Shown here piece by piece: positions 1 through 64,000 of a stretch of DNA of 64,000 nt. Origin of the DNA: an uncultured Modestobacter sp. (GTDB lineage Bacteria; Actinomycetota; Actinomycetes; Mycobacteriales; Geodermatophilaceae); NCBI RefSeq assembly GCF_947486615.1, contig NZ_CANKUD010000009.1, positions 124,001 to 188,000 of the forward strand, in the 5' to 3' direction. Made by a program: the position numbers and the translations under genes. The first letter of the stretch is position 1. Each line of letters starts with the position of its first letter. Below the pieces are notes generated by a model that ran no database searches, was not told the origin of the DNA, and saw only the letters and a list, made by a program, of their open reading frames with translations.

Positions 1-1
1 C

Positions 2-778
2 ACCGAGGCGCCCGCGCCCTTCTCGATCTTCGCCTTCGGCAAGCTGGGCTCCAACGAGTGCGACGAGGTGCACTCCTGGACCGTCCCCTACCTGCTCTCC
101 TACCTCGCCCACGGTGACTTCTCCACCGCCGTCCCGGGGGTGAACGAGCTGCAGGAGGAGTACTCGGCCGCCTACGGGGCCACCTACCCCGACGACCCCT
201 CGTTCGGCGACAAGGCCGGCGAGCCGATCGACTACACCCCGCTGCTGGCGGTCACCTACTGGAACTTCCGGCTGATGATCGGCATGGGCATGGTCTCGGC
301 GGCGGTCGGCGGCTACGCGCTCTGGTCGACCCGCAAGGGCCGGGTGCCGACCAACCCGATCGGCGTCTACGGCTCGGTGCTGGCCATCGGCGCCCCGTTC
401 GTGGCCAACGCCTCGGGCTGGATCTTCACCGAGATGGGTCGCCAGCCCTTCGTCGTCTACCCGAACCCCGACGTCCCGCGCGAGGACCAGGTCTACTTCT
501 TCACCGCCCAGGCCGTCTCCCCCGGCGTGACCGCGACCGAGGTGTGGACGTCGCTGATCGGCCTGACCCTGGTCTACGGGGCGCTGGCGGTGGTGGAGCT
601 GTGGCTGCTCACCCGGTTCGTCCGCCGCGGGGTCACCACCAGCGACGGGGCCCCCACGCCCGGGCACACCCCCGAGGGCTCGCCGGACGACGACGTCAGC
701 GGCGGCGCCGACGTCACCCCTGGCAGCGCCAGCACCCGGCGCGACTCCGACGACGACGTCCTGTCCTTCGCGTACTGA
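2..778 (+). CDS. cydA: Cytochrome bd menaquinol oxidase subunit I, C-terminal part (cydA, 5' end outside the window)
   Basis: Subunit I of the high-affinity terminal oxidase that oxidises quinol and reduces O2 to water in the membrane. The gene is already open at the left edge and is read in phase from base 2; the stop is at 776-778. Visible features are the EVHSWTVP stretch, a TYWNFRLMIG membrane helix, and the GRQPW-type motif, here GRQPF, after WIFTEM, followed by VTATEVWTSLIG in the last transmembrane region. The final ~50 residues are a hydrophilic Asp/Ser/Thr-rich tail that is not part of the catalytic core. It is followed by cydB after 26 bases and forms one operon with cydB and cydDC. 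Family identity is firm. The promoter, and any Rex or redox control, is not visible because the 5' end is missing. Confidence 0.95.
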   Translation, partial: TEAPAPFSIFAFGKLGSNECDEVHSWTVPYLLSYLAHGDFSTAVPGVNELQEEYSAAYGATYPDDPSFGDKAGEPIDYTPLLAVTYWNFRLMIGMGMVSAAVGGYALWSTRKGRVPTNPIGVYGSVLAIGAPFVANASGWIFTEMGRQPFVVYPNPDVPREDQVYFFTAQAVSPGVTATEVWTSLIGLTLVYGALAVVELWLLTRFVRRGVTTSDGAPTPGHTPEGSPDDDVSGGADVTPGSASTRRDSDDDVLSFAY

Positions 779-804
779 TCCCCGACTGATCGAGAAGAGC
801 TGAC

Positions 805-1824
805 ATGGACCTGCAGACGCTCTGGTTCGCCGCGGTCGCGGTGCTCTGGACCGGTTTCCTGCTGCTGGAGGGCTTCGACTTCGGGGTCGCCGCGCTGATC
901 CCGGTGATCGGCCGCAAGGCCGCCGACCGGCACCTGATGCTGCGCAGCATCGGCCCGCTCTGGGACGGCAACGAGGTCTGGCTGATCACCGCGGCCGGCG
1001 CGGTCTTCGCCGCCTTCCCCGGCTGGTACGCCACCTGGCTGCCGGTGCTCTACCTGCCCTTCGTCCTGGTGCTGTTCGGCCTGATCATCCGAGCGGTGGC
1101 CTTCGAGTGGCGGCACTCGCACCACACCGCGCAGTGGGACAGCACCTGGACCCACGTGATCACCGCCGGCTCGCTGATCGCCGCGCTCGGCGTGGGCGCC
1201 GCCCTCGGTGGCACCACGCTGGGCCTGCCGATCGACGGTGACGGCATCCGGGTGGGCGGTGCGTTCGCCGGCGTCACCTGGTCCGCGCTGCTCGGCGGGG
1301 TCGCCCTGCTGGCCTGGTCGACGGTGCACGGCGCGGTGTTCCTGGCGCTGAAGACCGACGGCCCGGTGCGGGTCGCCGCCCGCCGGTTCGCCGTCCGCTG
1401 GTCACCGGTCGCCGCCCTGCCGCTGCTGGCCTGGGCGGGGCTGGTGCACCTGCGGTCGGGCACGTTCGTCACCGGCGCGCTGTGGCTGGTCGCCGCGCTG
1501 GCCGTGCTGGTCTCCTGGACCCGGATCCGGGTCGACCGCGAGGGCCAGGCGTTCACCGCCTGGGCGGTGGTGATGCTGGCCTCCGCCGCGACGATCTTCG
1601 GGGCCGTGTACCCGGTGGTGGTCGTCTCCTCGATCGACCCGGCGTTCTCGGTCACCATCGCCGAGGCCTCGGTCAGCGACTACACGCTGACGATCATGAC
1701 CTGGGCGGCCGGTGTCGGGCTGCCGGTGGTGCTGGGCTACCAGACCTGGACCTACTGGGTGTTCCGCAAGCGCCTCACCGCCGAGCCGGAGACCCCGCAC
1801 ACCGAGGAGCCGGTGAACGCATGA
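805..1824 (+). CDS. cydB: Cytochrome bd oxidase subunit II (CydB)
   Basis: Second membrane subunit of the bd oxidase, 339 residues, the usual family length. The N-terminus carries the CydB hallmark LLLEGFDFGVAAL and then PLWDGNEVWLITAAGAVFAAFP, followed by about eight hydrophobic helices. The ATG at 805 is preceded by an AGAAGAG ribosome-binding-like stretch. The TGA stop overlaps the ATG of cydDC in ATGA (1821-1824), which indicates translational coupling. The C-terminus ends in a short charged tail. The subunit supports assembly of the b/d haems with CydA. Assignment rests on family motifs and operon context. Confidence 0.96.
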   Translation: MDLQTLWFAAVAVLWTGFLLLEGFDFGVAALIPVIGRKAADRHLMLRSIGPLWDGNEVWLITAAGAVFAAFPGWYATWLPVLYLPFVLVLFGLIIRAVAFEWRHSHHTAQWDSTWTHVITAGSLIAALGVGAALGGTTLGLPIDGDGIRVGGAFAGVTWSALLGGVALLAWSTVHGAVFLALKTDGPVRVAARRFAVRWSPVAALPLLAWAGLVHLRSGTFVTGALWLVAALAVLVSWTRIRVDREGQAFTAWAVVMLASAATIFGAVYPVVVVSSIDPAFSVTIAEASVSDYTLTIMTWAAGVGLPVVLGYQTWTYWVFRKRLTAEPETPHTEEPVNA

Positions 1825-4800
1825 CCTCCCCGCACCCCACCGGCCATGTTGGCCAACATGGCCGCTCGGCCGGGATGGCCGCGTCCCCGGCGCCCGGCCA
1901 GGTCGGCGAACCTGGCCGCGCCGGGCGGGGGCCGTTGGGGGCGCTGGCGGGGGTGCCCGGGCTGACCGGGGCGCTGGTGCGGGCCGCGGTGGTCGCGCTG
2001 GTGCAGACCGCCGGGGTGGTGCTGCTCGCCGCCGGCCTGGCCCGCGCGGTCGCCGACGTCGCGGCCGGGACGACGCCGGGGACGGCGCTGCTGGTGGCTC
2101 TCGCCGGGGTCGCGGTCCGGGCGCTGGGGTCGTGGGCCGGTGGCGTGCTGGCCACCCGGGACGCCCGCCGGGCCGAGGACACCCTGCGCCGCCGGCTGCT
2201 GGACCGGCTGCTGGCCGGCGAGGGCGAGGCGGTCACCGCCGCCGGTGGCAGCGGCCCGGCCGCGGTGCTGGCCACCACCCGGCTGCACGACCTCGGCCCG
2301 GCGCTGGCCACCTACCTGCCGGCGCTGGCCCAGACGATCGTCGTCCCGCCGGTGGTGCTGGTGGCCATCGGCGTCACCGACTGGCTCTCCGCACTGCTGG
2401 TCGCGGTCACCCTCCCGCTGGTCCCGCTGTTCATGGCGCTGGTCGGGCTGCACACCCGGGACGAGACGGCCGAGGCCGCCCGCGCGCTGGACCGGATCGC
2501 CGGGCACGTCGCCGAGCTCGTGCGCGGGCTGCCGGTGCTGGTCGGCCTGGGCCGCGCCGCCGACCAGCTGGCCGCGCTCGCCGAGCTGGGCGAGTCGCAC
2601 CGCCGCCGCACGCTGGCCACGCTGCGGATCGCCTTCCTCTCCTCCCTGGTGCTGGAGGTGCTCGCCACGCTGTCGGTCGCGCTGGTCGCGGTGACCGTCG
2701 GGATCCGGCTGGCCGACGGGACGATGAGCCTGGACGTCGGCCTGCTCGCCCTGCTGCTCGCCCCGGAGGCCTTCGCCCCGCTGCGGGCGCTGGGCGCTGC
2801 GCACCACGCCTCCGAGGACGCCGCCGAGGCCGCCGCGGCCGCCCGCGCGGTGCTCGCGACCCCTGCGCCCCGGCCGGTCCTGGCCGTCCCGCCGGCCGGT
2901 GAGCTGCGCGGGCTGACCATCACCGGCCTGACCGTCGCCTTCCCCGGCCGCGGCGCTCCCGCGGTCGAGCGCCTCTCCTTCGCCGTCGAGCCCGGCGAGC
3001 TGGTCGCCCTGCGTGGGCCCAGCGGCTCGGGCAAGTCCACCGTGCTCGCCGTCCTCGCCGGGCAGCTGCTGGACGGCGGCACCGCACGGGTGGACGGCGC
3101 CGTGCTGGCCCCGGCAGACGTCGCCGTCGTGCCGCAGTTCCCGCACACCGTCGCCGACACCGTGCTCGACGAGCTGCGCCGGCACGCCGGGGAGGTGCCG
3201 GAGGAGCGGGCCACCGACCTCGCCGACACCGCGCTGGGCTGGGTGGACGCCGCGCACCTGCGCGACCGCGCCTGCCGCACCCTCTCCCCCGGCGAGCTGC
3301 AGCGGGTCGCGCTGGCCCGGGCTCTGGTGCGGGTGCAGCGCGGCGCCCGGGTGCTGCTGCTGGACGAGCCGACCGCCTCCCTCGACCCCGCCGCCACCGC
3401 CCGGGTCACCGAGCTGCTGGTGCGGCTGCGCGGCTCGCTCTGCACCGTGCTGGTCACCCACGAGCCGGCGCTGGCCGCGCTGGCCGACCGGGCCGTCGAC
3501 CTGCCCGGCCGCACCGCCGTCCCGGCGTTGACCACCGTGCCCGGGCCCGAGCGCGCCCCGGCGGTCGCGCCGGCCGGTGAGTCGCCGGGTGCCCCCACGA
3601 GCGGCGCCACGAGTTCGGCCGCCCCGACCACCGGGCTCTCCTGGCCGCGGCGGGCGGTCACCCGCGCCGTCGGCTACGGCGCGGCGTCCAGCGCCTTCGG
3701 CGTCGCGCTCACCGCGGTGTCGGGCTGGCTGATCGTCCGGGCCGCCGAGCAGCCGCCGATCCTCACCCTGATGGTGGCCATCGTCGGCGTCCGGGCCTCG
3801 GGGCTGGGCCGGGCACTGTTGCGCTGGCTGGAGCGGCTGGCCAGCCACGACGCCGCCTTCCGGCTCGCCTCGGACACCCGGCTGCGGCTGTGGCGGGCGC
3901 TGATCGCACAGGGCCCGGCCGCCGACCGCACACCGGGCCGCGCGCTGGCCCGGCTGGTCGGCGACGTCGGGCTGCTGCAGGACCTCTCGGTCCGAGCGGT
4001 TACCCCGCCGCTGGTCTCCGGCATCGTGCTCGCCGGGACGACAGCGGTGCTGACCCTGCTCGAACCGAGGGCCGGCGCGCTGGTGGCCGCGGTTCTGCTC
4101 GCCGCGGTGCTCGCCGTCCTCGGGGTGCACCGGTGGGCCGACCGCGGAGTGGCCCGCACCGCCGCCGAGCTGCAGACGGTGACCCTGCGGGAGACCGCCG
4201 GGACGCTGGAGGCCGCCGGCGACCTCCGGGCGCACGGGCTGGCTCCGGCTGCGGCCGACCGGCTCGACGCGCTGGGCCGCCGCCAGGGCCGCGCTGCCCA
4301 GGCCGGTGCCGCGGCGGCCGCGGCCGGCGACGCGATCGCCGTGCTGGCCTCCGGATCGGCCGCCGTGCTCGCACTGTGGGCCGGGGCCGCGGCGGTGCGC
4401 GCCGGGGAGCTGAGCGCCCCGGTCGCCGCCGTCCTCGCGCTGGCCCCGCTGGCGCTGCTCGAGCCGCTGACCGCGCTGGGCGCCGCCCGCCGGCACCGGC
4501 TGGCCTGGGCCGACGCGCGGGCCCGGGTGGAGGCGGTGCTGGCCGAGCCGGTCGCCGCCGACCCCGCCCCGGCCGACCGGCTCACCCCGCCGCGGCCGGT
4601 GCGCGAGCTGGCCACCGAGCACCTCACCGCCGGCTGGCCCGGCCGCCCCGGCGTGCTGCGCGACCTCGACCTGGTCGCCACCGCCGGCCGCGGCTGGCTG
4701 GTGGTCACCGGGCCGTCCGGGTCGGGCAAGTCGACGCTGCTGTCGGTGCTGATGGCCGCACTGCGGCCGGCATCGGGCGACCACGTGCTCAGCGACGGCG

Positions 4801-5297
4801 GCCGGCCGGTGCCGGTGGCCCGGCTGACCCGGGACGACGTGCAGGCCGCGATCGCCTGGTGCCCGCAGGACGCGCACGTCTTCGACGCGCCGCTGCGGGC
4901 CAACCTGGCGCTGGCCCGGCCGCGCGGCGAGCTCGCCGGCCCGGCGGGTGAGCAGGCGATGCGGGCGGCCATGACCGACGCCGGGCTGGATGCCCTCCTG
5001 GTCTCGCTCCCCGCCGGCCTGGACACCCCCGTCGGCGCCGGCGGCACGTCGCTGTCCGGCGGGGAGCGGCGGCGGCTGGCCGTCGCGCGGGCGCTGCTGG
5101 CCGACCGCGAGGTGGTGCTGCTCGACGAGCCGACCGCGCACCTGGACCCGCCGACCGCGGCGGCGCTGGTGGCGGACCTGCGCCGGGCGCTCGCCGGGCG
5201 GCTGGTCGTCTGCGTCACCCACGACCGCGACCTCGCCGGGGACGACGACACCCTGGTCGACCTCGGCACGCACGCACAGGTGGCGGCGCGCCGCTGA
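1821..5297 (+). CDS. cydDC: Fused CydD-CydC ABC exporter for cytochrome bd assembly
   Basis: A single 1158-residue polypeptide containing two complete ABC half-transporters in the order TMD1-NBD1-TMD2-NBD2. The family exports thiol reductants (cysteine, glutathione) and binds haem, which bd oxidase maturation requires. NBD1 has Walker A GPSGSGKST near residue 399, signature LSPGELQRVALARAL and LLLDEPTASLD. NBD2 has GPSGSGKST near residue 964, LSGGERRRLAVARAL and LLDEPTAHLD. TMD2 starts with the CydC-like SGWLIVRAAEQPP. The start overlaps the cydB stop (ATGA). Residues 8-33 are unusual: they are encoded by two copies of a 24-bp palindromic element (GHVGQHGR and GQVGEPGR) 54 bp apart, ahead of the first transmembrane segment. 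In many bacteria cydD and cydC are separate genes; fusion is known in actinomycetes. Confidence 0.93.
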   Translation: MTSPHPTGHVGQHGRSAGMAASPAPGQVGEPGRAGRGPLGALAGVPGLTGALVRAAVVALVQTAGVVLLAAGLARAVADVAAGTTPGTALLVALAGVAVRALGSWAGGVLATRDARRAEDTLRRRLLDRLLAGEGEAVTAAGGSGPAAVLATTRLHDLGPALATYLPALAQTIVVPPVVLVAIGVTDWLSALLVAVTLPLVPLFMALVGLHTRDETAEAARALDRIAGHVAELVRGLPVLVGLGRAADQLAALAELGESHRRRTLATLRIAFLSSLVLEVLATLSVALVAVTVGIRLADGTMSLDVGLLALLLAPEAFAPLRALGAAHHASEDAAEAAAAARAVLATPAPRPVLAVPPAGELRGLTITGLTVAFPGRGAPAVERLSFAVEPGELVALRGPSGSGKSTVLAVLAGQLLDGGTARVDGAVLAPADVAVVPQFPHTVADTVLDELRRHAGEVPEERATDLADTALGWVDAAHLRDRACRTLSPGELQRVALARALVRVQRGARVLLLDEPTASLDPAATARVTELLVRLRGSLCTVLVTHEPALAALADRAVDLPGRTAVPALTTVPGPERAPAVAPAGESPGAPTSGATSSAAPTTGLSWPRRAVTRAVGYGAASSAFGVALTAVSGWLIVRAAEQPPILTLMVAIVGVRASGLGRALLRWLERLASHDAAFRLASDTRLRLWRALIAQGPAADRTPGRALARLVGDVGLLQDLSVRAVTPPLVSGIVLAGTTAVLTLLEPRAGALVAAVLLAAVLAVLGVHRWADRGVARTAAELQTVTLRETAGTLEAAGDLRAHGLAPAAADRLDALGRRQGRAAQAGAAAAAAGDAIAVLASGSAAVLALWAGAAAVRAGELSAPVAAVLALAPLALLEPLTALGAARRHRLAWADARARVEAVLAEPVAADPAPADRLTPPRPVRELATEHLTAGWPGRPGVLRDLDLVATAGRGWLVVTGPSGSGKSTLLSVLMAALRPASGDHVLSDGGRPVPVARLTRDDVQAAIAWCPQDAHVFDAPLRANLALARPRGELAGPAGEQAMRAAMTDAGLDALLVSLPAGLDTPVGAGGTSLSGGERRRLAVARALLADREVVLLDEPTAHLDPPTAAALVADLRRALAGRLVVCVTHDRDLAGDDDTLVDLGTHAQVAARR
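1841..1918. repeat. Paired 24-bp palindromic elements inside the cydDC 5' coding region
   Basis: 1841-1864 is a perfect 24-bp palindrome with half-site CGGCCATGTTGG. 1895-1918 is a diverged copy with half-site CGGCCAGGTCGG. Start-to-start distance is 54 bp, and both are translated in the same frame as GxVGxxGR. Similar pairs occur in eutC (8251-8328), and a single copy lies upstream of rtcB (57442-57465). Confidence 0.8.
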
Positions 5298-5345
5298 CCG
5301 TTCCGAGACCCTGTGGTCCGCGGGCCACCCGGTGATCCTCGGTAC

Positions 5346-6086
5346 GTGAGCCTGGCCCAGCGCTTCACCGCCGCCCTCGCCGCGGAGACCGCCGGGAGCG
5401 AGGACGACGACGGGCACCTGCTGCCCGAGCGGCTGGCCCGGGTCGTCACCCGGGTGCTGCCGGTGGACGGCGCCGGCCTGAGCGTGCAGCTGTCCCGGCT
5501 GGGCCGCTGCCCGCTCGGCGCGAGCCCCGCCGCGGCAGGACGGGCGGAGCGGCTGCAGTTCACCGTCGGCAACGGGCCGTGCCTGCTCTCCGTCACCACC
5601 GGGCACCCGGTGTTCCTGGTCGCCGAGGACCTGCAGCGGCGGTGGCCGGTCCTCGCCGAGCTCCTGCTGGAGCAGACGCCCTACCGGGGCGTGGTGTCCC
5701 TCCCGGTACGGCACGCCCTGGCCGGCACCGGGGCGCTCGACCTCTACCTCACCGACCCGGCGGGCGTGGCCTCGCTGGACGTGTTCGACGCCGTCGCCGT
5801 CGGCGACCTGGTCGCCGCGGCGCTCACCGACGCCGCCGTCTGGTCGACCTGGTCGGAGGCCGAGGGCCCGCACTGGCTGCACAGCCCGCCGGCCGAGCGC
5901 CGGGCCGCGGTCTGGCAGGCGGTCGGGCTGACGTCGGCCGCCCTGGACCTGGACGCCGCCGAGGCCCTGGCCGTGCTGCGGGCGCACGCCTACGGGGCCG
6001 GCCGCACCGTCGACTCGGTCGCCGCGGACCTGGTCAGCGGCCGCCTGGTGCCCGCCGACGTCGTCGGGCGGCCCGGCGCGGGCTGA
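5346..6086 (+). CDS. GAF and ANTAR domain regulator
   Basis: A 246-residue protein of the GAF-ANTAR class, which senses a signal through GAF and binds terminator hairpins in RNA through ANTAR to antiterminate transcription. Residues ~1-165 form the GAF domain (VDGAGLSVQ, FTVGNGPCLLSV). The C-terminal ~60 residues match ANTAR in layout, with AVWQAVGLTSAALDLDAAEALAVLRAHAY followed by SVAADLVSGRLV split over three helices. GTG at 5346 is preferred over an upstream GTG because it opens directly into the conserved SLAQRF segment. The gene follows cydDC by 48 bases and may be co-transcribed with it. No ANTAR target hairpin was identified in the window. Confidence 0.8.
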   Translation: MSLAQRFTAALAAETAGSEDDDGHLLPERLARVVTRVLPVDGAGLSVQLSRLGRCPLGASPAAAGRAERLQFTVGNGPCLLSVTTGHPVFLVAEDLQRRWPVLAELLLEQTPYRGVVSLPVRHALAGTGALDLYLTDPAGVASLDVFDAVAVGDLVAAALTDAAVWSTWSEAEGPHWLHSPPAERRAAVWQAVGLTSAALDLDAAEALAVLRAHAYGAGRTVDSVAADLVSGRLVPADVVGRPGAG

Positions 6087-6116
6087 GCGGGCCCGGCGAT
6101 GAGGCATGGTGGCCGC

Positions 6117-6491
6117 ATGGCGCAGCCCACGGTCGAGGAGTTCCTGGCCACCCTGGACCACCCGCGGGCGGACGACGTCCGCCGGCTCCGCGCGGCGATC
6201 ATGGCCTCGGACGCCGACCTCACCGAGCACGTGAAGTGGCGGGCCCCCAGCTTCTGCTCCAAGGGCGTGGACCGGGTGACCTTCCGACTGTTCCCCGTCG
6301 ACCACCTGCAGCTGGTCTTCCACCGCGGCGCGAAGCCGCTGGAGACCGCCGGCTTCGAGTTCGGCGACGACACCGGGCTGCTGCGCTGGGCCGACTCCGA
6401 CCGCGCCGTCCTCACCCTCGGTGACTCCGCCGACGTCGCGGCGAAGGAGGCCGCGATCGTCGCGCTGGTGGAGCGCTGGGTGCGGGTCTGA
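6117..6491 (+). CDS. DUF1801/YdhG-like small protein
   Basis: 124 residues starting at ATG 6117. An in-frame ATG 18 bases upstream encodes MRHGGR and looks like leader rather than protein. The sequence TVEEFLATLDHPRADDVRRLR, followed later by HVKWRAPSF and FRLFPVDHLQLVFHRG, resembles the DUF1801 (YdhG-like) fold, a small alpha/beta protein sometimes linked to iron handling. Biochemical function is not established. It runs in the same direction as the GAF-ANTAR gene and converges with the next gene, whose stop is two bases away. Confidence 0.6.
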   Translation: MAQPTVEEFLATLDHPRADDVRRLRAAIMASDADLTEHVKWRAPSFCSKGVDRVTFRLFPVDHLQLVFHRGAKPLETAGFEFGDDTGLLRWADSDRAVLTLGDSADVAAKEAAIVALVERWVRV

Positions 6492-6492
6492 G

Positions 6493-7164
6493 TCAGTCGC
6501 AGGCCGGCCCGTCGGGGACGTCGACCTGGATCTCGGTGCCCAGCTGGGCGTCGGCCAGCGGCAGGTCGTCGCCGGACCAGAAGCTGCCCGGGTCGTAGGC
6601 GTTCAGCGGCCGGTTCTTCGGCAGCAGGCCCATCGCGGTGTAGGTGGTGGCGACCAGCTCGGCGCAGAAGACCGTGTCGTTGGTCTGGTGCCGGCGCAAC
6701 TTGCCGTTGACCCAGCCGTGCGCCAGGTGCCGGGTGGTCGGGAACGGCTTCCCGTCCAGCCGGGCGATGGTGCGCAGCACGGTGTCCTCCATCTCCCGGG
6801 TCACCCCGCCGTCGTCGGCCGGGCCGACCAGCTGCCGCAGCCAGGCCTGCTGCCCGTACCGCTTCTTCCAGACACAGACGGCGTCGGAGAGGTCGTGCAG
6901 CTGGACGCCGCGCTGGTGCCGGCCCGACCACACGTCGGCGAGTGAGTGGCCCAGCTCGGCGTGCCAGAGCAGCGGCGGCAGGTCGTCGAGGACGACGGCC
7001 ATCCCGACGTGGTTCACCGGGGCGTTGGTGAGCGTCTGGATGGCCCGGTCGGCCAGCGAGGCGCCGCGGAAGACCCAGACGTCGCCGGTCCGGGTCAGCT
7101 CGACGGCCTCGTGCAGCGACAACACACGACCGGAGGTGCGGGACACCGCACGAGAGTGAGCCAC
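6493..7164 (-). CDS. Permuted NlpC/P60 (YiiX-like) papain-fold protein
   Basis: About 223 residues. The order of motifs is that of circularly permuted papain-like (YiiX/YaeF) proteins: GDVWVFRG, then the His of NHVGMAVVLDD, and later the Cys of TVFCAELVATTYTAMGLL. These proteins hydrolyse or bind amide/ester substrates, often lipids; the substrate here is unknown. There is no signal peptide. Two starts are possible. ATG at 7185 would overlap the divergent gene's ATG. GTG at 7164 lies six bases after a TACGGT -10 hexamer on this strand and would suit a leaderless transcript, so it is chosen here. Confidence 0.65.
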   Translation of the reverse strand: MAHSRAVSRTSGRVLSLHEAVELTRTGDVWVFRGASLADRAIQTLTNAPVNHVGMAVVLDDLPPLLWHAELGHSLADVWSGRHQRGVQLHDLSDAVCVWKKRYGQQAWLRQLVGPADDGGVTREMEDTVLRTIARLDGKPFPTTRHLAHGWVNGKLRRHQTNDTVFCAELVATTYTAMGLLPKNRPLNAYDPGSFWSGDDLPLADAQLGTEIQVDVPDGPACD

Positions 7165-7169
7165 ACCAC

Positions 7170-7176
7170 TACCGTA
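7170..7176. promoter_or_regulatory. Overlapping divergent -10 hexamers
   Basis: TACCGT (7170-7175, plus) and TACGGT (7176-7171, minus) share five bases. The plus hexamer lies 8 bases before ATG 7184 and the minus hexamer 6 bases before GTG 7164, which is the spacing of leaderless actinobacterial transcripts. This is inferred from spacing and hexamer similarity only. Confidence 0.4.
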
Positions 7177-7183
7177 ACGGCTC

Positions 7184-7453
7184 ATGCGCCCCTCGAAGCT
7201 GCTCGGAGTCGCCGGGATCGTCGGCGTGGCCGCGACCGGCGCCGTCCTGGTCCGCCACGAACGCCACCGCCGGGCCTACTCCGCCGAAGAGGTGCGGGCC
7301 CGGCTGCAGGGCCGGGTGGCCGACGTCGCCATCGCCGACGCCGACCCGGACATGGTCCCGGACTGGCCGGCGGAGGTGCAGCGCCCCAAGCGCCACCCGC
7401 TGGAGGCCCTGCTCAGCTCGGTGATGAAGATCGGCCCCCTCCGCCGGTTCTGA
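7184..7453 (+). CDS. Small single-pass membrane protein of unknown function
   Basis: 89 residues. A basic N-terminus (MRPSKLLG) leads into one hydrophobic segment (GVAGIVGVAATGAVLV), then a charged cytosolic part with SAEEVRARLQGRV and a basic end (KIGPLRRF). This is the topology of an N-terminally anchored protein. No family was recognised. The ATG at 7184 shares bases with the alternative ATG of the divergent gene in the palindrome CATG, and probably uses the leaderless promoter described at 7170. Confidence 0.6.
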   Translation: MRPSKLLGVAGIVGVAATGAVLVRHERHRRAYSAEEVRARLQGRVADVAIADADPDMVPDWPAEVQRPKRHPLEALLSSVMKIGPLRRF

Positions 7454-7458
7454 CGAAG

Positions 7459-7513
7459 GACCCCCTCTCCCCCCACCCCTCGCAGGCTCGGGGCGGGCCC
7501 CTGAGAGGGGGCC
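7459..7513. terminator. Hairpin between convergent genes
   Basis: CCCCCTCTC (7461-7469) pairs with GAGAGGGGG (7503-7511), and the loop has further C/G pairing. It lies between the stop of the small membrane gene (7453) and the stop of eutC (7515). There is no T-run, as is usual for GC-rich actinomycetes. Confidence 0.55.
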
Positions 7514-7514
7514 A

Positions 7515-8342
7515 TCAGGCAGCGCCGGGCGGGAGCGCCGTCCCCTCGTCCTTGAGGACGACGCCGGAGGCGCCCAGCCGGCGGGAGGCCTGCAGCAGCG
7601 CGACCAGGGTGTCGGCGGCCTGGGCGTAGCCGAGCCCGTGCGGGGGCCGGACGTTGGAGATGCAGTTGCGCTCGGAGTCCGCCCGCCCGGGCCGCGGGCC
7701 GTGCGTCAGGTACAGCCCCAGGCTGTCGGCGGAGCTCAGCCCCGGCCGCTCCCCCACCAGGACGACGACGATTCCGGCGCCCAGCGCCGCGCCGATCGGG
7801 TCACCGAGCGCCACCCGCGCCTGGTGGGCCAGCACGACCGGGGCGACCGACCAGCCGGGCAGCCGGTCGAGGACGGCGGCGACCGTGCCGGCGGCGTGCT
7901 CGTGCACGGCACGGGGCGACAGCCCGTCGGCGACCACCAGCGCCAGGTCGTGCGGTCCGCCGGGCAGCTGCGTGTCCGCGGCCGGCTGCCGGCCCAGGTC
8001 GGGGCGCTGCAGGTAGGTCGTGCGGTCCGGTGCCCGGCTGTGCACCTCCAGCACGTCGAGCCCGACGCCGGCCGCGGCGAGCGCGGCGCGCACCCGGTCG
8101 GCGTCCAGCGCGGTGTGCACCGCGTCCCGGGCGGCCGCGTGCGCCGCCCGGAACTCCAGCTCCCGCGCCGTGGGCAGCCCGTCCCCGGCCCGCCCCAGCG
8201 CCACCCGTGCCCGGGTCGCCTCCCGCAGCACCGCCCACGGGTCGTCCGTCCGGCCATGTTCGCCAACATGGCCGTCGTGGGCCGACGGCCGGTCCGCCGT
8301 GTTCCGGCCATGGTGGCCAACATGGCCGTTGGGGGTGGTCAT
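7515..8342 (-). CDS. eutC: Ethanolamine ammonia-lyase small subunit
   Basis: EutC, 275 residues, partner of EutB in the adenosylcobalamin-dependent deamination of ethanolamine to acetaldehyde and ammonia. Family segments include ELEFRAAHAAARDAV, THGPRPGRADSERNCISNVRP and GLGYAQAADTLVALL. The start overlaps the eutB stop (ATGA at 8339-8342). The first 31 residues look foreign: they contain GHVGHHGR (6-13) and GHVGEHGR (24-31), the translations of two palindromic elements with the same 54-bp spacing as in cydDC. Canonical EutC similarity begins only after about residue 33 (PWAVLREATRARVALG). No microcompartment shell genes are near, so the pathway is probably cytosolic. Confidence 0.94.
   Translation of the reverse strand: MTTPNGHVGHHGRNTADRPSAHDGHVGEHGRTDDPWAVLREATRARVALGRAGDGLPTARELEFRAAHAAARDAVHTALDADRVRAALAAAGVGLDVLEVHSRAPDRTTYLQRPDLGRQPAADTQLPGGPHDLALVVADGLSPRAVHEHAAGTVAAVLDRLPGWSVAPVVLAHQARVALGDPIGAALGAGIVVVLVGERPGLSSADSLGLYLTHGPRPGRADSERNCISNVRPPHGLGYAQAADTLVALLQASRRLGASGVVLKDEGTALPPGAA
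8251..8328. repeat. Paired 24-bp palindromic elements inside the eutC 5' coding region
   Basis: Copies lie at 8251-8274 and 8305-8328. Each differs from the perfect cydDC copy at a single position and keeps the CGGCCATG outer arms. Start-to-start spacing is 54 bp, the same as in cydDC. On the coding (minus) strand they encode GHVGEHGR and GHVGHHGR. Confidence 0.8.
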
Positions 8343-9748
8343 CGGGCGGCGGCGAGGAGGGTGCGGGCGGCGGGGGCGTCGGGGGTCAGCTCGCGGACGC
8401 GGCCGGCGTCATCGAGCAGGTCCATCCGGGCCAGCCACGCCTCGAACTCCGGCGCCGGGCGCAGGTCGAGCACCGAGCGGGCGGTGAGCACGTCGGTGAA
8501 CGACAGCGACTGGTAGTGCAGCATCACGTCGTCCGAGCCGGGGACGGCGATGACGAACGCGCAGCCCGCCGCACCGAGCAGCAGGGTGAGGACGTCGGTG
8601 TCGTCGCCGTCGACGTCGGTGTGGTTGGTGTAGCAGACGTCCACGCCCATCGGCAGGCCGAGCAGCTTGCCGCAGAAGTGGTCCTCCAGCCCGGCCCGGA
8701 TCACCTGCTTGCCGTCGTAGAGGTACTCCGGGCCGATGAACCCGACGACGGTGTTGACCAGCAGCGGGTCGAAGTGCCGGGCGACGGCGTAGGCACGGCA
8801 CTCCAGGGTCTGCTGGTCGACCGGGCCGTCGACGCCGTGGTGCGCGTCGGCCGACAGCGCCGAGCCCTGCCCGGTCTCGAAGTAGGTGACGTTGTCCCCC
8901 ACCGTCCCCCGGCCCAGCGCCAGCGCGCCGGCGCGGGCCTCGGTGAGCTGGTCCAGCGTGATCCCGAAGCCGCGGTTGCCCGCCTGCGTGCCGGCTACGG
9001 AGGCGAACACCAGGTCGACCGGGGCGCCGGCCTCCAGCGCCCGCAGCGTGGTGGTCACGTGCGCCAGCACGCAGGACTGGGTGGGGATCTCGTAACGGCT
9101 GATCACCGCGTCGACCAGCTCCAGCAGCGCGATCGTCTGCGCCGGGTTGTCGGTGGCCGGGTTGATCCCGATGACGGCGTCCCCGGCGCCGTGCAGCAGG
9201 CCGTCCAGGATCGAGGCGGTCACCCCGACGGCGTCGTCCGTGGGGTGGTTGGGCTGCAGCCGGGAGGCCAGCCGGCCGGGCAGGCCGAGGGTGCCGCGCA
9301 GGCCGGTGACCACCCGGGTCCGCCGGGCGACGGCGACCAGGTCGGCGTTGCGCATGAGCTTGGAGACAGCGGCGACCATCTCCGGGGTCAGCCCGCGGGC
9401 CAGGGCGGAGATGGCCACCTCGTCGCGCTCGGCGGCCCGGGCCAGCAGCCAGTCGCGGAACTCCCCCACCGTCAGCGAGGCGACCGGGGTGAAGGCGGCG
9501 CCGTCGTGGGTGTCCAGGATCAGCCGGGTGACGTCGTCCTCGTCGTAGCCGACGACCTGCTCGGTGAGGAAGGTGGCCAGCGGGACGTCGGCGAGCACGT
9601 GCTGGGCGGCGACCCGCTGGGCCTGCGACTCCGCGGCGACCCCGGCCAGCACGTCCCCGGAGCGGGCCGGGGTGGCCTTGGCCAGGACGTCGGTGAGCGA
9701 GCGGAACTCGTGGGTGTGCCCGCCCAGCGTCGTCCGGCGGACGGTCAT
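8339..9748 (-). CDS. eutB: Ethanolamine ammonia-lyase large subunit
   Basis: EutB, 469 residues, the catalytic TIM-barrel subunit that binds adenosylcobalamin and ethanolamine. Recognisable family blocks are VIGINPATDNPAQT, VLAHVTTTLRALEAGAPVDL, SVAGTQAGNRGFGI, YFETGQGSALSADAHHG and VGFIGPEYLYDGKQVIRAGLED. Length fits the family. ATG at 9748 overlaps the stop of the upstream permease (ATGA), and the gene's own stop overlaps eutC, so permease-eutB-eutC form one coupled operon. No cobalamin riboswitch was seen upstream. Confidence 0.96.
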   Translation of the reverse strand: MTVRRTTLGGHTHEFRSLTDVLAKATPARSGDVLAGVAAESQAQRVAAQHVLADVPLATFLTEQVVGYDEDDVTRLILDTHDGAAFTPVASLTVGEFRDWLLARAAERDEVAISALARGLTPEMVAAVSKLMRNADLVAVARRTRVVTGLRGTLGLPGRLASRLQPNHPTDDAVGVTASILDGLLHGAGDAVIGINPATDNPAQTIALLELVDAVISRYEIPTQSCVLAHVTTTLRALEAGAPVDLVFASVAGTQAGNRGFGITLDQLTEARAGALALGRGTVGDNVTYFETGQGSALSADAHHGVDGPVDQQTLECRAYAVARHFDPLLVNTVVGFIGPEYLYDGKQVIRAGLEDHFCGKLLGLPMGVDVCYTNHTDVDGDDTDVLTLLLGAAGCAFVIAVPGSDDVMLHYQSLSFTDVLTARSVLDLRPAPEFEAWLARMDLLDDAGRVRELTPDAPAARTLLAAAR

Positions 9749-11208
9749 CTGACGTCCTCCTCGGCGGCGGCCAGCAGCGCGAACTCCTCCTCGGGGGCGG
9801 AGGCGACCAGGTGGTGCCGGCTGTAGAACGCGAACCAGCCGATGAACACGGCGTAGGCGGCCAGCGTCCAGCCCGCGGCGACCGGGTCGACCAGGAACGT
9901 CGCCAGCACCGCGGCCGCGGCGAGCACCAGCGCGACGCCGGTGGTGACCGTGCCGCCGGGCGTGCGGTAGGGCCGGGGCAGGTCGGGCTCGCGGCGGCGC
10001 AGCACGATGTGGCTGACCATCATCAGCACGTAGGAGACCGTCGCGCCGAAGACGGCCATGTTGAGCAACATGGCCCCCTGGCCGGTCAGCGAGAGGGCGA
10101 AGCCGATCGCGCCGGGCACCAGCAGCGCCAGCACCGGCGCCTTGCGGGCGTTGGTCACCGACAGCGCGCGGGGCAGGTAGCCGGCGCGGGAGAGCGCGAA
10201 CGTCTGCCGGGAGTAGGCGTAGATGATCGAGAAGAAGCTGGCGACCAGACCGACCAGGCCGGCGTAGTTGATCACCGTGGTCAGCCCGCTGGACGCCCCG
10301 GCGACCTCGAGCGCCTCCACCGGCGGGTTGCCGCTGGCCGACATCGCCTCCGAGCCACCCGCCCCCGCGGTGAACACCAGCATCAGCACCGCGAGCACCA
10401 GCAGCAGGCCCATCGCCGCGACGATCCCCCGCGGCATGCTCCGCGCCGGGTCCCTGGCCTCCTCGGAGGCCAGCGGCACGCACTCCACCGCCAGGAAGAA
10501 CCAGATGGCGAACGGGAAGGCCGCCCAGATGCCGATCAGACCGAAGGGCAGGAACTCCGAGGCACCGGCGGCGTCGGTCGGCGCGATGTCGGTCAGGTTG
10601 GCCCCGTCGAACGCCGGCACCGCCCCGACCAGGTAGAAGACCAGCCCGGCCACCGCGACGGCGGCGATCACCAGCATCACCTTCAGCGCCTCGCCGACCC
10701 CCAGCAGGTGGATGCCGATGAACAGGGCGTAGGCGGCGAGGTAGACCCACCAGCCGTCGGTGATGCCGAACAGCCCGAGCGACTCGACGTAGGCGCCGAT
10801 GAAGGTGGCGATCGCGGCCGGGGCGATCGCGCACTCGATCAGCACCGCCACCCCGGTCGCGTAGCCACCCCACGGACCCAGCGCCCGGCGGGCGAAGGTG
10901 TAACCACCACCGGCGGTCGGCAGCGCCGACCCCAGCTCGGCCAGGCCGAACACCATCGCCGAGTACATGACCGCCATGAGGACGACGGCGATCAGCAGCC
11001 CACCGAAGCCGCCCTCGGCCAGACCGAAGTTCCAGCCGGCGTAGTCACCGGAGATGACCGCGGCGACGCCGAGGCCGGCCAGCAGCACCCAGCCGGCGGT
11101 GCCCCCGCGGAGCTGCCGCTTCTCCAGGTAGCCGGCGTCCACGGACTCCGCCTCCACCCCCCGGCCCGGTCCGTGCGCGGTGCGGGCGGCTGCGGGCTCG
11201 ACGGTCAT
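9745..11208 (-). CDS. eat: Ethanolamine permease (APC superfamily)
   Basis: 487 residues, about twelve hydrophobic segments, amino acid-polyamine-organocation family. It imports ethanolamine through the inner membrane for EutBC. Family segments include LRGGTAGWVLLAGLGVA and GDYAGWNFGLAEGGF near the N-terminus and AMLLNMAVFGATVSYVLM centrally. A good ribosome-binding site (GGAGGA, 8 bases before ATG 11208) supports the start. It is the first gene of the eut operon. The 101-base gap to the upstream gene must hold the promoter; it contains an inverted repeat (11299-11311) and a GAACACG half-site on the same strand. Confidence 0.88.
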   Translation of the reverse strand: MTVEPAAARTAHGPGRGVEAESVDAGYLEKRQLRGGTAGWVLLAGLGVAAVISGDYAGWNFGLAEGGFGGLLIAVVLMAVMYSAMVFGLAELGSALPTAGGGYTFARRALGPWGGYATGVAVLIECAIAPAAIATFIGAYVESLGLFGITDGWWVYLAAYALFIGIHLLGVGEALKVMLVIAAVAVAGLVFYLVGAVPAFDGANLTDIAPTDAAGASEFLPFGLIGIWAAFPFAIWFFLAVECVPLASEEARDPARSMPRGIVAAMGLLLVLAVLMLVFTAGAGGSEAMSASGNPPVEALEVAGASSGLTTVINYAGLVGLVASFFSIIYAYSRQTFALSRAGYLPRALSVTNARKAPVLALLVPGAIGFALSLTGQGAMLLNMAVFGATVSYVLMMVSHIVLRRREPDLPRPYRTPGGTVTTGVALVLAAAAVLATFLVDPVAAGWTLAAYAVFIGWFAFYSRHHLVASAPEEEFALLAAAEEDVR

Positions 11209-11298
11209 CTGCGGTCCTCCGACTCGGCACCGGCGTGGATCAGGTGCGGGCCAGCGTGTTCCCCCCGCCGCCCCTGGTCAACGGGGTGCGACGTCTCG

Positions 11299-11311
11299 GA
11301 ACACGGTGTTC
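11299..11311. promoter_or_regulatory. Palindrome upstream of the ethanolamine operon (possible operator)
   Basis: GAACAC-G-GTGTTC is a perfect 6-bp-arm inverted repeat. A matching GTGTTCC half-site lies ~40 bases closer to the permease start (11256-11262). It overlaps the stop codon of the upstream gene. An operator for an ethanolamine-responsive regulator is one reading; no regulator gene is adjacent. Confidence 0.35.
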
Positions 11312-12263
11312 ACACCCGGCCCATCAGGTCCCCGGCCAGCTGCGCTGCGTGCGGGTGACCGAACAGCCCGGGCAGGCCGCCGGTGTGCAGGAAGACGGTC
11401 CGCCGGCCCAGGCTAAGCGTCCCGTCGGCGACCGCGGCCGCCAGCCCGGCGAGCGCCTTGCCGGTGTAGACCGGGTCGAGCACCAGGCCCTCGGTGCGCG
11501 CGGCCGTGGTCATCGCCACGCGCGCCGCCGGGGTGAGCACCCCGTAGCCCTCGCCGACCTGGTCGCCGCGCAGCCGCAGCTCCCCGACGGTCGCCCCGAG
11601 CGCCGTGGCCAGCGCGGAGACCCGTGCCGCCGCGTCGGCGACGGCGCCGGTGTCGACGCCCAGCACCCGCTCGGCGCCGAGCCCGGCGACCAGGCCGGCC
11701 ATCGTGCCGCCCGAGCCGACCGCCACCACCACGCTGTCCAGGTCGGGCAGCTGCTCGGTCAGCTCCGCCGCGCAGGCCAGGTAGCCCCGCGCACCGGTGG
11801 CGGTCGACCCGCCCAGCGGCAGCACGGCAGGCACCTCCCCGGCCGCTTGCAGCTCCGCCGCGACGTCGGCGACCCGGGCGTCGACGTCCTCCCCCGGCGG
11901 GACCACCACCAGCCGGGCGCCGAAGAGCTCGGCCAGCGCCAGGTTGCCGGGGCGGGCGGCGTCCGGGGCACCGGAGAGCACCAGGACGGCGGACAGCCCG
12001 CGCACCGCCGCGGCGGCCGCGGTCATCCGGGCGTGGTTGCTCTGCACTCCCCCGCTGGTCACCAGCACGGTGGCGCCGGCGGTCTCCGCCTCGGCCACCA
12101 GGTGCTCCAGCTTGCGCACCTTGTTGCCGCCGGCGAACGAGGTCAGGTCGTCGCGCTTGACCCACAGGTCGTCCGCGCGGAGCCCGAGCGCGGCGGCGAG
12201 CCGGGGCGCAGGCTCCAGCGGGGTCGGCCAGCTGGACAGGCGCACGGGAGCCGGGGTGGTCAC
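11310..12263 (-). CDS. D-cysteine desulfhydrase/ACC deaminase family PLP enzyme
   Basis: 317 residues, type II PLP fold. The lysine that forms the Schiff base is in FAGGNKVRKLEHL (~residue 51), followed by TSGGVQSNHARMTAAAAA and the phosphate-binding region VVAVGSGGTMAGLVAGL. The pattern fits DcyD-like D-cysteine desulfhydrases, which release pyruvate, sulfide and ammonia. ACC deaminase and L-cysteate lyase are close alternatives that the sequence alone does not exclude. GTG start. It lies upstream of the eut operon on the same strand, but the 101-base gap argues for separate control. Confidence 0.82.
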   Translation of the reverse strand: MTTPAPVRLSSWPTPLEPAPRLAAALGLRADDLWVKRDDLTSFAGGNKVRKLEHLVAEAETAGATVLVTSGGVQSNHARMTAAAAAVRGLSAVLVLSGAPDAARPGNLALAELFGARLVVVPPGEDVDARVADVAAELQAAGEVPAVLPLGGSTATGARGYLACAAELTEQLPDLDSVVVAVGSGGTMAGLVAGLGAERVLGVDTGAVADAAARVSALATALGATVGELRLRGDQVGEGYGVLTPAARVAMTTAARTEGLVLDPVYTGKALAGLAAAVADGTLSLGRRTVFLHTGGLPGLFGHPHAAQLAGDLMGRV

Positions 12264-12308
12264 GGGGAGCCAGCCTGGCCTGCCGCGGGCCGGCTGACCA
12301 CCCCCGGG

Positions 12309-13670
12309 TCAGACCTCCAGCAGCTGCAGGTCGCGCACGTAGGTGCCCGCCCCGCTGCGCACCCGGGTGACCGCCGGGCGCACCGCCGCGCCCATCGGGC
12401 GCAGCACCACCGCGACCGGCCGCCGGCCGAACAGCACCGGCTGCGCCCAGCCGGCGGGCATCGCCGGGCGGCGGATCTGCTCGCCGTCGATGCCCAGGAC
12501 CAGCACCGCGGCGAGCACCGCCATCAGCGCGACCGTGCCCAGCGCGGTGGGCAGCCCGGCGTGCTCGGCCAGGAAGCCGATCACCGGCGGGCCGCCGAGC
12601 AGGCCGGTGTAGCCCACGGTCGTCGACAGCGCGACCCCCGAGGGCCCGCCGAGCGCACCGGCCCGGGCGATGGCCAGCGGGAACACGTTGGCCAGCCCCA
12701 GCCCGACGAGCACGAAACCGCCCAGCGCCACCGGCAGGGACGACGTCGTGACCGCGGCCAGCGCGCCGGCCGCGGCGACCAGCGCCCCGCCGACCAGCAG
12801 CCGGCGCTCCCCCAGGGCGAGCACCAGCCGCCCGCCGGCGAGCCGGCCGACGGCCATCGCCGAGGAGAAGCCGGCGTACCCGGCCGCCGCCAGTGCCGGC
12901 GCGGCGGCCAGCTGCTCGCGCAGGTGCAGCGCGCCCCAGTCGCTGAGCGCGCCCTCGCCGTAGGCGGTGGCCCCGGCCACCGCACCCAGCAGCACCAGGA
13001 CGCCGGTCGGGCGCGTGGCACCACCGCCCGGCGTGACCACGACCCGCGGGTCGGTCGCGCCGGCGGTGGCGTCGGCGCCGACCAGCACCGGCGCGGCCCA
13101 GGCCATGACGGCCAGCCCGAGGACGGCGACCAGGGCCAGGTGCAGGCCGACCCCGACCCCGGCAGAGGCCAGCCCGCCGACCAGCGCGCCGAGCAGCCCG
13201 CCGGCGCTGAAGGCGGCGTGCAGCCCGGAGAGCAGCGGCCGGCCGGCGCGGGCCTCGACCTGGACGCCGGCGCTGTTGGCCGCGACGTTGACCGCACCGG
13301 TGGCGGCGCCGAACACCAGCAGCGCGGCGCACAGCCCGGCCACCGAGGTGGTCAGCCCGGGCAGCACGGCGCAGCCGCTGGCCGCGACACCGGCGAGCGC
13401 GGCCACCCGGCCGGTGCCGATCCGCCGGCAGAGGACGCCGGTGGCCTGCATGCAGGCCAGCGCGCCGAGGGACAGGCAGAGCAGGGCGACGCCCAGCGCG
13501 GTGTGACCGGCACCGGTCGCGGCACTGACGTCGGGCACACGGGCCGCCCAGCTGCCGAAGACGAAGCCGTCCAGCCCGAAGAGGACGGCGACGGCGAGCC
13601 GCAGCCGATCCAGCGACGGCGGCGTCCGGACGATCGGGGTGCGGGCACGGGAGGAGACAGAGATGACCAT
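12309..13670 (-). CDS. MFS transporter
   Basis: 453 residues with about twelve hydrophobic helices. The first helix region reads LRLAVAVLFGLDGFVFGSWAARVP, typical of the MFS group near the fucose-permease/YbjJ-like proteins, with the signature-like loop GVLCRRIGTGRVAALAG after TM2. ATG at 13670 is preferred over longer in-frame starts because GAAGG lies 7 bases upstream and the upstream extension is non-hydrophobic. Substrate unknown. The C-terminal ~50 residues form a basic cytosolic tail. The 231 bases between this gene and the divergent one (13671-13901) are G/C-rich, and I see no clear promoter element in them. Confidence 0.8.
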   Translation of the reverse strand: MVISVSSRARTPIVRTPPSLDRLRLAVAVLFGLDGFVFGSWAARVPDVSAATGAGHTALGVALLCLSLGALACMQATGVLCRRIGTGRVAALAGVAASGCAVLPGLTTSVAGLCAALLVFGAATGAVNVAANSAGVQVEARAGRPLLSGLHAAFSAGGLLGALVGGLASAGVGVGLHLALVAVLGLAVMAWAAPVLVGADATAGATDPRVVVTPGGGATRPTGVLVLLGAVAGATAYGEGALSDWGALHLREQLAAAPALAAAGYAGFSSAMAVGRLAGGRLVLALGERRLLVGGALVAAAGALAAVTTSSLPVALGGFVLVGLGLANVFPLAIARAGALGGPSGVALSTTVGYTGLLGGPPVIGFLAEHAGLPTALGTVALMAVLAAVLVLGIDGEQIRRPAMPAGWAQPVLFGRRPVAVVLRPMGAAVRPAVTRVRSGAGTYVRDLQLLEV

Positions 13671-13901
13671 GGGACCTTCACGGGAGGAGACGCGCGGCAC
13701 CGCAGCGCGGCGGGGCGGGGCGGGGGTCGGAGAGCACACGACCTCGGGCGCTGGACTCCACGGTGCCAGCCGAACGTGTGCCCGTCGTGTCGATCCGGTG
13801 TCCGGTGGGCGTGAGTGTGCGCACGTCGGCGCCTCCCCCGGCATCCGCCGTCACGCCCGCCCCGGCGGTTGCCGGGACGGCGCCGTGGGCACGGTCACGT
13901 C

Positions 13902-14861
13902 ATGACCGGGACCTTCACCCGCGGGCTGCTCGCCGGCGCTGCCGGCACCACCGCGCTCAACGCCGTCACCCACCTCGATCGGGCCCTGCGCGGCCGGCCG
14001 GCCAGCGACGTGCCGGCGCAGACCGTCGACGCGCTCGCCGACGTCACCGGCCAGCAGGTCCCCGGCAAGGGCGCCGTCCGGGAGTCCCGGCTCAGCGGTC
14101 TCGGTGCGCTGGCCGGGATCGTCAACGGCGTCGGCCTGGGCGTGCTGTCCAGCGTGGCCCGCTCGGCCGGGGTCCGGATGCCGTTCCCGGTGGGCACGGT
14201 GGTCAAGGGCGCCCTGTCGATGGCCGCCACCGACGCACCGGTCGCCGCCCTCGGGGTGAGCGACCCGCGCGGCTGGTCCCGCGAGGACTGGCTCACCGAC
14301 GCCGTCCCGCACCTGGCCTACGGCGCGACCGTGCAGGCGGTCGTGTCGGGCCTGCCGACGCCGAAGGAGCGGGTGCTGCCCCGCCAGAAGGCGCGCGCCG
14401 GCCTGGTCGCCCGTTCCCTGCTGCTCGGGGTCGCCGCCGGCGGCCGCAGCTCCCTGGGCCTGGCCGGCCCGACGCTCACCGCCACCGACACCGGCGTGGC
14501 CAAGAAGCTCGCATCGCTGACCTCCCTGGGTGGCGAGCTCTACGCCGACAAGCAGCCCGGGGTCCCCGACCGCACCAGCCCGGCCGCCCTGCCGGCCCGG
14601 CTGGCCAGCGGCGCCGGCGGTGCCGTGCTGCTGTCCCGCCGGCAGGGCGCCAACGCCGCGTGGCCCGTCGTGGCCGGCATCGCCGGCTCCGCCGCCGGGT
14701 CCTTCGGTGGCCTCGGCTGGCGCCGCTGGGCGGACGGCCGGCTGCCCGACTGGCAGGCCGGCGTCATCGAGGACGGCGTCGCGCTCGCCCTGGCCCTCGC
14801 TGCGTGCCTGCCCGGCCGGCGTCGCTCCACCCGGGTGCGCACCGTCCACCTCTTCGACTGA
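13902..14861 (+). CDS. DUF4126-like membrane protein
   Basis: 319 residues. The C-terminal half resembles DUF4126: LLLGVAAGGRSSLGLAGPTLT, then DRTSPAALPARLASGAGGA and AWPVVAGIAGSAAGSFGGL, all weakly hydrophobic helices rich in Gly/Ala. The N-terminal half (GLLAGAAGTTALNAVTHLDRALRGRP and GLGALAGIVNGVGLGVLSS) is a further membrane-associated region. Function unknown. ATG at 13902 is chosen because the in-frame upstream extension is Arg/Pro-rich and unlike protein. It converges with the TIGR03086-type gene across a tandem-repeat region. Confidence 0.6.
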   Translation: MTGTFTRGLLAGAAGTTALNAVTHLDRALRGRPASDVPAQTVDALADVTGQQVPGKGAVRESRLSGLGALAGIVNGVGLGVLSSVARSAGVRMPFPVGTVVKGALSMAATDAPVAALGVSDPRGWSREDWLTDAVPHLAYGATVQAVVSGLPTPKERVLPRQKARAGLVARSLLLGVAAGGRSSLGLAGPTLTATDTGVAKKLASLTSLGGELYADKQPGVPDRTSPAALPARLASGAGGAVLLSRRQGANAAWPVVAGIAGSAAGSFGGLGWRRWADGRLPDWQAGVIEDGVALALALAACLPGRRRSTRVRTVHLFD

Positions 14862-14909
14862 CCGATCCGGCCGCCCGGCTCAGGCCACCCGGCCGGGGCC
14901 GCGGCCCAG

Positions 14910-15056
14910 CCGGCTGACCGGGCTCCGCCGGCTGATCGGGCTCCGCCGGCTGATCGGGCTCCGCCGGCTGATCGGGCTCCGCCGGCTGGCCGGAGCTCCG
15001 CCGACTGGCCCGGGCTCAGCCGGCTGACCGGGCTCCGCCGCCTGGCCGGGGCTCAG
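14910..15056. repeat. 18-19 bp tandem repeat (minisatellite) between convergent genes
   Basis: At least eight tandem units. Units 2-4 (14928-14981) are identical CCGGCTGATCGGGCTCCG. Units 1 and 7 differ by one base. The 19-base units at 14982, 15001 and 15038 are diverged. The array fills most of the 214-base gap between two converging genes (stops at 14861 and 15076). Each unit has CCGGC/GCCGG-type self-complementarity, so the transcript could fold and act as a terminator. Confidence 0.85.
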
Positions 15057-15075
15057 CCGGGTGGTCGGCGCCGGC

Positions 15076-15678
15076 TCAGGCCGTCCAGCCGGGGTCGCGG
15101 CCGGTCAGGCCGAGCGCACGGTCGAAGGCCGTCGAGGTGGCCGGCACCGGCACCTCGGGGCCGTACCAGCCGCCGTCCCTGCCCAGTTGCGCCAGCGGGG
15201 TCACCGCGGCGAGGAGCGCATCACCGAGCGGGGCCGGGACGTCGTAGTCGGCGCCGATCGCCCGGGCAAGGTCCCAGCCGTGCAGCACGAACTCGGCCAG
15301 CATCAGCGGCCCGACGACCTCCGCCGGCATCGGCGCGGTGCCCATGAGGGTGTCGCCCTTCCACGCGGCCGGGTCGGCCCATGCGTCGGCGGCGGTGTCC
15401 AGCTCCTCGGGGACGGCGGCGGCCCACGCCTCCACCGGCCGGCCGTCCAGGAACGGCGCCGGGGTCAGGCTGTTCGCCTCGTGCTCCAGCGGCATGCCGG
15501 TCGCCGACCGCTGGGAGAGGACGGCAGCCCAGGCCAGGTGGTCGATCAGCGCGCGGACGTCGAGATCCCGGCACGGCGTGGGGGCGGTCAGCTGCTCGGG
15601 GCGGACGGCGGTCAACACGGTGGACGCCAGGCCGGCGGCGGCGCGCACCGCCGCGGGTGGGCGGAGGGTCTCGGTCAC
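15076..15678 (-). CDS. TIGR03086-family metal-binding (DinB/mycothiol-transferase-like) protein
   Basis: 200 residues from GTG 15678. The longer in-frame extension overlaps the next gene and is Pro/Ser-rich, so it was rejected. The pattern TPCRDLDVRALIDHLAWAAVL, then LMLAEFVLHGWDLARAIG, is that of TIGR03086/maleylpyruvate-isomerase-N domains, a four-helix bundle whose three histidines bind a metal and which in actinomycetes often uses mycothiol. The HL of IDHL and the HGWD motif are present. The substrate is unknown. Confidence 0.75.
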   Translation of the reverse strand: MTETLRPPAAVRAAAGLASTVLTAVRPEQLTAPTPCRDLDVRALIDHLAWAAVLSQRSATGMPLEHEANSLTPAPFLDGRPVEAWAAAVPEELDTAADAWADPAAWKGDTLMGTAPMPAEVVGPLMLAEFVLHGWDLARAIGADYDVPAPLGDALLAAVTPLAQLGRDGGWYGPEVPVPATSTAFDRALGLTGRDPGWTA

Positions 15679-15721
15679 CCGCCCAGCCTGCCCTGCCCGG
15701 GACCGGGCGCGGAGCAGCGGT

Positions 15722-16123
15722 TCAGCGCGGCCGGGCGTCGAGGGCCTGCAGCAGCCACCCGGGGCCGGCCACTTCTGCCCCGGCCGGGAGCCGATCCCGC
15801 AGCCCCCGGTCGGCGGTGACGACCAGCAGGTCGTCGTCGCCGTCGGCGAGGTCGGCGGCGGTCGCGACGAGGGCGTCGTCCCCGCTGCCGGGAGCCCGGA
15901 CGACCCGGACGCCGGCGGGGGCGGCGACGTCCCGGGCCTGCCCCTCGACGACGGCGACCAGCGCGGTGACCGGTACCGGTGCACCGCCGGGTCCGGTCAG
16001 CTCGCGCCCGGGCAGGGCGGTGAGCTGGTCGAGCAGCCGGCCGGTGGCGCCGGCACGGTCACGCCACCAGCCGTCGGGCCGGGACCCGACGACGTTGGCG
16101 ACGTCCACCAGGACGGTGGTCAC
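15722..16123 (-). CDS. NYN/YacP-type nuclease domain protein
   Basis: 133 residues, GTG start. A compact PIN-like nuclease fold is suggested by TVLVDVANVVGSRPDG at the N-terminus (first acidic residue), SGDDALVATAADL in the middle and LLVVTADRGLRDRL near the end. The acidic triad and TADRGL are the NYN/YacP hallmarks. The family is associated with RNA processing. It starts five bases after the stop of the small membrane gene, so the two are probably co-transcribed. Confidence 0.75.
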   Translation of the reverse strand: MTTVLVDVANVVGSRPDGWWRDRAGATGRLLDQLTALPGRELTGPGGAPVPVTALVAVVEGQARDVAAPAGVRVVRAPGSGDDALVATAADLADGDDDLLVVTADRGLRDRLPAGAEVAGPGWLLQALDARPR

Positions 16124-16127
16124 CGGG

Positions 16128-16283
16128 TCAGCGGCGGCGGGCGATCGCGAGTGCGGCGGTGCCCGCGGCGAAGAGCAGGCCGACCACGGCCAGCCAGAAC
16201 AGGCCCTCCACGATGAAGCCGATCACGCTGACCGCGATCCAGAGGACGAGGAGAACCAGCAGCAGGAGCAGGAAGGGACGCAC
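16128..16283 (-). CDS. Small two-helix membrane protein
   Basis: 51 residues from GTG 16283: one Leu/Val-rich helix (FLLLLLVLLVLWIAVSVIGF), a short VEG turn, a second helix (LFWLAVVGLLFAAGTAALAI) and an ARRR end. Small helical hairpins of this type are common in actinomycetes and have no assigned role. Support is hydrophobic periodicity, tight spacing to the NYN gene and same-strand context. Confidence 0.55.
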   Translation of the reverse strand: MRPFLLLLLVLLVLWIAVSVIGFIVEGLFWLAVVGLLFAAGTAALAIARRR

Positions 16284-16311
16284 GCCCTGACCGTAGGCCC
16301 TCCGGCTCCGG

Positions 16312-17310
16312 TCAGCTGCCCTCGGACGCGCCCAGTCGCCAGTAGCCCATGAAGGCCACCGAGGTGCGTGGGACGCCGAGGTCGCGGACCAGCCGGCGGC
16401 GCAGCAGCTTGACCATCCCCGCCTCGCCGGCGAGCCAGGCGTAGCAGCCGTCGGCGCCGGCCGGGGGCACCTCCCAGAGGATGCCGCCGTCCAGGTCGAC
16501 GTCCTCGGGCTCCTGCCCGGGGGTGCGGGCGGCGATGCCCAGCTCGCAGAGCGCCGCGTGCACGGCCGGGCCGAGCGCCTCGCCGCGGGCGCGGCTGCCA
16601 CGGACCAGCCAGCGGACCTCGATGCCGGGGGCGACGTCGAGGCTGAGCACGTCGCCGGCCTCGGGGACCTCGAGCACGGCCATCGTCCGGCGGCCGGCCG
16701 GGAGCGCCTCGAGGATCGCGCTGATCGCCGGGACGGCGGTCTCGTCGCCGGCGAGGAACAGGGTGCCGTCGGCCGGCGGGGCCCACTCCACGCCCCAGGC
16801 GCGGCCGCTGCCCGCGTTCGCCGGCATCGAGCGGTCGGGGCCGAGGAGCACCATCGGGTCGCCGGCGACGGCGGTGGCCGCCCAGCTGGCGGCGGGCCCG
16901 GCGTGACCGTCATCGACGCCGTGCAGCACCACGTCGACGTCGATCTCACCGAGCTGCGGGCGGGCGGCCCGCACGGTGTAGGTGCGCAGGTGCGGACGGC
17001 GGTCGTCGGGCAGCGCGCAGTACTCCTGGTACCAGCCGGGGCCGTCGGTGAGCAGGTCGGCGACAGGGGCGCCGTCGCGGGAGAGCACCAGCTTGATCCG
17101 CTGGTCGGCGCCGCCGACGCCGAAGCCGGTCAGTTCGGGGCCGCTGAGGGTCAGCCGCAGGAAGCTCGGGCTGATCCGCTGCACGCGGGCCACGGTGGTG
17201 CGGAAGAACCGGTAGTCGGGAGCGGCGACCGGCTGCTGGACCACCGGTTGCGGCTCGGCGACGTCCTCCAGGACTGCCGTACCGGCCCGTGCGGTCACCG
17301 CCGTGGTCAT
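16312..17310 (-). CDS. Siderophore-interacting protein (ferric-siderophore reductase)
   Basis: 332 residues, SIP family (ViuB-like). It uses FAD and NAD(P)H to reduce ferric siderophore in the cytosol and release Fe2+. The FAD-binding barrel includes RISPSFLRLTLSGPEL and RTYTVRA, the site of flavin contact. The C-terminal SIP domain carries TLFLAGDETAVPAISAIL and CYAWLAGEAGMVKLLRR. ATG 17310 has AGGAG 7-8 bases upstream. A perfect iron box lies 46-69 bases upstream, so expression is expected under iron limitation. The siderophore-binding lipoprotein at 22064 carries a second iron box; permease genes are not in this window. Confidence 0.93.
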   Translation of the reverse strand: MTTAVTARAGTAVLEDVAEPQPVVQQPVAAPDYRFFRTTVARVQRISPSFLRLTLSGPELTGFGVGGADQRIKLVLSRDGAPVADLLTDGPGWYQEYCALPDDRRPHLRTYTVRAARPQLGEIDVDVVLHGVDDGHAGPAASWAATAVAGDPMVLLGPDRSMPANAGSGRAWGVEWAPPADGTLFLAGDETAVPAISAILEALPAGRRTMAVLEVPEAGDVLSLDVAPGIEVRWLVRGSRARGEALGPAVHAALCELGIAARTPGQEPEDVDLDGGILWEVPPAGADGCYAWLAGEAGMVKLLRRRLVRDLGVPRTSVAFMGYWRLGASEGS

Positions 17311-17355
17311 CGCTGCTCCTGCGCTCGTCGAGACCGGCTCGTGCGCAAACCGGAC

Positions 17356-17379
17356 GTTGGTGAGGCTAGCCTCACCAAC
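17356..17379. promoter_or_regulatory. Iron box (IdeR/DmdR-type operator) upstream of the siderophore reductase
   Basis: A perfect 24-bp palindrome with half-site GTTGGTGAGGCT. Its core TGAGGCTAGCCTCA matches the actinobacterial iron-box pattern (TTAGGTTAGGCTAACCTAA). It sits just upstream of the reductase start on the minus strand, a typical position for repression by an Fe2+-loaded DtxR-family regulator. Confidence 0.88.
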
Positions 17380-17423
17380 CCAACGAAGGGAACCCCCGAA
17401 CCCGAACTCGCGTCGGCCCGCTG

Positions 17424-20400
17424 TCACCCGGCGGGGACGCGGGTGTGCTCGGTGGCAATCTCGACCAGCCGGCACAGCCCGTTCACCAGCCGGAGCTGCT
17501 CGGGGGTCTGCACCGGGGAGGTCAGCAACGCCGGGCTGCCGACCAGGTAGGCGACCGTCTTGGCCCGGGAAAGGGCGACGTTGAGCCGGTGGCGGTCGAG
17601 CAGGAAGTCCAGCCGCCGGGGCACGTGCGCACCGCTGGAGGCGGCCAGGCTGAAGACGGCCACCGCCGCCTCCCGGCCCTGGAACTTGTCGACCGTGCCG
17701 ACCTCCACGTCCGCCAGGCCCACCCCGGCCAGGGCGCTGCGCACCTGGTTGACCTGGGCGTTGTACGGGGTCACCACCAGCACGTCGGCCGGGGTCATCA
17801 CCCGCTCCCCCGCCCCGGTGCACCAGCTGCGCCCGACCAGGTCGGCCACCAGCGCGGCGACCACCGCCGCCTCCTCCGGGGAGGCCGACCCGTTGCCCTC
17901 GTGCGTCACCGGGATCCAGCCGACCCCGGCCGGCGCCGCCCAGCGGGCGGGCACGTCGAGCGCGTTGCCCGCGGTGACCGGAGCCGGCTGCAGCTCCCCG
18001 CGGTAGGACAGCTCGGACACCACCCGGCACAGCGCCGGGGCCATCCGCCAGCTGCGGTCCAGGAAGACGCCCCGGTCGGCGGTGAGCACCTCGGCGTCGC
18101 CGAGCACGTGCTGCAGCGCCGAGACGTCCGCGCCGTCGGGGTGGATGCCCCGGCCCGGCTGGCGCAGCTGCTGCGGGTCGCCGAGCAGCACCAGGCTGGT
18201 CGCGGCCCGGCTCACCGCCAGGGTGTTGGCCAGGGACAGCTGGCCGGCCTCGTCGACCACCAGCACGTCCAGCCGGCCGGCCAGTTCCGGCCGGGCGAAC
18301 AGCCACGAGGTGCCGGCGACCAGGTCGACGTCCCCGCCGTCGAGCGCGTCGACGACGGGGCCGTTGGCGGTCACGCAGCGCACGTCCGCGTCCCGGCAGC
18401 GCTGCAGCTCGTCGGCCTTCTGCAGCGCCCGGATCGGCACCCCCGCCTCCCGCGCGGCCACCATCACCGCATCGAGCAGGTTGCCGATCACCTTGTGACT
18501 GGAGGCGGTGACGCCGACGCGCTTGCCGGCGCGCACCAGGTCGACCACCGCGCGCGCCCCGGTGTACGTCTTGCCCGCGCCGGGCGGGCCCTGCACCGCG
18601 AGCACTCCCCCGTCGAGCACGCCGGCCAGCCGGCGCGCGGCGGCCGCGGACTCCTCACCGGCCTCCCGCTGCGGCGCCCCGTCGAGCAGCCGCGGCGGCC
18701 GGCGCAACAACAGGTCGCGGGCGGCGCGGAACGGCCCCGGCGCGTCGATCCCACTGCCGGCGACCTGCTCGCCGAGATCGGCCAGCGCGGCCCGGAACAC
18801 CGCGTCGCCGGGCGGCGAGGTGGGCAGCAGACCGGTCGGGTGCTCGAGCGAGGCGGCCGCGCCGCGGGCCAGCACCACCCAGCCGGCGGTGGCGTCGATG
18901 TCCACGACCGTGCTGGACGGCCGCTTGCCGTCGCCGCCGGGCAGCAGGTGCTCGTAGCGGCTGCCGGCGGACACCTTGGTCTCCTGCGGCGGGAACGTGT
19001 AGCGCCAGTGCACCGACCGCCCCTGCGCCCCGACGAGCTCAGCACCCTCCAGCGGCCCGAGCGCGGCGGTCTCCCGCTCCAGCTCCTCGGCGGAGGAGTC
19101 GTGCAGCCGGAAGTACTCCCACCAGGCCGCCCGGGCCTCGCGGGCGTGCCAGCCCAGCTGCTGGGCCAGCAGCCAGGTCGCCTGCTGGTGCGGCGTCCGG
19201 TCGACGTCGGGCAGGCCGGCGGTGAGCCGCTGCTCCAGCTCCTCGCGGAGCACCTGGGCCGCGGCGTTCTCCGCGGAGCCCTCGGGGTCGCCGTCCTCCG
19301 GCCGCCCCAGCCGCGCGCCGGAGGCGAGCAGCTCGGTGCGCCGGGCCTCCAGCCAGTCGCGCAGCTCCCGGGTGGAGACGCAGTCGTCGCGGTTGTAGGC
19401 CTCGATCTGGTCCAGCAGCGCCTGGTCGCGGGTGGCGAGCCAGCGCTCGAAGGCGACGATGCTCTCGCCCGCGTCGGAGACGTCGGCCCCGTGGGCCCGG
19501 GTGTGACCGCGGTAGTAGTCCTCGACCTGCTTGATCGAGTAGGACTCCTTGCTCAGCCGCAGCCCCTGCCGCACCACTGCGTAGAGGTCGACGAGCACGT
19601 CGCCCCGCAGCAGCCGGTCGACCTCGGCCTCCCGGGTCTGCAGCCGGGCCGACAGCGTCTTCAGCCGGGTCGGCTCGTAGGGCGCGTAGTGGAAGACGTG
19701 CATCGCCGGGTCGGCGGCGTGGGCGGTGGTCAGGTGGTCGACCAGCTGCTCGAAGGCAGCGCGCTCGGCGGCCGACTGGTCGGCGGCGGCCGGATCGCAG
19801 CCCCAGAAGGCGGTGAACTCCCCGGCGGTGTCCAGGACGCCCCAGAGGTACTCCAGCCCCGCGTCGCCGGCGAACGGGTCACCCTCGATGTCGAAGAACA
19901 GGTCACCGGAGCTCGGCGGGGGTAGCAATTCGAAGCCCCGCCCGGCCTCGCGGGGCAGGAACTCGTAGGACGGCTCGCCGGTGGCCCGCTCCGCCACCTG
20001 CAGCCGGGCCTGCTGGGTCAGCCGCTCGCGCGAGGAGCGGCCGATCGGCTCGGGCAGGTCGTCGGGCTGCCGGGCGGCCAGCGCGGTGACCGTCGGGATG
20101 CCGGCCTCGACGAGGGCGGTGGCGTGGTCGCGGCGCATGAAGGCGACCAGCGAGAGCGAGTCCTCCGCGCGCCAGCGTTCGGTGCAGGTCTCCCGCCACG
20201 GGCAGACGCCGCAGTGCGCGTTCGGGTAGGGCGGGGCCAGCTGCCCGTCGGCGAGCCGGTCGAGGAACCGGGTGCGGGCCGCGCGGGTGTAGGCCTCGGC
20301 GTCGGCGTACCGGAACACCAGCTCCTGCTGGTCGCCGGTGACCACGGTCAGCAGCTCGGGCGGCACGCCCTGCAGCCCGGCCAGCAGGTCGCCGTAGAGG

Positions 20401-20864
20401 GCCATCTGCAGCAGTGCCGGCACCTTGATCCGCCGGGCGAGCTTGGTGTCGGCGACGTCGTAGGCCCAGTCGCCGAGGTCGCTGACCCGGTCGGTGCGCT
20501 TGAGCAGGAAGTCGGCGTGCCCGCGCCACCGGCCGTCGAAGAAGGTGGCCTGGTAGACCACGTCGGCGCCGGCCCGCATCGCGGCGAGCGTCTCGACCTG
20601 GGCGCGGACCAGCCCCGCGGCGTCCTTGCCGGCCGGCCCGGCGATCTCCACCACCGTGAGCCCACGGTCGCGCAGCCGCTGGACGTGCCGCTCCTCGTGC
20701 GCCATGCCGTGCGCGGCGACCAGCTCGGTCATCGGGTCGACCGCCGGCGGCCGGCTCCGCTCCCCGCGGGCGACCTCCATCGACAGCCGGGTGAGGTGCT
20801 CGCACTCCAGGAAGCCGGTCAGGTCGCTGGCGCTGACCACCAGCGTGCCGTCGGACTGGTACAC
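17424..20864 (-). CDS. TM0106-type RecB-like nuclease fused to UPF1-like helicase
   Basis: About 1146 residues from GTG 20864, with GGAGGA 4-5 bases upstream; a much longer in-frame extension across the LacI promoter was rejected. The N-terminus (SASDLTGFLECEHLTRLSMEV) with a Cys cluster near 217-226 (CGVCPWRETC) fits the RecB-like/Fe-S nuclease module of TM0106 proteins. DLFFDIEGDPF (~320) begins an RNase H-like exonuclease segment. The C-terminal third is a superfamily-1 helicase: Walker A GPPGAGKT (~760), VLVVDEAGQLS, then FQGREAAVAVFSL and LNVALSRAK. It is predicted to act on DNA or RNA as a coupled helicase-nuclease; the physiological role is unknown and defence is possible. Its C-terminus faces the iron box of the reductase gene. 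Confidence 0.82.
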   Translation of the reverse strand: MYQSDGTLVVSASDLTGFLECEHLTRLSMEVARGERSRPPAVDPMTELVAAHGMAHEERHVQRLRDRGLTVVEIAGPAGKDAAGLVRAQVETLAAMRAGADVVYQATFFDGRWRGHADFLLKRTDRVSDLGDWAYDVADTKLARRIKVPALLQMALYGDLLAGLQGVPPELLTVVTGDQQELVFRYADAEAYTRAARTRFLDRLADGQLAPPYPNAHCGVCPWRETCTERWRAEDSLSLVAFMRRDHATALVEAGIPTVTALAARQPDDLPEPIGRSSRERLTQQARLQVAERATGEPSYEFLPREAGRGFELLPPPSSGDLFFDIEGDPFAGDAGLEYLWGVLDTAGEFTAFWGCDPAAADQSAAERAAFEQLVDHLTTAHAADPAMHVFHYAPYEPTRLKTLSARLQTREAEVDRLLRGDVLVDLYAVVRQGLRLSKESYSIKQVEDYYRGHTRAHGADVSDAGESIVAFERWLATRDQALLDQIEAYNRDDCVSTRELRDWLEARRTELLASGARLGRPEDGDPEGSAENAAAQVLREELEQRLTAGLPDVDRTPHQQATWLLAQQLGWHAREARAAWWEYFRLHDSSAEELERETAALGPLEGAELVGAQGRSVHWRYTFPPQETKVSAGSRYEHLLPGGDGKRPSSTVVDIDATAGWVVLARGAAASLEHPTGLLPTSPPGDAVFRAALADLGEQVAGSGIDAPGPFRAARDLLLRRPPRLLDGAPQREAGEESAAAARRLAGVLDGGVLAVQGPPGAGKTYTGARAVVDLVRAGKRVGVTASSHKVIGNLLDAVMVAAREAGVPIRALQKADELQRCRDADVRCVTANGPVVDALDGGDVDLVAGTSWLFARPELAGRLDVLVVDEAGQLSLANTLAVSRAATSLVLLGDPQQLRQPGRGIHPDGADVSALQHVLGDAEVLTADRGVFLDRSWRMAPALCRVVSELSYRGELQPAPVTAGNALDVPARWAAPAGVGWIPVTHEGNGSASPEEAAVVAALVADLVGRSWCTGAGERVMTPADVLVVTPYNAQVNQVRSALAGVGLADVEVGTVDKFQGREAAVAVFSLAASSGAHVPRRLDFLLDRHRLNVALSRAKTVAYLVGSPALLTSPVQTPEQLRLVNGLCRLVEIATEHTRVPAG

Positions 20865-20901
20865 CGGTTCCTCCGTCCCGTCCTCCGGCGGAGGACCGGG
20901 G

Positions 20902-20917
20902 CCGACCGTACGGTCGG
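20902..20917. promoter_or_regulatory. 16-bp palindrome in the divergent nuclease-helicase/LacI promoter region
   Basis: CCGACCGTACGGTCGG is a perfect 16-bp dyad. It lies 38 bases upstream of the nuclease-helicase start and 92 bases upstream of the LacI-family gene. A second short dyad CCTCCGGCGGAGG lies at 20882-20894. A LacI-type autoregulatory operator is a reasonable reading; no binding data are implied. Confidence 0.45.
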
Positions 20918-21009
20918 GGTACGACGATCCCGCGGGCAGCACACCCGTTGACGACAGCCCGACGGGGGGCGACCGTTTGGGGCAAGAGACGTACCGGTAG
21001 GAATCCAGC

Positions 21010-22020
21010 GTGTCCGCGACGTTGCACTCGGTGGCTGCCGCCGCCGGGGTGAGCACCAGCACGGCCAGCCGTGCCCTGTCCGGACACCCCGCCGTGCTGC
21101 CCTCCACCCGGGCCCGGGTGGAGGCGGCCGCGGCGGCGCTGCAGTACCAGCCCAACCGGATGGCCAGCGCGCTGCGCACCCGCCGCACCGGCCTGCTCGG
21201 CCTGGTGGTCAACAACCTGCGGACGGCGACCTTCCACACCATCGCCGAGAGCCTGCAGGGCTGGGCCGCCGAGCAGGACTACCAGGTGCTCGTCTGCACC
21301 ACCGGCGGTGACCCGGGCCGGGAGGCGGCGTTCCTGCAGACGGTGCGCCAGCACTCCTTCGACGGGGTGGTCGTCGCCGGCTCCGGGGCCAACACCGACC
21401 TGATCAACACCCTGGTCCGGGAGGGCCGGGCGGTGGTAACGATGAACCGCGAGGTGCCCGGGTCGCTGGCCCCGTCGGTCATGTCGGCCTACGAGACGGC
21501 GGCCCGGCTGGCCACCGAGCACCTGCTGAGGCTCGGCCACACCCGGATCGCCGCGATCGAGGGCCCGCCGGAGATCACCTCCGGGCGGCTGCACCACGCC
21601 GGCTTCGCCGCCGCCATGGCCGCTGCCGCGGTGCCGGTCCAGGCGGAGCTGGTGCACCGCGGGCCGTTCACCCCCGACTTCGGCCGCGAGGCCGCCGGCG
21701 TGCTGCTCGCCCTGCCCGAGCCGCCGACGGCGCTGCTGGTGAGCAACCACGAGGCGTCCTTCGGCGCCGTCCCGGTGCTCGGGGACAGCGGGCTGGGGGT
21801 GCCGGACCAGATGTCGGTGGTCTGCACCGAGGACGAGCCGTTCTACGAGTGGTGGTCCCCTGGTCTGACCACCGTCGACAACCGGGCGGAGCTGCTCGCC
21901 CGGCGCGCGGCGGCCCTCCTGCTGGCCCAGCTGACCGGCGAGGCCGCGGCACCGCTGCGCCGGGCCGAGCTGGTCGAGCCGGTGCTGGTGGCCCGCGGGT
22001 CGACCGCACCGCCGCGCTGA
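21010..22020 (+). CDS. LacI-family transcriptional regulator
   Basis: 336 residues, GTG start with AGGAA 7 bases upstream. The N-terminal helix-turn-helix is SVAAAAGVSTSTASRALSG, followed by the hinge region NRMASALRTRRTGLLGLVV. The rest is a periplasmic-binding-like effector domain (FDGVVVAGSGANTDL, HTRIAAIEGPPEITSGRLH, GVPDQMSVVCTEDEPF). It binds DNA as a dimer and responds to a sugar or nucleoside-like effector. No sugar genes are next to it, so the target is unclear; the divergent nuclease-helicase and itself are the nearest candidates. Confidence 0.9.
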   Translation: MSATLHSVAAAAGVSTSTASRALSGHPAVLPSTRARVEAAAAALQYQPNRMASALRTRRTGLLGLVVNNLRTATFHTIAESLQGWAAEQDYQVLVCTTGGDPGREAAFLQTVRQHSFDGVVVAGSGANTDLINTLVREGRAVVTMNREVPGSLAPSVMSAYETAARLATEHLLRLGHTRIAAIEGPPEITSGRLHHAGFAAAMAAAAVPVQAELVHRGPFTPDFGREAAGVLLALPEPPTALLVSNHEASFGAVPVLGDSGLGVPDQMSVVCTEDEPFYEWWSPGLTTVDNRAELLARRAAALLLAQLTGEAAAPLRRAELVEPVLVARGSTAPPR

Positions 22021-22025
22021 CCACC

Positions 22026-22052
22026 CCCGGCCCCGGTGCGACCGGGGCCGGG
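22026..22052. terminator. Bidirectional hairpin terminator
   Basis: Arms CCCGGCCCCGGT and ACCGGGGCCGGG with a 3-base loop, located between the stop of the LacI gene (22020) and the stop of the siderophore-binding gene (22064). Confidence 0.75.
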
Positions 22053-22063
22053 CGTGGATCGAC

Positions 22064-23092
22064 TCAGCCCAGGACCTCGGCGAGCTGCGGGGTGAAGCTG
22101 TCCAGCAGGTAGGGCAGGCTCAGCGCGCTGGCGAACTGCAGTGCGGCGTAGTCGTCGTCGACGATGAACAGCGACCGGCCCTCGGTCACGGTGGGCAGGC
22201 CGGCGAGCACCGGGTCGCCCTCGATGCCGGCCCGCTCGGCCTCGGAGCCCACCTGGAACACCAGCACGTCGGCGTCCAGCAGCTGGGCCTCCTCCCGGCT
22301 CACCGTGCCGTAGAAGTCGCTCTGCGCCGCGGCGTCCAGCGCCGGGTCGACGGTCATGCCCAGGTCCAGGAAGAACCGGGTGCGGGTGTCGTCAGAGGTG
22401 TGGAAGGGGTACTCGCCCTCGTACGCCGGGCCGGAGAGGGTGACCGTCCTGCCGGCGAACTCCGGGTGCGCGGCGGCGGCCTCCTCGACCTGGGCCTCGA
22501 CGTCGGCGATCAGCTCCTCCGCGCGCTCGGACTGCCCCAGCGCCTGGCCGGTGATCCGGGTCTGCTCCTGCCACGGTGTGCCGAAGGCGATGTGCTCCGC
22601 CGGCTGCACGACGGTCGGCGCGATCTCCGAGAGGGTGTCGTACTCCTCCTCCGTCAGGCCGGCGGTCACGGCCATGATCAGGTCCGGCTGCAGGGCGGCG
22701 ATCTGCTCGGGGTCGACCTCCGCGCGCGGCAGGATCTCCGGGTCGGCGTCCCCCGCGGCCTCGTCGGCCCACGGGAAGAAGACGTCGTCCTCGGGTCCGA
22801 AGGCGTAGCGGACGCCGACCGGGACCACCCCGAGGGCGAGGATCGCGTCCTGCTCGGTGTAGCCGAGGGAGACCACCCGTTCGGGCTCCTCGGGGATCTC
22901 GGTCGTGCCGTAGGTGTGCTCGATGCTCACCGGGAAGGCGCTCTCGCCGGCGGCACCGGACGACGCGTCGTCCTGACCGTCGTCGGAGCCGGACGCACAG
23001 CCGGCGAGGGCGGTGGCCGCCAGGGTGCCGAGGGTGAGGCTGCTGATCAACGTGCGTCGCCCGAACGGCGACCGGGTGCGGGACATGCGCAC
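22064..23092 (-). CDS. Iron-siderophore ABC transporter substrate-binding lipoprotein
   Basis: 342 residues. The N-terminus is a lipoprotein signal: basic RTRSPFGRRTL, a hydrophobic stretch, then lipobox LAGC. It should be anchored outside the membrane and present ferric siderophore to a FecCD-type permease that is not in this window. The mature part has the FhuD/FecB bilobal layout (EEPERVVSLGYTEQDAILALGV, PEQIAALQPDLIMAV, LLDADVLVFQVG). GTG 23092 (or ATG 23086) follows GAGG in the leader. A 19-bp iron box overlaps the promoter at 23101-23119. It lies on the same strand as, but downstream of, the thiolase gene. Confidence 0.93.
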   Translation of the reverse strand: MRMSRTRSPFGRRTLISSLTLGTLAATALAGCASGSDDGQDDASSGAAGESAFPVSIEHTYGTTEIPEEPERVVSLGYTEQDAILALGVVPVGVRYAFGPEDDVFFPWADEAAGDADPEILPRAEVDPEQIAALQPDLIMAVTAGLTEEEYDTLSEIAPTVVQPAEHIAFGTPWQEQTRITGQALGQSERAEELIADVEAQVEEAAAAHPEFAGRTVTLSGPAYEGEYPFHTSDDTRTRFFLDLGMTVDPALDAAAQSDFYGTVSREEAQLLDADVLVFQVGSEAERAGIEGDPVLAGLPTVTEGRSLFIVDDDYAALQFASALSLPYLLDSFTPQLAEVLG

Positions 23093-23100
23093 TTTCTACC

Positions 23101-23119
23101 TCAGGCAAGCCTTACCTAA
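23101..23119. promoter_or_regulatory. Iron box upstream of the siderophore-binding protein
   Basis: TCAGGCAAGCCTTACCTAA matches the 19-bp actinobacterial iron-box consensus (TTAGGTTAGGCTAACCTAA on the other strand) with only a few differences. It lies just 9 bases before the GTG start, so Fe2+-regulator binding would block transcription directly. Confidence 0.9.
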
Positions 23120-23165
23120 GTAGTGGGTCCCGTCGCCGGTCCCGGACCAGCCCGGCGAGGGCCGG

Positions 23166-24383
23166 TCAGACGACCCGCTCGAACACCGCGGCCAGCCCCT
23201 GACCACCGCCGATGCACATCGTCTCCAGGCCGTACCGGGCCTCCCGCCGGCGCATCTCGTGGGCCAGGGTGGCCAGGATCCGCGCTCCGGTGGCGCCGAC
23301 CGGGTGGCCCAGCGAGATGCCCGAGCCGTTGACGTTGACCCGGTCCCGGTCGCCGCCGTCCAGACCCCACTCCTGCAGGCAGGCCAGCACCTGGCTGGCG
23401 AAGGCCTCGTTGAGCTCGATGAGGTCCATGTCCGACAGCTTCAGGCCGGTCTTCTCCAGCACCGCGGCGGTGGCCGGCACCGGGCCGATGCCCATCGTCT
23501 CCGGGGGCACGCCGGCCACCGCCCAGCCGGTGAGCCGGACGAAGGGCTCCCAGCCGCGGCGGTCGGCCTCGGCGCGGGTGGTCACGATGCACAACGCGGC
23601 GCCGTCGTTCTGCCCGGAGGCGTTGCCCGCGGTCACGGTGGCCTCCGGGTCGACCCGGCCCATCACCGGGCGGAGCTTCGCCAGGTCCTCCATCGTCGTG
23701 TCCGGGCGGGGGTGCTCGTCCTCGGTGACCAGGCGGGCCGGCGTCTTCCGGGTGGCCGGCACCTCGACCCCGATGATCTCGTCGGCGAACCGGCCGTCCC
23801 GGATCGCGGCGCCGGCGGCCTGCTGCGAGCGCAGCGCCCAGGCGTCCTGCTCCAGCCGGTCGATCGAGCACTCGCGGCGCACGTTCTCCGCCGTCTCCAG
23901 CATGCCGCCGGGCACCGGGTGGTGGACGCCGCCGGCGGTCTCCCGGGCGCGGGCCAGCCGGTCGTGCAGCATCACGCCGTCGCCCTTCGCGCCGGTGCGC
24001 AGCCCCAGGGCGTAGTGCTCCACGTTGCTCATCGACTCCACGCCACCGGCGACCACGACGGTGCCGGAGCCGGCCGCGACCTGCATCGCGGCGTAGATCA
24101 CGGCCTGCAGGCCCGAGCCGCAGCGCCGGTCGATCTGCAGCCCGGGCACCTGCACACCGAGCCCGGCGTCCAGCGCGGCGATCCGGCCGATCGCCGGGTT
24201 CTCCCCGCTCGGGCTGCAGTTGCCCAGGATGACGTCGTCCACCTCGCCCTCGCCGAGCCCGGCGCGCTCGGCCAGGCTGCGCAGCGCGGAGGCGGCCAGC
24301 TCGTTGGCGGAGAGCCCGGCGAAGACCCCGCCGAAGCGGCCGACGGGCGTGCGGACCGGGGAGCAGATGACGACGTCGTCCAT
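23166..24383 (-). CDS. Acetyl-CoA C-acyltransferase (thiolase)
   Basis: 405 residues, thiolase family. It cleaves 3-ketoacyl-CoA with CoA or condenses two acyl-CoAs. The nucleophilic Cys lies in DRRCGSGLQAVIYAAMQV. The C-terminal catalytic His is in GSGISLGHPVGATGARI and the second Cys in ETMCIGGGQGLA. The ELNEAFASQVLA motif and the N-terminal SPVRTPVGRFGG are canonical. ATG 24383 is a clean start. Degradative versus biosynthetic use cannot be decided; there is no beta-oxidation cluster beside it. It lies downstream of an SDR gene with a terminator hairpin between them. Confidence 0.95.
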   Translation of the reverse strand: MDDVVICSPVRTPVGRFGGVFAGLSANELAASALRSLAERAGLGEGEVDDVILGNCSPSGENPAIGRIAALDAGLGVQVPGLQIDRRCGSGLQAVIYAAMQVAAGSGTVVVAGGVESMSNVEHYALGLRTGAKGDGVMLHDRLARARETAGGVHHPVPGGMLETAENVRRECSIDRLEQDAWALRSQQAAGAAIRDGRFADEIIGVEVPATRKTPARLVTEDEHPRPDTTMEDLAKLRPVMGRVDPEATVTAGNASGQNDGAALCIVTTRAEADRRGWEPFVRLTGWAVAGVPPETMGIGPVPATAAVLEKTGLKLSDMDLIELNEAFASQVLACLQEWGLDGGDRDRVNVNGSGISLGHPVGATGARILATLAHEMRRREARYGLETMCIGGGQGLAAVFERVV

Positions 24384-24436
24384 GCGCCCACTCTGCCAGC
24401 CCTCCCCCGGCCAGGCACGGGGCTCGGCACGAACGG

Positions 24437-24473
24437 CGACGCCCCTCGCCCGGCGGACCGGGGAGGGGCGTCG
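24437..24473. terminator. Terminator hairpin after the SDR gene
   Basis: CGACGCCCCTC pairs with GAGGGGCGTCG, extended by CCCGG/CCGGG around a short loop. It is placed between the SDR stop (24488) and the thiolase start (24383) on the minus strand. Confidence 0.6.
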
Positions 24474-24487
24474 TCGCAGGCGGGAGG

Positions 24488-25273
24488 TCAGTCGCGGGGC
24501 TTGGCCATCGCCTCGTGCGCGGAGGACTTGAACGCGTCGGGCAGCACCTTGTTCGCCGCGCCCTGCACCTTGGTCATCAGCGAACCGGCGGTGAGCTTCT
24601 TCTCCCCGCTCATCATCGCCTCGAAGCCCTGGGCGGCGACCTGCGCCGGGTCGTCCTTGGAGCCCTTGCCGATCGCGGTGTCGTCCAGGTCGGCGCGGGT
24701 GAAGAAGTCGGTGTCCGTCGGCCCGGGCATCAGGGCGGTGACGGTGACCGCGGAGTCCTTCAGCTCCTGCTGCACCGCCTCGGTGAGCGACTGCACGAAG
24801 GACTTGGACGCGTTGTAGACGGGCTGGTAGGCGCCGGGCATGGTCGAGGCGATCGAGGAGGTCACCAGCACCCGGCCCTCGTTGCGACCGGTCATCTCCA
24901 CCAGGCAGAGCTTCAGCAGCGCGGCGGTGGACACGACGTTGAGCTGCATGATCTCCAGGTCGTCGGCCCAGTCGGTGTCGACGAAGGCGCCACCGCGGCC
25001 CACGCCGGCGTTGAGCGCCGCGGCGTTCAGCGGCCGGCCGAGGCCCTGGACCGTGGTCCACAGCTTCTCGATGCCGTCGGGGGTGCGGAGGTCGGCCTGG
25101 ACGGGGAGCACCTCGGTGCCCTCGGCCCGCAGCCGCGCCGCGGCGGTGTCGATGGTCGGGTCCTCGGCGTCGATCACCAGGTCGAAGCCGTGCTGGGCGA
25201 ACTGCTTGGCGAGCTCGAACCCGATCCCGCTGGAGGCGCCGGTGACGAGTGCGAGGGGCTTGGTGTCGGTCAT
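24488..25273 (-). CDS. Short-chain dehydrogenase/reductase
   Basis: 261 residues. The NAD(P)-binding motif TGASSGIG lies near the N-terminus, followed by ALNAGVG and the catalytic set Ser (VTSSIAST), Tyr and Lys (YNASKSF), then MPGPTDTDFF. This is the classical SDR layout. Asp in VIDAED after the second strand suggests NAD rather than NADP, though weakly. The substrate is unknown. A frameshifted relic of this gene's first codons lies ~1.2 kb away at 26449-26524. Confidence 0.93.
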   Translation of the reverse strand: MTDTKPLALVTGASSGIGFELAKQFAQHGFDLVIDAEDPTIDTAAARLRAEGTEVLPVQADLRTPDGIEKLWTTVQGLGRPLNAAALNAGVGRGGAFVDTDWADDLEIMQLNVVSTAALLKLCLVEMTGRNEGRVLVTSSIASTMPGAYQPVYNASKSFVQSLTEAVQQELKDSAVTVTALMPGPTDTDFFTRADLDDTAIGKGSKDDPAQVAAQGFEAMMSGEKKLTAGSLMTKVQGAANKVLPDAFKSSAHEAMAKPRD

Positions 25274-25305
25274 GTCCAGGCCGGTACCCAGCCGCCCGCG
25301 CCCCG

Positions 25306-26382
25306 TCACCCCGATCGCCCGACTTCCGGGCGGGCCTGGGCGCGCACCTGCCGGACGTCGATGATCCGCTCGCCGGCCGCCCGCACCGCGGGCACGAGGG
25401 CGAGCGCCGCATCCCGGCGGGCGGCCAGCGCGGCGGGAGTCGACACCCCGAGCAGGTCCGCGGTGACCTCGCGGAACCGCTGAGCCGCGCGGCTCACGAC
25501 GAGGGACGGCGCGTCGGTCGTCAGGACGGTGAGGCACCGGCCCCACGTCGCCACGACCCAGAACACCGCCTCCCGGTGGTCTCCTGCTGCCACGAGCTCC
25601 CGACTGCCCTGGACGGTGACCGGACGGGCGTCGGGAGTCAGGTCGGCGGAGAAGGGGAACGGCGTCCGGGCCACGGAGGCGACCTGGTCCAGCACCGGTT
25701 CCAGCTGGTCCAGGTGGTGCTGCACGGCGGAACCATCACGACCACCCGCGTCGACCAGATCGACCAGGCTCCCGTACAGCTCGAGCTGACCGTGCTCGGC
25801 GAGCACCTCCCGGGCCGCCACGAACCGACGACGGACCGTCGGCGGGCGGAGTGCTGCGACCAGCGGCACCTGGGTGGGCAACGTCGCGGGGAAGAGCCAT
25901 GTGAGCACCTGCTCGTGCCACGGCGCCGCAGGATCCAGGGCGGCCGACCTGGTCACCATCCGGATCAGCACGTCCTCGCAACGGGCCTGTACGGCTTCCG
26001 GCGCAGCGAAGGACGGTGCGATCTCGGTGCGCAGCCGCGCCAGGTGCCCGGTCGGGTCGGCGAGCACGTGGTCACCGGCGAAGCTCGGTGCCAGATAGTG
26101 GGTCCGGGCGACGACGGCAGGATCGGCGACCTCCGACCACGGCAGCTCGGTCACCTCCAGCAGCACGCCGTCACACCGCAGCTTGCCGGGCTTGGCCGGG
26201 ACGGCCGGACCGTTGCGGAGGACGACCACGACGTCGACGTCCGAGGTCGCCGGCAGTTCGGCATCCGGTGCCAGTGCGGTGACCGAGCCGGTCAGGAACG
26301 CACCCGCGACCTCCGGCCGGTCCACGGCGTGCTGCTGGACCCGGCGGTGTGCAGCGGCCCGGGCATCCGCTGCCGAGGTCAC
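25306..26382 (-). CDS. Nucleotidyltransferase-like domain protein
   Basis: 358 residues, GTG start. The N-terminal ~110 residues look like a minimal nucleotidyltransferase: GAFLTGSVTALAPDAELPA followed by SDVDVVVVL gives the G-S and DxD metal-binding pattern. The remaining part is helical (RRRFVAAREVLAEHGQLELY, RAAQRFREVTADLLG) and may be substrate-binding. No antibiotic-resistance subfamily could be assigned. The gene sits between the SDR gene and a scar of gene fragments, suggesting that it arrived or was bracketed by rearrangement. Confidence 0.65.
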   Translation of the reverse strand: MTSAADARAAAHRRVQQHAVDRPEVAGAFLTGSVTALAPDAELPATSDVDVVVVLRNGPAVPAKPGKLRCDGVLLEVTELPWSEVADPAVVARTHYLAPSFAGDHVLADPTGHLARLRTEIAPSFAAPEAVQARCEDVLIRMVTRSAALDPAAPWHEQVLTWLFPATLPTQVPLVAALRPPTVRRRFVAAREVLAEHGQLELYGSLVDLVDAGGRDGSAVQHHLDQLEPVLDQVASVARTPFPFSADLTPDARPVTVQGSRELVAAGDHREAVFWVVATWGRCLTVLTTDAPSLVVSRAAQRFREVTADLLGVSTPAALAARRDAALALVPAVRAAGERIIDVRQVRAQARPEVGRSG

Positions 26383-26386
26383 CTGC

Positions 26387-26448
26387 TCACGCCGAGGCGC
26401 CGCTGTGGTGGCGCAAGCCCACCCGCCAGGCCAGGCGGGTCACGGCGA
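26387..26448 (-). pseudogene. Relic of the 3' end of an ABC-2 permease gene
   Basis: 62 bases that match 28741-28802, the end of the complete permease gene, at about 54 of 62 positions. Translated on the minus strand they give AVTRLAWRVGLRHHSGASA and stop, against AVTRFAWRVGLRHYSGASA in the intact gene. Nothing upstream of these 19 codons remains. Confidence 0.85.
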
Positions 26449-26524
26449 CTCGAGCCCGATCCCAGACTCAAACCCGATGCCACTGGCGGCCCCGGTGACG
26501 AGCGAGGGGTTCGGTGTCTGTCAT
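26449..26524 (-). pseudogene. Relic of the 5' end of the SDR gene
   Basis: On the minus strand it begins ATGACAGACACC, matching the first codons of the intact SDR gene (MTDTKPLA, here MTDTEPLA). It then loses two bases in the region coding LVTGA, so the frame breaks, and continues as a recognisable GIGFE-coding segment in which a ~17-base piece is duplicated. It is joined directly to the permease relic. Confidence 0.8.
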
Positions 26525-26673
26525 GGCCGCTGGGCTACCCAGGATGACGGCTGCTGCACTGCACGAGCCCGGGACGGCCGCGAGCGTCGGCGTGCCGGCC
26601 GGACCCCCCGTTCCCTGGCCTCCTCGGCGAGCTGGCGGGCCGCGATCAGCAGCGCCGACTCCGCGGTCGTCAC
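26521..26673 (-). CDS. Small open reading frame coupled to the anti-sigma gene (possibly truncated)
   Basis: 50 residues from GTG 26673, overlapping the stop of the preceding gene in GTGA with GAGGGGA just upstream. The first half (TAESALLIAARQLAEEARERG) looks like a real amphipathic helix. The second half is Arg/Pro-rich and ends at a stop that lies exactly inside the ATG region of the SDR relic. The simplest reading is a small third gene of the sigma operon whose 3' end was lost in the rearrangement. No family was recognised. Confidence 0.4.
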   Translation of the reverse strand: MTTAESALLIAARQLAEEARERGVRPARRRSRPSRARAVQQPSSWVAQRP

Positions 26674-28055
26674 TCCCCTTCCCCGAGTGCGTCGGTGATC
26701 CTGGTGATCGGCTCCTCCCGGTCGGGCAGCCCCGGACCGGTGACCCGGGCGGTGCTCGCCGACTCGACGTCCCGGACCACTGCGGCCCCGTCTTCCAGGG
26801 TCTGCGCCGCTCCCGGCGCCCCGCCGGACCGGAGCAGCTCCACGCGCGCATGGCCGGGCGGGGCGGTGACCACGTAGGACACCAGCTCCGCGGCGTTGCT
26901 GGTACCCGGTACCGAGCAGGCCGCCGCCGCGACCACGTCGGCCACCGCGGTGCCGGCCGGATGGGTGCCGACCCCGCAGCCTCCGGCGGTCCCCGATCCG
27001 TCGGCAGCCATGTCGGCGAAGGCGGTGCTGGTCGCCACGGCACCCGAGGGCAGGGTGAGGGCCAGGACGACGACGTCGGCGTCCCCACCGTCGGGGCCGG
27101 GCACCACCCCGGACCACAACAGCACCGGGTCCAGCGTCTCCTCGCCCAGTCCGGTCGGGCCGGAGACCTGTCGCAGCGCCTGGTCGATGGCCTCCGGAGC
27201 CGGGTCGGGATCACCGCCCGGCCGCAGCGGGACGAGGTCCGGCGGGTCGAACACCTCGCCCGCTCCGAAGGCCGGGAACACCCCCCGGGACTCCGAGACC
27301 ACGCCGTCGTGCACCACCCGGTACCGAGCTCCGTCAGCGCCGGGGACGACGGCGTCCAGGGCGACCACCGCCACCCCGTCGACGGTGTCCACCGGCTGGT
27401 AGTCGCGGCCGACCGTGCCGTCGGTGGCGATCTCCGCCCGGGGGGACACCAGCACCTGGTCGCCCGGCTGGGCGATCACGATCAGCGCCCCTCCGCCCCC
27501 GTCGACCCCCGAACCGGGCTGCCCGACCGCGAGTGCGGTCGACTCCGCTGGATCGACGGTGAGGTAGGAGCTGTCGGGCACGAGGTCCTGCGGTGCGGCA
27601 GCGGCCGGGCCGGTGTACCACTGGCCGAACAGCTGCCCCTCCGCCGGACCGACGACGAGCGCCACCCGGCCGGCGGGGGTCTCCCCGGCGAAGACGACCT
27701 GCCGATCCGCGCTGTCGGGCACCGGCCGGTTCGGCCAGTCCAGCTCCCGCACGGCCGCGAGGTAGTCCGGGTCGTCGGCCAGCGAGCCGCGCGGCGGCAG
27801 CGGGAAGCTGTGCCCGCCGGCCGCGTCCCCGCCGCCCTCGTCCCCGCTCCGCCCGGCGCCGCCGAGCAGCACCGGGACGACGACCACCACCAGCGCGACG
27901 CAGGCGACGACGGCGACCGCGGCGGCGCGGTGCCACCGCTCGGTGCGCCGCCGGTCGATCACCGCATCGGCCGCGGCCAGGTCGTCCCGCCGGGGGCCGG
28001 CCGGGGTCGCCGCCGCGGCGTGCAGACGCCGCCGCAGCTCCAGGTCGTCGATCAT
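26670..28055 (-). CDS. Membrane protein paired with the ECF sigma factor (putative anti-sigma)
   Basis: 461 residues. The N-terminal ~40 residues are cytosolic and acidic/basic mixed (DDLELRRRLHAAAA). One transmembrane helix follows (AAAVAVVACVALVVVVVPVLL, 44-66), then a ~390-residue extracytoplasmic domain. ATG 28055 overlaps the sigma gene's stop, so the pair is translationally coupled. Membership of a sigma/anti-sigma pair is inferred from this coupling and the topology; the classic zinc-binding HxxxCxxC motif of ZAS anti-sigmas is not present. Two cysteines in the outer domain (GGCGVG, AAACSVPG) could form a disulfide. Confidence 0.7.
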   Translation of the reverse strand: MIDDLELRRRLHAAAATPAGPRRDDLAAADAVIDRRRTERWHRAAAVAVVACVALVVVVVPVLLGGAGRSGDEGGGDAAGGHSFPLPPRGSLADDPDYLAAVRELDWPNRPVPDSADRQVVFAGETPAGRVALVVGPAEGQLFGQWYTGPAAAAPQDLVPDSSYLTVDPAESTALAVGQPGSGVDGGGGALIVIAQPGDQVLVSPRAEIATDGTVGRDYQPVDTVDGVAVVALDAVVPGADGARYRVVHDGVVSESRGVFPAFGAGEVFDPPDLVPLRPGGDPDPAPEAIDQALRQVSGPTGLGEETLDPVLLWSGVVPGPDGGDADVVVLALTLPSGAVATSTAFADMAADGSGTAGGCGVGTHPAGTAVADVVAAAACSVPGTSNAAELVSYVVTAPPGHARVELLRSGGAPGAAQTLEDGAAVVRDVESASTARVTGPGLPDREEPITRITDALGEGE

Positions 28056-28567
28056 CGCCGTCCCACCTCTCGGTGCTCGGGCTCCCGGGGCCCGGGGCCG
28101 AGCAGTTCGCGGAGCCGGGCCATCGCCCGGGACGTCTGTGTCTTCACCGTGCCGACCGAGCAGCCCAGCAGCTGTGCCGTCTGAGCCTCCGAGCGGTCCT
28201 CGTAGAACCGCAGGACGACGACCGCCCGCATCCGCGGTGGGAGGGTGCGCAGCGCGCCGAGCAGCTCCTCGTCGCGCTCGTCGGCCGGGCGGGCCGCCCG
28301 GTCCGGCAGCGACTCCACCACCTGCTCGGTGCTGGCCAGCCGCCGGCGCCAGCTGGTGTGCGTGGTCACCAGCACCCGACGCACGTACGCGGTGGGGTCA
28401 CCTCGGCCGCTGACCCGCCCCCAGTGCCGGTAGGTCTTCAGCAGCGCCTGCTGCACCAGGTCCTCGGCGTGGCCGTCGTCGCCGGTGAGCAGGTGGGCGG
28501 TGCGCAGCAGGGCGGCCCGCTGCTCGATCACGAAGTGGCGGAACCGCGCGTCGTCCTCGTCGCTCAC
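28052..28567 (-). CDS. SigE-family ECF RNA polymerase sigma factor
   Basis: 171 residues, sigma-70 ECF type of the actinobacterial SigE subfamily. Region 2 spans RHFVIEQRAALLRTAHLLTGDDGHAEDLVQQALLKTY in two adjoining blocks. Region 4 includes LPPRMRAVVVLRFYEDRSEAQ and the helix-turn-helix GCSVGTVKTQTSRAMARLREL. GTG 28567 has GGAGGT just upstream. It directs RNA polymerase to stress promoters and is probably held by the downstream membrane protein. The 173 bases between it and the ABC permease (28568-28740) show no further gene. Confidence 0.93.
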   Translation of the reverse strand: MSDEDDARFRHFVIEQRAALLRTAHLLTGDDGHAEDLVQQALLKTYRHWGRVSGRGDPTAYVRRVLVTTHTSWRRRLASTEQVVESLPDRAARPADERDEELLGALRTLPPRMRAVVVLRFYEDRSEAQTAQLLGCSVGTVKTQTSRAMARLRELLGPGPREPEHREVGRR

Positions 28568-28740
28568 TGCACCTCCCTCGCTGCGCTCTCACCCTCTACA
28601 CGCGGTGAGCACGCCGGGAGGTTGACACGGGCGTCGTCCAGCGGACCCGTGCCGAGGACTGCTGCCCTGGAGCCAGGCCGCACAGGTGGTCAGCCGGCGG
28701 CACGCAACCGCGCGGGCCTCCCGCTCCCGGGGTCACCGAC

Positions 28741-29553
28741 TCACGCCGAGGCACCGCTGTAGTGGCGGAGCCCCACCCGCCAGGCGAAGCGCGTCACGGC
28801 GAACAGCGCGGCGGTGAACGCGGCCGCGCCCAGCAGCAGCCAGCCCGACGCCCGGCCGGTGAGCGCCTCGGCCGGCACGGTGATGGCGAAGGCCAGCGGC
28901 ACCAGGAAGGTGAACCCGAAGCGGAGCCAGCCCGGGTAGACCGACACCGGCCAGCGGCCGGCCTGGTACATGCCGTCGAAGAGCTCGACCAGCGCGTCGA
29001 CCCGGACGATCCAGAACGCCAGCACGGTGAGCAGCAGCCAGAACGAGTAGATGACGACCACCCCGAGCAGCAGGGCGACCAGGAAGCCGGCCACGGCCAG
29101 CGGCCCCACCGGGCGGTCCAGCCGGACCACCGCCACGACCACCAGGGCGGCACCGACCAGCACGTCCACGACCTGCCACACCTCGAACCGGCGGGCGCTG
29201 ACCAGCAGCTGGCCGTCGGCGGGCTTGGTGAGGACGAAGTCGAGTGTGCCCTGCCGGACGTCGTCCATCAGCTGCTGCATGTTGGGCTGGATCACCGAGC
29301 GGATCACCCCGCCCATGAGCACGTGCACGCCCATGACCACCAGCAGCTCGTCGCCGGACCAGCCGCCCAGGGAGTCGGTGTGGCTGAAGACCAGCGCCAG
29401 CACGGCCAGCGAGGTGCCGACCGCCACTCCCGACTGCAGCAGGCTGAACAGCACGTTCGTCCGGTACTGCAGCTCGTTCTGCACCCCGACCCGCAGGAAG
29501 GTGCCGACCAGCCGCAGCGCTTGCAGGTCCCGGTCGGTGCGCGTGCCGGCCAT
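28741..29553 (-). CDS. ABC-2 type permease (third gene of exporter operon)
   Basis: 270 residues with six hydrophobic segments, DUF990/ABC-2 class. Characteristic parts are NELQYRTNVLFSLLQ near the N-terminus and VRQGTLDFVLTKPADGQLLVSARR. ATG 29553 shares one base with the TGA of the preceding permease. Together with that permease and the ATPase it forms a heteromeric exporter. The last 19 codons have a diverged copy at 26387-26448. Substrate unknown; related operons export lipids, peptides or drugs. Confidence 0.85.
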   Translation of the reverse strand: MAGTRTDRDLQALRLVGTFLRVGVQNELQYRTNVLFSLLQSGVAVGTSLAVLALVFSHTDSLGGWSGDELLVVMGVHVLMGGVIRSVIQPNMQQLMDDVRQGTLDFVLTKPADGQLLVSARRFEVWQVVDVLVGAALVVVAVVRLDRPVGPLAVAGFLVALLLGVVVIYSFWLLLTVLAFWIVRVDALVELFDGMYQAGRWPVSVYPGWLRFGFTFLVPLAFAITVPAEALTGRASGWLLLGAAAFTAALFAVTRFAWRVGLRHYSGASA

Positions 29554-30392
29554 CAGTTGCCCACCGCCCCGTACCGCCGCACGCCGAGCCGGAAGACCCC
29601 GGTGGCCAGCAGCGTGCCGACGCCGATCCAGATCAGCTGGACGCCGATCCCGGCCCACAGCTGACCGGTGGACAGGTTCCCGACCAGCGCCTCGATCGGG
29701 AAGCCGAACGTCGACGGGAAGGGGCTCCAGGCGGCGACGGTCTGCGCCCAGCCGGGCAGCAGGGCCAGCGGCAGGAGGCGGCCGGAGAGCAGCAGCTCGG
29801 CGGTGAACCACAGCTGGTAGAGCGCGCTGACCCGCGTCGTCCAGAAGGTGATCATGCCCAGCGCCTCGAGCAGCAGCGACCGGATCAGGTACGCGCCCCA
29901 GATCGCCAGCACGAAGACCAGCAGCTCCAGCGCGGTCACGTCGAACACCGGGGAGAACACCAGCGTCAGCACGGCGGCGATCGGGATCCACAGCAGGATG
30001 ACGACGAACTTCCACCCGGCGAAGTACGCCAGGTCGTAGTGCAGCGGGTGCACCGGGAGCAGCAGTTGCCCGGACAGCTCGCCCTGGCGGATCCGCTGCT
30101 CCCAGCCGTAGGGCGTGAAGACGACGTTCATGTTCCGGACCAGCGTCCAGACGATGTAGTAGGCGGCGAACTCCCCGGCGGTGATGCCCTCGACCGCACC
30201 GCCCTGTGCGTCGGCCACTGCGGACCACACCACCAGGTAGACCACCGGCTCGGCGATCATCCCGAGCATGTACAGGTAGTTGGCGGTGCGGTACTGGAAC
30301 TGGCTCTGCACCGCGGTGCGCATCACGACGGCGTAGAAGCCGGGCAGCCCGCGCAGCCGGCGCCGCTCCCGGGTCTGCGGCGCCGCGGTCAC
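29553..30392 (-). CDS. ABC-2 type permease (second gene of exporter operon)
   Basis: 279 residues, six predicted membrane segments. The family marker FQYRTANYLYMLGMIAEPVVY lies near the N-terminus in two joined blocks, and RIRQGELSGQLLLPVHPLHYD is the cytosolic coupling region. GTG 30392 overlaps the ATPase stop as GTGA, and its stop touches the next permease, indicating strictly stoichiometric translation of the three exporter components. Confidence 0.85.
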   Translation of the reverse strand: MTAAPQTRERRRLRGLPGFYAVVMRTAVQSQFQYRTANYLYMLGMIAEPVVYLVVWSAVADAQGGAVEGITAGEFAAYYIVWTLVRNMNVVFTPYGWEQRIRQGELSGQLLLPVHPLHYDLAYFAGWKFVVILLWIPIAAVLTLVFSPVFDVTALELLVFVLAIWGAYLIRSLLLEALGMITFWTTRVSALYQLWFTAELLLSGRLLPLALLPGWAQTVAAWSPFPSTFGFPIEALVGNLSTGQLWAGIGVQLIWIGVGTLLATGVFRLGVRRYGAVGN

Positions 30393-31405
30393 GACGGGAC
30401 CGGCGCGGACGGCCGGCCGGCGAACACCCGCTCGATGACGTCCTCGATCGGCGGGTCCTCGATGGTCAGCCCGCTCACCCGGTGGTCGGCGAGCAGCCGG
30501 GCGGCGACCGCGGACGCCTCGGCCGTGGGCACGCGCAGGCTGGTGCGCCCGTCCGGTGAGCTCTCCACCACCTCGCCGTAGCCGGAGAGGTCGGTGACCC
30601 CCTCGGGCAGCTGCACGGTGATCGTCTGGTGCGGGGAGAACCGGGTGGTCAGCGCCCGCAGCCCGCCGTCGTAGAGGACGGCCCCGGCGTCGATGACCAC
30701 CACCCGGGAGCACAGCGCCTGCACGTCGGCCATGTAGTGGCTGGTCAGCAGGATCGAGGCGCCGGTGCGCCGGTTGTACTCGGCGAGGAACCCCCGGATC
30801 CGCTTCTGCGCCGTCACGTCCAGGCCGATCGTCGGCTCGTCGAGGAAGAGCACCTGCGGCCGGTGCAGCAGCGAGGCGGCGATCTCGGCCTTCATCCGCT
30901 CGCCCAGGGAGAGGTTGCGCACCGGCTTGCGCACCAGGTCACCGATCTCCAGCAGCTCGACCAGCTCGTCGCGGGTGCGGCGGAACTCCGCGTCGGGAAT
31001 GCGGTAGACGGCGCGGTTCATCTCGAAGGAGTCCAGCGCCGGGATGTCCCACTGCAGCTGGTTGCGGTTGCCCATGACGAGGGTGATGCGGCGCAGGAAC
31101 TCCCGCTCCCGCCGGGACGGGGTGTGGCCGAGCACGGAGACCTCGCCCGAGGTCGGGAAGAGCAGCCCGGAGAGCATCTTCAGCATCGTGGTCTTGCCCG
31201 CGCCGTTCGCGCCGAGGAAGCCGACCACCTCGCCCGAGGCCACGTCGAAGGACACCCCGGCGACCGCCTCGACGTCCCGGTGCGTGCGGCGCACCAGGCC
31301 CCGGATCGACGCGGCCAGGCCGGCGTCCCGCTCGGCGACCCGGAAGGTCTTGCGCAGGTCGCGCACCCGGATGGCCGGCTGGTCGGACCTGCTCGCGGCG
31401 TCCAC
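30389..31405 (-). CDS. ABC exporter ATP-binding protein
   Basis: 338 residues. Walker A is GANGAGKTT (~residue 67), the signature is NLSLGERMKAEIAASLL, Walker B is VLFLDEPTIGLD and the switch His is TSHYM. The ~100-residue C-terminal extension (HQTITVQLPEG, DRRVSGLTIEDPP-like region) is typical of DUF4162-type exporters. GTG start. It energises the two ABC-2 permeases encoded directly downstream. The 123 bases upstream (31406-31528) hold a GCAGT/ACTGC hairpin and a GGTAAAGC sequence that could be the operon's -10 region. Confidence 0.93.
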   Translation of the reverse strand: MDAASRSDQPAIRVRDLRKTFRVAERDAGLAASIRGLVRRTHRDVEAVAGVSFDVASGEVVGFLGANGAGKTTMLKMLSGLLFPTSGEVSVLGHTPSRREREFLRRITLVMGNRNQLQWDIPALDSFEMNRAVYRIPDAEFRRTRDELVELLEIGDLVRKPVRNLSLGERMKAEIAASLLHRPQVLFLDEPTIGLDVTAQKRIRGFLAEYNRRTGASILLTSHYMADVQALCSRVVVIDAGAVLYDGGLRALTTRFSPHQTITVQLPEGVTDLSGYGEVVESSPDGRTSLRVPTAEASAVAARLLADHRVSGLTIEDPPIEDVIERVFAGRPSAPVPS

Positions 31406-31528
31406 GGCGCGGACCCAAACGGCGGGACGGTGCAGTCCCGAACTGCTTTACCGCGGCGCGCCACGGTGGTGCCGCCCGGCCCGGCCGGACAGCCGGGCGG
31501 CGACCGGTGCACCCGGCGACGCCGGAGG

Positions 31529-31840
31529 TCAGCCCCGCTGGGCATCCCGGCGACCGGGCACCAGGCGGCGCGCCGCCCCGCGGTGCACCCAGCCGGCCAC
31601 CGCCAGGTAGGCGATCACCGGGCAGGCGGCGAACACCGCGAGCACCGTGCCGCCCACCGCCAGCCCGACCACCAGCAGCAGGCCGCTGACGAGCACGGTC
31701 AGCAGCCCGGCCAACCGCCAGCGCCGCAGCTCGTCGTCCGGCACCGACTCGCCGCCGGAGAACAACCGGTGCAGCTCCGGTTCCTCGGTGGTGAGCTGCC
31801 GCTCGATGTCGGCCAGCACCTGCTCTTCTGAGTTGGTCAT
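31529..31840 (-). CDS. DUF3040 membrane protein
   Basis: 103 residues: a short acidic N-terminus (SEEQVLADIERQLTTEEPEL), typical of actinobacterial DUF3040, two adjoining hydrophobic segments (LLTVLVSGLLLVVGLAVGG and VLAVFAACPVIAYLAVAGW) and a basic tail. Small inner-membrane protein of unknown function, widespread in actinomycetes. ATG 31840. Confidence 0.85.
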   Translation of the reverse strand: MTNSEEQVLADIERQLTTEEPELHRLFSGGESVPDDELRRWRLAGLLTVLVSGLLLVVGLAVGGTVLAVFAACPVIAYLAVAGWVHRGAARRLVPGRRDAQRG

Positions 31841-31962
31841 CGGTGAGCCCCGTCCCCCTGCACACAGGCCGGTCGTGCCGGCCCGCGCCGTGCTCTCGAC
31901 GCGCGACCGGGCTTTCCCCGGCGGGGGCGGTCCTACACCACCCGGCCACCGCGCGATCGGTG

Positions 31963-32178
31963 ATGATCGAACACGTGACGGACGACGCGCTGATCTGCTC
32001 GGCGAAGGGCTGCCGGGCGCCGGCCACCTCCCGGCTGGTGTGGAACAACCCGAAAGTGCACACCCCGGACCGGGAGAAGGTCTGGACCGCCTGCGACGCG
32101 CACCGCGAGCAGCTCTCCCACCACCTGGCGATCCGGTCGTTCCTGCGCCGCGTAGAACCCGTGGAGCAGGCCCGGTAG
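31963..32178 (+). CDS. Small Cys/His-rich protein of the actinobacterial acetone-type cluster
   Basis: 71 residues from ATG 31963; GTG 31975 (VTDDALICSAKGC) is an equally possible start. It has CSAKGCRAPA near the N-terminus and ACDAHREQL later, a C-x4-C...C-x2-H pattern that could bind one zinc. RLVWNNPKVHTPDREKVW is the conserved block I associate with this small actinobacterial family. Function unknown. It ends just before the TPP riboswitch. Confidence 0.6.
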   Translation: MIEHVTDDALICSAKGCRAPATSRLVWNNPKVHTPDREKVWTACDAHREQLSHHLAIRSFLRRVEPVEQAR

Positions 32179-32187
32179 GTTCGTCGG

Positions 32188-32276
32188 CGCACACGGGAGC
32201 CCGGGCGCGGGCTGAGAAGGCGGACGACCACCGCCGACCGTCCAACCTGATCCGGTTCATGCCGGCGGAGGGAGCT
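32188..32276 (+). ncRNA. TPP (THI-element) riboswitch
   Basis: The THI-box landmarks are in order: CGGGAGCCC (from 32194), GCTGAGA (32211-32217), CAACCTGATCCGGTTCATGCC in two adjoining parts (32243-32263), then GGCGGAGGGAG (32264-32274). These match the thiamine pyrophosphate aptamer conserved core. The ribosome-binding sequence GGAGGGAG (32267-32274) is part of the aptamer's 3' strand and lies 7 bases before GTG 32282, so ligand binding should mask it directly and repress translation. Confidence 0.92.
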
Positions 32277-32281
32277 GCTCG

Positions 32282-33298
32282 GTGCTCGCCGCACGTTTCC
32301 ATGCCCCAGGCCAGCCGCTGGCCCTGGACGACGTCCCCGTCCCCACCCCCGCGCCCGACGAGGTGCGGGTGCGGGTGCACGCCGCCGGTGTCTGCGGCAC
32401 CGAGCTGCACTTCACCGACGGGCTCTACGCGCCGTCCCGCACCCCGATGACGCTGGGGCACGAGGCCGCCGGCGTGGTCGAGGCCGTGGGCTCGGCGGTC
32501 ACCGGCTGGGCCGAGGGCGATCGGGTCGCCGTCTACTACTACCTGTTCTGCGGCTCCTGCCGCTGGTGCCTGCGCGGCCGGCAGAACCTCTGCCTCACCC
32601 CGCGCGGCGTGCTGGCCTTCGCCGCGGACGGCGCCTTCGCCGAGCAGCTCGTCGTCCCGGCCCACTGCCTGGTCCGGCTGCCGGACGAGGTCTCCTTCGA
32701 CGCCGCGGCGCCGCTGTGCTGTGCCGGCACCACCGCGGTGCACGCGCTGGCCGAGGCGGCGGTGGAGCCCGGCGAGGTCGTCGTGGTGCTGGGCAGCGGC
32801 GGTGTCGGGCTGGCTGCCGTGCAGGAGGCCCGGCGGCGCGGTGCCACCGTGATCGCGGTCAGCCGGGACGCCGCCCGGCGGGACGCTGCCCGCCGCTGCG
32901 GGGCCACTGCCGCGGTGCCGCCGGGCGAGGCCGCCGACGCGGTCGCCCGGGTGTCGGGCGGGCAGGGCGCGGACGTGGTGGTCGAACTGGCCGGGGTGAC
33001 CGCCACCCTCGAGCTGTCCACCGGCGTGCTGGGCCGGCGGGGCCGGCTGGTGCTGGTCGGCTACAGCGCCGACCAGCTCACCGTCAGCCCGCTGGCGCTG
33101 GTGGTCGCCGAGCAGCGGGTGCTGGCCAGCGTGGGCAACACGCTGGCCGAGCTGGAGCAGGCGGTGGGCCTGGCGGCAGCCGGTCAGCTGACCCCGCCGG
33201 TGGCCGCTACCCTGCCGCTGACCCAGGTCAACGAGGCGCTGGACCGGCTGCGGGCCGGCGAGGTGACCGGCCGGCTGGTGTTGCACCCCCAGGCCTGA
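32282..33298 (+). CDS. Zinc-dependent alcohol dehydrogenase under TPP riboswitch control
   Basis: 338 residues, medium-chain dehydrogenase/reductase. The catalytic-zinc Cys is in AGVCGTEL (~38) and His-Glu in LGHEAAGVVE (~60). The structural zinc cysteines are in CGSCRWCLRGRQNLC (~91-105). The Rossmann motif is VLGSGGVGLAAVQ. GTG start immediately after the riboswitch. Control by TPP implies a role in thiamine supply or in using an alcohol related to its precursors; the substrate cannot be read from the sequence. It is followed 34 bases later by an MFS transporter. Confidence 0.9.
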   Translation: MLAARFHAPGQPLALDDVPVPTPAPDEVRVRVHAAGVCGTELHFTDGLYAPSRTPMTLGHEAAGVVEAVGSAVTGWAEGDRVAVYYYLFCGSCRWCLRGRQNLCLTPRGVLAFAADGAFAEQLVVPAHCLVRLPDEVSFDAAAPLCCAGTTAVHALAEAAVEPGEVVVVLGSGGVGLAAVQEARRRGATVIAVSRDAARRDAARRCGATAAVPPGEAADAVARVSGGQGADVVVELAGVTATLELSTGVLGRRGRLVLVGYSADQLTVSPLALVVAEQRVLASVGNTLAELEQAVGLAAAGQLTPPVAATLPLTQVNEALDRLRAGEVTGRLVLHPQA

Positions 33299-33332
33299 GC
33301 CCGGCCGGGCGCCCGTGTGAGGATCGGCGCTC

Positions 33333-34577
33333 GTGCGACGACGCGGCAAGGACGCCCCACTCCCCCGCGAGGTCGGCGTCCTCGCCATCGTCGCCTTCGT
33401 GGTGGCCCTCGGCTTCGGCGTCGTGGCCCCGGCCATCCCGCTGTTCGTCCGCGACTACGGCGTGGGCACCACCGCCGTCGGCTTCGCGGTCAGCGCCTTC
33501 GCCTTCTTCCGGTTCGTCTCCGCGTTCGGCGGCGGCTCGCTGGTGGAACGCATCGGCGAGCGGGCGGTGCTGGCCGCCGGGCTGGCGATCGTCGCGGTGA
33601 CCACCGGCCTGGCCGGGCTGGCCGGCAACTTCCCGCTGTTCGTCAGCCTGCGCGCGGCCGGCGGCATCGGCAGCGCGATGTTCACCGTCGCCGCGCTGTC
33701 GCTGCTGCTGCGCACCGCGCCGTCGCACCAGCGGGGCCGGGCGGCCGCCACCTACCAGGGCGGCTTCATCCTCGGCGGCATCGCCGGGCCCGCCGCCGGT
33801 GGCTTCCTGGCCGAGATCTCCCCGCGGGTGCCGTTCTTCGTCTACGCCGGCTTCCTGCTGGTCGCCGGTGCGGTGGCGCTGGTGCTGCTCCGGCCGGCCG
33901 CGCTCCCACCGATCCCGGCCGAGACCGCGCCCGGCGTCGACCAGGGCGGCGGGCCGGAGCCCTCCACCGCCGCCGTCCCCCCGCCCGGCACCCACGACGG
34001 CGGGCTGCGCCAGGCGCTCCGCTCCCGGGCCTACCTGGCGGCCCTGGTCGCCAACCTCGGTGTCGGCTGGGTGCTGTTCGGGGTGCGCAACTCCCTCGTT
34101 CCGCTGTACGTGACCGAGGAGCTGGGCAAGACCGTGGCCTGGGCCGGCGCCGGGCTGCTGGCCGGGTCAGTCGCCCAGGCGCTGGGCCTGCTGCGGGCCG
34201 GGCGGCTGTCGGACACCTGGGGACGGCGCCCGTCGCTGGTGCTGGGCACCGGGCTGGCCACCGCGTCGATCGCGGTGCTGGTGCTGCCGCCGTCCACCGT
34301 GGTGTTCCTGCTGGCGATGGCCACCTTCGGCCTGGGCGCCTCGCTGCTGGCCAGCGTGCCGGCCGCGGTGGTCGGCGACGTGAGCCCGCGCCGGGGCGGG
34401 CGGATGGTCGCGGTGTTCCAGATGGTCGCCGACCTGGGTGCCGTCGTCGGGCCGCTGGTCGCCGGCTGGCTCACCGACGCCTTCTCCTTCCAGGTGGCGT
34501 TCGCGGTCAGCGCCGCCGTCCTCGGCCTCGGGCTGCTGGCGGCGCTGGCCATGCCGCGGCAGGTGCGGCCGGCCTGA
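33333..34577 (+). CDS. MFS transporter, probably in the TPP-regulated operon
   Basis: 414 residues, twelve helices with a hydrophilic central loop. The first helix region is VALGFGVVAPAIPLFVRDYG, the TM2-3 loop GGSLVERIGERAVLAAG, and the second half repeats it as AGRLSDTWGRRPSLVLG. GTG start. Being 34 bases downstream of the riboswitch-controlled dehydrogenase on the same strand, it is likely co-transcribed and may move thiamine, a precursor or a degradation product. Drug efflux is the alternative for this family. Confidence 0.82.
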   Translation: MRRRGKDAPLPREVGVLAIVAFVVALGFGVVAPAIPLFVRDYGVGTTAVGFAVSAFAFFRFVSAFGGGSLVERIGERAVLAAGLAIVAVTTGLAGLAGNFPLFVSLRAAGGIGSAMFTVAALSLLLRTAPSHQRGRAAATYQGGFILGGIAGPAAGGFLAEISPRVPFFVYAGFLLVAGAVALVLLRPAALPPIPAETAPGVDQGGGPEPSTAAVPPPGTHDGGLRQALRSRAYLAALVANLGVGWVLFGVRNSLVPLYVTEELGKTVAWAGAGLLAGSVAQALGLLRAGRLSDTWGRRPSLVLGTGLATASIAVLVLPPSTVVFLLAMATFGLGASLLASVPAAVVGDVSPRRGGRMVAVFQMVADLGAVVGPLVAGWLTDAFSFQVAFAVSAAVLGLGLLAALAMPRQVRPA

Positions 34578-34687
34578 GGCAACCGGCGGGACTTCCGTTG
34601 GACACCTCCACGGAGTTGGATGAGCAGGCCACCGGGGGCCCGCCCACCGGGGCGGTCCACCCTGCGGCGGCGCCGACCGGAGGTGCT

Positions 34688-36346
34688 GTGCCTGCCCGAC
34701 CCGTCCTGCTCACCGTCGACGACGACCGCGCCGTCAGCCGCGCCGTCGCCCGCGACCTCCGCCGCCGCTACGGCGAGGCGTTCCGGATCGTCCGGGCGGA
34801 GAGCGGCCACGACGCGCTGGCGGTGCTGCGCGAGCTGACCGCGCGCGGCGAGGCGACCGCCCTGCTGCTGGCCGACCACCGGATGCCCGGCATGACCGGG
34901 GTGGAGTTCCTGGAGCAGGCGATGGACCTGGCACCCACCGCCAAGCGGGTGCTGCTCACCGCCTACGCCGACACCGACGCCGCCATCCGGGCGATCAACG
35001 ACGTCGACCTCGACCACTACCTGCTCAAGCCCTGGGACCCGCCGGAGGAGAAGCTCTACCCGGTCCTGGACGACCTGCTCGACCAGTGGAAGCGCACCGC
35101 CCGGCAGCCCTTCGACGGGCTCACCCTCCTCGGCCACCAGTGGTCGGCGGAGACCCAGGAGCTCAAGGAGTTCCTGGCCCGCAACCAGGTGCCCTACCGG
35201 CACCTGCAGGGCGAGGAGGCCGCCGCGATCCGCACCGCCGCCGAGCTCGGCGACGACGCGCTGCCGGCCTGTGTCTTCCCCGACGGCACGGTGCTCAGCC
35301 GGCCCTCGCTGCGTGACGTGGCCGAGAAGTGCGGCCTGTCCACGACGGCCGGCAGCCCGTTCTACGACGTCGTGGTGATCGGCGCCGGCCCCGCCGGTCT
35401 GGGCTCGGCCGTGTACGCCGGCAGCGAGGGGCTGCGCACCCTGCTGGTCGAGCGGACCGCCACCGGCGGGCAGGCGGGCACCAGCAGCCGGATCGAGAAC
35501 TACCTCGGCTTCCCGCGCGGCGTCTCCGGCGCTGACCTGGCCCGGCGGGCCCGCGACCAAGCGGTGAAGTTCGGCGTGGAGATCCTGACCACCGCCGAGG
35601 TCACCGAGATCGCGCCGGCCGGCGACGGCCGGGTCGTGCGGTTCGCCGACGGCGCGGAGGTCACCACCCACGCCGTCGTCCTGGCCACCGGCGTCCAGTG
35701 GACCCGGCTGCCGGCCCGGGGCGCCGAGGAGTTCGCCGGCCGTGGCGTGTTCTACGGCGCCGACCCGCACGAGGCGCTCAGCTGCACCGACCAGACCGTC
35801 TACATCGTCGGCGCAGCCAACTCCGCCGGGCAGGCGGCGCTGCACTTCGCCAAGTACGCCGGCAAGGTCGTGCTGCTGTGCCGCGGCACCGACATCCGCC
35901 GGGGCATGAGCGAGTACCTGGTCGCCCGGATCGAGGCGCACCCGGTGATCGAGGTGCGCACCTGCACGACCGTCGAGGCCGTCGAGGGCGATGACCACCT
36001 CGAGCGGCTGGTGCTGGCCAACGCGGCCAGCGGCAGCTCGGAGACCGTCGAGGCCAGCCGGCTGTTCGTGTTCATCGGCGCCCGGCCGATCACCGACTGG
36101 CTGGGCGAGGCCTACGCCCGCGACGACCACGGCTTCCTGCGCACCGGCCCGGCGCTGCTGGACGCCGAGGGCCGCCCGCCGGCGGACTGGCCGCTGCCCC
36201 GGGCGCCCTACCACCTGGAGTGCTCGGTGCCCGGGGTGTTCGTGGCCGGCGACGTCCGGTCGGAGTCGGTCAAGCGCGTGGCCTCCGCCGTCGGTGAGGG
36301 CGCGATGGCCGTGAGCCTGGTGCACCGCTACCTGGAGGCGATCTGA
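34688..36346 (+). CDS. Response regulator fused to thioredoxin-reductase-like flavoprotein
   Basis: 552 residues from GTG 34688, which has GGAGG 4 bases upstream; an upstream in-frame TTG was rejected. Order: receiver domain (VDDDRAV, phosphoacceptor Asp63 in LLADHRMPGM, Lys in LLKPWDPP); a glutaredoxin-like middle segment (LKEFLARNQVPYRHLQG, PACVFPDGTVLSRP); and a FAD/NAD disulfide-reductase fold (IGAGPAGLG ~232, TGGQAGTSSRIENYLG, IVGAANSAGQAA, GVFVAGDVR). The CxxC redox pair of thioredoxin reductase is absent: where CATC should be, the sequence is YGADPHE. So it is likely a flavin sensor or oxidoreductase of another type. It is the first gene of a three-gene cluster with the kinase and the UBP zinc finger. 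Confidence 0.88.
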   Translation: MPARPVLLTVDDDRAVSRAVARDLRRRYGEAFRIVRAESGHDALAVLRELTARGEATALLLADHRMPGMTGVEFLEQAMDLAPTAKRVLLTAYADTDAAIRAINDVDLDHYLLKPWDPPEEKLYPVLDDLLDQWKRTARQPFDGLTLLGHQWSAETQELKEFLARNQVPYRHLQGEEAAAIRTAAELGDDALPACVFPDGTVLSRPSLRDVAEKCGLSTTAGSPFYDVVVIGAGPAGLGSAVYAGSEGLRTLLVERTATGGQAGTSSRIENYLGFPRGVSGADLARRARDQAVKFGVEILTTAEVTEIAPAGDGRVVRFADGAEVTTHAVVLATGVQWTRLPARGAEEFAGRGVFYGADPHEALSCTDQTVYIVGAANSAGQAALHFAKYAGKVVLLCRGTDIRRGMSEYLVARIEAHPVIEVRTCTTVEAVEGDDHLERLVLANAASGSSETVEASRLFVFIGARPITDWLGEAYARDDHGFLRTGPALLDAEGRPPADWPLPRAPYHLECSVPGVFVAGDVRSESVKRVASAVGEGAMAVSLVHRYLEAI

Positions 36347-36347
36347 G

Positions 36348-37760
36348 ATGGCCGTCGACCTCGACGAGCTGCGCAGCCTGTTCCTGTTCGAGTCGCTCGA
36401 CGACGAGGCGCTGCACTGGCTGTCCGGCCGCAGCGACGTGCGCGTGTACGACGCCGACACGGTCGTCTTCGCCGAGGGCGAGCCGGCCGAGGCGCTGTAC
36501 ATGCTGCTGGAGGGCGAGCTGCTGCTGACCAAGCACGGCGGCGGCGAGGACGTCGTCATCAACCGTACGGCGCACCGCGGGGCGTACTCCGGCGCCGTCC
36601 GGGCCTTCGCCAGCGGACCGCCGGAGGTGTACCAGACGACGCTGCGCAGCACGCTGCCCAGCCGGTTCCTCCGGCTGCCGGCCGGGGACTTCGCCACGCT
36701 GGTGGTCCAGCAGTGCCCGATGGCGGTGCACCTGCTCGACGGCATCTACGAGGGCGTGCGGGCCACCGAGTCGGCGATCCGCCAGCGCGAGCACCTGGCC
36801 CAGCTCGGCGTCCTGTCGGCGAACCTGGCCCACGAGCTGAACAACCCCGCGGCCGCGGCCGTGCGGGCGACCGAGCAGCTGCGCAGCCGCGTCGCCGGGA
36901 TGCGGACCAAGCTGCGGCTGCTGGCCGGCAAGGGGCTCTCCCCGGAGCTGGTCGCCCGGCTGATCGAGACCCAGGAGGTCGCGGTCGAGCGGGCGCTGAA
37001 GCCACGGCCGGAGCTCACCGCCCTGGAGGAGAGCGACCTGGAGGACTCCATCGCCGACCGGCTGGAGGAGCTCGGCGTCGGCCACACCTACGACCTGGCA
37101 CCGGTGTTCGCCGCGGCGGGCATGGACGCCCAGTGGGTGGACGACGTGGTGGAGCGGGTCGACTCCGGGCTGGAGTGGGACGCGGCCTTCGGCTGGCTCC
37201 GCTACACGCTGGAGACCGAGGCGCTGATGAGCGAGATCGAGGAGGCCAGCACCCGGATCTCCTCGCTGGTCGGCGCGGTGAAGCAGTACTCACACCTGGA
37301 CCAGGCCCAGCACTCCGACGTCGAGCTCAAGCCCGGCCTGGAGAGCACGCTGGTGATGCTGGCCCGCAAGCTCACCGGCATCGAGGTGCGCCGCGAGTAC
37401 GCCGCGGACCTGCCGAAGGTGCCCGGCTACCCGGCCGAGCTCAACCAGGTCTGGACGAACCTGATCGACAACGCCGCCGACGCGCTCGGCGCGCACGGCG
37501 TGCTGACGTTGCGCACCCGGGCGGACGCCGAGGCGGTGTTCGTGGAGGTCGCCGACGACGGGCCGGGGGTGCCGGAGTCGGTGCGCGAGCACCTGTTCGA
37601 GCCCTTCGTCACCACCAAGCCGGCCGGTGAGGGCAGCGGCCTGGGCCTGGAGAACGCCAAGCGGATCGTCGAGCGGCGGCACGGCGGGTCACTGAGCTAC
37701 ACCACCGGCCCGGAGGGGACGACGTTCTGCGTCCGGCTGCCGCGCACCCGCCGGCCCTGA
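36348..37760 (+). CDS. Cyclic-nucleotide-domain sensor histidine kinase
   Basis: 470 residues, starting one base after the previous stop. N-terminal cNMP/CRP-like domain (~1-130: LFLFESLDDEALHWLSGR, LYMLLEGELLL); HisKA region with the phosphorylated His162 in NLAHELNNPAAAA; a linker helix pair; HATPase at the C-terminus (N-box LIDNAADAL, G1 VADDGPGVPE, F-box LFEPFVTT, G2 GSGLGLENAK). It lacks membrane segments, so it is a cytosolic sensor. Its natural partner is the receiver domain of the adjacent fusion protein, giving a two-component pair that senses a small ligand or redox state. Confidence 0.92.
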   Translation: MAVDLDELRSLFLFESLDDEALHWLSGRSDVRVYDADTVVFAEGEPAEALYMLLEGELLLTKHGGGEDVVINRTAHRGAYSGAVRAFASGPPEVYQTTLRSTLPSRFLRLPAGDFATLVVQQCPMAVHLLDGIYEGVRATESAIRQREHLAQLGVLSANLAHELNNPAAAAVRATEQLRSRVAGMRTKLRLLAGKGLSPELVARLIETQEVAVERALKPRPELTALEESDLEDSIADRLEELGVGHTYDLAPVFAAAGMDAQWVDDVVERVDSGLEWDAAFGWLRYTLETEALMSEIEEASTRISSLVGAVKQYSHLDQAQHSDVELKPGLESTLVMLARKLTGIEVRREYAADLPKVPGYPAELNQVWTNLIDNAADALGAHGVLTLRTRADAEAVFVEVADDGPGVPESVREHLFEPFVTTKPAGEGSGLGLENAKRIVERRHGGSLSYTTGPEGTTFCVRLPRTRRP

Positions 37761-37766
37761 CCGTCG

Positions 37767-38054
37767 ATGGGCTGGCAGACCGAACGCGGAGCCACCTGCG
37801 GGCACGCCGGCGGTCTGCCGGCTCCGCCCGGCCCGGCGTCGGCGTGCGCGGACTGCGTGCGGGTGGGCGGCCAGTGGGTGCACCTGCGCCGCTGCCTGGC
37901 CTGTGACCACGTCGCCTGCTGCGACTCCTCGCCGCACCGGCACGCCACCGCGCACGCCACGGCGACCGGCCACCCGGTGGTCGCCTCCGCCGAACCCCGC
38001 GAGCACTGGGCCTGGTGCTACCCCGACCAGGCCCTCCTCCTCCCCGGCCCCTAG
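37767..38054 (+). CDS. UBP-type zinc finger protein
   Basis: 95 residues. The UBP zinc finger pattern is visible as ATCGHAGG, then SACADCVRVGGQWVHLRRCLACDHVACCDSS, HRHATAHATATGHPVVAS and HWAWCYPDQ (split blocks), providing the Cys/His ligands. In eukaryotes this fold binds the C-terminal tail of ubiquitin; bacteria have no ubiquitin, so the partner here is unknown. Position and orientation tie it to the kinase and flavoprotein genes. Its TAG stop shares CTAG with the converging gene. Confidence 0.85.
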   Translation: MGWQTERGATCGHAGGLPAPPGPASACADCVRVGGQWVHLRRCLACDHVACCDSSPHRHATAHATATGHPVVASAEPREHWAWCYPDQALLLPGP

Positions 38055-39412
38055 CTCTTCGGCCCTGTCGCAGGGGGCCGCCCCGAGCGGAGCGTGGGGT
38101 GAGGGGCGACGGGGTCCTTCACGTAGGGGATCGTCTGCGGGCCCTCGGGCAGCACGCAGACGCGGGCGTCCGGGCCGGCCTCCGCCACCGCCTCGGCGAC
38201 GGTGGCGGCGATGTCGGTGGTCTGGGCCAGGTGCGCCTCGGCCAGCTGGGCGTCGGTGAGGTGGTCGGTGTGCATCACGACCCGGTGTGCGGCCTGGATG
38301 CGGGCCTGGATCTGCACCTGCCACTGGTCGGGCACCGTCTGCTCCCGGGCACCGATCAGCTCCAGCAGCGCCTCCGGCGACGCGGCCGAGGTGAGCACCT
38401 CCCGGTAGGAGCCGTGGTCGGGGAAGCCGTCCTCGCAGGCCGCCGCGCAGACGATCAGCCCGTCGGGCTTCGTCACCTGCGCGGCGGCGGACATGCCCTT
38501 CACCGACTGGTAGAGGTTCTGGTCCAGCGGGAAGCCCGAGCCGGTGGTGACCACGACGTCGAAGGGGGCGTCCACCGGGGCCATCGCCACCTCGCGGGCT
38601 CGCTCGATCGCCACCGCGTGCATCTCCAGGGTGTCGCCGCCGAACGCGGCGATCACCTCCTGCGCGGTGTTGAGCACCACGTCGAAGGAGTACGTCACGT
38701 CGGTGCCGGCGGTGATCGCCCGGACGTCGTCGTGCACCGGGTTGCCCTGGGTGACGCCCCAGGTCGCCCGCGGGTCGCCGATCCGCTTCGCGTCGTGCAG
38801 CACCAGCACCGTGTCCAGCGCGGCCAGGCCCGGGGCGACCATCTTCGGGCCACCGGAGAAGCCGGCGAAGAAGTGCGGTTCGACGAAGCCGGTGGTGATC
38901 CGGACGTCGGCGTCCACCCACTGCTCGTTGAGCCACACCGGCACGCCGTCGCCGAAGGTGCCCATCCAGCGGTGGGTGTCACTCGCCCGGGAGTCGTGGT
39001 TGACGATCCGCACCGTGTCCACGACCTCGTCGCCGAACATGGCCCGCAGCTCGGCGTCGGTGTTGGCCCGGTGGGTGCCGGTGGCGACCAGCACGACGAC
39101 GTCCTCGAGCCGCACGATGCCGTCGAGCTCCTCGAGCACCGCCGGGACCATCAGGTGCCGGGGCTGGGCACGGGTGCCGTCGCAGGCCGAGATCGCCACC
39201 GTCTGCCCGGGCCGGACGCGCTCCCGCAGCGGCGCACCGCCCACCGGCTCGCGCAGCGCCCGGCGCAGCTCGGCCGGGACGTCCGCGGCAGCCGCGTGCT
39301 CGACGGGGGTGATCACCGCCGCGTCATCCGGCAGCTCGACGGTCAGTCCTGCGCGCCCGTAGGCGAGCCTCACCTGCTGCACGTCGGCCTCCTCGCCGTC
39401 TGGTCGGCCCAT
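38051..39412 (-). CDS. LarA-like nickel-pincer racemase family protein
   Basis: 453 residues from ATG 39412; a longer extension is Arg-rich. LarA hallmarks: SACDGTRAQPRHLM, LVATGTHRANTDAELR, NHDSRA, TTGFVEPHFFAGFSGGPKMVAPGL, where the Lys of GGPK attaches the nickel-pincer cofactor and the His residues coordinate nickel, and TTGSGFPLDQNLYQSVKG. LarA interconverts lactate enantiomers; homologues epimerise other 2-hydroxy acids, so the substrate is not fixed. The cofactor genes larB/C/E are not in the window. The gene ends four bases into the UBP gene. Confidence 0.88.
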   Translation of the reverse strand: MGRPDGEEADVQQVRLAYGRAGLTVELPDDAAVITPVEHAAAADVPAELRRALREPVGGAPLRERVRPGQTVAISACDGTRAQPRHLMVPAVLEELDGIVRLEDVVVLVATGTHRANTDAELRAMFGDEVVDTVRIVNHDSRASDTHRWMGTFGDGVPVWLNEQWVDADVRITTGFVEPHFFAGFSGGPKMVAPGLAALDTVLVLHDAKRIGDPRATWGVTQGNPVHDDVRAITAGTDVTYSFDVVLNTAQEVIAAFGGDTLEMHAVAIERAREVAMAPVDAPFDVVVTTGSGFPLDQNLYQSVKGMSAAAQVTKPDGLIVCAAACEDGFPDHGSYREVLTSAASPEALLELIGAREQTVPDQWQVQIQARIQAAHRVVMHTDHLTDAQLAEAHLAQTTDIAATVAEAVAEAGPDARVCVLPEGPQTIPYVKDPVAPHPTLRSGRPPATGPKS

Positions 39413-39494
39413 TCGACCACTCCTCCGCCGATCCCACTCGGTCGCCGGCGCAAACACGTGGACCCGCCGAGCGGCCCCGCCTACCGTCCGGCGG

Positions 39495-39983
39495 ATGGAA
39501 GCGCGGCCCTACCTCGTCCTGGACCTCAGCCGGCCACTGCCCGAGGTTGACCGCACCGGCGTCCGGGTGGCACGGGAGGCCGACCTGCCGGCGATGGCCG
39601 AGGTGATGGCCGAGGCCTACCGCGGCACGGTGGACGACGAGGGCGAGGACCAGCCCGCCGCGCTGGCGGAGCTGCGGTCGACGGCCGCCGGCACCCACGG
39701 CCCGCCGCTGCCCGACGCCTGGCTGCTGGCCGAGGAGGCCGGTGAGGTGGCCGCCGCCGTCGTCTGCACCCGGTGGCAGGGGTTGCCGTTCGTCGCGCAG
39801 GCCGTCACCCACCCGCGGTGGCAGCGCCGCGGGCACGGCACCCGCCTGTTGCTGGCCGCCGCGACGACGCTCCGGGCCGGTGGGGAGACCCGGTTGTCGC
39901 TCATCGTGACCCGCCGGAACCCCGCCCATGCCCTGTACCAGCGACTCGGCTTCACCGAGATCCCCTGGCCCGAGGGCACCTGA
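39495..39983 (+). CDS. GNAT-family N-acetyltransferase
   Basis: 162 residues. Acetyl-CoA-binding motif A is recognisable in VTHPRWQRRGHGTRLLLAAATTL (two blocks), preceded by the beta strand EVAAAVVCTRWQG and followed by SLIVTRRNPAHALYQRLGFTEI, the usual GNAT ending. Substrate unknown. ATG 39495. It precedes a thioesterase gene by 40 bases on the same strand. Confidence 0.85.
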   Translation: MEARPYLVLDLSRPLPEVDRTGVRVAREADLPAMAEVMAEAYRGTVDDEGEDQPAALAELRSTAAGTHGPPLPDAWLLAEEAGEVAAAVVCTRWQGLPFVAQAVTHPRWQRRGHGTRLLLAAATTLRAGGETRLSLIVTRRNPAHALYQRLGFTEIPWPEGT

Positions 39984-40023
39984 CCCGGGCGTGCCCGGCT
40001 CGCACCCCGGGTAACGGCTGTGG

Positions 40024-40395
40024 ATGAGCGACGCGAGCTTCGTGGACACCCTCGGCGTGCACGGCGGGACGGCGGAGGACGGGACGGCACACCTGCGGCT
40101 GGACGCCACCGACCAGCACCTGAACGAGGCGGGCACGGTGCACGGCGGCGTCCTGGCCACCCTGGTCGACACCGCGATGGGGCGGGCGGTGCGCAGCCGT
40201 ACCGGCGAGTCCGACGTCCCGGCCACCAGTCAGCTGACCGTCACCTACCTGCGTCCCGGCTCGCCCGGGACGCTCGAGGTGACCGGCCGGATCAGCAAGC
40301 AGGGCGAGCACCTGACGGTCTGCGAGGCGGAGGTGGCGCAGGAGGGCCGCACCCTGGTGCACGCGGTGGCGACGTTCGCCGTCCTGCACCGCTGA
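40024..40395 (+). CDS. PaaI-type hotdog-fold thioesterase
   Basis: 123 residues. The hotdog signature is the helix segment LNEAGTVHGGVLATLVDTAMGRAV, containing the HGG-x-D pattern, followed by strands QLTVTYLRPGSPGTLEVTG and KQGEHLTVCEAEVAQ. The family hydrolyses aromatic or acyl-CoA esters, acting as a housekeeping or phenylacetate-pathway thioesterase. No paa genes are near. A strong hairpin follows the gene. Confidence 0.9.
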   Translation: MSDASFVDTLGVHGGTAEDGTAHLRLDATDQHLNEAGTVHGGVLATLVDTAMGRAVRSRTGESDVPATSQLTVTYLRPGSPGTLEVTGRISKQGEHLTVCEAEVAQEGRTLVHAVATFAVLHR

Positions 40396-40411
40396 CCCCG
40401 GGGAAGACGAA

Positions 40412-40443
40412 GGGCACCTGGACCGGTGGTGGTCCAGGTGCCC
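40412..40443. terminator. Bidirectional terminator hairpin
   Basis: Perfect 13-bp arms GGGCACCTGGACC / GGTCCAGGTGCCC around a GGTGGT loop, between the thioesterase stop (40395) and the stop of the converging gene (40465). Confidence 0.85.
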
Positions 40444-40464
40444 CGGTGGTGCTCCGAACGGTGG

Positions 40465-40923
40465 TCAGGCGGGACGGCGCCCGGCGAGTTGGCGGGCCGC
40501 GGTGACGGCCTGCTCGTCGAGGGCGCCGGCGTCGCCAGCGCGGCGGGCCGCCGCCTGGGCGTCCAGCCAGCTGATGTGCCGCTCCCAGGCCGCGCGCGGC
40601 GAGATGCTCAGCGCGCGACCGATCTGCGCCCAGTCGGCACCACCCCGGAGGGCGGCGCGGATGCCGAGCTGGCGGTGCTCGTGCGCCTTGCGGGCGACGA
40701 CCTCGCCGAGGGCGAGCAGCTCGAGCGCCTCCTCGGTGTCCAGCGACGTGCCGACGGCCTTGAAGCTGGCCCAGTCGTCGTCGTCGTCGGAGCTGTCGTT
40801 CAGGCCGTCGATGGCGACGTTGTCGCGCCGGCTCAGGAAGTCCAGCCGGATCACGGCGGTCATGAGCGAGAACTCGCTCTCCAGCACCTCAGGGGTGGTG
40901 GCGACCTCAGGCACAGTGGTCAT
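40465..40923 (-). CDS. Putative helix-turn-helix protein of unknown function
   Basis: 152 residues from ATG 40923. There is an acidic stretch in the middle (NDSSDDDDDW), then LLALGEVVARKAHEHRQLGI and a segment GGADWAQIGRALSISPRAAWERH that fits a short helix-turn-helix. The latter is often found in actinobacterial proteins of unknown role. No promoter target is evident. Function not recognised beyond probable DNA binding. Confidence 0.55.
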   Translation of the reverse strand: MTTVPEVATTPEVLESEFSLMTAVIRLDFLSRRDNVAIDGLNDSSDDDDDWASFKAVGTSLDTEEALELLALGEVVARKAHEHRQLGIRAALRGGADWAQIGRALSISPRAAWERHISWLDAQAAARRAGDAGALDEQAVTAARQLAGRRPA

Positions 40924-41004
40924 GAGGCACAGCATTTCCCGAACCCACCCGGCTGTAACGCGATCGTGACGATCGTCTCGTGTGCGGCCGAGTGGCCTCG
41001 CACA

Positions 41005-41045
41005 CGGTGGTCGGCCGGGCGCGGGACGTGCCTGGCCGACCACCG
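41005..41045. terminator. Terminator hairpin after the ferritin-like gene
   Basis: 12-bp perfect arms CGGTGGTCGGCC / GGCCGACCACCG with a 17-base loop, located downstream of the minus-strand gene that ends at 41072. Confidence 0.7.
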
Positions 41046-41071
41046 CCGGCCGACGGGCCGGCCCGGCAGGG

Positions 41072-42055
41072 TCACTCCGGGATGCCGACGGCCTCCTTGG
41101 CCAGGGCGGCGAGCCGGGTCTGGGTCGCGCTGACCACGCTGGAGCGGGCCTTGTGCGCCTCCTCGTAGCGGATGACCGCGTTGACCTGCTGCGGGTCGTC
41201 CAGCTCCCGGACCGCCTTGGCGATCTGCGCGGTGGACATCGAGTCGTAGCCGGCGATCGGCAGTTCCTCGGCGGTGAGGTCACCCAGCTCGCGGCGGGTG
41301 GCGGCCACCGCCTCGGCGGTGCTGCTGTTGCCCTCCCGCTCGGCGATGCGCTCGGCCCGGCGCAACGAGGCGACGCGGCCGACGGTGAGAGTCTCCCGGA
41401 CGGCGCCGCTGAAGGCGGTGGCCCGCCCCACGACGTCGCCGACGACCCCGTTGACCGCGCCACCGGCCTGGCCGCCGGCGTGCTGGGCGGTGTCCACGGC
41501 GCGGTTGACGGTGTTCGCGGCGAACCGCACCGGGAGGCTGGCCAGCTTGCCGGCACCACCGGCGACCCGCTGGAAGGGGGTGGCCCGCAGCGCGGCCGGC
41601 CCGCCCAGCGCCTGCTCGGCGAGGACCACGGTCAGCCACTCGACGGTGGCCGAGTGCGCGGTGACCAGCCGCTCGGCGAGCTCGTGCACGGCCGGCTGCT
41701 CGGCGGTCTGGGCCAGCACCTTGAGGTAGGTGGCCCGGTCCAGCAGCTGGTGCTCCAGCTGCAGGTCCTGCAGCAGCGCCTCGTCGATCGGCTCGGCCTG
41801 CTCGAGCGTGGCCTTGACCAGTGCGCCGAGCCGGCCCAGGGCCGGGGTGACGACGTCGGTCATGCCGCCGAGCCGGCGCAGCTGCTCGGCGATGGCGGTC
41901 GTCCGCTCGGCCGCGTGCTCGGCGTTCTGCTGCAGTTCGCGGCGGACGGCGTCGGTGCGGGCCTGCGTCACCCGGATGCGGGCGATCTGCTCCTCGGTCT
42001 GGGTGAGCACGAGGAGGGCGCGCAGCTGGGCGATGAGCGTGGTGGTGTCGGTCAT
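41072..42055 (-). CDS. Helical ferritin-like protein of unknown function
   Basis: 327 residues, almost entirely alpha-helical, with GGAG 6 bases before ATG 42055. The first ~160 residues form long amphipathic helices (LIAQLRALLVLTQTEEQIARI, EEALLQDLQLEHQLLDRATYLK-like stretch, ELAERLVTAHSATVEWL) with a ferritin-like four-helix appearance. The middle is Gly/Ala-rich (GGQAGGAVNGVVGDVVG) and the end contains AKAVRELDDPQQVNAVIRYEEAHKAR in two blocks. Role unknown; storage or stress association is a guess from neighbours. Confidence 0.55.
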   Translation of the reverse strand: MTDTTTLIAQLRALLVLTQTEEQIARIRVTQARTDAVRRELQQNAEHAAERTTAIAEQLRRLGGMTDVVTPALGRLGALVKATLEQAEPIDEALLQDLQLEHQLLDRATYLKVLAQTAEQPAVHELAERLVTAHSATVEWLTVVLAEQALGGPAALRATPFQRVAGGAGKLASLPVRFAANTVNRAVDTAQHAGGQAGGAVNGVVGDVVGRATAFSGAVRETLTVGRVASLRRAERIAEREGNSSTAEAVAATRRELGDLTAEELPIAGYDSMSTAQIAKAVRELDDPQQVNAVIRYEEAHKARSSVVSATQTRLAALAKEAVGIPE

Positions 42056-42261
42056 GGGGACTCCAGGGTCGGGATGTGACCTGACCTCCGGTCTCTGCCC
42101 AGCCGACCGCCGCCGCTAACTGCAGCAAGCACGACGGCTAGCAGTGATCGTCGTCACAGACACCCGGGGCTCGCCTGCCCCACAGGGGGTAGGTGTCATG
42201 AGCGGGGACACCACGACCGGACGACGGCGAGGACAGTGACCGTGACGCGAGGGAGTGAACG

Positions 42262-43059
42262 GTGACCACGACGAGTGATGACGGGCGCGATCCTGACCTG
42301 GTGGCCGTGCAGAAGGGTTCCGCGGCGGCCAGTGAGCTGACCCGGCCCAGCGGGCTCGACCGGGAACGGATCCTGCAGGCGGCGATCGACTTCATCGACG
42401 AGAGCGGACTGGCCGCGCTCACCATGCGCCGGCTGGGCTCCTCGCTGGGCGTGGAGGCGATGGCGCTCTACCGCTACGTCCCCGGCCGCGAGGACCTCCT
42501 CGACGGGGTCGTCGACCGGGTGGTCGAGACGCTCTGGGACGACGAGGACGGCGACGACGTCTACATCGGCGACCACGCCGGCTGGCAGGACTACCTCGTG
42601 CGGCTCGCGCACGGGATGCGCCGGATCGCCCTGGCCCACCCGGCGGTCTTCCCGCTGATCGCCAGCCGCCCCCCGGCCGCCCCCTGGGTGCGGCCACCAC
42701 TGCGCAGCCTGCGCCTGGTCGAGTCCTTCCTGGGCACGCTGTCCGAGGCGGGCTTCTCCGACCAGGCCGCGGTCGCGGCCTACCGGGCGTACTCCAGCTT
42801 CCTGCTCGGCCACCTGTTGCTGGAGGTCACCCAGATCGGCGCCCAGGTCAGCCTGCTGGACCAGCCGGAGGGCGACGCACAGGCGCAGCGGGAGACCGAC
42901 CTGGCCGAGTACCCGAACCTGGCGCGCACCGAGCAGCTGCTGGGTCAGGACAAGTCGGCGGCGGAGTTCGAGGAGTCGCTGGAGAACCTGCTCGACCGGC
43001 TGGAGCGGGTGCTGCACCAGGCGAAGAACAACGACGGCGAGGTCGGCGACCTGGCCTGA
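42262..43059 (+). CDS. TetR/AcrR-family transcriptional regulator
   Basis: 265 residues, GTG start. The N-terminal DNA-binding domain includes RERILQAAIDFIDESGLAALTMRRLGSSLGVEAMALYRYVPGRE (shown in parts), the typical TetR helix-turn-helix. The C-terminal ligand-binding part (GMRRIALAHPAVFPLI, RSLRLVESFLGTLSEAGF) resembles TetR_C tetracycline-repressor-like domains. The 206-base divergent region upstream (42056-42261) contains GTGA...TCAC dyads and should hold its operator. Targets are not evident; the divergent helical gene is the nearest candidate. Confidence 0.9.
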   Translation: MTTTSDDGRDPDLVAVQKGSAAASELTRPSGLDRERILQAAIDFIDESGLAALTMRRLGSSLGVEAMALYRYVPGREDLLDGVVDRVVETLWDDEDGDDVYIGDHAGWQDYLVRLAHGMRRIALAHPAVFPLIASRPPAAPWVRPPLRSLRLVESFLGTLSEAGFSDQAAVAAYRAYSSFLLGHLLLEVTQIGAQVSLLDQPEGDAQAQRETDLAEYPNLARTEQLLGQDKSAAEFEESLENLLDRLERVLHQAKNNDGEVGDLA

Positions 43060-43161
43060 CCCCGTCACGATCGCGCTGCACACGATCACCGGGAGCGACC
43101 CGCCGCCCCGCCGGCCGGCGGCGCGGCGGCCTGCACGATGAACCCCGGGCGAATGTCATCT

Positions 43162-43190
43162 CCCTTCCGTTTACGACGTAAACGGAAGGG
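43162..43190. promoter_or_regulatory. 29-bp palindrome upstream of the PRC-barrel gene
   Basis: 14-bp perfect arms CCCTTCCGTTTACG / CGTAAACGGAAGGG around a single A. It lies 70 bases before GTG 43260 and 103 bases after the TetR stop. The AT-rich centre (TTTACGACGTAAA) stands out in this GC-rich DNA and suits a dimeric operator more than a simple terminator, though either is possible. Confidence 0.6.
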
Positions 43191-43259
43191 CACAGGAGGG
43201 TCCGGCGGACGACGGCACCACGGTCGTCCCCAGTCCACCCAGACCCCCCTGGAGGCATC

Positions 43260-44096
43260 GTGATCACCCAGCAGGACATCACCACCGTCATCGGCAGCAA
43301 CGCGGTCGACGCCAGCGGCGACAAGCTCGGCAAGGTCGGGCAGGTCTACCTGGACGACCAGACCGGCACCCCGGAGTGGGCCACGGTCAGCACCGGCCTG
43401 TTCGGCACCTCGGAGACCTTCGTCCCGATCAGCGACGCTTCGGTCGCCGACGGCACCCTCCGGGTGCCCTTCGAGAAGGCCAAGGTCAAGGACGCCCCCC
43501 GGATCGACGCCGACCAGGGCCACCTCTCCCCCGCCGAGGAGGAGGAGCTCTACCGCTACTACGGCGTGGGCACCGGCACCCGTGACACCACGGTCACCAC
43601 CGGCGGCGGCACCGACACCACGACGGGCCGGGACACCGGCACCGGCACCGGCACCGGCACCGGCATCGACACGAACCGGCACGGCACCGTCGGCCACGAC
43701 ACCTCCGGCCCGACCACCGACGACGCGATGACCCGCTCCGAGGAGCAGCTCCGCGTCGGCACCCAGCAGGTCGAGTCCGGCCGCGCCCGGCTGCGCAAGT
43801 TCGTCGTCACCGAGAACGTGACGACCACGGTCCCGGTCTCCCACGAGGAGGTCCGCATCGAGCGTGAGCCGATCACCGACGCCAACCGCGGCGAGGCCCT
43901 CGACGGCCCGGCGATCTCCGAGGAGGAGCACGAGGTCGTGCTGCACGCCGAGCGCCCGGTCGTGCAGAAGGAGGCCGTGCCCGTCGAGCGCGTGCGCCTG
44001 GACACCGAGACGGTGACCGAGCAGGAGACCGTGGCCGACACGGTCCGCAAGGAGCAGATCGACACCGACGACGTCACGGACACCAACCGCCGCTGA
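43260..44096 (+). CDS. PRC-barrel and DUF2382 stress protein
   Basis: 278 residues, GTG start with GGAGG 5 bases upstream. The N-terminal PRC-barrel (GSNAVDASGDKLGKVGQVYLDD) is joined by a Thr/Gly/Asp low-complexity linker (about residues 100-150, encoded by ACCGGC and similar repeats) to a C-terminal DUF2382 (YsnF/AvaK) domain: LRVGTQQVESGRARLRKFVV, VPVSHEEVRIEREPI, EEEHEVVLHAERPVVQKE. Proteins of this architecture are often induced by desiccation or salt in actinomycetes. Soluble, acidic, no signal peptide. Confidence 0.85.
   Translation: MITQQDITTVIGSNAVDASGDKLGKVGQVYLDDQTGTPEWATVSTGLFGTSETFVPISDASVADGTLRVPFEKAKVKDAPRIDADQGHLSPAEEEELYRYYGVGTGTRDTTVTTGGGTDTTTGRDTGTGTGTGTGIDTNRHGTVGHDTSGPTTDDAMTRSEEQLRVGTQQVESGRARLRKFVVTENVTTTVPVSHEEVRIEREPITDANRGEALDGPAISEEEHEVVLHAERPVVQKEAVPVERVRLDTETVTEQETVADTVRKEQIDTDDVTDTNRR
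43633..43668. repeat. ACCGGC hexamer repeat in the linker of the PRC-barrel gene
   Basis: About five tandem ACCGGC units encoding a Thr-Gly run between the two domains. Unit count may vary between strains. Confidence 0.7.
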
Positions 44097-44100
44097 GCTG

Positions 44101-44125
44101 GCGGGTGCGCCCCGCGCACCCGCCC
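44101..44125. terminator. Hairpin after the PRC-barrel gene
   Basis: GCGGGTGCG pairs with CGCACCCGC around a 3-5 base loop directly after the stop of the PRC-barrel gene. Confidence 0.7.
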
Positions 44126-44228
44126 CGCTGCCTGTTGGCCGGCCGGTCCCCGACCGGCGGCCGGCCGCCCGGCGACCCACACGCGACCGTCCCGGGCCGG
44201 CTTCGCCCCCGGTCGCGCCCCTGAACTC

Positions 44229-44268
44229 GTCGCGGCCGGCGGGCGGCTGCTCGCCCGCCGGCCGCGAC
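44229..44268. terminator. Very stable hairpin just upstream of the next gene
   Basis: 17-bp perfect arms GTCGCGGCCGGCGGGCG / CGCCCGCCGGCCGCGAC with a GCTGCT loop. It ends 22 bases before ATG 44291, so it either terminates upstream transcription or lies in the leader of the next gene. Confidence 0.6.
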
Positions 44269-44290
44269 GACCTCATCCCTGGAGCACCCC

Positions 44291-44962
44291 ATGACCGGCA
44301 GCACCGCACCGAACGACCCCTCCGACCGCGGCACCTCCGTCGGCGACCGGGAGACGAGCTTCCGCAACAACACCGCCGACCCCGGCGCAGGTGCCTTCGC
44401 CAGCAAGGGCGCCGCCCGCGACGCCGTCGACCGGCAGCACGACCGCTTCGGCGGGATCAAGTGGGGTGCCGCCTTCTTCGGCTGGCTGTCCGCCAACGGT
44501 CTCGCCGTGCTGCTCGTCGCGGTGGTCTCCGCGGCCGGGGTCGCCATCGGGCTGACCCAGGACGTGCCCTCGGTCGACGAGGCCACCTCCAACGCCGGCG
44601 GCATCGGCATCGGCGGCGGGATCGCCCTGCTCGTCGTCCTGTTCCTGGCCTACCTGGCCGGTGGGTACGTCGCCGGGCGGATGGCCCGCTTCGACGGCAT
44701 CCGGCAGGGCGTGGCGGTGTGGGTGGTCGGGCTGCTCGTCGTCCTGGCTCTCGCCATCGCCGGCGCCGTCCTCGGCTCGCAGTACAACGTGCTCTCCCAG
44801 CTGGACCTGCCGCGCATCCCGATCGACGAGGGCACCCTCACGACCGCCGGCATCATCGCCCTGGTCGCCGTCCTGGTCGTCACGCTCCTGGGCGCCGTGC
44901 TCGGCGGCAAGCTCGGTGAGCGGTTCCACCGCAAGGTCGACCGCGCCGGCTTCACCGCCTGA
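44291..44962 (+). CDS. TIGR04086/YrzE-like membrane protein
   Basis: 223 residues. A hydrophilic N-terminus of ~55 residues (SFRNNTADPGAGAFASKGAARD) is followed by four hydrophobic helices: GWLSANGLAVLLVAVVSAAG, GIALLVVLFLAYLAGGYVAG, GVAVWVVGLLVVLALAIAG and IIALVAVLVVTLLGAVLGG, with GRMARFDGIRQG between two of them. The layout suits TIGR04086-like proteins. Function unknown. ATG 44291 has CTGGAG 7 bases upstream. Confidence 0.65.
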   Translation: MTGSTAPNDPSDRGTSVGDRETSFRNNTADPGAGAFASKGAARDAVDRQHDRFGGIKWGAAFFGWLSANGLAVLLVAVVSAAGVAIGLTQDVPSVDEATSNAGGIGIGGGIALLVVLFLAYLAGGYVAGRMARFDGIRQGVAVWVVGLLVVLALAIAGAVLGSQYNVLSQLDLPRIPIDEGTLTTAGIIALVAVLVVTLLGAVLGGKLGERFHRKVDRAGFTA

Positions 44963-44975
44963 CCGGTCCGAGTCC

Positions 44976-45023
44976 CCGTACCGTCACCGTTGGCCTGGGG
45001 GAAGGCCAGCGGTGGCGGTACGG
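44976..45023. terminator. Terminator hairpin
   Basis: 20-base arms CCGTACCGTCACCGTTGGCC and GGCCAGCGGTGGCGGTACGG, fully paired if two G-U pairs are allowed, around an 8-base loop. It lies just after the stop at 44962. Confidence 0.8.
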
Positions 45024-45133
45024 CCGCGCCCGGGCCCTGGACCGGTGGGACGGGCGGGACCGGTGGGGCGTCGGGGCTGGCGCAGTGAGCGTGTTGCCCG
45101 GAAGATGCCGCCCGCGCCTCCCATCGTGAGGCC

Positions 45134-45373
45134 ATGGGGTTCACGTACCGCACGGCTCGCGCCGTGATGATGGTCGGGTCGCTCGACGACCCGGCCGGCC
45201 AGACGGCACGGCTGATCGGACCCGCGCACGCCACGCTCGGCCTCTCCGGCTCCCGCGGCCGCACCGCCCTCTGCGGCGCCTACGTCGCCCGCGACGAGGA
45301 GGTGCCCTGGCCGCCGCAGCCGGAGGTCTCCGAGGCGCTCTGCCCGGACTGCAGCACCCTCGCCCGGCTCTGA
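45134..45373 (+). CDS. Small hypothetical protein with C-terminal CPDC
   Basis: 79 residues. No clear family. It contains SRGRTALCGAYVARDE and ends in EALCPDCSTLARL, so a CxxC pair plus an upstream Cys could bind metal or act as a thiol switch. ATG 45134. Codon use matches neighbours (G/C at third positions). Function unknown. Confidence 0.5.
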   Translation: MGFTYRTARAVMMVGSLDDPAGQTARLIGPAHATLGLSGSRGRTALCGAYVARDEEVPWPPQPEVSEALCPDCSTLARL

Positions 45374-45454
45374 CGGTCCGCCGCCGTTCGGGGAGTTCCG
45401 TCACAGAACGACAACTGCTGTCACACCCGCACCATCCGTCGGCCGGACCTGAGC

Positions 45455-45481
45455 GGAACGGTCCGTCCGACCGGGTAGACA
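45455..45481 (+). promoter_or_regulatory. Possible promoter of the giant helicase gene
   Basis: GGAAC (45455-45459), a 16-base spacer and TAGACA (45476-45481), six bases before ATG 45488, which would give a leaderless or near-leaderless mRNA. GGAAC at -35 recalls ECF sigma promoters. Inference from spacing only. Confidence 0.35.
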
Positions 45482-45487
45482 GGGGCC

Positions 45488-48400
45488 ATGGGGAACGTGG
45501 CCGACGCGCAGTGGAGCTCCGAGGGCCCGGCCCGACCGTCGACGTCGCCGGTCACCGTCGACCTCACGGTCGCCCCCGTGCTCGGTCAGGCGCTGGCGCA
45601 CAGCGGCGTCCCGGTCGTCTCCCGACTCACCCTGACCGGCACCGGCACCACCGTGCGGGGAGCCACCCTGCGGGTGGGCGTGCAGGACGGCGGGGGTCCG
45701 GTCGGCGCGGCCGTGGAGCGGCTGGTCGACCTCGACGCCGGCCGCACGACCGTGCTGGACGTCGACCTCGCCCTCGACCCCGCGGCGATGCAGCAGGTGG
45801 CCGAGGACCACGACGGCTGGGTGCAGGTCGAGCTGGAGACCGCCGGCCGGGTCCTGCTCGCGCACCGGGTGCCGGTGCGGCTGCTCGCCGACGCCCGCTG
45901 GCAGGCCGCTCCCCTGCCGCTCGCCCTGGAGCTGCTCGCCGCCCACGTGCAGCCGCAGCACCCCGCGGTCACCGCCCTGGTCGCCGAGGCCGCCGCCCTC
46001 CTGGAGGAGGGCACCGAGAGCGGCAGCATGGCCGGCTACACCGACGGCGCCGAGCGGGTCGACGAGATCGTCGAGGCGCTCACCTGGGCGGTGCGCCGCC
46101 GGGAGATCCGGTACAGCGAGCCGTCCGCCGGCTGGGCCGAGACCGGCCATCGGGTCCGCACCCCCGGCGAGGTCCTCGACGGCCGGGCCGGCACCTCCCT
46201 GGACACCGTCCTCACCCTGGCCGCCGCCTGCGAGCACGTCGGGATCCGGCCGCTGGTCTGGGTGGTCCAGGGGCACGCCTTCCTCGGCTACTGGCGGGCC
46301 GAGCGCAGCGCCGAGGCCGCGGTCACCACCGACGTGTCCGCGCTCGTCGAGCTGGTCGACCGCGGCGAGCTCCGGCTGGTCGAGACCACCCTGCTCACCG
46401 ACCGCGGTGACACCAGCGCCGACCTGCACGGCCCGGCCCGCAGCCGGTGGCTGACCGGCGACCTCGACCGGGTCGTCGGGGTCACCGACGTCCACCGGGC
46501 GCGCCGGGACGGGGTGCGCCCGCTGCCCACCCCCGGCCAGGACGACGACGCCGCGGTCCCCGCTCCGCGCACGGGCGCGGCGGACTCCCCCGCTCCGTCG
46601 GCCGCCGAGGACGCCGCACGGGTCCCCGCCCGGGTACGGGAGTGGCAGGACGCGTTGCTGGGCAGCGGCCTCCGCGACCGGCTGCTCGACCACCCCTGGC
46701 ACGCGGGCCTCCCGCTGGCGGTGCCGTACGACGCGCTCCCGCTGCTGGAGGACCTGCTCAGCAGCGGCAAGACGCTGACCCTGCTGCCCGGTGACCGGCC
46801 GGCCGGCGAGCAGCGCGAGCGCAGCCTGACCGCCGCCCGCGAGCTGCCGACCGCCGAGCTCACCGAGCTGCTCACCGAGCGGCGGTCGGTGCGACTCGAC
46901 CTGCCGCCCTCGGACCACCTCCCCCGGCTGCGCGCGCTGGCCCACCGGGCCCGCAGCATCGTCGAGCAGACCGGTGCCAACGACCTGCACCTCGCGCTCG
47001 GCTCGCTGGTCTGGGAGCTCGACGGCCGGACCGTGCGCTCACCGCTGGTGCTGCTGCCCGTCGTCCTGGTCCCCGACGCCCGGAGCGGCTCCTGGCGGCT
47101 GGCCCTGGACGAGTCCGGCAGCAGCACGCCCAACGACTGCCTGCTGGCCGAGCTGCACCGCCGGCACGACCTGACCGTCCCCGGCCTCGCCGCCTCCGGG
47201 ACGGACGGCGCGGCCATCGACCTGCCGGCGGCACTGCAGGCCGTGCGGGACGCGCTGGCCGCCGCGGAGCTGCCCTACCGGGTCGAGGCGACCGCGGACC
47301 TGGCCGTGCTCCCCGTGGCCGGGTACCGGCTGTGGGCCGACCTCGACGAGCACTGGTCGGACCTCGCGGCCAACCCGCTGGTCGCGCACCTCGTCGAGGG
47401 CCGGGACGAGCGGTTCACCGACCCGGTCGAGGACATCGCCGGCCCGGTCGACCTCGACGCGCTCGCCGCCCGGTGCCCGCTGCCGGCCGACGCCCACCAG
47501 CTGCGCGCCGTCGCCGACGCGCTCGCGGGGCGGACCTTCGTGCTGGAGGGCCCGCCCGGCACCGGCAAGTCACAGACCATCACCAACCTGCTGGCCCGCG
47601 CCGTCGCCGAGGGCAAGCGCGTGCTGTTCGTGGCCGGCAACCGGACGGCGCTGGACGTCGTCGCCCGCCGGCTGGACGCGGTGGGGCTCGGGCCGTTCGT
47701 GCTCGACCTGCACGACAAGGGCAGCCGGCCGGCCGTGGTCCGCGCCCAGGTCCGCACCGCCCTCGAGCACACCGTCGCGGACGACCCGCAGGGCATGGCG
47801 GCCGACGTCGAGCGCCTGCGCTCGGCCACCCGCGACCTGGAGCAGTACGCCGAGCGGCTGCACGCCCCCAACGCCGCCGGGCTGTCCTCCTACTCGGCCC
47901 GCACCGCGGTGCTGGCCACCGACGGGGCGGTCCCCGCACTGCCGGTGACCACCGGGTTCGCCGCCCGGGCCACCCCCTCCACCGTGCTGGAGGTGAGCCG
48001 GGCGCTGGCCCTGCTGCCCGACATCGCCGGCCTGGCCCGGCCCGCGGCCGGGCACGCCTGGGCGTTCCTGGACACCATCGACATCGACATCACCGCCGTG
48101 CAGCAGGCCGCGGTGGCCGTCGACGCCGCCGTCCGGGACCTGCCGGGCGAGGGTGGGCTGGCCGCCGTCGTCCGCGCGGCCCGCACCGCCGAGGACCTCG
48201 ACGCGATCGTCCACCTGCTCACCGGCCCCGCCATCGGTCTCGACGTGCTGGACCAGGTGCGCACGCCCCGCTGGGCGGCGGCGACCGACGACCTGACCGC
48301 GGCCGTCGCCGAACTGGCCGGCACCGAGCAGCCCGGCCTGGACGTCGCCACCCCGGCAGCCCTCGCCCTGCCGCTGGGCGACCTGTTCGTGCAGGCCCAG

Positions 48401-51400
48401 GAGGCCGCGGCCGCCGGCTGGATGGGCCGCCGCGGCAAGCTGGCCGCCGTCCGCGACCAGCTGGCCCCGGCGCTGCGGCCCGGCGTCTCGGTCAAGACCT
48501 CCGACGTGCCCGAGCTGACCGCCGCCCTCTACCGGCTGCAGACCGCCGTGCAGTCCCTCGCCGGGCGCGCCGCCGCCGTCCCGGGCCTGCTGGTCCCCGC
48601 CGGCTGGAACCCCTTCACCGACGCCGGCCGCACGGTGTTGGACGCCGAGGTGCGCTGGCTGCGCCGGGCGGCCGCCTCGGTCGACGGGACCACCGGCTTC
48701 GCCGGTGCGGTGCGCCGCTTCCTGGCCGGCGGCCCGGTCTCCGACCCGTCGTCCGCCCGCACCGTCGCCCGGCTGCGTGACGCGCTGAACGTGCTGCTGG
48801 CCGCCTGCTCCAGCGACACCGCGCTGCTGGCGGCGTGGAGCGGGGACGACGGCCTGGTGCTGCGCTGGACGATGACCCGCCCCGAGCGCGGGGTGGAGTA
48901 CGTGCACCCGATGTCGCTGCGCCGGTGGGTGAGCCTGCTGGACACCCTGGAGCCGCTGCGGCTGGCCGGGCTCACCGAGGCGCGGGCCGCACTGCGCGAC
49001 GGGCTGCTGCCCGCCGACGACGCGGTGCGCGCCTTCGACCGCGGGCTGGCCGAGGCCTCGCTCGAGGAGCGCCGGACCGCGACCGGGCTGGACGCCTTCG
49101 ACGCCGGGCAGCACGAGCGGACGGTCGCCCGCTTCGGCGCCGCGTCCCGCGCCGTCCGCTCCCACCTGGTCGACGCGCTGCCGGCCGGGGCGCTGGCCGG
49201 CCGCCGACTCGACGCCGAACAGGTCGGCGCCCTGCGCCGGGAACTGTCCGAGCAGCGTCACGGTGTGGGCGTGCGCGGCCTGCTGTCCACCCACGGCGAG
49301 CTGATCACCGCGGTGATGCCGTGCGTGCTCGCCTGCCCCGACTCGGTGGCCCGTCTCCTCCCCACCGCCCCCGGGCTGTTCGACCTGGTGGTGTTCGACG
49401 AGGCGTCGCAGCTGCGGGTCGCCGACGCGGTCGGTGCGCTCGGCCGGGCGTGGTCGGCGGTCGTCGTCGGGGACGGCCGGCAGCTGCCGCCGACCCCCGT
49501 CGGTGCGCCGTCCGTGGACGAGATCGCCCCGGACGCCGACGAGGAGAGCCTCCTCGCGGCCTGCCTGCAGGCCCGGGTGCCGCGACAGCGGCTGACCTGG
49601 CACTACCGCAGCCAGGACGAGACGCTCATCGCGTTCAGCAACGGCCGGTACTACGACGGCCGGCTCTCCTCCTTCCCCGCGCCCGGGCCCGCCGTGCCGG
49701 CTGGTCGCGGGATCTCCCTGGTGCAGGTCGAGGGGACGTTCGTCCGCTCGGGCCCGGAGCAGCAGACCAACCCGACGGAGGCCCGGGCGGTCGTGACCGA
49801 GGTGCTGCGCCGGTTCGCCGAGGTCGCCCCGGCCGTGCCGTCGCTGGGCGTCGTCACCGTCAGCGCCCCGCAGCGGGCGCTGATCGAGGAGCTGCTCCGT
49901 GACGGCGGTGACGAGCGCGTCGCCGAGGCACTGGACCGCACCGACGGCGAGGGCCTGTTCGTCAAGGACGTCGACGCCGTGCAGGGCGAGGAGCGCGACA
50001 CGGTGCTGCTCTCCCTCGGCGCCGGCCCGGACGCCACCGGGCGGCTGTCGCTGGACCTCGGCCCGCTCGGCCGCGCCGGTGGCGAGCGTCGGCTGAACGT
50101 GGCGATCACCCGGGCCCGGCGGCAGGTCATCGTGTTCAGCTCCTTCGACCCGGCGCAGCTGCGGTCCGAGGACACCACCTCGACGGGCCTGCAGCACCTG
50201 CGCGCCTACCTCGACCTGGCCACCCTCGGCACCGACGCGCTCCCCCGGCCCGCCGCGGCCGCCCTCGACCGGCACCGCGACGAGGTCGCCGCCGGCCTGT
50301 CCGGCCGCGGGCTGGTCGTGCGCACCGACGTCGGGCTGTCGGACTTCCGGCTCGACCTGACCGTCGCCCACCCGCAGGCCCCGGACTCCCCGGTGCTGGC
50401 CGTGCTGCTCGACGGCCCGGCCTGGGCCCGGCGCACCACCGTCGGCGACCGCGACGGCCTGCCCGTCGAGGTGCTCGGCGAGCTGATGCACTGGCCGGCC
50501 GTGGAGCGGGTGTGGCTGCCCACCTGGCTCGCCGACCGCGAGGCGGTGCTGTCCTCGCTGTCCGCCGCCGTCGAGGCTGCCGCCCCGCCGGTGGTGGAGC
50601 CCGAGCCCGAGCCCGACCCGGAGCCGGAGTACGACGGCCCCCTCGCCGAGGTCATCCAGCTGCGCCCGACCCCCGCCGCCCAGCCCGTCGAGCCCGAGAT
50701 CGAGGCACCCGCGCCCGAGGTCGAGGCACCCGCGCCCGAGGTCGAGGCACCCGCGCCCGAGGTCGAGGCACCCGGGGCCGAGGTCGAGGCATCCGAGACC
50801 GGGTCCGTCGAGGTCGAGGCACCCGCCACCGGGACCGAGCCCACCGGCGGTTCCGCGGAACCGTCGCCAGCCGACCTCGCCCCGATTCAATCCGCCACCA
50901 CGGACCCGGCGACCCAGCCGCCGGCCGTGGTGGACGGTTCCGCGGAATCGTCTCCCGCCGGTCCCGCGGCCGTCGACGTCCCGGCCACGGAGGCGGCGCA
51001 GCTGCGCAGGGCCACCCTGCCGGCGACCGCCACCCGGGCCGGGCAGGCCACCACGTCCCAGGCCACCACGTCCCAGGCCACCCCGGCGAAGACCACCATG
51101 TCCCAGGCCACCCCGGCGAAGACGACCCCGCCGAAGACGACCCCGCCGAGGAAGACCACCGCGAGCAGGGCGGCTGCCGTCGGTACGTCGGCGCCGCTGG
51201 ACGAGGAGCAGCCGTTCATCGCCTGGACACCGCGGCCGGCCGGGGACCGGAAGCAGCTCGACCAGCTCGCCGACCCCGCGGTCGCCAAGGTGGTCCGCCG
51301 GGTGCTCACCGCCGGGCTCAAGGCCGAGGGGCCCGTCCACCGCGACCGGCTGACCCGGCTGGCCGCCGCCGCGTTCGGGCTCTCCCGGGTGACCGAGGCG

Positions 51401-51748
51401 CGCCGCGACGCACTCCTGGCGCTGTTGCCGGCCACGGCCACCGTCGACGGCGAGTTCGTCTGGCCGGCGTCGATCGACCCGGCGTCCTGGACCTGGTTCC
51501 GACGTCAGGCCACCAGCGCGGAGCGACCGCTGGACCAGGTCGCCCCGGCCGAGGTCGGCAACGCCATGGTGGCGCTGTGCCGGGCCGACGGCGGGCTGAC
51601 CCGGGACGAGCTGTTCCAGCGCACGCTGGACGTCTTCGGCCACCGCCGGCGCACCCCGGCCCTGCTGCCGCTGCTGGAGTCCGCGCTGGCGCAGGTCGCC
51701 CGGGCCGGCCGGCTCACCGAGCAGCCCGGCGGCCGGTTCACCGCCTGA
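45488..51748 (+). CDS. Giant DUF4011-type superfamily-1 helicase with REase-like and DUF3320-like domains
   Basis: 2086 residues. The N-terminal ~500 residues include the DUF4011-like region (EWQDALLGSGLRDRLLDH, VWELDGRTVRSPLVLLPVVL). The helicase core has Walker A EGPPGTGKSQTITNLL (~688), DEAS Walker B in FDLVVFDEASQLRVADAVG (~1304), and C-terminal motifs DAVQGEERDTVLLSLGAG and RLNVAITRARRQVIVFSS. It is followed by an MTES_1575-type nuclease-like segment (DVGLSDFRLDLTVAHP, VLLDGPAWARRTTVGDRDG). A ~250-residue repetitive acidic then Thr/Lys-rich linker (EAPAPEV repeats; TTSQAT/TPAKTT repeats) precedes a DUF3320-like C-terminus (AWTPRPAGDRKQLDQLAD to the end). Predicted cytosolic nucleic-acid remodelling enzyme; relatives are frequent in defence islands, but this gene stands alone. 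Confidence 0.85.
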   Translation: MGNVADAQWSSEGPARPSTSPVTVDLTVAPVLGQALAHSGVPVVSRLTLTGTGTTVRGATLRVGVQDGGGPVGAAVERLVDLDAGRTTVLDVDLALDPAAMQQVAEDHDGWVQVELETAGRVLLAHRVPVRLLADARWQAAPLPLALELLAAHVQPQHPAVTALVAEAAALLEEGTESGSMAGYTDGAERVDEIVEALTWAVRRREIRYSEPSAGWAETGHRVRTPGEVLDGRAGTSLDTVLTLAAACEHVGIRPLVWVVQGHAFLGYWRAERSAEAAVTTDVSALVELVDRGELRLVETTLLTDRGDTSADLHGPARSRWLTGDLDRVVGVTDVHRARRDGVRPLPTPGQDDDAAVPAPRTGAADSPAPSAAEDAARVPARVREWQDALLGSGLRDRLLDHPWHAGLPLAVPYDALPLLEDLLSSGKTLTLLPGDRPAGEQRERSLTAARELPTAELTELLTERRSVRLDLPPSDHLPRLRALAHRARSIVEQTGANDLHLALGSLVWELDGRTVRSPLVLLPVVLVPDARSGSWRLALDESGSSTPNDCLLAELHRRHDLTVPGLAASGTDGAAIDLPAALQAVRDALAAAELPYRVEATADLAVLPVAGYRLWADLDEHWSDLAANPLVAHLVEGRDERFTDPVEDIAGPVDLDALAARCPLPADAHQLRAVADALAGRTFVLEGPPGTGKSQTITNLLARAVAEGKRVLFVAGNRTALDVVARRLDAVGLGPFVLDLHDKGSRPAVVRAQVRTALEHTVADDPQGMAADVERLRSATRDLEQYAERLHAPNAAGLSSYSARTAVLATDGAVPALPVTTGFAARATPSTVLEVSRALALLPDIAGLARPAAGHAWAFLDTIDIDITAVQQAAVAVDAAVRDLPGEGGLAAVVRAARTAEDLDAIVHLLTGPAIGLDVLDQVRTPRWAAATDDLTAAVAELAGTEQPGLDVATPAALALPLGDLFVQAQEAAAAGWMGRRGKLAAVRDQLAPALRPGVSVKTSDVPELTAALYRLQTAVQSLAGRAAAVPGLLVPAGWNPFTDAGRTVLDAEVRWLRRAAASVDGTTGFAGAVRRFLAGGPVSDPSSARTVARLRDALNVLLAACSSDTALLAAWSGDDGLVLRWTMTRPERGVEYVHPMSLRRWVSLLDTLEPLRLAGLTEARAALRDGLLPADDAVRAFDRGLAEASLEERRTATGLDAFDAGQHERTVARFGAASRAVRSHLVDALPAGALAGRRLDAEQVGALRRELSEQRHGVGVRGLLSTHGELITAVMPCVLACPDSVARLLPTAPGLFDLVVFDEASQLRVADAVGALGRAWSAVVVGDGRQLPPTPVGAPSVDEIAPDADEESLLAACLQARVPRQRLTWHYRSQDETLIAFSNGRYYDGRLSSFPAPGPAVPAGRGISLVQVEGTFVRSGPEQQTNPTEARAVVTEVLRRFAEVAPAVPSLGVVTVSAPQRALIEELLRDGGDERVAEALDRTDGEGLFVKDVDAVQGEERDTVLLSLGAGPDATGRLSLDLGPLGRAGGERRLNVAITRARRQVIVFSSFDPAQLRSEDTTSTGLQHLRAYLDLATLGTDALPRPAAAALDRHRDEVAAGLSGRGLVVRTDVGLSDFRLDLTVAHPQAPDSPVLAVLLDGPAWARRTTVGDRDGLPVEVLGELMHWPAVERVWLPTWLADREAVLSSLSAAVEAAAPPVVEPEPEPDPEPEYDGPLAEVIQLRPTPAAQPVEPEIEAPAPEVEAPAPEVEAPAPEVEAPGAEVEASETGSVEVEAPATGTEPTGGSAEPSPADLAPIQSATTDPATQPPAVVDGSAESSPAGPAAVDVPATEAAQLRRATLPATATRAGQATTSQATTSQATPAKTTMSQATPAKTTPPKTTPPRKTTASRAAAVGTSAPLDEEQPFIAWTPRPAGDRKQLDQLADPAVAKVVRRVLTAGLKAEGPVHRDRLTRLAAAAFGLSRVTEARRDALLALLPATATVDGEFVWPASIDPASWTWFRRQATSAERPLDQVAPAEVGNAMVALCRADGGLTRDELFQRTLDVFGHRRRTPALLPLLESALAQVARAGRLTEQPGGRFTA
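50701..50795. repeat. 21-bp coding repeat in the helicase linker
   Basis: About four tandem copies of a unit containing GAGGCACCCGCGCCC and GAGGTC, encoding EAPAPEV. Confidence 0.8.
51050..51150. repeat. Thr/Ala/Lys-rich coding repeats in the helicase linker
   Basis: Short repeats based on ACCACGTCCCAGGCC and ACCCCGGCGAAGACC/ACCCCGCCGAAGACG encode TTSQA, TPAKT and TPPKT units. Confidence 0.75.
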
Positions 51749-51760
51749 CCGCAGGCGACC

Positions 51761-52399
51761 TCAGCCGTCGAGCGGGTTGGCCCGGACCCGCTCGGCGAAC
51801 CCGCCGGCGACGAATCGGCCGGCGAGCGACGCGGGCTTGCGCCGGGCCTGCTCGGTGAAGCAGCCGAGGAACTCCTCGGCCAGGCCCTGCCGCGGGTACC
51901 GGGCGAGCACCTCGGTGCGGAAGGCGGCCGGCCAGTCGTCGGGGCGGCGACCGGAGACGTCCAGCCCGGTCGCCAGCTCCAGCAGGTGCCCCTCGGGGTC
52001 GGTCGCGACGTCCACCTGCTCGGCCATGTGCGCCACGATCACCCCGGCCACCCGGTCGCGGCGCTCGGCGTCCCAGCCGGCCCCGGCAGCGAACACCCAG
52101 GCCACCGCGCCGCCGGCCTCCTCGAACGGCACCGTCGCGCTGTCGAACACCGGCACCAGCCCGATGTCGTGCAGCATCGCCGCCACGTACAGCAGCTCGG
52201 CGTCGAACGCGATGCCGCGCGCCCGCCCGTACTGCGCCGCCCACAGGTACGAGCGGCAGGAGTGCGCCAGCAGCGCCGGGGAGCAGAACCGGGCGGCCAC
52301 CTCCCGCGCGAGGGCTGCCGCGGGCGAGTCCGGCACGAGGGCGTCGAGGTCGACACGGAGGTCAGGGGTCACGGACGGCAGTCTGACCACCGCCGGCAT
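51761..52399 (-). CDS. HD-domain phosphohydrolase-like protein
   Basis: 212 residues. The HD metal motif is at LLAHSCRSYLWAA (His) and LYVAAMLHDIGLVP (His-Asp), followed by VIVAHMAEQVD, which gives the third His. The layout resembles cyanamide hydratase/HD-superfamily phosphohydrolases. Substrate unknown. It converges with the giant helicase gene (12 bases between stops). Confidence 0.85.
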   Translation of the reverse strand: MPAVVRLPSVTPDLRVDLDALVPDSPAAALAREVAARFCSPALLAHSCRSYLWAAQYGRARGIAFDAELLYVAAMLHDIGLVPVFDSATVPFEEAGGAVAWVFAAGAGWDAERRDRVAGVIVAHMAEQVDVATDPEGHLLELATGLDVSGRRPDDWPAAFRTEVLARYPRQGLAEEFLGCFTEQARRKPASLAGRFVAGGFAERVRANPLDG

Positions 52400-52459
52400 C
52401 CCCGGTCCCCCGCGCGACCGATCTGGCAGGAAACCGGCGACAGCAGGCCGGTCCGCCGC

Positions 52460-53344
52460 TCAGCCGGCCGGCGTCCAGCCGGTGTCGACCAGCCAGCCGT
52501 CCAGGTCGTGAACGCCGGGCACCAGCGCGCGCGTGCCCGCCAGGTCGCCCTGGTAGGCCGGCCGCTGGGTGAACCAGGTGAACATGGCGGTCATGTCCTC
52601 GTCGCCGCCGAGCACGGCCAGCGGCAGCGCCTCGTAGCGCGCGGGCAGCCCGGCCGCGGCGCCGAACACCTGGGCGACCTGGTCGCCGGTCAGCTCGTCA
52701 CCGGCCAGCTCGATCGCACCGCCAGGCACCCGGCTCGGGTCCAGCAGGGTCGCGGCGGCAGCGGCGCCGATGTCGGCGACGGCCACCATCTGCACCGGCA
52801 CGTCACCGGGCAGCGGCAGCCGGACGACGAGCGTGCCGTCCTCGACCGACGGTCCCTGCCCGGTCAGGTTCTCCATGAAGAACACCGGCCGCAGGAAGGT
52901 CGCCGGCAGTCCCAGGGCCTCGATGTGCTCCTCGACCCGGCGCTTGCTCTCGAAGTGCGGGACGCCGGTGTGCCGCTCGGCGCCGCCGACCGAGCTGTAG
53001 ACCAGGTGGCCGGCGCCGGCGGCGGCCACCGCGTCGGCCAGGGCACGCCCGTCCTCCACCTCGCCGTCCACGCCGCGCTCGTCGGCGAAGGTCGTCATCG
53101 CGAAGACCCGGTCGGCGCCGCGCAACGCCGCGCGCAGCGACTCCGGGTCGCGCAGGTCAGCGCGGGCCAGCTCGACGCCGCGCGCGGCCAGTGCCTGCGC
53201 GGCTGCCGCATCGGGGTCGCGCACCAGGGCGCGGACCTGCGCGCCGGCGTCCAGCAGGGCCCGGGCGGTCGCCCCACCCTGCTGGCCGGTGGCGCCGACG
53301 ACGGCGACCAGAGGGCTGTCGCTGCTGTGCGGGGTGCTGCTCAT
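52460..53344 (-). CDS. NmrA-like NAD(P)-binding protein
   Basis: 294 residues, atypical SDR of the NmrA type. The Rossmann motif VAVVGATGQQGGATARALL is at the N-terminus, then ALVRDPDAAAAQALAARG, VYSSVGGAERHTGVPHFESKRRVEEH (in parts) and LRPVFFMENL. NmrA-like proteins sense the NAD(P) redox state or act as reductases; no catalytic Tyr-Lys pair is clear. GAGGGAG precedes ATG 53344. It is transcribed divergently from a MarR regulator, which probably controls it. Confidence 0.88.
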   Translation of the reverse strand: MSSTPHSSDSPLVAVVGATGQQGGATARALLDAGAQVRALVRDPDAAAAQALAARGVELARADLRDPESLRAALRGADRVFAMTTFADERGVDGEVEDGRALADAVAAAGAGHLVYSSVGGAERHTGVPHFESKRRVEEHIEALGLPATFLRPVFFMENLTGQGPSVEDGTLVVRLPLPGDVPVQMVAVADIGAAAAATLLDPSRVPGGAIELAGDELTGDQVAQVFGAAAGLPARYEALPLAVLGGDEDMTAMFTWFTQRPAYQGDLAGTRALVPGVHDLDGWLVDTGWTPAG

Positions 53345-53386
53345 GCTGTACTCCCTCGGACCGGGGACCGCCTGATGCGATTCCTG

Positions 53387-53410
53387 TAGCCGACGAACCA
53401 TTAGCCGACT
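53387..53410. promoter_or_regulatory. TAGCCGAC direct repeats in the NmrA-MarR intergenic region
   Basis: TAGCCGAC occurs at 53387-53394 and 53403-53410, 16 bases apart, in the 91-base divergent promoter region. An AT-rich stretch (ACGATATTCC) follows. Candidate operator for the MarR regulator. Confidence 0.45.
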
Positions 53411-53435
53411 CACGATATTCCGAGGAGTGCGATCG

Positions 53436-53894
53436 ATGGCCGACCCGGTCGAGAGCGTCGGCCCGATCAGTGCGCTGATCCCCGCCGTGGCCCGGGCGCA
53501 CCGCACGCTGGCCGGCTCGCTGCTGCGCGAGGTGGGGCTCTACCCCGGGCAGGAACTGCTGCTCATGCTGTTGTGGGCCCAGGAGCCACGCTCCCCCGGC
53601 GAACTGGCCCGCGAGCTGCAGGTCGAGCCGCCGACCGCGGTCAAGGCGGTGGCCAGGCTGGAAGACGCCGGATTCGTCCGGCGCGAGCGCTCGACCGAGG
53701 ACCGCCGGGTGGTGCTGGTGTCGCTGACCCCGCAGGGGCGGGCACTGCGAGACCGGGTGGAGCAGATCTGGGCCGAACTCGAACGGCGCACGGTCGGGGA
53801 CCTCAGCGCGCACGACCGCGAACGACTCACCGAGCTGCTCGCGGCCGTGCGCCGCAACGTCGGCGAGGTCGGCCCCGACCCGTTCGGGATCTGA
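53436..53894 (+). CDS. MarR-family transcriptional regulator
   Basis: 152 residues from ATG 53436 (GAGGAG 7 bases upstream). The winged helix-turn-helix is SPGELARELQVEPPTAVKAVARLEDAGFV (two blocks) with the wing RRERSTEDRRVVLVSLTPQG; dimerisation helices flank it. A typical dimeric repressor of stress or detoxification genes. The divergent NmrA gene and a pair of direct repeats between them suggest autoregulation of the pair. Confidence 0.93.
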   Translation: MADPVESVGPISALIPAVARAHRTLAGSLLREVGLYPGQELLLMLLWAQEPRSPGELARELQVEPPTAVKAVARLEDAGFVRRERSTEDRRVVLVSLTPQGRALRDRVEQIWAELERRTVGDLSAHDRERLTELLAAVRRNVGEVGPDPFGI

Positions 53895-53914
53895 CCAGCC
53901 CGGGGCCCTGACCA

Positions 53915-53939
53915 GCCCGGCGGCGCAACGCCGCCGGGC
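53915..53939. terminator. Bidirectional terminator hairpin
   Basis: 11-bp arms GCCCGGCGGCG / CGCCGCCGGGC with a CAA loop between the MarR stop (53894) and the next gene's stop (53946). Confidence 0.85.
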
Positions 53940-53945
53940 GTCGGG

Positions 53946-54101
53946 TCAGGCCTGGCCGCGCCCGGTGGTGCTGCCGCCACTGCTCTTGCCGCGCATCGAG
54001 GAGATCGCGCTCTTGATCTTGCGCTGGTTCTCCGGCTTCTGCGCCGCCGAGATCGCCTTCTTGGCCGCAGCACCCTTGGTGAGCTTGCTCATCAGTCCCA
54101 T
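53946..54101 (-). CDS. Small basic protein
   Basis: 51 residues: GLMSKLTKGAAAKKAISAAQ, then PENQRKIKSAISSMRGKSSGG. It is strongly basic and Lys/Ser-rich and probably helical. GAGAAGGAG lies 6-8 bases before ATG 54101. Small Lys-rich proteins may bind nucleic acid; no family is recognised. The following 94 bases (54102-54195) show only a CGTACGTACCG dyad. Confidence 0.6.
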   Translation of the reverse strand: MGLMSKLTKGAAAKKAISAAQKPENQRKIKSAISSMRGKSSGGSTTGRGQA

Positions 54102-54195
54102 GTCGATCTCCTTCTCTCCGTGCGGACGTGCCGTACGTACCGTCCTCGTGGGTGCCCGCCCGTGGCCGGACTCAACCGGAATCGGGGCATCTCGA

Positions 54196-54816
54196 TCAGG
54201 TCTCGGTGTCCGCCGGTTCCTCGTCGCCGAGCCCGCTGTCCCGGGCGAGCAGGTAGGTCGCGCCACCCAGCAGCAGGCCGGCGACCACGGACAGGACGAC
54301 GACCACCGGGGTGCTGACCGGGCCGACCGCCCAGGTCAGCAGCGACCGGGACCGCGACGTCGGGTCGGCCAGCACCACCCCGACGAAGACGGCGGCCAGC
54401 AGCCCGGCCGCGACGGCGAACACGCTGGAGGCCCGGCCGGTCCAGCCGAGCCGGTCCCGCAGCTCCCGGGCCGCCCGCACGATCCGGCCGGCGCGGAGCA
54501 CCCGCAGCGCCCCCACCGCCCGGACCAGCCGGAGCACCTGCACCGGCCCGACGGCCAGGACGACGGCGACGGCCACCGCGAGGGTGAGCAGCAGCAGCCC
54601 GACGTGCCCGCGGATCCAGGCCCGCTTGTGCTCGGCGACCGCGAACAGCACGACCGCCTCGCCGACCAGCACGGCGCCGCTGAGCAGGTCCACCCAGCGC
54701 CCGGCGGTGCCCAGCGGGCCGCCGACGAAGGCCAGGAACATCGCCGGCACCGACGCCAGGGCCGCGACGAGCACCGGCAGCGCCAGCCGGCGCTGCCAGC
54801 GCTCCTCGCGGCTCAC
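54196..54816 (-). CDS. Voltage-sensor-like membrane protein without a pore filter
   Basis: 206 residues, GTG start, about six hydrophobic segments. After three helices comes an S4-like segment, VLRLVRAVGALRVLRAGRIV, with Arg at every third position, which is the signature of voltage-sensor domains. Two further helices follow (SSVFAVAAGLLAAVFVGVVL and VVVVLSVVAGLLLGGATYLL), but the potassium selectivity filter (TVGYG-like) between them is missing. It may be a voltage sensor, a proton channel, or an auxiliary channel subunit. Confidence 0.7.
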   Translation of the reverse strand: MSREERWQRRLALPVLVAALASVPAMFLAFVGGPLGTAGRWVDLLSGAVLVGEAVVLFAVAEHKRAWIRGHVGLLLLTLAVAVAVVLAVGPVQVLRLVRAVGALRVLRAGRIVRAARELRDRLGWTGRASSVFAVAAGLLAAVFVGVVLADPTSRSRSLLTWAVGPVSTPVVVVLSVVAGLLLGGATYLLARDSGLGDEEPADTET

Positions 54817-54848
54817 CCCAGCGGGTCGGTGGTCCGGCGCAGTGGTGC

Positions 54849-55817
54849 TCAGGACGACGGCGTCAGCGACCGCACCCGCTCGATCAGCTCGCTCTTGCAG
54901 ACCGCCATGAAGCCGTCCGGGTCGGGGCCGGCGTTCTGCAGCACGATGTGGTCGAAGCCGGCGTCCACGTAGGGCTGGGCCTGCTGCACGTGCCGGTCGA
55001 GGTCCGGGCCGCAGGAGAACTGGCCCTTGATGTCCTCGGCGGTCACCGTGCTGCTGGCGGCGTCGAAGTTGACCGGGTTGGGCAGCTCGCTCATCACCTT
55101 CCAGCCCGACAGCGCCCAGCGGCTGGTCTTCAGCGCCTCCTGCGCGGCGGCGTCCTCGTCGGTCGCCCAGGCCATCGGCACCTCGGCGTACTTCGGCCCG
55201 CTCCCGCCGTGCTCGGCGTAGGCCTGCACCAGGTCGGGCTTCGGCTCGGTGGCGAACAGGCCGCTGCCGTACTCGGCGGCGAGCTTGGAGGCCCCGGGCC
55301 CACCGCTGGCCACCGCGATCACCGGCAGCTGGTCGGGCAGGTCGAAGACCCGGGCGTCCTCGAGGGTGAGGTACTTCCCCTCGTAGGACTGGTAGCCGCC
55401 CTGCCAGAGCAGGTTGATGATCTGCAGCGCCTCGCGGAGCATGTGGTGCCGGATCCGCACGGCCGGCCAGCCGCCGCCGACGACGTGCTCGTTGAGCCGC
55501 TCACCGGCGCCGATGCCCAGGGTGAACCGGTTGCCGGAGAGGATCTGCACGGTCGCCGCGGCCTGGGCGATGATCGCCGGGTGGTACCGCACGGTCGGGC
55601 AGGTGACGCCGGTGGCCAGGCCGATCCGCTCGGTCTTCGCGGCCATCGTGCCCAGCATCGACCAGGTGAACCCGCTGTGCCCCTGCTCCTCCAGCCACGG
55701 GTGGTAGTGGTCGCTGAGCTCGACGAAGTCGAAGCCCGCCTCCTCGGCCGCCACCGTCTGCTCGACGATCTGCATGGGCGTGAAGGCCTCGGTGGCGAGC
55801 TTGTAACCGACCTGCAT
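54849..55817 (-). CDS. F420-dependent LLM-class oxidoreductase (TIGR03557-like)
   Basis: 322 residues, luciferase-like TIM barrel that uses coenzyme F420. Characteristic blocks are VGYKLATEAFTPMQIVEQTV, FVELSDHYHPWLEEQGHSGF, GLATGVTCPTVRYHPAIIAQA and RFTLGIGAGERLNEHVVG. The sequence is close to F420-dependent glucose-6-phosphate dehydrogenase-like/TIGR03557 proteins. Substrate not assigned. Confidence 0.9.
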   Translation of the reverse strand: MQVGYKLATEAFTPMQIVEQTVAAEEAGFDFVELSDHYHPWLEEQGHSGFTWSMLGTMAAKTERIGLATGVTCPTVRYHPAIIAQAAATVQILSGNRFTLGIGAGERLNEHVVGGGWPAVRIRHHMLREALQIINLLWQGGYQSYEGKYLTLEDARVFDLPDQLPVIAVASGGPGASKLAAEYGSGLFATEPKPDLVQAYAEHGGSGPKYAEVPMAWATDEDAAAQEALKTSRWALSGWKVMSELPNPVNFDAASSTVTAEDIKGQFSCGPDLDRHVQQAQPYVDAGFDHIVLQNAGPDPDGFMAVCKSELIERVRSLTPSS

Positions 55818-55925
55818 GGGGTGTCCCTCCGTCGTCCTGCGCGATGTCGGAGTGCCCGTGCCCGAGCAGACGGGACAGGAAACCGGGAGCTGGGCGCGGC
55901 GGCCCGTGCTGGCTAGGGTCCGGCC

Positions 55926-56825
55926 ATGACGACGAGGTCACTCACCACCCTGTTCACCGGCGGCGCCTTCTTCGAGGGCCCGCGCTGGCACGACGGCACC
56001 TGGTGGGTGTCGGACTTCTACCGGCACACGATCAGCCGGATCGGCACCGACGGCGCGGAGCAGGTGGTGGCCGAGGTGGCCGGGCAACCCTCGGGGCTGG
56101 GCTGGCTGCCCGACGGCACGCTGGTCGCGGTGTCGATGAAGGACCACCGGCTGCTGCGGGTCGCCGACGGCGAGACCTCCGAGCTGGCCGACCTCACCGA
56201 GCGCTGCGGCGGCCACCTCAACGACCTCGTGGTCGACGAGGCCGGCCGGGTCTACACCGGCGACTTCGGCTTCGACCTGATGGGCGGCGGGGCGGCGGGC
56301 ACCGCGTCGCTCAAGCGGGTCGACCCCGACGGCACGGTCACCGTGGTCGCCGAGGGGCTGCAGTTCCCCAACGGCATGGTGATCACCCCGGACGGCGGGA
56401 CGCTGCTGGTCGACGAGACGCTGGGCAACCGGGTCACCGCCTTCGACCTGGCTCCGGACGGCTCGCTCACCGGCCGGCGGGTGTTCGCCCAGCTCGGCCC
56501 GGAGGTCACCGGGGCCACCACCGAGGAGGTGCTCGGCCAGTTGGTGGTCGCCCCCGACGGCTGCACGCTGGACACCGAGGGCCACCTCTGGATCGCCGAT
56601 GCCGTCGGCGGCCGGGCGGCGCGGCTGTCCCCCGGCGGCGAGGTGGTCGACGAGGTGCGCGCCCCCGAGGGGCTGGGCGTGTTCGCCTGCGCCCTCGGCG
56701 GGGACGACGGCCGCACGCTGCTGCTGTGCAGCGCGCCGGACTTCTACGAGCACAACCGTGCGCCGGCCCGCGAGGCGGTCCTGCTCACCACCACCGTCGA
56801 CGTCCCGCACGCCGGCCGTCCCTGA
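55926..56825 (+). CDS. SMP-30/gluconolactonase-family protein
   Basis: 299 residues, six-bladed beta-propeller family. The pattern FFEGPRWHDGTWWVSDFY at the start, LNDLVVDEAGRVYTGDFGF centrally, QFPNGMVITPDGGTLLVDET and GHLWIADAVG near the end carry the metal ligands (Glu, Asn, Asp) of SMP-30 lactonases. It likely hydrolyses a sugar lactone; the substrate is not known. Confidence 0.9.
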   Translation: MTTRSLTTLFTGGAFFEGPRWHDGTWWVSDFYRHTISRIGTDGAEQVVAEVAGQPSGLGWLPDGTLVAVSMKDHRLLRVADGETSELADLTERCGGHLNDLVVDEAGRVYTGDFGFDLMGGGAAGTASLKRVDPDGTVTVVAEGLQFPNGMVITPDGGTLLVDETLGNRVTAFDLAPDGSLTGRRVFAQLGPEVTGATTEEVLGQLVVAPDGCTLDTEGHLWIADAVGGRAARLSPGGEVVDEVRAPEGLGVFACALGGDDGRTLLLCSAPDFYEHNRAPAREAVLLTTTVDVPHAGRP

Positions 56826-56832
56826 CTCCTGG

Positions 56833-56862
56833 GGAGCGCCCCACACCGGATCGGGGCGCTCC
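56833..56862. terminator. Bidirectional terminator hairpin
   Basis: 10-bp arms GGAGCGCCCC / GGGGCGCTCC with a 10-base loop between converging genes. Confidence 0.8.
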
Positions 56863-57336
56863 TCAGGCGGGGTCGAGCCGGGCCAGCAGCCGGTCCAGGA
56901 ACGGCACCTGACCCCTGACCAGCTTCAGCCGGGCCGCCTCGACGGTGGCCCAGGCCGCCCGGTCGATCTCCGGGAACTGCTGCACCCGGCCCGACCGCGG
57001 CGGCCACTCCAGGTCGAAGGTGTTGCTGATGCACGCGGTGGCGTCCAGATCGCCCTCGGCGGCGAAGACGGTGAGCAGCTTGCCGCTGGTCACCCGCAGC
57101 TCGCCGAGGTCGACGAACTCCTCCGCGGGCACCGGCGAGCCCAGCTCCTCGGCGAACTCCCGCCGGGCGACGTCCAGCGGCTCCTCCCCCGGCTCGTGCT
57201 CGCCCTTGGGCACCGACCAGGCCCCGGCGTCCCTGCGCGCCCAGAACGGCCCGCCCATGTGCCCGAGCAGCACCTCGACGCCGCCGTCCACGGCCCGGCG
57301 GTACAGCAGCACACCGGCACTCCTCCGCACGGGCAC
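56863..57336 (-). CDS. NUDIX hydrolase
   Basis: 157 residues. The NUDIX box is complete: GEHEPGEEPLDVARREFAEELG (read in two halves; G-x5-E-x7-REFAEELG). The N-terminal RRSAGVLLYRR and WSVPKG fit the family that hydrolyses nucleotide-diphosphate compounds. Specificity unknown. Confidence 0.92.
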   Translation of the reverse strand: MPVRRSAGVLLYRRAVDGGVEVLLGHMGGPFWARRDAGAWSVPKGEHEPGEEPLDVARREFAEELGSPVPAEEFVDLGELRVTSGKLLTVFAAEGDLDATACISNTFDLEWPPRSGRVQQFPEIDRAAWATVEAARLKLVRGQVPFLDRLLARLDPA

Positions 57337-57441
57337 GACGCGCAGCGTGCCACGCCGACGACCGGGGTAATCCGGGTGCGGTCACCCCGGCGACCGCGTT
57401 GACTGCACCGGCCGCGCGGCACCACCCACCCCACCCCCGTG

Positions 57442-57465
57442 CGGCCATGTCGGCCAACATGGCCG
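57442..57465. repeat. 24-bp palindromic element upstream of rtcB
   Basis: Same element as in cydDC and eutC with one mismatch. Outer arms are CGGCCATG/CATGGCCG. It lies 31-54 bases upstream of the rtcB start, outside annotated coding sequence. Confidence 0.8.
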
Positions 57466-57495
57466 CCCCAGGGGACGACGAGACGAGAAAGGACC

Positions 57496-58293
57496 ATGGA
57501 GACGATCAACGGACGCCTGCTGAGCTGGGCGTCCATCCTGGAGCCCAGCACCCGCGAGCAGGCCGAGCGCACCGCGGCGATGCCCTTCATCCACCCGCAC
57601 CTGGCGCTGATGCCCGACGCGCACCTCGGCAAGGGCGCGACCGTCGGCTCGGTGATCCCCACCGAGGGCGCGATCATCCCGGCCGCGGTCGGGGTCGACA
57701 TCGGCTGCGGGATGACGGCGGTGCGCACCCAGTTCGCCGCCACCGACCTCACCGGAACGGACCTGAGCGTGCTGCACGGGCAGATCTCCCGGGCGGTACC
57801 GCTGTCGGCCGGCCGGTACAACAAGAAGCTGCGGCCCAGCGCCGAGGCGCGGGTCGCCGAGCTGCGCGGGCTGGCCGGCGTCGAGCAGGCCGACGGCGCC
57901 GCGGGCAACTGGCCGCTGCAGCTGGGCTCGCTCGGCTCGGGCAACCACTTCATCGAGGTCTCGCTGGACGAGCAGGACCGGGTGTGGCTGTTCCTGCACT
58001 CCGGCTCCCGCGGCGTGGGCAACAAGCTCGCCTCGGTGCACATCCGCCGGGCGCAGGAGTGGTGCCGCGCCCAGGGCATCGAGCTGGCCGACCGGGACCT
58101 CGCGTACCTGCAGGAGGGGACGCCGGAGTTCGACGCCTACATCGAGGCGCTGCGCTGGGCGCAGCGGTTCGCCTGGCTGAACCGCGAGGAGATGATGGAC
58201 CGCGTCGCCGAGCAGGTCGGGACGTTCCTGAGTGGGCATGGCCTGACCGACGACGTCCAGCGGCTGGAGACGGTGCAGTGCCACCACAACTAG
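57496..58293 (+). pseudogene. rtcB: rtcB RNA ligase gene truncated by an insertion
   Basis: 265 residues, against about 390-480 in intact RtcB proteins. Metal-binding motifs are present: MPDAHLGKG (Asp41, His43), GVDIGCG (Cys71), GSGNHF (~150), HSGSRGVGN (~171). The reading frame ends immediately after the conserved CHHN motif with TAG. The missing part would contain the remaining metal ligand and the histidine that forms the covalent GMP intermediate, so ligase activity should be lost. RtcB seals tRNA and RNA ends using GTP and Mn2+. The break coincides with the start of mobile-type genes, so this is an insertion target. ATG 57496 follows AAAGGA. Confidence 0.85.
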
Positions 58294-58295
58294 AC
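58286..58295. repeat. Possible attachment-site core at the rtcB junction (attL candidate)
   Basis: ACAACTAGAC at the rtcB break recurs at 60938-60947. Both copies lie in the same orientation, 2652 bases apart. Confidence 0.45.
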
Positions 58296-58387
58296 AGAGG
58301 CTCCAACAGATCCCCGGTCTGACGCGTGGCGACCGGTGTTCGTGCAGGTCAGCTTGGCCCTGATGTTGATAACGCGACAGCGATCGA

Positions 58388-58407
58388 CAGTCCTAGTGTG
58401 AGGACTG
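58388..58407. promoter_or_regulatory. Inverted repeat in the leader of the DUF2971 gene
   Basis: CAGTCCT-N6-AGGACTG, perfect 7-bp arms, 71 bases before ATG 58478. TTGATA lies about 17 bases upstream, but the hexamer spacing to a good -10 is not convincing. Operator or promoter-proximal hairpin. Confidence 0.35.
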
Positions 58408-58477
58408 AAAGCGCCGTTTCGGGCCGTTGTGCGCGCAGCATGCGCGCAGGCCGCCGATTCCATTGGGAAGGGAACTC

Positions 58478-59251
58478 ATGGCCTACGCCCCTAACGGCGA
58501 TCTCACGCCACCCAGCAACCCCGACGTCCAGCTCTGGCGCTACCTCGACGTCGCCAAGCTGCTGTCGATGCTGGAGACCGGTTCCCTGCACTTTGCCCGG
58601 CTCAACACTTTTCAAGATCCTTGGGAGGGCGCGGTCGGGCCGCCGAACACCGACTTCTTCAAGGAGGCCTTCGGGCCGAACTCTGTGGACGCGTCTCACC
58701 TCCCCGCCCTGCTGTGGAAGATGCGAACTCGCCATCTGAGCGTGAGCTGCTGGCACATGTCGGAGCACGAGTCGGCCGCGATGTGGTCGGCGTACGCGGA
58801 CCGGGGGCTTGCAGTGCGCACCACCTGGCGCAGGCTGACGGCCTCGATCACCGACGAGCGCCACGTGACGGGTGGGGAGGTGCGTTATGTGGACTTCGCC
58901 CGCGATGTCATCCCGGAGCGAAACCTGTTCCTGCCGGTCATGCACAAGCGCATGAGCTTCAGCCACGAGCGTGAAGTGCGGCTGCTGCTCCCGGACTTCG
59001 GTCCTCACCCTGGGCCGGTTGCGTCAGCGCAGGACGAAGTCACCGACGCCGACAATGACTGGCAGGACTACGAGACGTCGCCCACCAGTGCAGTGGGGGT
59101 GGACCTAGTGCAGTTGCTCGCCGGTGTCAACGTGTCCCCCGTGGCCCCGGCCTGGCTGACCGACCTGATCGGGCAGGTGCTCGCCCGCTACGGGCTGCCC
59201 GACGTGCCCGTCGTCCGAAGCGACCTGTACGACGCCCCTGAGATCGTTTGA
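58478..59251 (+). CDS. DUF2971-family protein
   Basis: 257 residues from ATG 58478 (GAAGGGA 5 bases upstream). The DUF2971 pattern is visible at LWRYLDVAKLLSMLETGSLHFARLNTFQDPWEG in adjoining blocks, then SVSCWHMSEHESAAMWSAYADRGLAVRT. The family occurs often in mobile elements and defence-associated loci, and its activity is unknown. First gene inside the element, on the plus strand, converging with a HEPN gene. Confidence 0.75.
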   Translation: MAYAPNGDLTPPSNPDVQLWRYLDVAKLLSMLETGSLHFARLNTFQDPWEGAVGPPNTDFFKEAFGPNSVDASHLPALLWKMRTRHLSVSCWHMSEHESAAMWSAYADRGLAVRTTWRRLTASITDERHVTGGEVRYVDFARDVIPERNLFLPVMHKRMSFSHEREVRLLLPDFGPHPGPVASAQDEVTDADNDWQDYETSPTSAVGVDLVQLLAGVNVSPVAPAWLTDLIGQVLARYGLPDVPVVRSDLYDAPEIV

Positions 59252-59286
59252 GCCCAGCTGACACAACGACGCGAACGTCCACCCCG

Positions 59287-59946
59287 TCAGAAGAACGACT
59301 GACCGGTCTCCTGAAGCAGGTAGGCGTCAACTGCTGCGTCGGTGCGCTCCACCAGGCGGCCGACGTGGGTCCGGTAGCTCTCCACCGTCTTCTTTCGCAC
59401 CGGCTTGGCCGCGCCGGAGCCGTGCGCGATGTCCTGGCGCAGCTGGACCCAGCCGTCCAGCTTGTTCCGTGACTTGCTGGCGGTGGTCGGCGGCCACTTC
59501 CAGGCATCGGTGATCTTGTCCAGTCCGATGGCCTCCAGCATCAACTCGTCCACGCGCTTGGACGCCGGGGTGTTGAACTCGCGGGCGCGCTTCTCGGCGT
59601 AAGTGGCGAGCCGGGCCGCCAGGTACTTCTTCCAACCGTCTCCTGCCAGCTGCCACGCCTGCTCGGGGTTCAGCTCGGCCGACACCTGGGCGCGCAGCCG
59701 CTTCGGCAGCCTCTTCGGGTCGGCGCTGTGGTCGATCAGATGACGCAGTGCCTCGGCCGCCACCTCCTCGCAGTAGCCCTCCCAGATGGCCGTGGTGAGG
59801 ACGATGGCGCTGCGGTTGAGCACCTCCACGCGCGGCCCGGGGTTCCCCCGGGTGCCGGAACCGTGCCCGATCTCGCCGTGAATCTCCATGAGCAGGTCAA
59901 CGTCAGCGATCCGCTGGGCGAAGGTCTCGGCTGCTGCGCTGGGCAC
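59287..59946 (-). CDS. HEPN-domain protein (RiboL-PSP-HEPN-like)
   Basis: 219 residues, GTG start. It is entirely helical, with LNRSAIVLTTAIWEGYCEEVAAEALRHLI (split) typical of MAE_28990/RiboL-PSP HEPN proteins and the catalytic RNase motif R-x4-H as RQDIAHG (Arg170, His175) near the C-terminus. HEPN proteins are RNases or RNA-binding modules in toxin-antitoxin and antiviral systems. It converges with the DUF2971 gene 35 bases away; no cognate antitoxin nucleotidyltransferase is adjacent in the element. Confidence 0.75.
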   Translation of the reverse strand: MPSAAAETFAQRIADVDLLMEIHGEIGHGSGTRGNPGPRVEVLNRSAIVLTTAIWEGYCEEVAAEALRHLIDHSADPKRLPKRLRAQVSAELNPEQAWQLAGDGWKKYLAARLATYAEKRAREFNTPASKRVDELMLEAIGLDKITDAWKWPPTTASKSRNKLDGWVQLRQDIAHGSGAAKPVRKKTVESYRTHVGRLVERTDAAVDAYLLQETGQSFF

Positions 59947-60002
59947 GGCTCCAAAGTATGGAAGGCCATGTCAACGGCCTGCTCCCCCCTACCCTCACCT
60001 TC

Positions 60003-60536
60003 ATGGTGAGCACCGATCTCGTCATCCCCACTGGCGTCCGGACCCGGGACTGGCCCCGGGCGGTGCAGTGCTCGGCGACCAAGGACGACGGCCAGCGCTG
60101 CCGACGCCGGGCCACCCGGGGAGCGCGGGTGTGCTTCGTCCACGGCGCCCAGCTGCCCAGCGTCCGCGCCGCTGCCGAGGCAGAGGTGACCGAGCTGCGC
60201 ACCCGGGCGCTGTCCATCGCGGACCGGGCGCTGGACGTCGTGGAGGACGCCCTGGAGGACAAGGACCCCCAGGTGCGGCTGCGGGCCAGCGCCCAGTTGC
60301 TGGACCGGGTGCTGCCCCGCCAGCAGGCCGGGACGTCGGTGAGCGTGTCCATCGCGGCCGAGGTGCCGGTGGGGGCGAGCCCCGCCGAGGTGATCCGTGC
60401 CCGCCTGCTGGCGCTGCGGGAGGCGCAGCAGCAGCCCGTGCCCAGCACCGAGCCCGAGGCGCTGGAGTGGACCGGCGAGCCCGTGGAGGGCGAGGTCATC
60501 GACCCCCGGGAGGCCGGGGACGGCGACTGGAGCTGA
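60003..60536 (+). CDS. Small phage/plasmid-type Cys-His protein (terminase-small-subunit-like)
   Basis: 177 residues from ATG 60003. The N-terminus reads QCSATKDDGQRCRRRATRG followed by VCFVHGAQLP, a C-x8-C...C-x2-H knuckle common in actinophage and integrative-element proteins that handle DNA. A helical coiled region follows (EAEVTELRTRALSIADRALD, ASAQLLDRVLPRQQ). This resembles small terminase-like proteins, but no large terminase is present. Function uncertain. Confidence 0.55.
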   Translation: MVSTDLVIPTGVRTRDWPRAVQCSATKDDGQRCRRRATRGARVCFVHGAQLPSVRAAAEAEVTELRTRALSIADRALDVVEDALEDKDPQVRLRASAQLLDRVLPRQQAGTSVSVSIAAEVPVGASPAEVIRARLLALREAQQQPVPSTEPEALEWTGEPVEGEVIDPREAGDGDWS

Positions 60537-60567
60537 TCCCGTCGGTGCCGAGCCCTACGGTCGGGGC

Positions 60568-60867
60568 ATGACGCGATGGGAGTACGCAGCAGTGACCTGG
60601 TCCGGCCCGATGGGCCTGCACGACCAGACGAACGTGGACGACCCGGCGGTCGCCGAGGCGCTGGCCAAGCTCAACGACCCCGACAGGGTCGGCACGTGGA
60701 TCCGGCACGGGGCGACCCGAGACCGGGTGAGCAAGAAGGCCAACGTGAGCAGCATCCTGGCCGCGCTGGACATGCTCGGCACCGAGGGCTGGGAGCTGGT
60801 CAGCGCCATCCCCGGCAACGGGCTCGACCGTGGGGTGCACTGGCTGCGACGGGCCGTGACCGACTGA
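60568..60867 (+). CDS. DUF4177-like small protein
   Basis: 99 residues: RWEYAAVTWSGPMGLHDQTN at the start and LDMLGTEGWELVSAIPGNGLDRGVHWLRRA at the end (in parts). The GWELVSA pattern is typical of DUF4177, short beta proteins common in actinobacteria and phages. Function unknown. Followed by a very strong terminator. Confidence 0.6.
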   Translation: MTRWEYAAVTWSGPMGLHDQTNVDDPAVAEALAKLNDPDRVGTWIRHGATRDRVSKKANVSSILAALDMLGTEGWELVSAIPGNGLDRGVHWLRRAVTD

Positions 60868-60882
60868 CACCAACCGAACCCG

Positions 60883-60918
60883 ATGAGGCCCCGTTGATCT
60901 TGATCAACGGGGCCTCAT
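60883..60918. terminator. Terminator hairpin in the mobile element
   Basis: 17-bp perfect arms ATGAGGCCCCGTTGATC / GATCAACGGGGCCTCAT around TT, following the DUF4177-like gene and preceding ACAACTAGAC. Confidence 0.85.
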
Positions 60919-60932
60919 TCGTCCGCCGACTT

Positions 60933-60950
60933 GCCGTACAACTAGACGGC
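60933..60950. repeat. Second ACAACTAGAC copy with flanking short inverted arms
   Basis: GCCGT (60933-60937) and ACGGC (60946-60950) flank ACAACTAG. ACAACTAGAC matches the rtcB junction sequence. Confidence 0.45.
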
Positions 60951-61035
60951 CTGCCCGTTTGTGCTGGTCAGCGAGCCGCCGATGTCCCCGTGCGCGCATC
61001 TCTGCGAGCGCGGGGACGTCGAACCGGGTTCATCC

Positions 61036-61923
61036 TCACTCAGCGGAAGCGCGCCCGGCACGCTCCGTGAGCAGCTGGTCGGCCACCTCGCCGGGGTCCG
61101 CAGCGGCCAGCTCCCGTTCGGCCTCCCGAACTCCCGCGCTGGCCCACTCGCGCGCCAGGCTGCCGCGCCCCGTCACCGGGGTCACGCCCCGCTCGGGACC
61201 GCAGACCCAGCCCACCAGCCGGACGACGTCTTCCCGGTCCACCACGGCACCCACGGAGGCGGCGTGCTGCACCAGCGCCCTGACCGCCAGCAGCCGCGCG
61301 TCCATCCCCACCAGCCCGCCGTCGGGACGGCGGGCTGGTGGGGCCACCCTCGGCACGCCGACCAGCCGCTCCGGGGTTGCACCGGGGCGCAGCGCGGCCA
61401 GCTCGGGACGGCGGGCACCGCCGACCGGCGGGCTCCAGCGCAGCGGCGGCGGGACCTCGCCCATGATCGTGCGCATGGCGGGCCACCCGTCCACGGTCCA
61501 GCCCTCCGGCGCGTCCGGCTCCGTCGGCGCGACGTCGATCCCCGCCAGCCCGTCCAGGTGCTCCACCAGCGCCACGAGGGTCCCCTGATCCCCGGCCAGC
61601 TCCACCAGGCGGCGCAGCGGCGGCACAGCGGCCTGAGCGGGCAGCATCTCGCCCGTCTCCCGGTAGACGGCCTCCCGCAGGCCCCCGACGATCCGGTAGT
61701 CCTTCACGAGCAGCCGGGGCCGCTCCGGCAGGGCGGGCAGGCCGCGCTCCAGCACCTCGGCACCCACCCGGGGCTCCCGACGCCACGGGCCGGTCAGGTC
61801 AGCGGCCACCGTGGTGAAGGCCCAGCGGGGCACTCCAGGGCTCACCAGCCGGGCCAGCGGTCCGACGGGCAGGACGGCGTCCAGCTGGTCCAGCTCGGCA
61901 GGCAGTACGGCGGTCTCGGTCAT
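61036..61923 (-). CDS. Hypothetical protein of the mobile element
   Basis: 295 residues, ATG 61923 with GAGGAG 6 bases upstream. No family recognised. It is acidic and Leu/Pro-rich, with WRREPRVGAEVLERGLPALP, LLVKDYRIVGGLREAVYRET, a predicted alpha/beta middle part (GMDARLLAVRALVQHAASVGAV) and ADQLLTERAG near the end. It is probably in one operon with the small gene upstream. Function unknown. Confidence 0.6.
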   Translation of the reverse strand: MTETAVLPAELDQLDAVLPVGPLARLVSPGVPRWAFTTVAADLTGPWRREPRVGAEVLERGLPALPERPRLLVKDYRIVGGLREAVYRETGEMLPAQAAVPPLRRLVELAGDQGTLVALVEHLDGLAGIDVAPTEPDAPEGWTVDGWPAMRTIMGEVPPPLRWSPPVGGARRPELAALRPGATPERLVGVPRVAPPARRPDGGLVGMDARLLAVRALVQHAASVGAVVDREDVVRLVGWVCGPERGVTPVTGRGSLAREWASAGVREAERELAAADPGEVADQLLTERAGRASAE

Positions 61924-61979
61924 GGCGGTCTCCTCGGGGTCGGTGCGGGTGGCGGTCGGACGGGTCCAGGGCCATCGGG

Positions 61980-62225
61980 TCACGACGTCCCGCCGCTGGT
62001 GATCAGGGGCATGCGCTCGGAGCAGACGTGCAGCGGTGCGGCCAGGTCCGCCTCCAGCGCCTCGGACAGCTGGACGGCGAGCACATCAGCGGCCAGCTCG
62101 GCGTCCGCCTGGTCCTCGTGGACATCGCCGACGACCAGCACGACGTGCCACCCGGACAGGTCATCAGCGGGCACCGCCATGACCTCCAGCCCGACCCCGG
62201 ACAGCAGCTCGGCAACCGCCCTCAC
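61980..62225 (-). CDS. Small protein downstream of the repeat array
   Basis: 81 residues, GTG start: AELLSGVGLEVMAVPADDLSG, then VVLVVGDVHEDQADAELAADVLAVQLSE in two blocks. No family recognised. Its start lies 38 bases from the nearest GGACTGGT repeat, so the array may be its operator region. Confidence 0.5.
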   Translation of the reverse strand: MRAVAELLSGVGLEVMAVPADDLSGWHVVLVVGDVHEDQADAELAADVLAVQLSEALEADLAAPLHVCSERMPLITSGGTS

Positions 62226-62263
62226 GGCCGCCTCCCGGGCCGACTACGCGCAGGACCGGTCAT

Positions 62264-62432
62264 GGACTGGTCCAATCGACCGCTGACCTGCGCTTTCTCG
62301 CTCGCACGGGGACCAGTCCGACCAGTCCACCAGTCCCTATAAGGACCAGACCTCCGGACTGGTCCTCGGACAGACCAGTCCGACCAGTCCATGGACTGGT
62401 GGTTGGACTGGTCCGGACTGGTCGGACTGGTT
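62264..62432. repeat. Iteron-like array of GGACTGGT / ACCAGTCC
   Basis: Eleven exact copies of the 8-mer in ~170 bases, five facing minus and six facing plus, plus one variant at 62343-62352. It includes a perfect 18-bp palindrome ACCAGTCCATGGACTGGT (62383-62400). The centre holds CCCTATAAGG, an AT-rich spot with a -10-like TATAAG. Located just downstream of the RepA-like gene. Confidence 0.85.
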
Positions 62433-62436
62433 GTCC

Positions 62437-63777
62437 TCACGGAGCCACCACCGAGAGGTACTTGGCACTGCCGGAGCCCGGCCCACCGACCCCACCCACC
62501 TGCACGCCGTAGTGCTCGACGGCGTAGGCCACCACCCCGGGCCGGTGGTCGCGGTGGACCTTCAGGCCCTTGTCCTCGGCGAGGCGCTGGAAGGCCTGGG
62601 CCTGGCTGATCGGCTCGGTGGTCAGCACGGCCGCCAGCGCCTCGGCCCGGGACGTCAGCTGGAGATGCGCGGCCAGCTCCTTGGCGGCCAGCGCCTCCGC
62701 ATGGGCCTCGGCCTTCGCGCTGGTCTTCGTAGTGCCGGTCAGGGTCAGCGTCCGGCTGGCCGGGTCGAACTCCAGCGCGGTGGGGGTCAGGCCCTCGTCG
62801 GACCCGTTGAACCGGCCGGTGGCCTCCAGGAACCGGCGGCCGGACTCGTCCCGGGTCAGGCCCAACAGGACGTCGGGGAAGTCCTGGAGGGCGCTGGCGC
62901 CGCGCAGGCGGCCCCCGTTCCACCCGGCGTGGTGGGTGACCAGGACGTCGGTGACCCCGGCCTCGGCGGTCAGCTCGCCGATCATCTTGAACCAGGCGGT
63001 GGCGGCCGGGTTGTCGTTCTCGTCGGCCGACAACGCGGCCCGGGCGTAGGTGTCGATCAGCAGCACCTCCACCCCAGCGGCGGCCAGCTCTTTGCCCAGC
63101 AGCTTGCGGCTGTGCTCGGTGCGCAGCGGGTTCGGCATCCCGCGCAGGTTCCACACGGCCACCCGACTGGTGTCCACGCCGTGGTCCTCGGCCCAGCGGC
63201 GCAGCTGGCCGCCGTTCATCTCGTAGGACAGCAGCCCCACCCGCCGGCCTTCGGCGACCGGTTGACACGGGTAAGCGCCGAGGAACTTGGAGCCGGCGGT
63301 CAGTGACCGCATGAGGTTCACCAGCATCGTGGTCTTGCCGGTCTTGGCCTGCGCCCACAGCAGGGTCACCGCGTTGGCCACGATCAGCCCCTCGACCCGG
63401 TAGCCGGTGACGTCGTCGGGGACGTCGGCCAGCAGCTGCGGGACGACGGCCTGTGTCAACCGCTCGTCGGCGGCGGCCTCCTCCTCGGCCAGGCGCTCCC
63501 GGGCCAGGCGGTCGGCCCGCTGACGCCAGTAAGCCTGCGCCTCGACGTCGGCCTGGTGGTCCAGCGCCTTGGCCTCGGCAGCCAGCCGGGCGGCAATGAG
63601 GTCGTAGGCCTCGGCCTTGGCCATGAGGTCGTGCACGACAGAAGCAGCGTCGTGCAGGTCGCTCAGGCTGAGGTGGGGGCCGTAGTCGGCACTCAGCGCA
63701 CTGGTCACCTTGGCCAGGTCCGCGGCGGCCTTCTTCAGGCTGTGCTGCGGCGTGCCTGGCAGCGGTACGGCGGTCAC
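62437..63777 (-). CDS. RepA-like AAA ATPase (AAA_25)
   Basis: 446 residues, GTG 63777. The N-terminal ~120 residues are helical (SLKKAAADLAKVTSALSADYG; RLAAEAKALDHQADVEAQAYW). The ATPase core has Walker A AQAKTGKTTML (~144), sensor-like SYEMNGGQLRRW, Walker B EVLLIDTYARAAL (~239), LVTHHAGWNGGRLRGASALQDFPD and ATGRFNGSDEG. This is the RSF1010 RepA/AAA_25 helicase type found in plasmids and integrative elements. The C-terminal ~100 residues form a winged-helix-like end (PISQAQAFQRLAEDKGLKVH). It is probably the replication ATPase of the element. Its gene overlaps a 25-codon open reading frame at GTGA. Confidence 0.8.
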   Translation of the reverse strand: MTAVPLPGTPQHSLKKAAADLAKVTSALSADYGPHLSLSDLHDAASVVHDLMAKAEAYDLIAARLAAEAKALDHQADVEAQAYWRQRADRLARERLAEEEAAADERLTQAVVPQLLADVPDDVTGYRVEGLIVANAVTLLWAQAKTGKTTMLVNLMRSLTAGSKFLGAYPCQPVAEGRRVGLLSYEMNGGQLRRWAEDHGVDTSRVAVWNLRGMPNPLRTEHSRKLLGKELAAAGVEVLLIDTYARAALSADENDNPAATAWFKMIGELTAEAGVTDVLVTHHAGWNGGRLRGASALQDFPDVLLGLTRDESGRRFLEATGRFNGSDEGLTPTALEFDPASRTLTLTGTTKTSAKAEAHAEALAAKELAAHLQLTSRAEALAAVLTTEPISQAQAFQRLAEDKGLKVHRDHRPGVVAYAVEHYGVQVGGVGGPGSGSAKYLSVVAP

Positions 63778-63851
63778 CGGGCACGGTCCGGGATCAGCTG
63801 GACAGCCTCGGTGAGGTCTGTTGAGCGGGCTGCGCTGCGGCTAGCCTTCAT
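63774..63851 (-). CDS. 25-codon leader open reading frame coupled to repA
   Basis: ATG 63851, 25 residues (begins KASRSAARST, ends PDRAR), stop overlapping the repA GTG in GTGA. AGGA lies 8 bases upstream of the ATG. It could be a small independent peptide or a leader that couples repA translation. Confidence 0.5.
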   Translation of the reverse strand: MKASRSAARSTDLTEAVQLIPDRAR

Positions 63852-63961
63852 GGGGGGACGTCCTTCGCGTGGGCACGTGGGGGCGGCTCCGTGCCCCCGG
63901 CCGTTGACGCGGTGCGGGGGCGCTCCATGTCCGGAGCCGCTGGGACAGGTCTACGGCGCAC

Positions 63962-63990
63962 AGGTATGACCTTCAAGACAACAAGGTCAA
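63962..63990 (-). promoter_or_regulatory. Promoter of the leader-repA unit
   Basis: TTGACC (63990-63985), a 17-base spacer and ATACCT (63967-63962) on the minus strand. Nearby GTTGAC repeats (TTGACA at the window edge) suggest a regulated promoter. The ~110-base leader up to ATG 63851 contains GGCTCCG/CGGAGCC self-complementarity. Confidence 0.6.
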
Positions 63991-64000
63991 CACTGTCAAC

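Follow-up and report, generated by a model that had tools for sequence, protein, structure and literature searches.

Why should two near-perfect palindromes lie in frame within the first 31 codons of eutC, and why should a pair with the same spacing recur in the cydDC reading frame? The following features of the window, the 64,000-nucleotide stretch of Modestobacter DNA analyzed here, bear on these questions.

805-1824, plus strand: cydB, which served as a search query
1821-5297, plus strand: cydDC reading frame (MTSPHPTGHVGQHGR...), from the ATG that overlaps the cydB stop codon
1841-1864: perfect palindrome copy, 16 nt past the cydB stop codon and in frame with the downstream cydDC frame
1895-1918: second cydDC copy, 54 bp away from the perfect one and degraded (4 mismatches)
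7515-8342, minus strand: putative eutC reading frame, from the ATG that overlaps the eutB stop codon (ATGA)
8251-8274: near-perfect 24-bp palindrome copy CGGCCATGTTCGCCAACATGGCCG with a type C head (ATGTTSGCSAACAT), the distal one in the eutC frame
8275-8304: 30-bp spacer between the two eutC copies
8305-8328: near-perfect 24-bp palindrome copy CGGCCATGGTGGCCAACATGGCCG with a type C head, 10 nt past the eutB stop codon
8339-9748, minus strand: eutB, ethanolamine ammonia-lyase large subunit (PF06751), whose stop codon overlaps the next start as ATGA
10053-10076: weak match with the center TGAGCA within a coding region (GAMLLNMAV), probably a chance occurrence
57442-57465: single copy with 1 mismatch, the sole cluster between divergent genes among the 51 clusters of this genome

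The pair that the initial annotation described in eutC is real: the copies start 54 bp apart, and both are in frame with the minus-strand ORF from 8342 to 7515, after the ATGA overlap. The same annotation placed the same pair in cydDC, where the distance is indeed exactly 54 bp, although only one of the two copies is perfect and the other is degraded. The name eutC is presumptive, being taken from that annotation and from the position of the frame after eutB; the name cydDC has the same source, and 805-1824 is the gene that we take to be cydB. Conservation of eutC between species starts near DPWAVLR, past the segment with the palindromes. A search of the window with the 22-bp palindrome core GGCCATGTTGGCCAACATGGCC, allowing up to 3 mismatches, yielded 5 matches, compared with none in 100 shuffled sequences.

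The repeat is an almost perfect palindrome of about 24 bp, with the center T-S-G-C-S-A (S = G or C) in most of its types. The source genome (4.70 Mb; denoted G000 below) contains 84 copies of the core with up to 3 mismatches and none of a reversed-pattern control; 77 of the 84 were placed individually, in the stretches analyzed and in the window. Outside its center the core is nearly invariant, and 51 of the 154 arms of these 77 copies have C at position 10. As many as 21 of the located copies are carried by one 292-kb contig, C5 (e.g., loci L091 and L092), for whose chromosomal place no strong match was obtained in the compared stretches of the related genome G008. Among the 49 stretches of the genome contig database that contain the exact core, 48 carry titles that name Modestobacter altitudinis, M. 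excelsi, M. muralis or Geodermatophilaceae URHA0031; the remaining one (L047) is a 7.2-kb contig from an Anaerolineae metagenome bin, a match for which chance, transfer and misbinning are possible alternatives. With up to 2 mismatches, the core was detected in 9 of the 22 other genomes of the genus (1 to 50 copies each), in one of 12 other members of the family (a single match) and in none of 24 members of the order; at this threshold the copy number across the genus is patchy, ranging from 0 to 73. Viral contigs contained no exact core match, and a search of Rfam with four loci (L001, L006, L010 and L014; E-values up to 5) produced sub-threshold hits only, none reaching the gathering score. 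The possibility that the repeat is a DNA-uptake sequence was rejected because half-sites outside the palindromes, although slightly more frequent than permuted words, show no large excess over them (CGGCCATGTT, 5 occurrences against a mean of 0.8 and a maximum of 8; GGCCATGTTC, 6 against a mean of 0.6 and a maximum of 10).

The stop codon is the anchor of the palindromes. Genes were called with a purpose-written codon-score script for which the stops are firm and the starts are not (it put the eutC start at 8231, whereas comparison across species supports 8342). With these calls, 17 of the 51 clusters lie between two minus-strand genes, 14 between two plus-strand genes and 15 between convergent genes; another 3 are within called genes, a single one separates divergent genes and one has no assignment. 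For 46 clusters, the distance to the nearest 3' gene end has a median of 10 nt, and it does not exceed 15 nt in 30 of them (one outlier is 2022 nt away); counted per copy, the median distance to the stop codon is 15 nt, with 34 of 65 copies within 15 nt. Other head types in four relatives (G009, G004, G017 and G021) are distributed similarly, with 14 clusters between minus-strand, 12 between plus-strand and 13 between convergent genes, 5 inside genes and 3 of 49 between divergent genes; 33 of 48 of these copies, and 50 of 61 copies in relatives with the C head, are within 15 nt of a stop codon. The nearness of many copies to the start of the next gene follows from the tight packing of operons. 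Most of the adjoining genes have metabolic functions. Of the 50 neighbor genes scanned (of 58), five encode EutB (8339-9748 in the window), the alpha subunit of lysine 5,6-aminomutase, CobO, CbiC and CobN (L076, L097, L101 and L102), which we take to be cobalamin-linked families; our informal impression is that this is more than would be expected.

At three operon junctions, eutB-eutC, cydB-cydD and cobO-cobB, the inserts keep their place and reading frame while the palindrome itself is wholly replaced between species (ATGTTGGCCAACAT, AAATGGCCATTT, AAGTCGCGACTT, AAGTGGCCACTT and others). The eutB-eutC junction is readable in 21 of 23 species (all but G012 and G016). With types assigned by eye and variants counted in, type C is present in G000 (two copies), G013 (two), G011 and G022; the AAATGGCCATTT type in G001, G002, G003 and G021; the AAGTCGCGACTT type in G004, G005, G014, G018 and G019; the AAGTGGCCACTT type in G006 and G010; the AGATGGCCATCT type in G015; another type in G009 and G020; and none in G007, G008 and G017. 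In all 21 species, according to the script, an in-frame ATGA or GTGA runs into eutC (in G020 the script chose an inner start, and the frame from the eutB stop codon is open as well; in G007 and G015 the junction reads, by eye, TGATGA), so that the in-frame placement noted in the initial annotation is correct and old. In G003 (L134), inspection by eye places one palindrome apparently in frame inside the 3' end of eutB, before the stop codon, and a second one in eutC.

The cydB-cydD junction, inspected by eye in 18 species, contains a head of this kind in 12 (with another center in G011), another palindrome in G017 and none in 5, and the frame shifted back by one base relative to the cydB stop codon is open in all 18. 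Between cobO and the following gene, presumably cobB, the 19 species compared have a pair of palindromes in 8 cases, a single palindrome in 4, another insert in 5 and nothing in 2. In all 17 inserts, the frame shifted back by one base relative to the cobO stop codon closes exactly at the ATGA or GTGA of the next gene, and a GTG overlapping the cobO stop codon was noted in three sequences. In at least G008, G003, G018 and G014 (L255, L256, L247 and L251), the cobO slot holds longer inverted repeats, non-palindromic by eye, which are similar in length and in which the frame closes at 101-107. Three further junctions, recognized by flank similarity, carry doublets of unlike heads in two species, with distances of 54/54, 52/54 and 42/53 bp. 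Not all sites are old, given that the doublet at the scpB junction was seen by eye in G000 alone among 21 species. In the source genome, the ORF through the palindrome is open at 25 of 26 codirectional junctions; at 75% GC, most such frames would by our estimate be open by chance, and we therefore put weight on the frames compared across species (21 of 21, 18 of 18 and 17 of 17).

The eight cobO pairs each consist of one type within a species, the two copies being identical at 20-24 of 24 positions; the heads are of type A in G001, G005, G009 and G021, C in G006 and G013, D in G010 and B in G019. The spacing is exactly 54 bp in all eight pairs even though their spacers can be as little as 30% identical, which is strong but not clean evidence of selection on the spacing because the reading frame also limits the length of this insert. 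The claim of the initial annotation that spacers are dissimilar holds in general; the exception is this junction, where the spacers of G001, G005, G009 and G010 are recognizably alike (70-77% identity in five of the six comparisons, 57% in the sixth). The pair in G010 has a D head, yet its spacer is 70-77% identical to those of three species with A heads.

The heads are amplified across entire genomes. The exact AAATGGCCATTT palindrome occurs 42 times in G009, 36 in G001, 23 in G002 and 6 in G000, and the exact AAGTCGCGACTT palindrome 19 times in G004 and 15 in G014, with no occurrence of reversed-head controls in any genome of the genus; several genomes contain more than one head type. Another 15 exact AAGTCGCGACTT copies are found in G024, which belongs to another genus, so that head type B also exists outside Modestobacter. 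The head types do not follow the four-gene FastTree phylogeny of 18 genomes, in which G000 is placed beside species with A and B heads and apart from the type C genomes G006, G007 and G011 and from G013; this distribution could be due to transfer, to in-place conversion or to repeated origin. Among 59 clusters of relatives, 27 matched the 483 kb of G000 DNA used for comparison, which was chosen for carrying copies and so gives no unbiased rate of common sites. Of these 27, 20 are at a junction with a G000 copy, no more than 66 bp from the predicted place, and 7 are not; one of the seven is a B head in the G000 gap where URHA0031 has a C head, and for another (L037 compared with L084) the gap in G000 lacks a palindrome. 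It is conceivable, although we advance this only tentatively, that doublets and dozens of copies switch heads in concert between species, retaining place, frame and the 54-bp spacing, either because a transposase-free converting mobile palindrome overwrites its rivals or because a trans-acting binder changes its specificity, in a bacterial analogue of a PRDM9-like chase. If so, this would be a case of same-slot head exchange in concert across a genus.

Other repeats were encountered in one relative. The sequence GTTCCACGTGGAAC, which we take to resemble a parS site, occurs four times in the first 101 kb of G008 (L140 9414, L141 15506, L143 18006 and L145 565), and three loci of the same genome (L145, L146 and L151) contain stems like CTCTGCCCCC(ACCT/GATG)GGGGGCAGAG, perhaps a separate repeat family.

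The distances between adjacent copies in G000 (n = 27, with the weak cydD pair included) span 31 to 88 bp, as follows: 31 (three), 33, 34 (two), 41 (two), 42, 43 (three), 52, 54 (four), 62, 64 (two), 66, 67 (two), 75, 80 and 88 (two), so that 5 of the 27 are at 52-54 bp. Pooling all species under a stricter palindrome test gave 38 distinct pairs, of which seven (31, 31, 41, 41, 43, 64 and 88 bp) were set aside as likely tandem duplications. The other 31, a sample of doublets rather than a whole-genome tally, comprise 18 pairs at 52-55 bp, 6 at 31-34, 2 at 42-43 and 5 at 62-88; by flank similarity they represent 28 junctions, 16 of which hold a pair at 52-55 bp. Spacing close to 54 bp, highlighted by the initial annotation, is thus preferred but not the only one, and this non-random spacing marks the pair as a real unit. 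The cobO-cobB insert is missing in its entirety in 2 of 19 species. Three pairs of clearly unlike heads (C with D, and A with B twice) are all spaced at 31-33 bp; a fourth mixed pair, at 54 bp in G009 (L164), combines an A head with a variant of A. We rejected a common spacer motif: sampling of 20 spacers, a set that omitted 5 further cobO spacers, returned CCGTCGCGTCCC with a score of 166 against 135 (sd 5.9) for mononucleotide shuffles, and its score also exceeded that of the regions flanking single copies (142.5, sd 6.0, largest 155.0), but the motif does not stand out from random genomic 30-mers (164 vs. 152.5, sd 8.2, the largest of 16 sets reaching 171.5).

We consider it probable, with moderate confidence, that the eutC pair belongs to a REP-like family of gene-end palindromes, which occur singly or as doublets of about 54 bp, and to which we ascribe mobility or conversion and an effect as hairpins. 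Such repeats would spread and overwrite each other in the manner of small mobile or gene-converting DNA, with no RAYT involved, and their physiological effect might be that of a gene-end hairpin that blocks 3' exonucleases or, alternatively, slows transcription or ribosomes at the junctions within operons and at convergent ends. A doublet of one type could form a single long hairpin with 24-nt arms and a loop of 28-31 nt, similar to a REPIN. In operons, the inserts sit in open, in-frame linkers, which either lengthen the downstream protein at its N-terminus or constitute a mini-ORF with a stop codon that overlaps the next start; through these overlapping stop-start linkers ribosomes could pass, such that translational coupling would outlive the insertion. 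Folding of the eutC pair as RNA joins both copies (-56 kcal/mol, z -4.1). Extended pairing of the flanks was rejected: the excess complementarity past the core is confined to the first two positions, although the mean contiguous extension is 1.48 compared with 0.68 in shuffles (largest shuffle mean 1.17). Against the REP-like reading, the proximal eutC copy alone folds unremarkably (z -1.5; 15 of 200 shuffles are equally good), and the base changes do not support action as RNA: there is no wobble bias on the mRNA strand (20 G-U vs. 18 A-C mismatches, with 24 transversions, four groups summed), and just 2 of the 37 departures from a consensus pair in G000 are compensated. Furthermore, no RAYT that could act as the mobilizer was detected in the 23 genomes of the genus, a GTAG or CGTC tag at a constant position is lacking, the three pairs of unlike heads at 31-33 bp are unable to form the long hairpin, the 7 of 27 matched clusters have no G000 copy nearby, and the spacing classes hint at a protein bound to DNA.

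This last point is the basis of an alternative that we regard as rather doubtful, namely that the palindromes are DNA operators, each bound by a homodimeric roadblock or nucleoid protein whose specificity varies by species, and that doublets spaced by whole helical turns set two dimers on one face, as the initial annotation suggested. The distances fall into classes (31-34, 42-43, 52-55 and 62-67 bp), and their periodicity compared with uniform distances (p 0.0002) is mainly due to the 52-55 class; without the pairs at 50-56 bp, the 13 that are left still give a p value of 0.011, and the minor classes are suggestive of phasing. In a single case, the doublets at one junction, 42 bp in G000 and 53 bp with another head in G009, differ by about one turn. 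The lack of wobble bias, the near invariance of the sequence within G000 and the constancy of the cobO spacing whatever the head also fit a binding site, although the reading frame may in part fix this spacing and looser palindromes contribute distances of 46 and 50 bp. Close species differ in head at the same sites, however, so a binder would require matched change at dozens of sites; moreover, mixed-head pairs exist, a location after stop codons, and not at promoters, is atypical of operators, and the doublet is equally foldable as one hairpin with 24-nt arms.

Quite unlikely, in our opinion, is a purely selfish repeat without any effect, the gene-end location of which would be what selection left after removing other insertions. 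The patchy copy number across the genus and the departure of the head types from the species tree would suit such a repeat. However, 20 of the 59 clusters of relatives share a junction with a G000 copy, and the retention of the 54-bp spacing in cobO despite the divergence of the spacers suggests selection on the element.

The palindromes could also be ordinary intrinsic terminators that share a hairpin sequence by happenstance, a reading that we disfavor as improbable despite the placement at gene ends and between convergent genes and the strong hairpins predicted for two long-stemmed sites (z -7.0 and -7.6). No T-run follows the palindrome: at outward positions 4-10 of the G000 copies, T accounts for 7-17% and G for 47-59%, and the flanks are G-rich outwards on both sides (C-rich to G-rich across the palindrome). 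Ribosomes have been reported to repress an E. coli terminator located near a stop codon (PMC4824070, in the part of the text available), and the 30 of 46 clusters within 15 nt of a stop codon lie in that range. In addition, the palindromes occur within eutB-eutC and cobO-cobB, where the linking frames are open, and chance sharing sits poorly with a single sequence repeated 84 times. As for the preference for gene starts and the regulatory pair proposed in the initial annotation, the in-frame copies among the initial codons of eutC and cydD are in its favor, but it is highly improbable given that the short, narrow distance is to the stop codon, which the copies track, and that 15 of the 51 clusters are convergent, with no gene start at hand; that annotation would have given up its proposal in the absence of both a preferred spacing and a start preference, and only the latter is absent.

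Returning to the REP-like reading, the palindromes of Modestobacter match the broad definition of REPs, being short many-copy palindromes that are extragenic near 3' ends, rarely between divergent genes, and form dimers. The REPs of the GTAG and CGTC superfamilies (Di Nocera et al. 2013, PMC3733652) are, in the portion of that text accessible to us, likewise palindromes of 20-40 bp with many copies and species-specific families, found downstream of ORFs in convergent or unidirectional gaps, as dimers and heterodimers and with NH2-terminal copies. The same text locates REPs less than 20 bp from 3' ends and also in NH2-terminal coding ends, and gives spacers of dimers as mostly 20-100 bp, some alike in length but unlike in sequence; E. 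coli REPs less than 16 nt from a stop codon are reported, in the available part of another source, to lower translation (PMC12306157). CGTC REPs too are said to lack a dedicated transposase (PMC3733652), a similarity to the RAYT-less palindromes described here. Unlike GTAG and CGTC REPs, the latter have near-perfect symmetry and no tag at a fixed place: in 154 outward flanks of G000 copies, GTAG occurs once (4.9 expected), CTAC not at all (1.7), CGTC 19 times (24.0) and GACG 43 times (22.0), and this sole excess is scattered over positions, with no more than 6 at any one. REPINs resemble the doublets in comprising two short repeats in a fixed arrangement that are foldable to one hairpin with a variable loop (PMC3116915 and PMC2817692, as far as the accessible text goes), but each Modestobacter arm is itself a palindrome. 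Mobilization by a REPIN/RAYT system was rejected: no RAYT (Y1 transposase, PF01797) was detected in the 23 genomes of the genus, with 3 of 59 positive in the whole set and matches to the positive controls in 5 of 14. Rickettsia palindromic elements likewise insert in frame in a protein end, according to the accessible part of PMC3733652, whereas the Modestobacter units are 24 bp long, sit at operon junctions and are mostly extragenic.

The TRIT terminators of Mycobacterium tuberculosis, also an actinobacterium, are repeated conserved hairpins at gene ends; we liken them to the present palindromes by description, not by sequence, and they differ in that the latter have no T-run. REP-like repeats have been described mainly from Proteobacteria (PMC3733652), and the available text of this work does not mention actinobacter-, Frankia, Streptomyces, Kineococcus or Geodermatophil-. 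A BOX-PCR study of Geodermatophilaceae exists (PMC2625358, seen in part), and the open-access literature, judged from search listings, yielded no account of REPs either from this family or from actinobacteria. Collectively, these comparisons point to a REP-like family that has neither tag nor RAYT, keeps its places and changes its sequence, REPs as a kind being known and this variant being new. In this high-GC actinobacterial genus, related species have different palindromes in one and the same genomic slot, which makes it testable how short palindromes with no known transposase spread and homogenize and whether those at gene ends act as RNA or as sites bound on DNA, and the in-frame linkers illustrate a way for an operon to take up an insert with its stop-start overlap intact.
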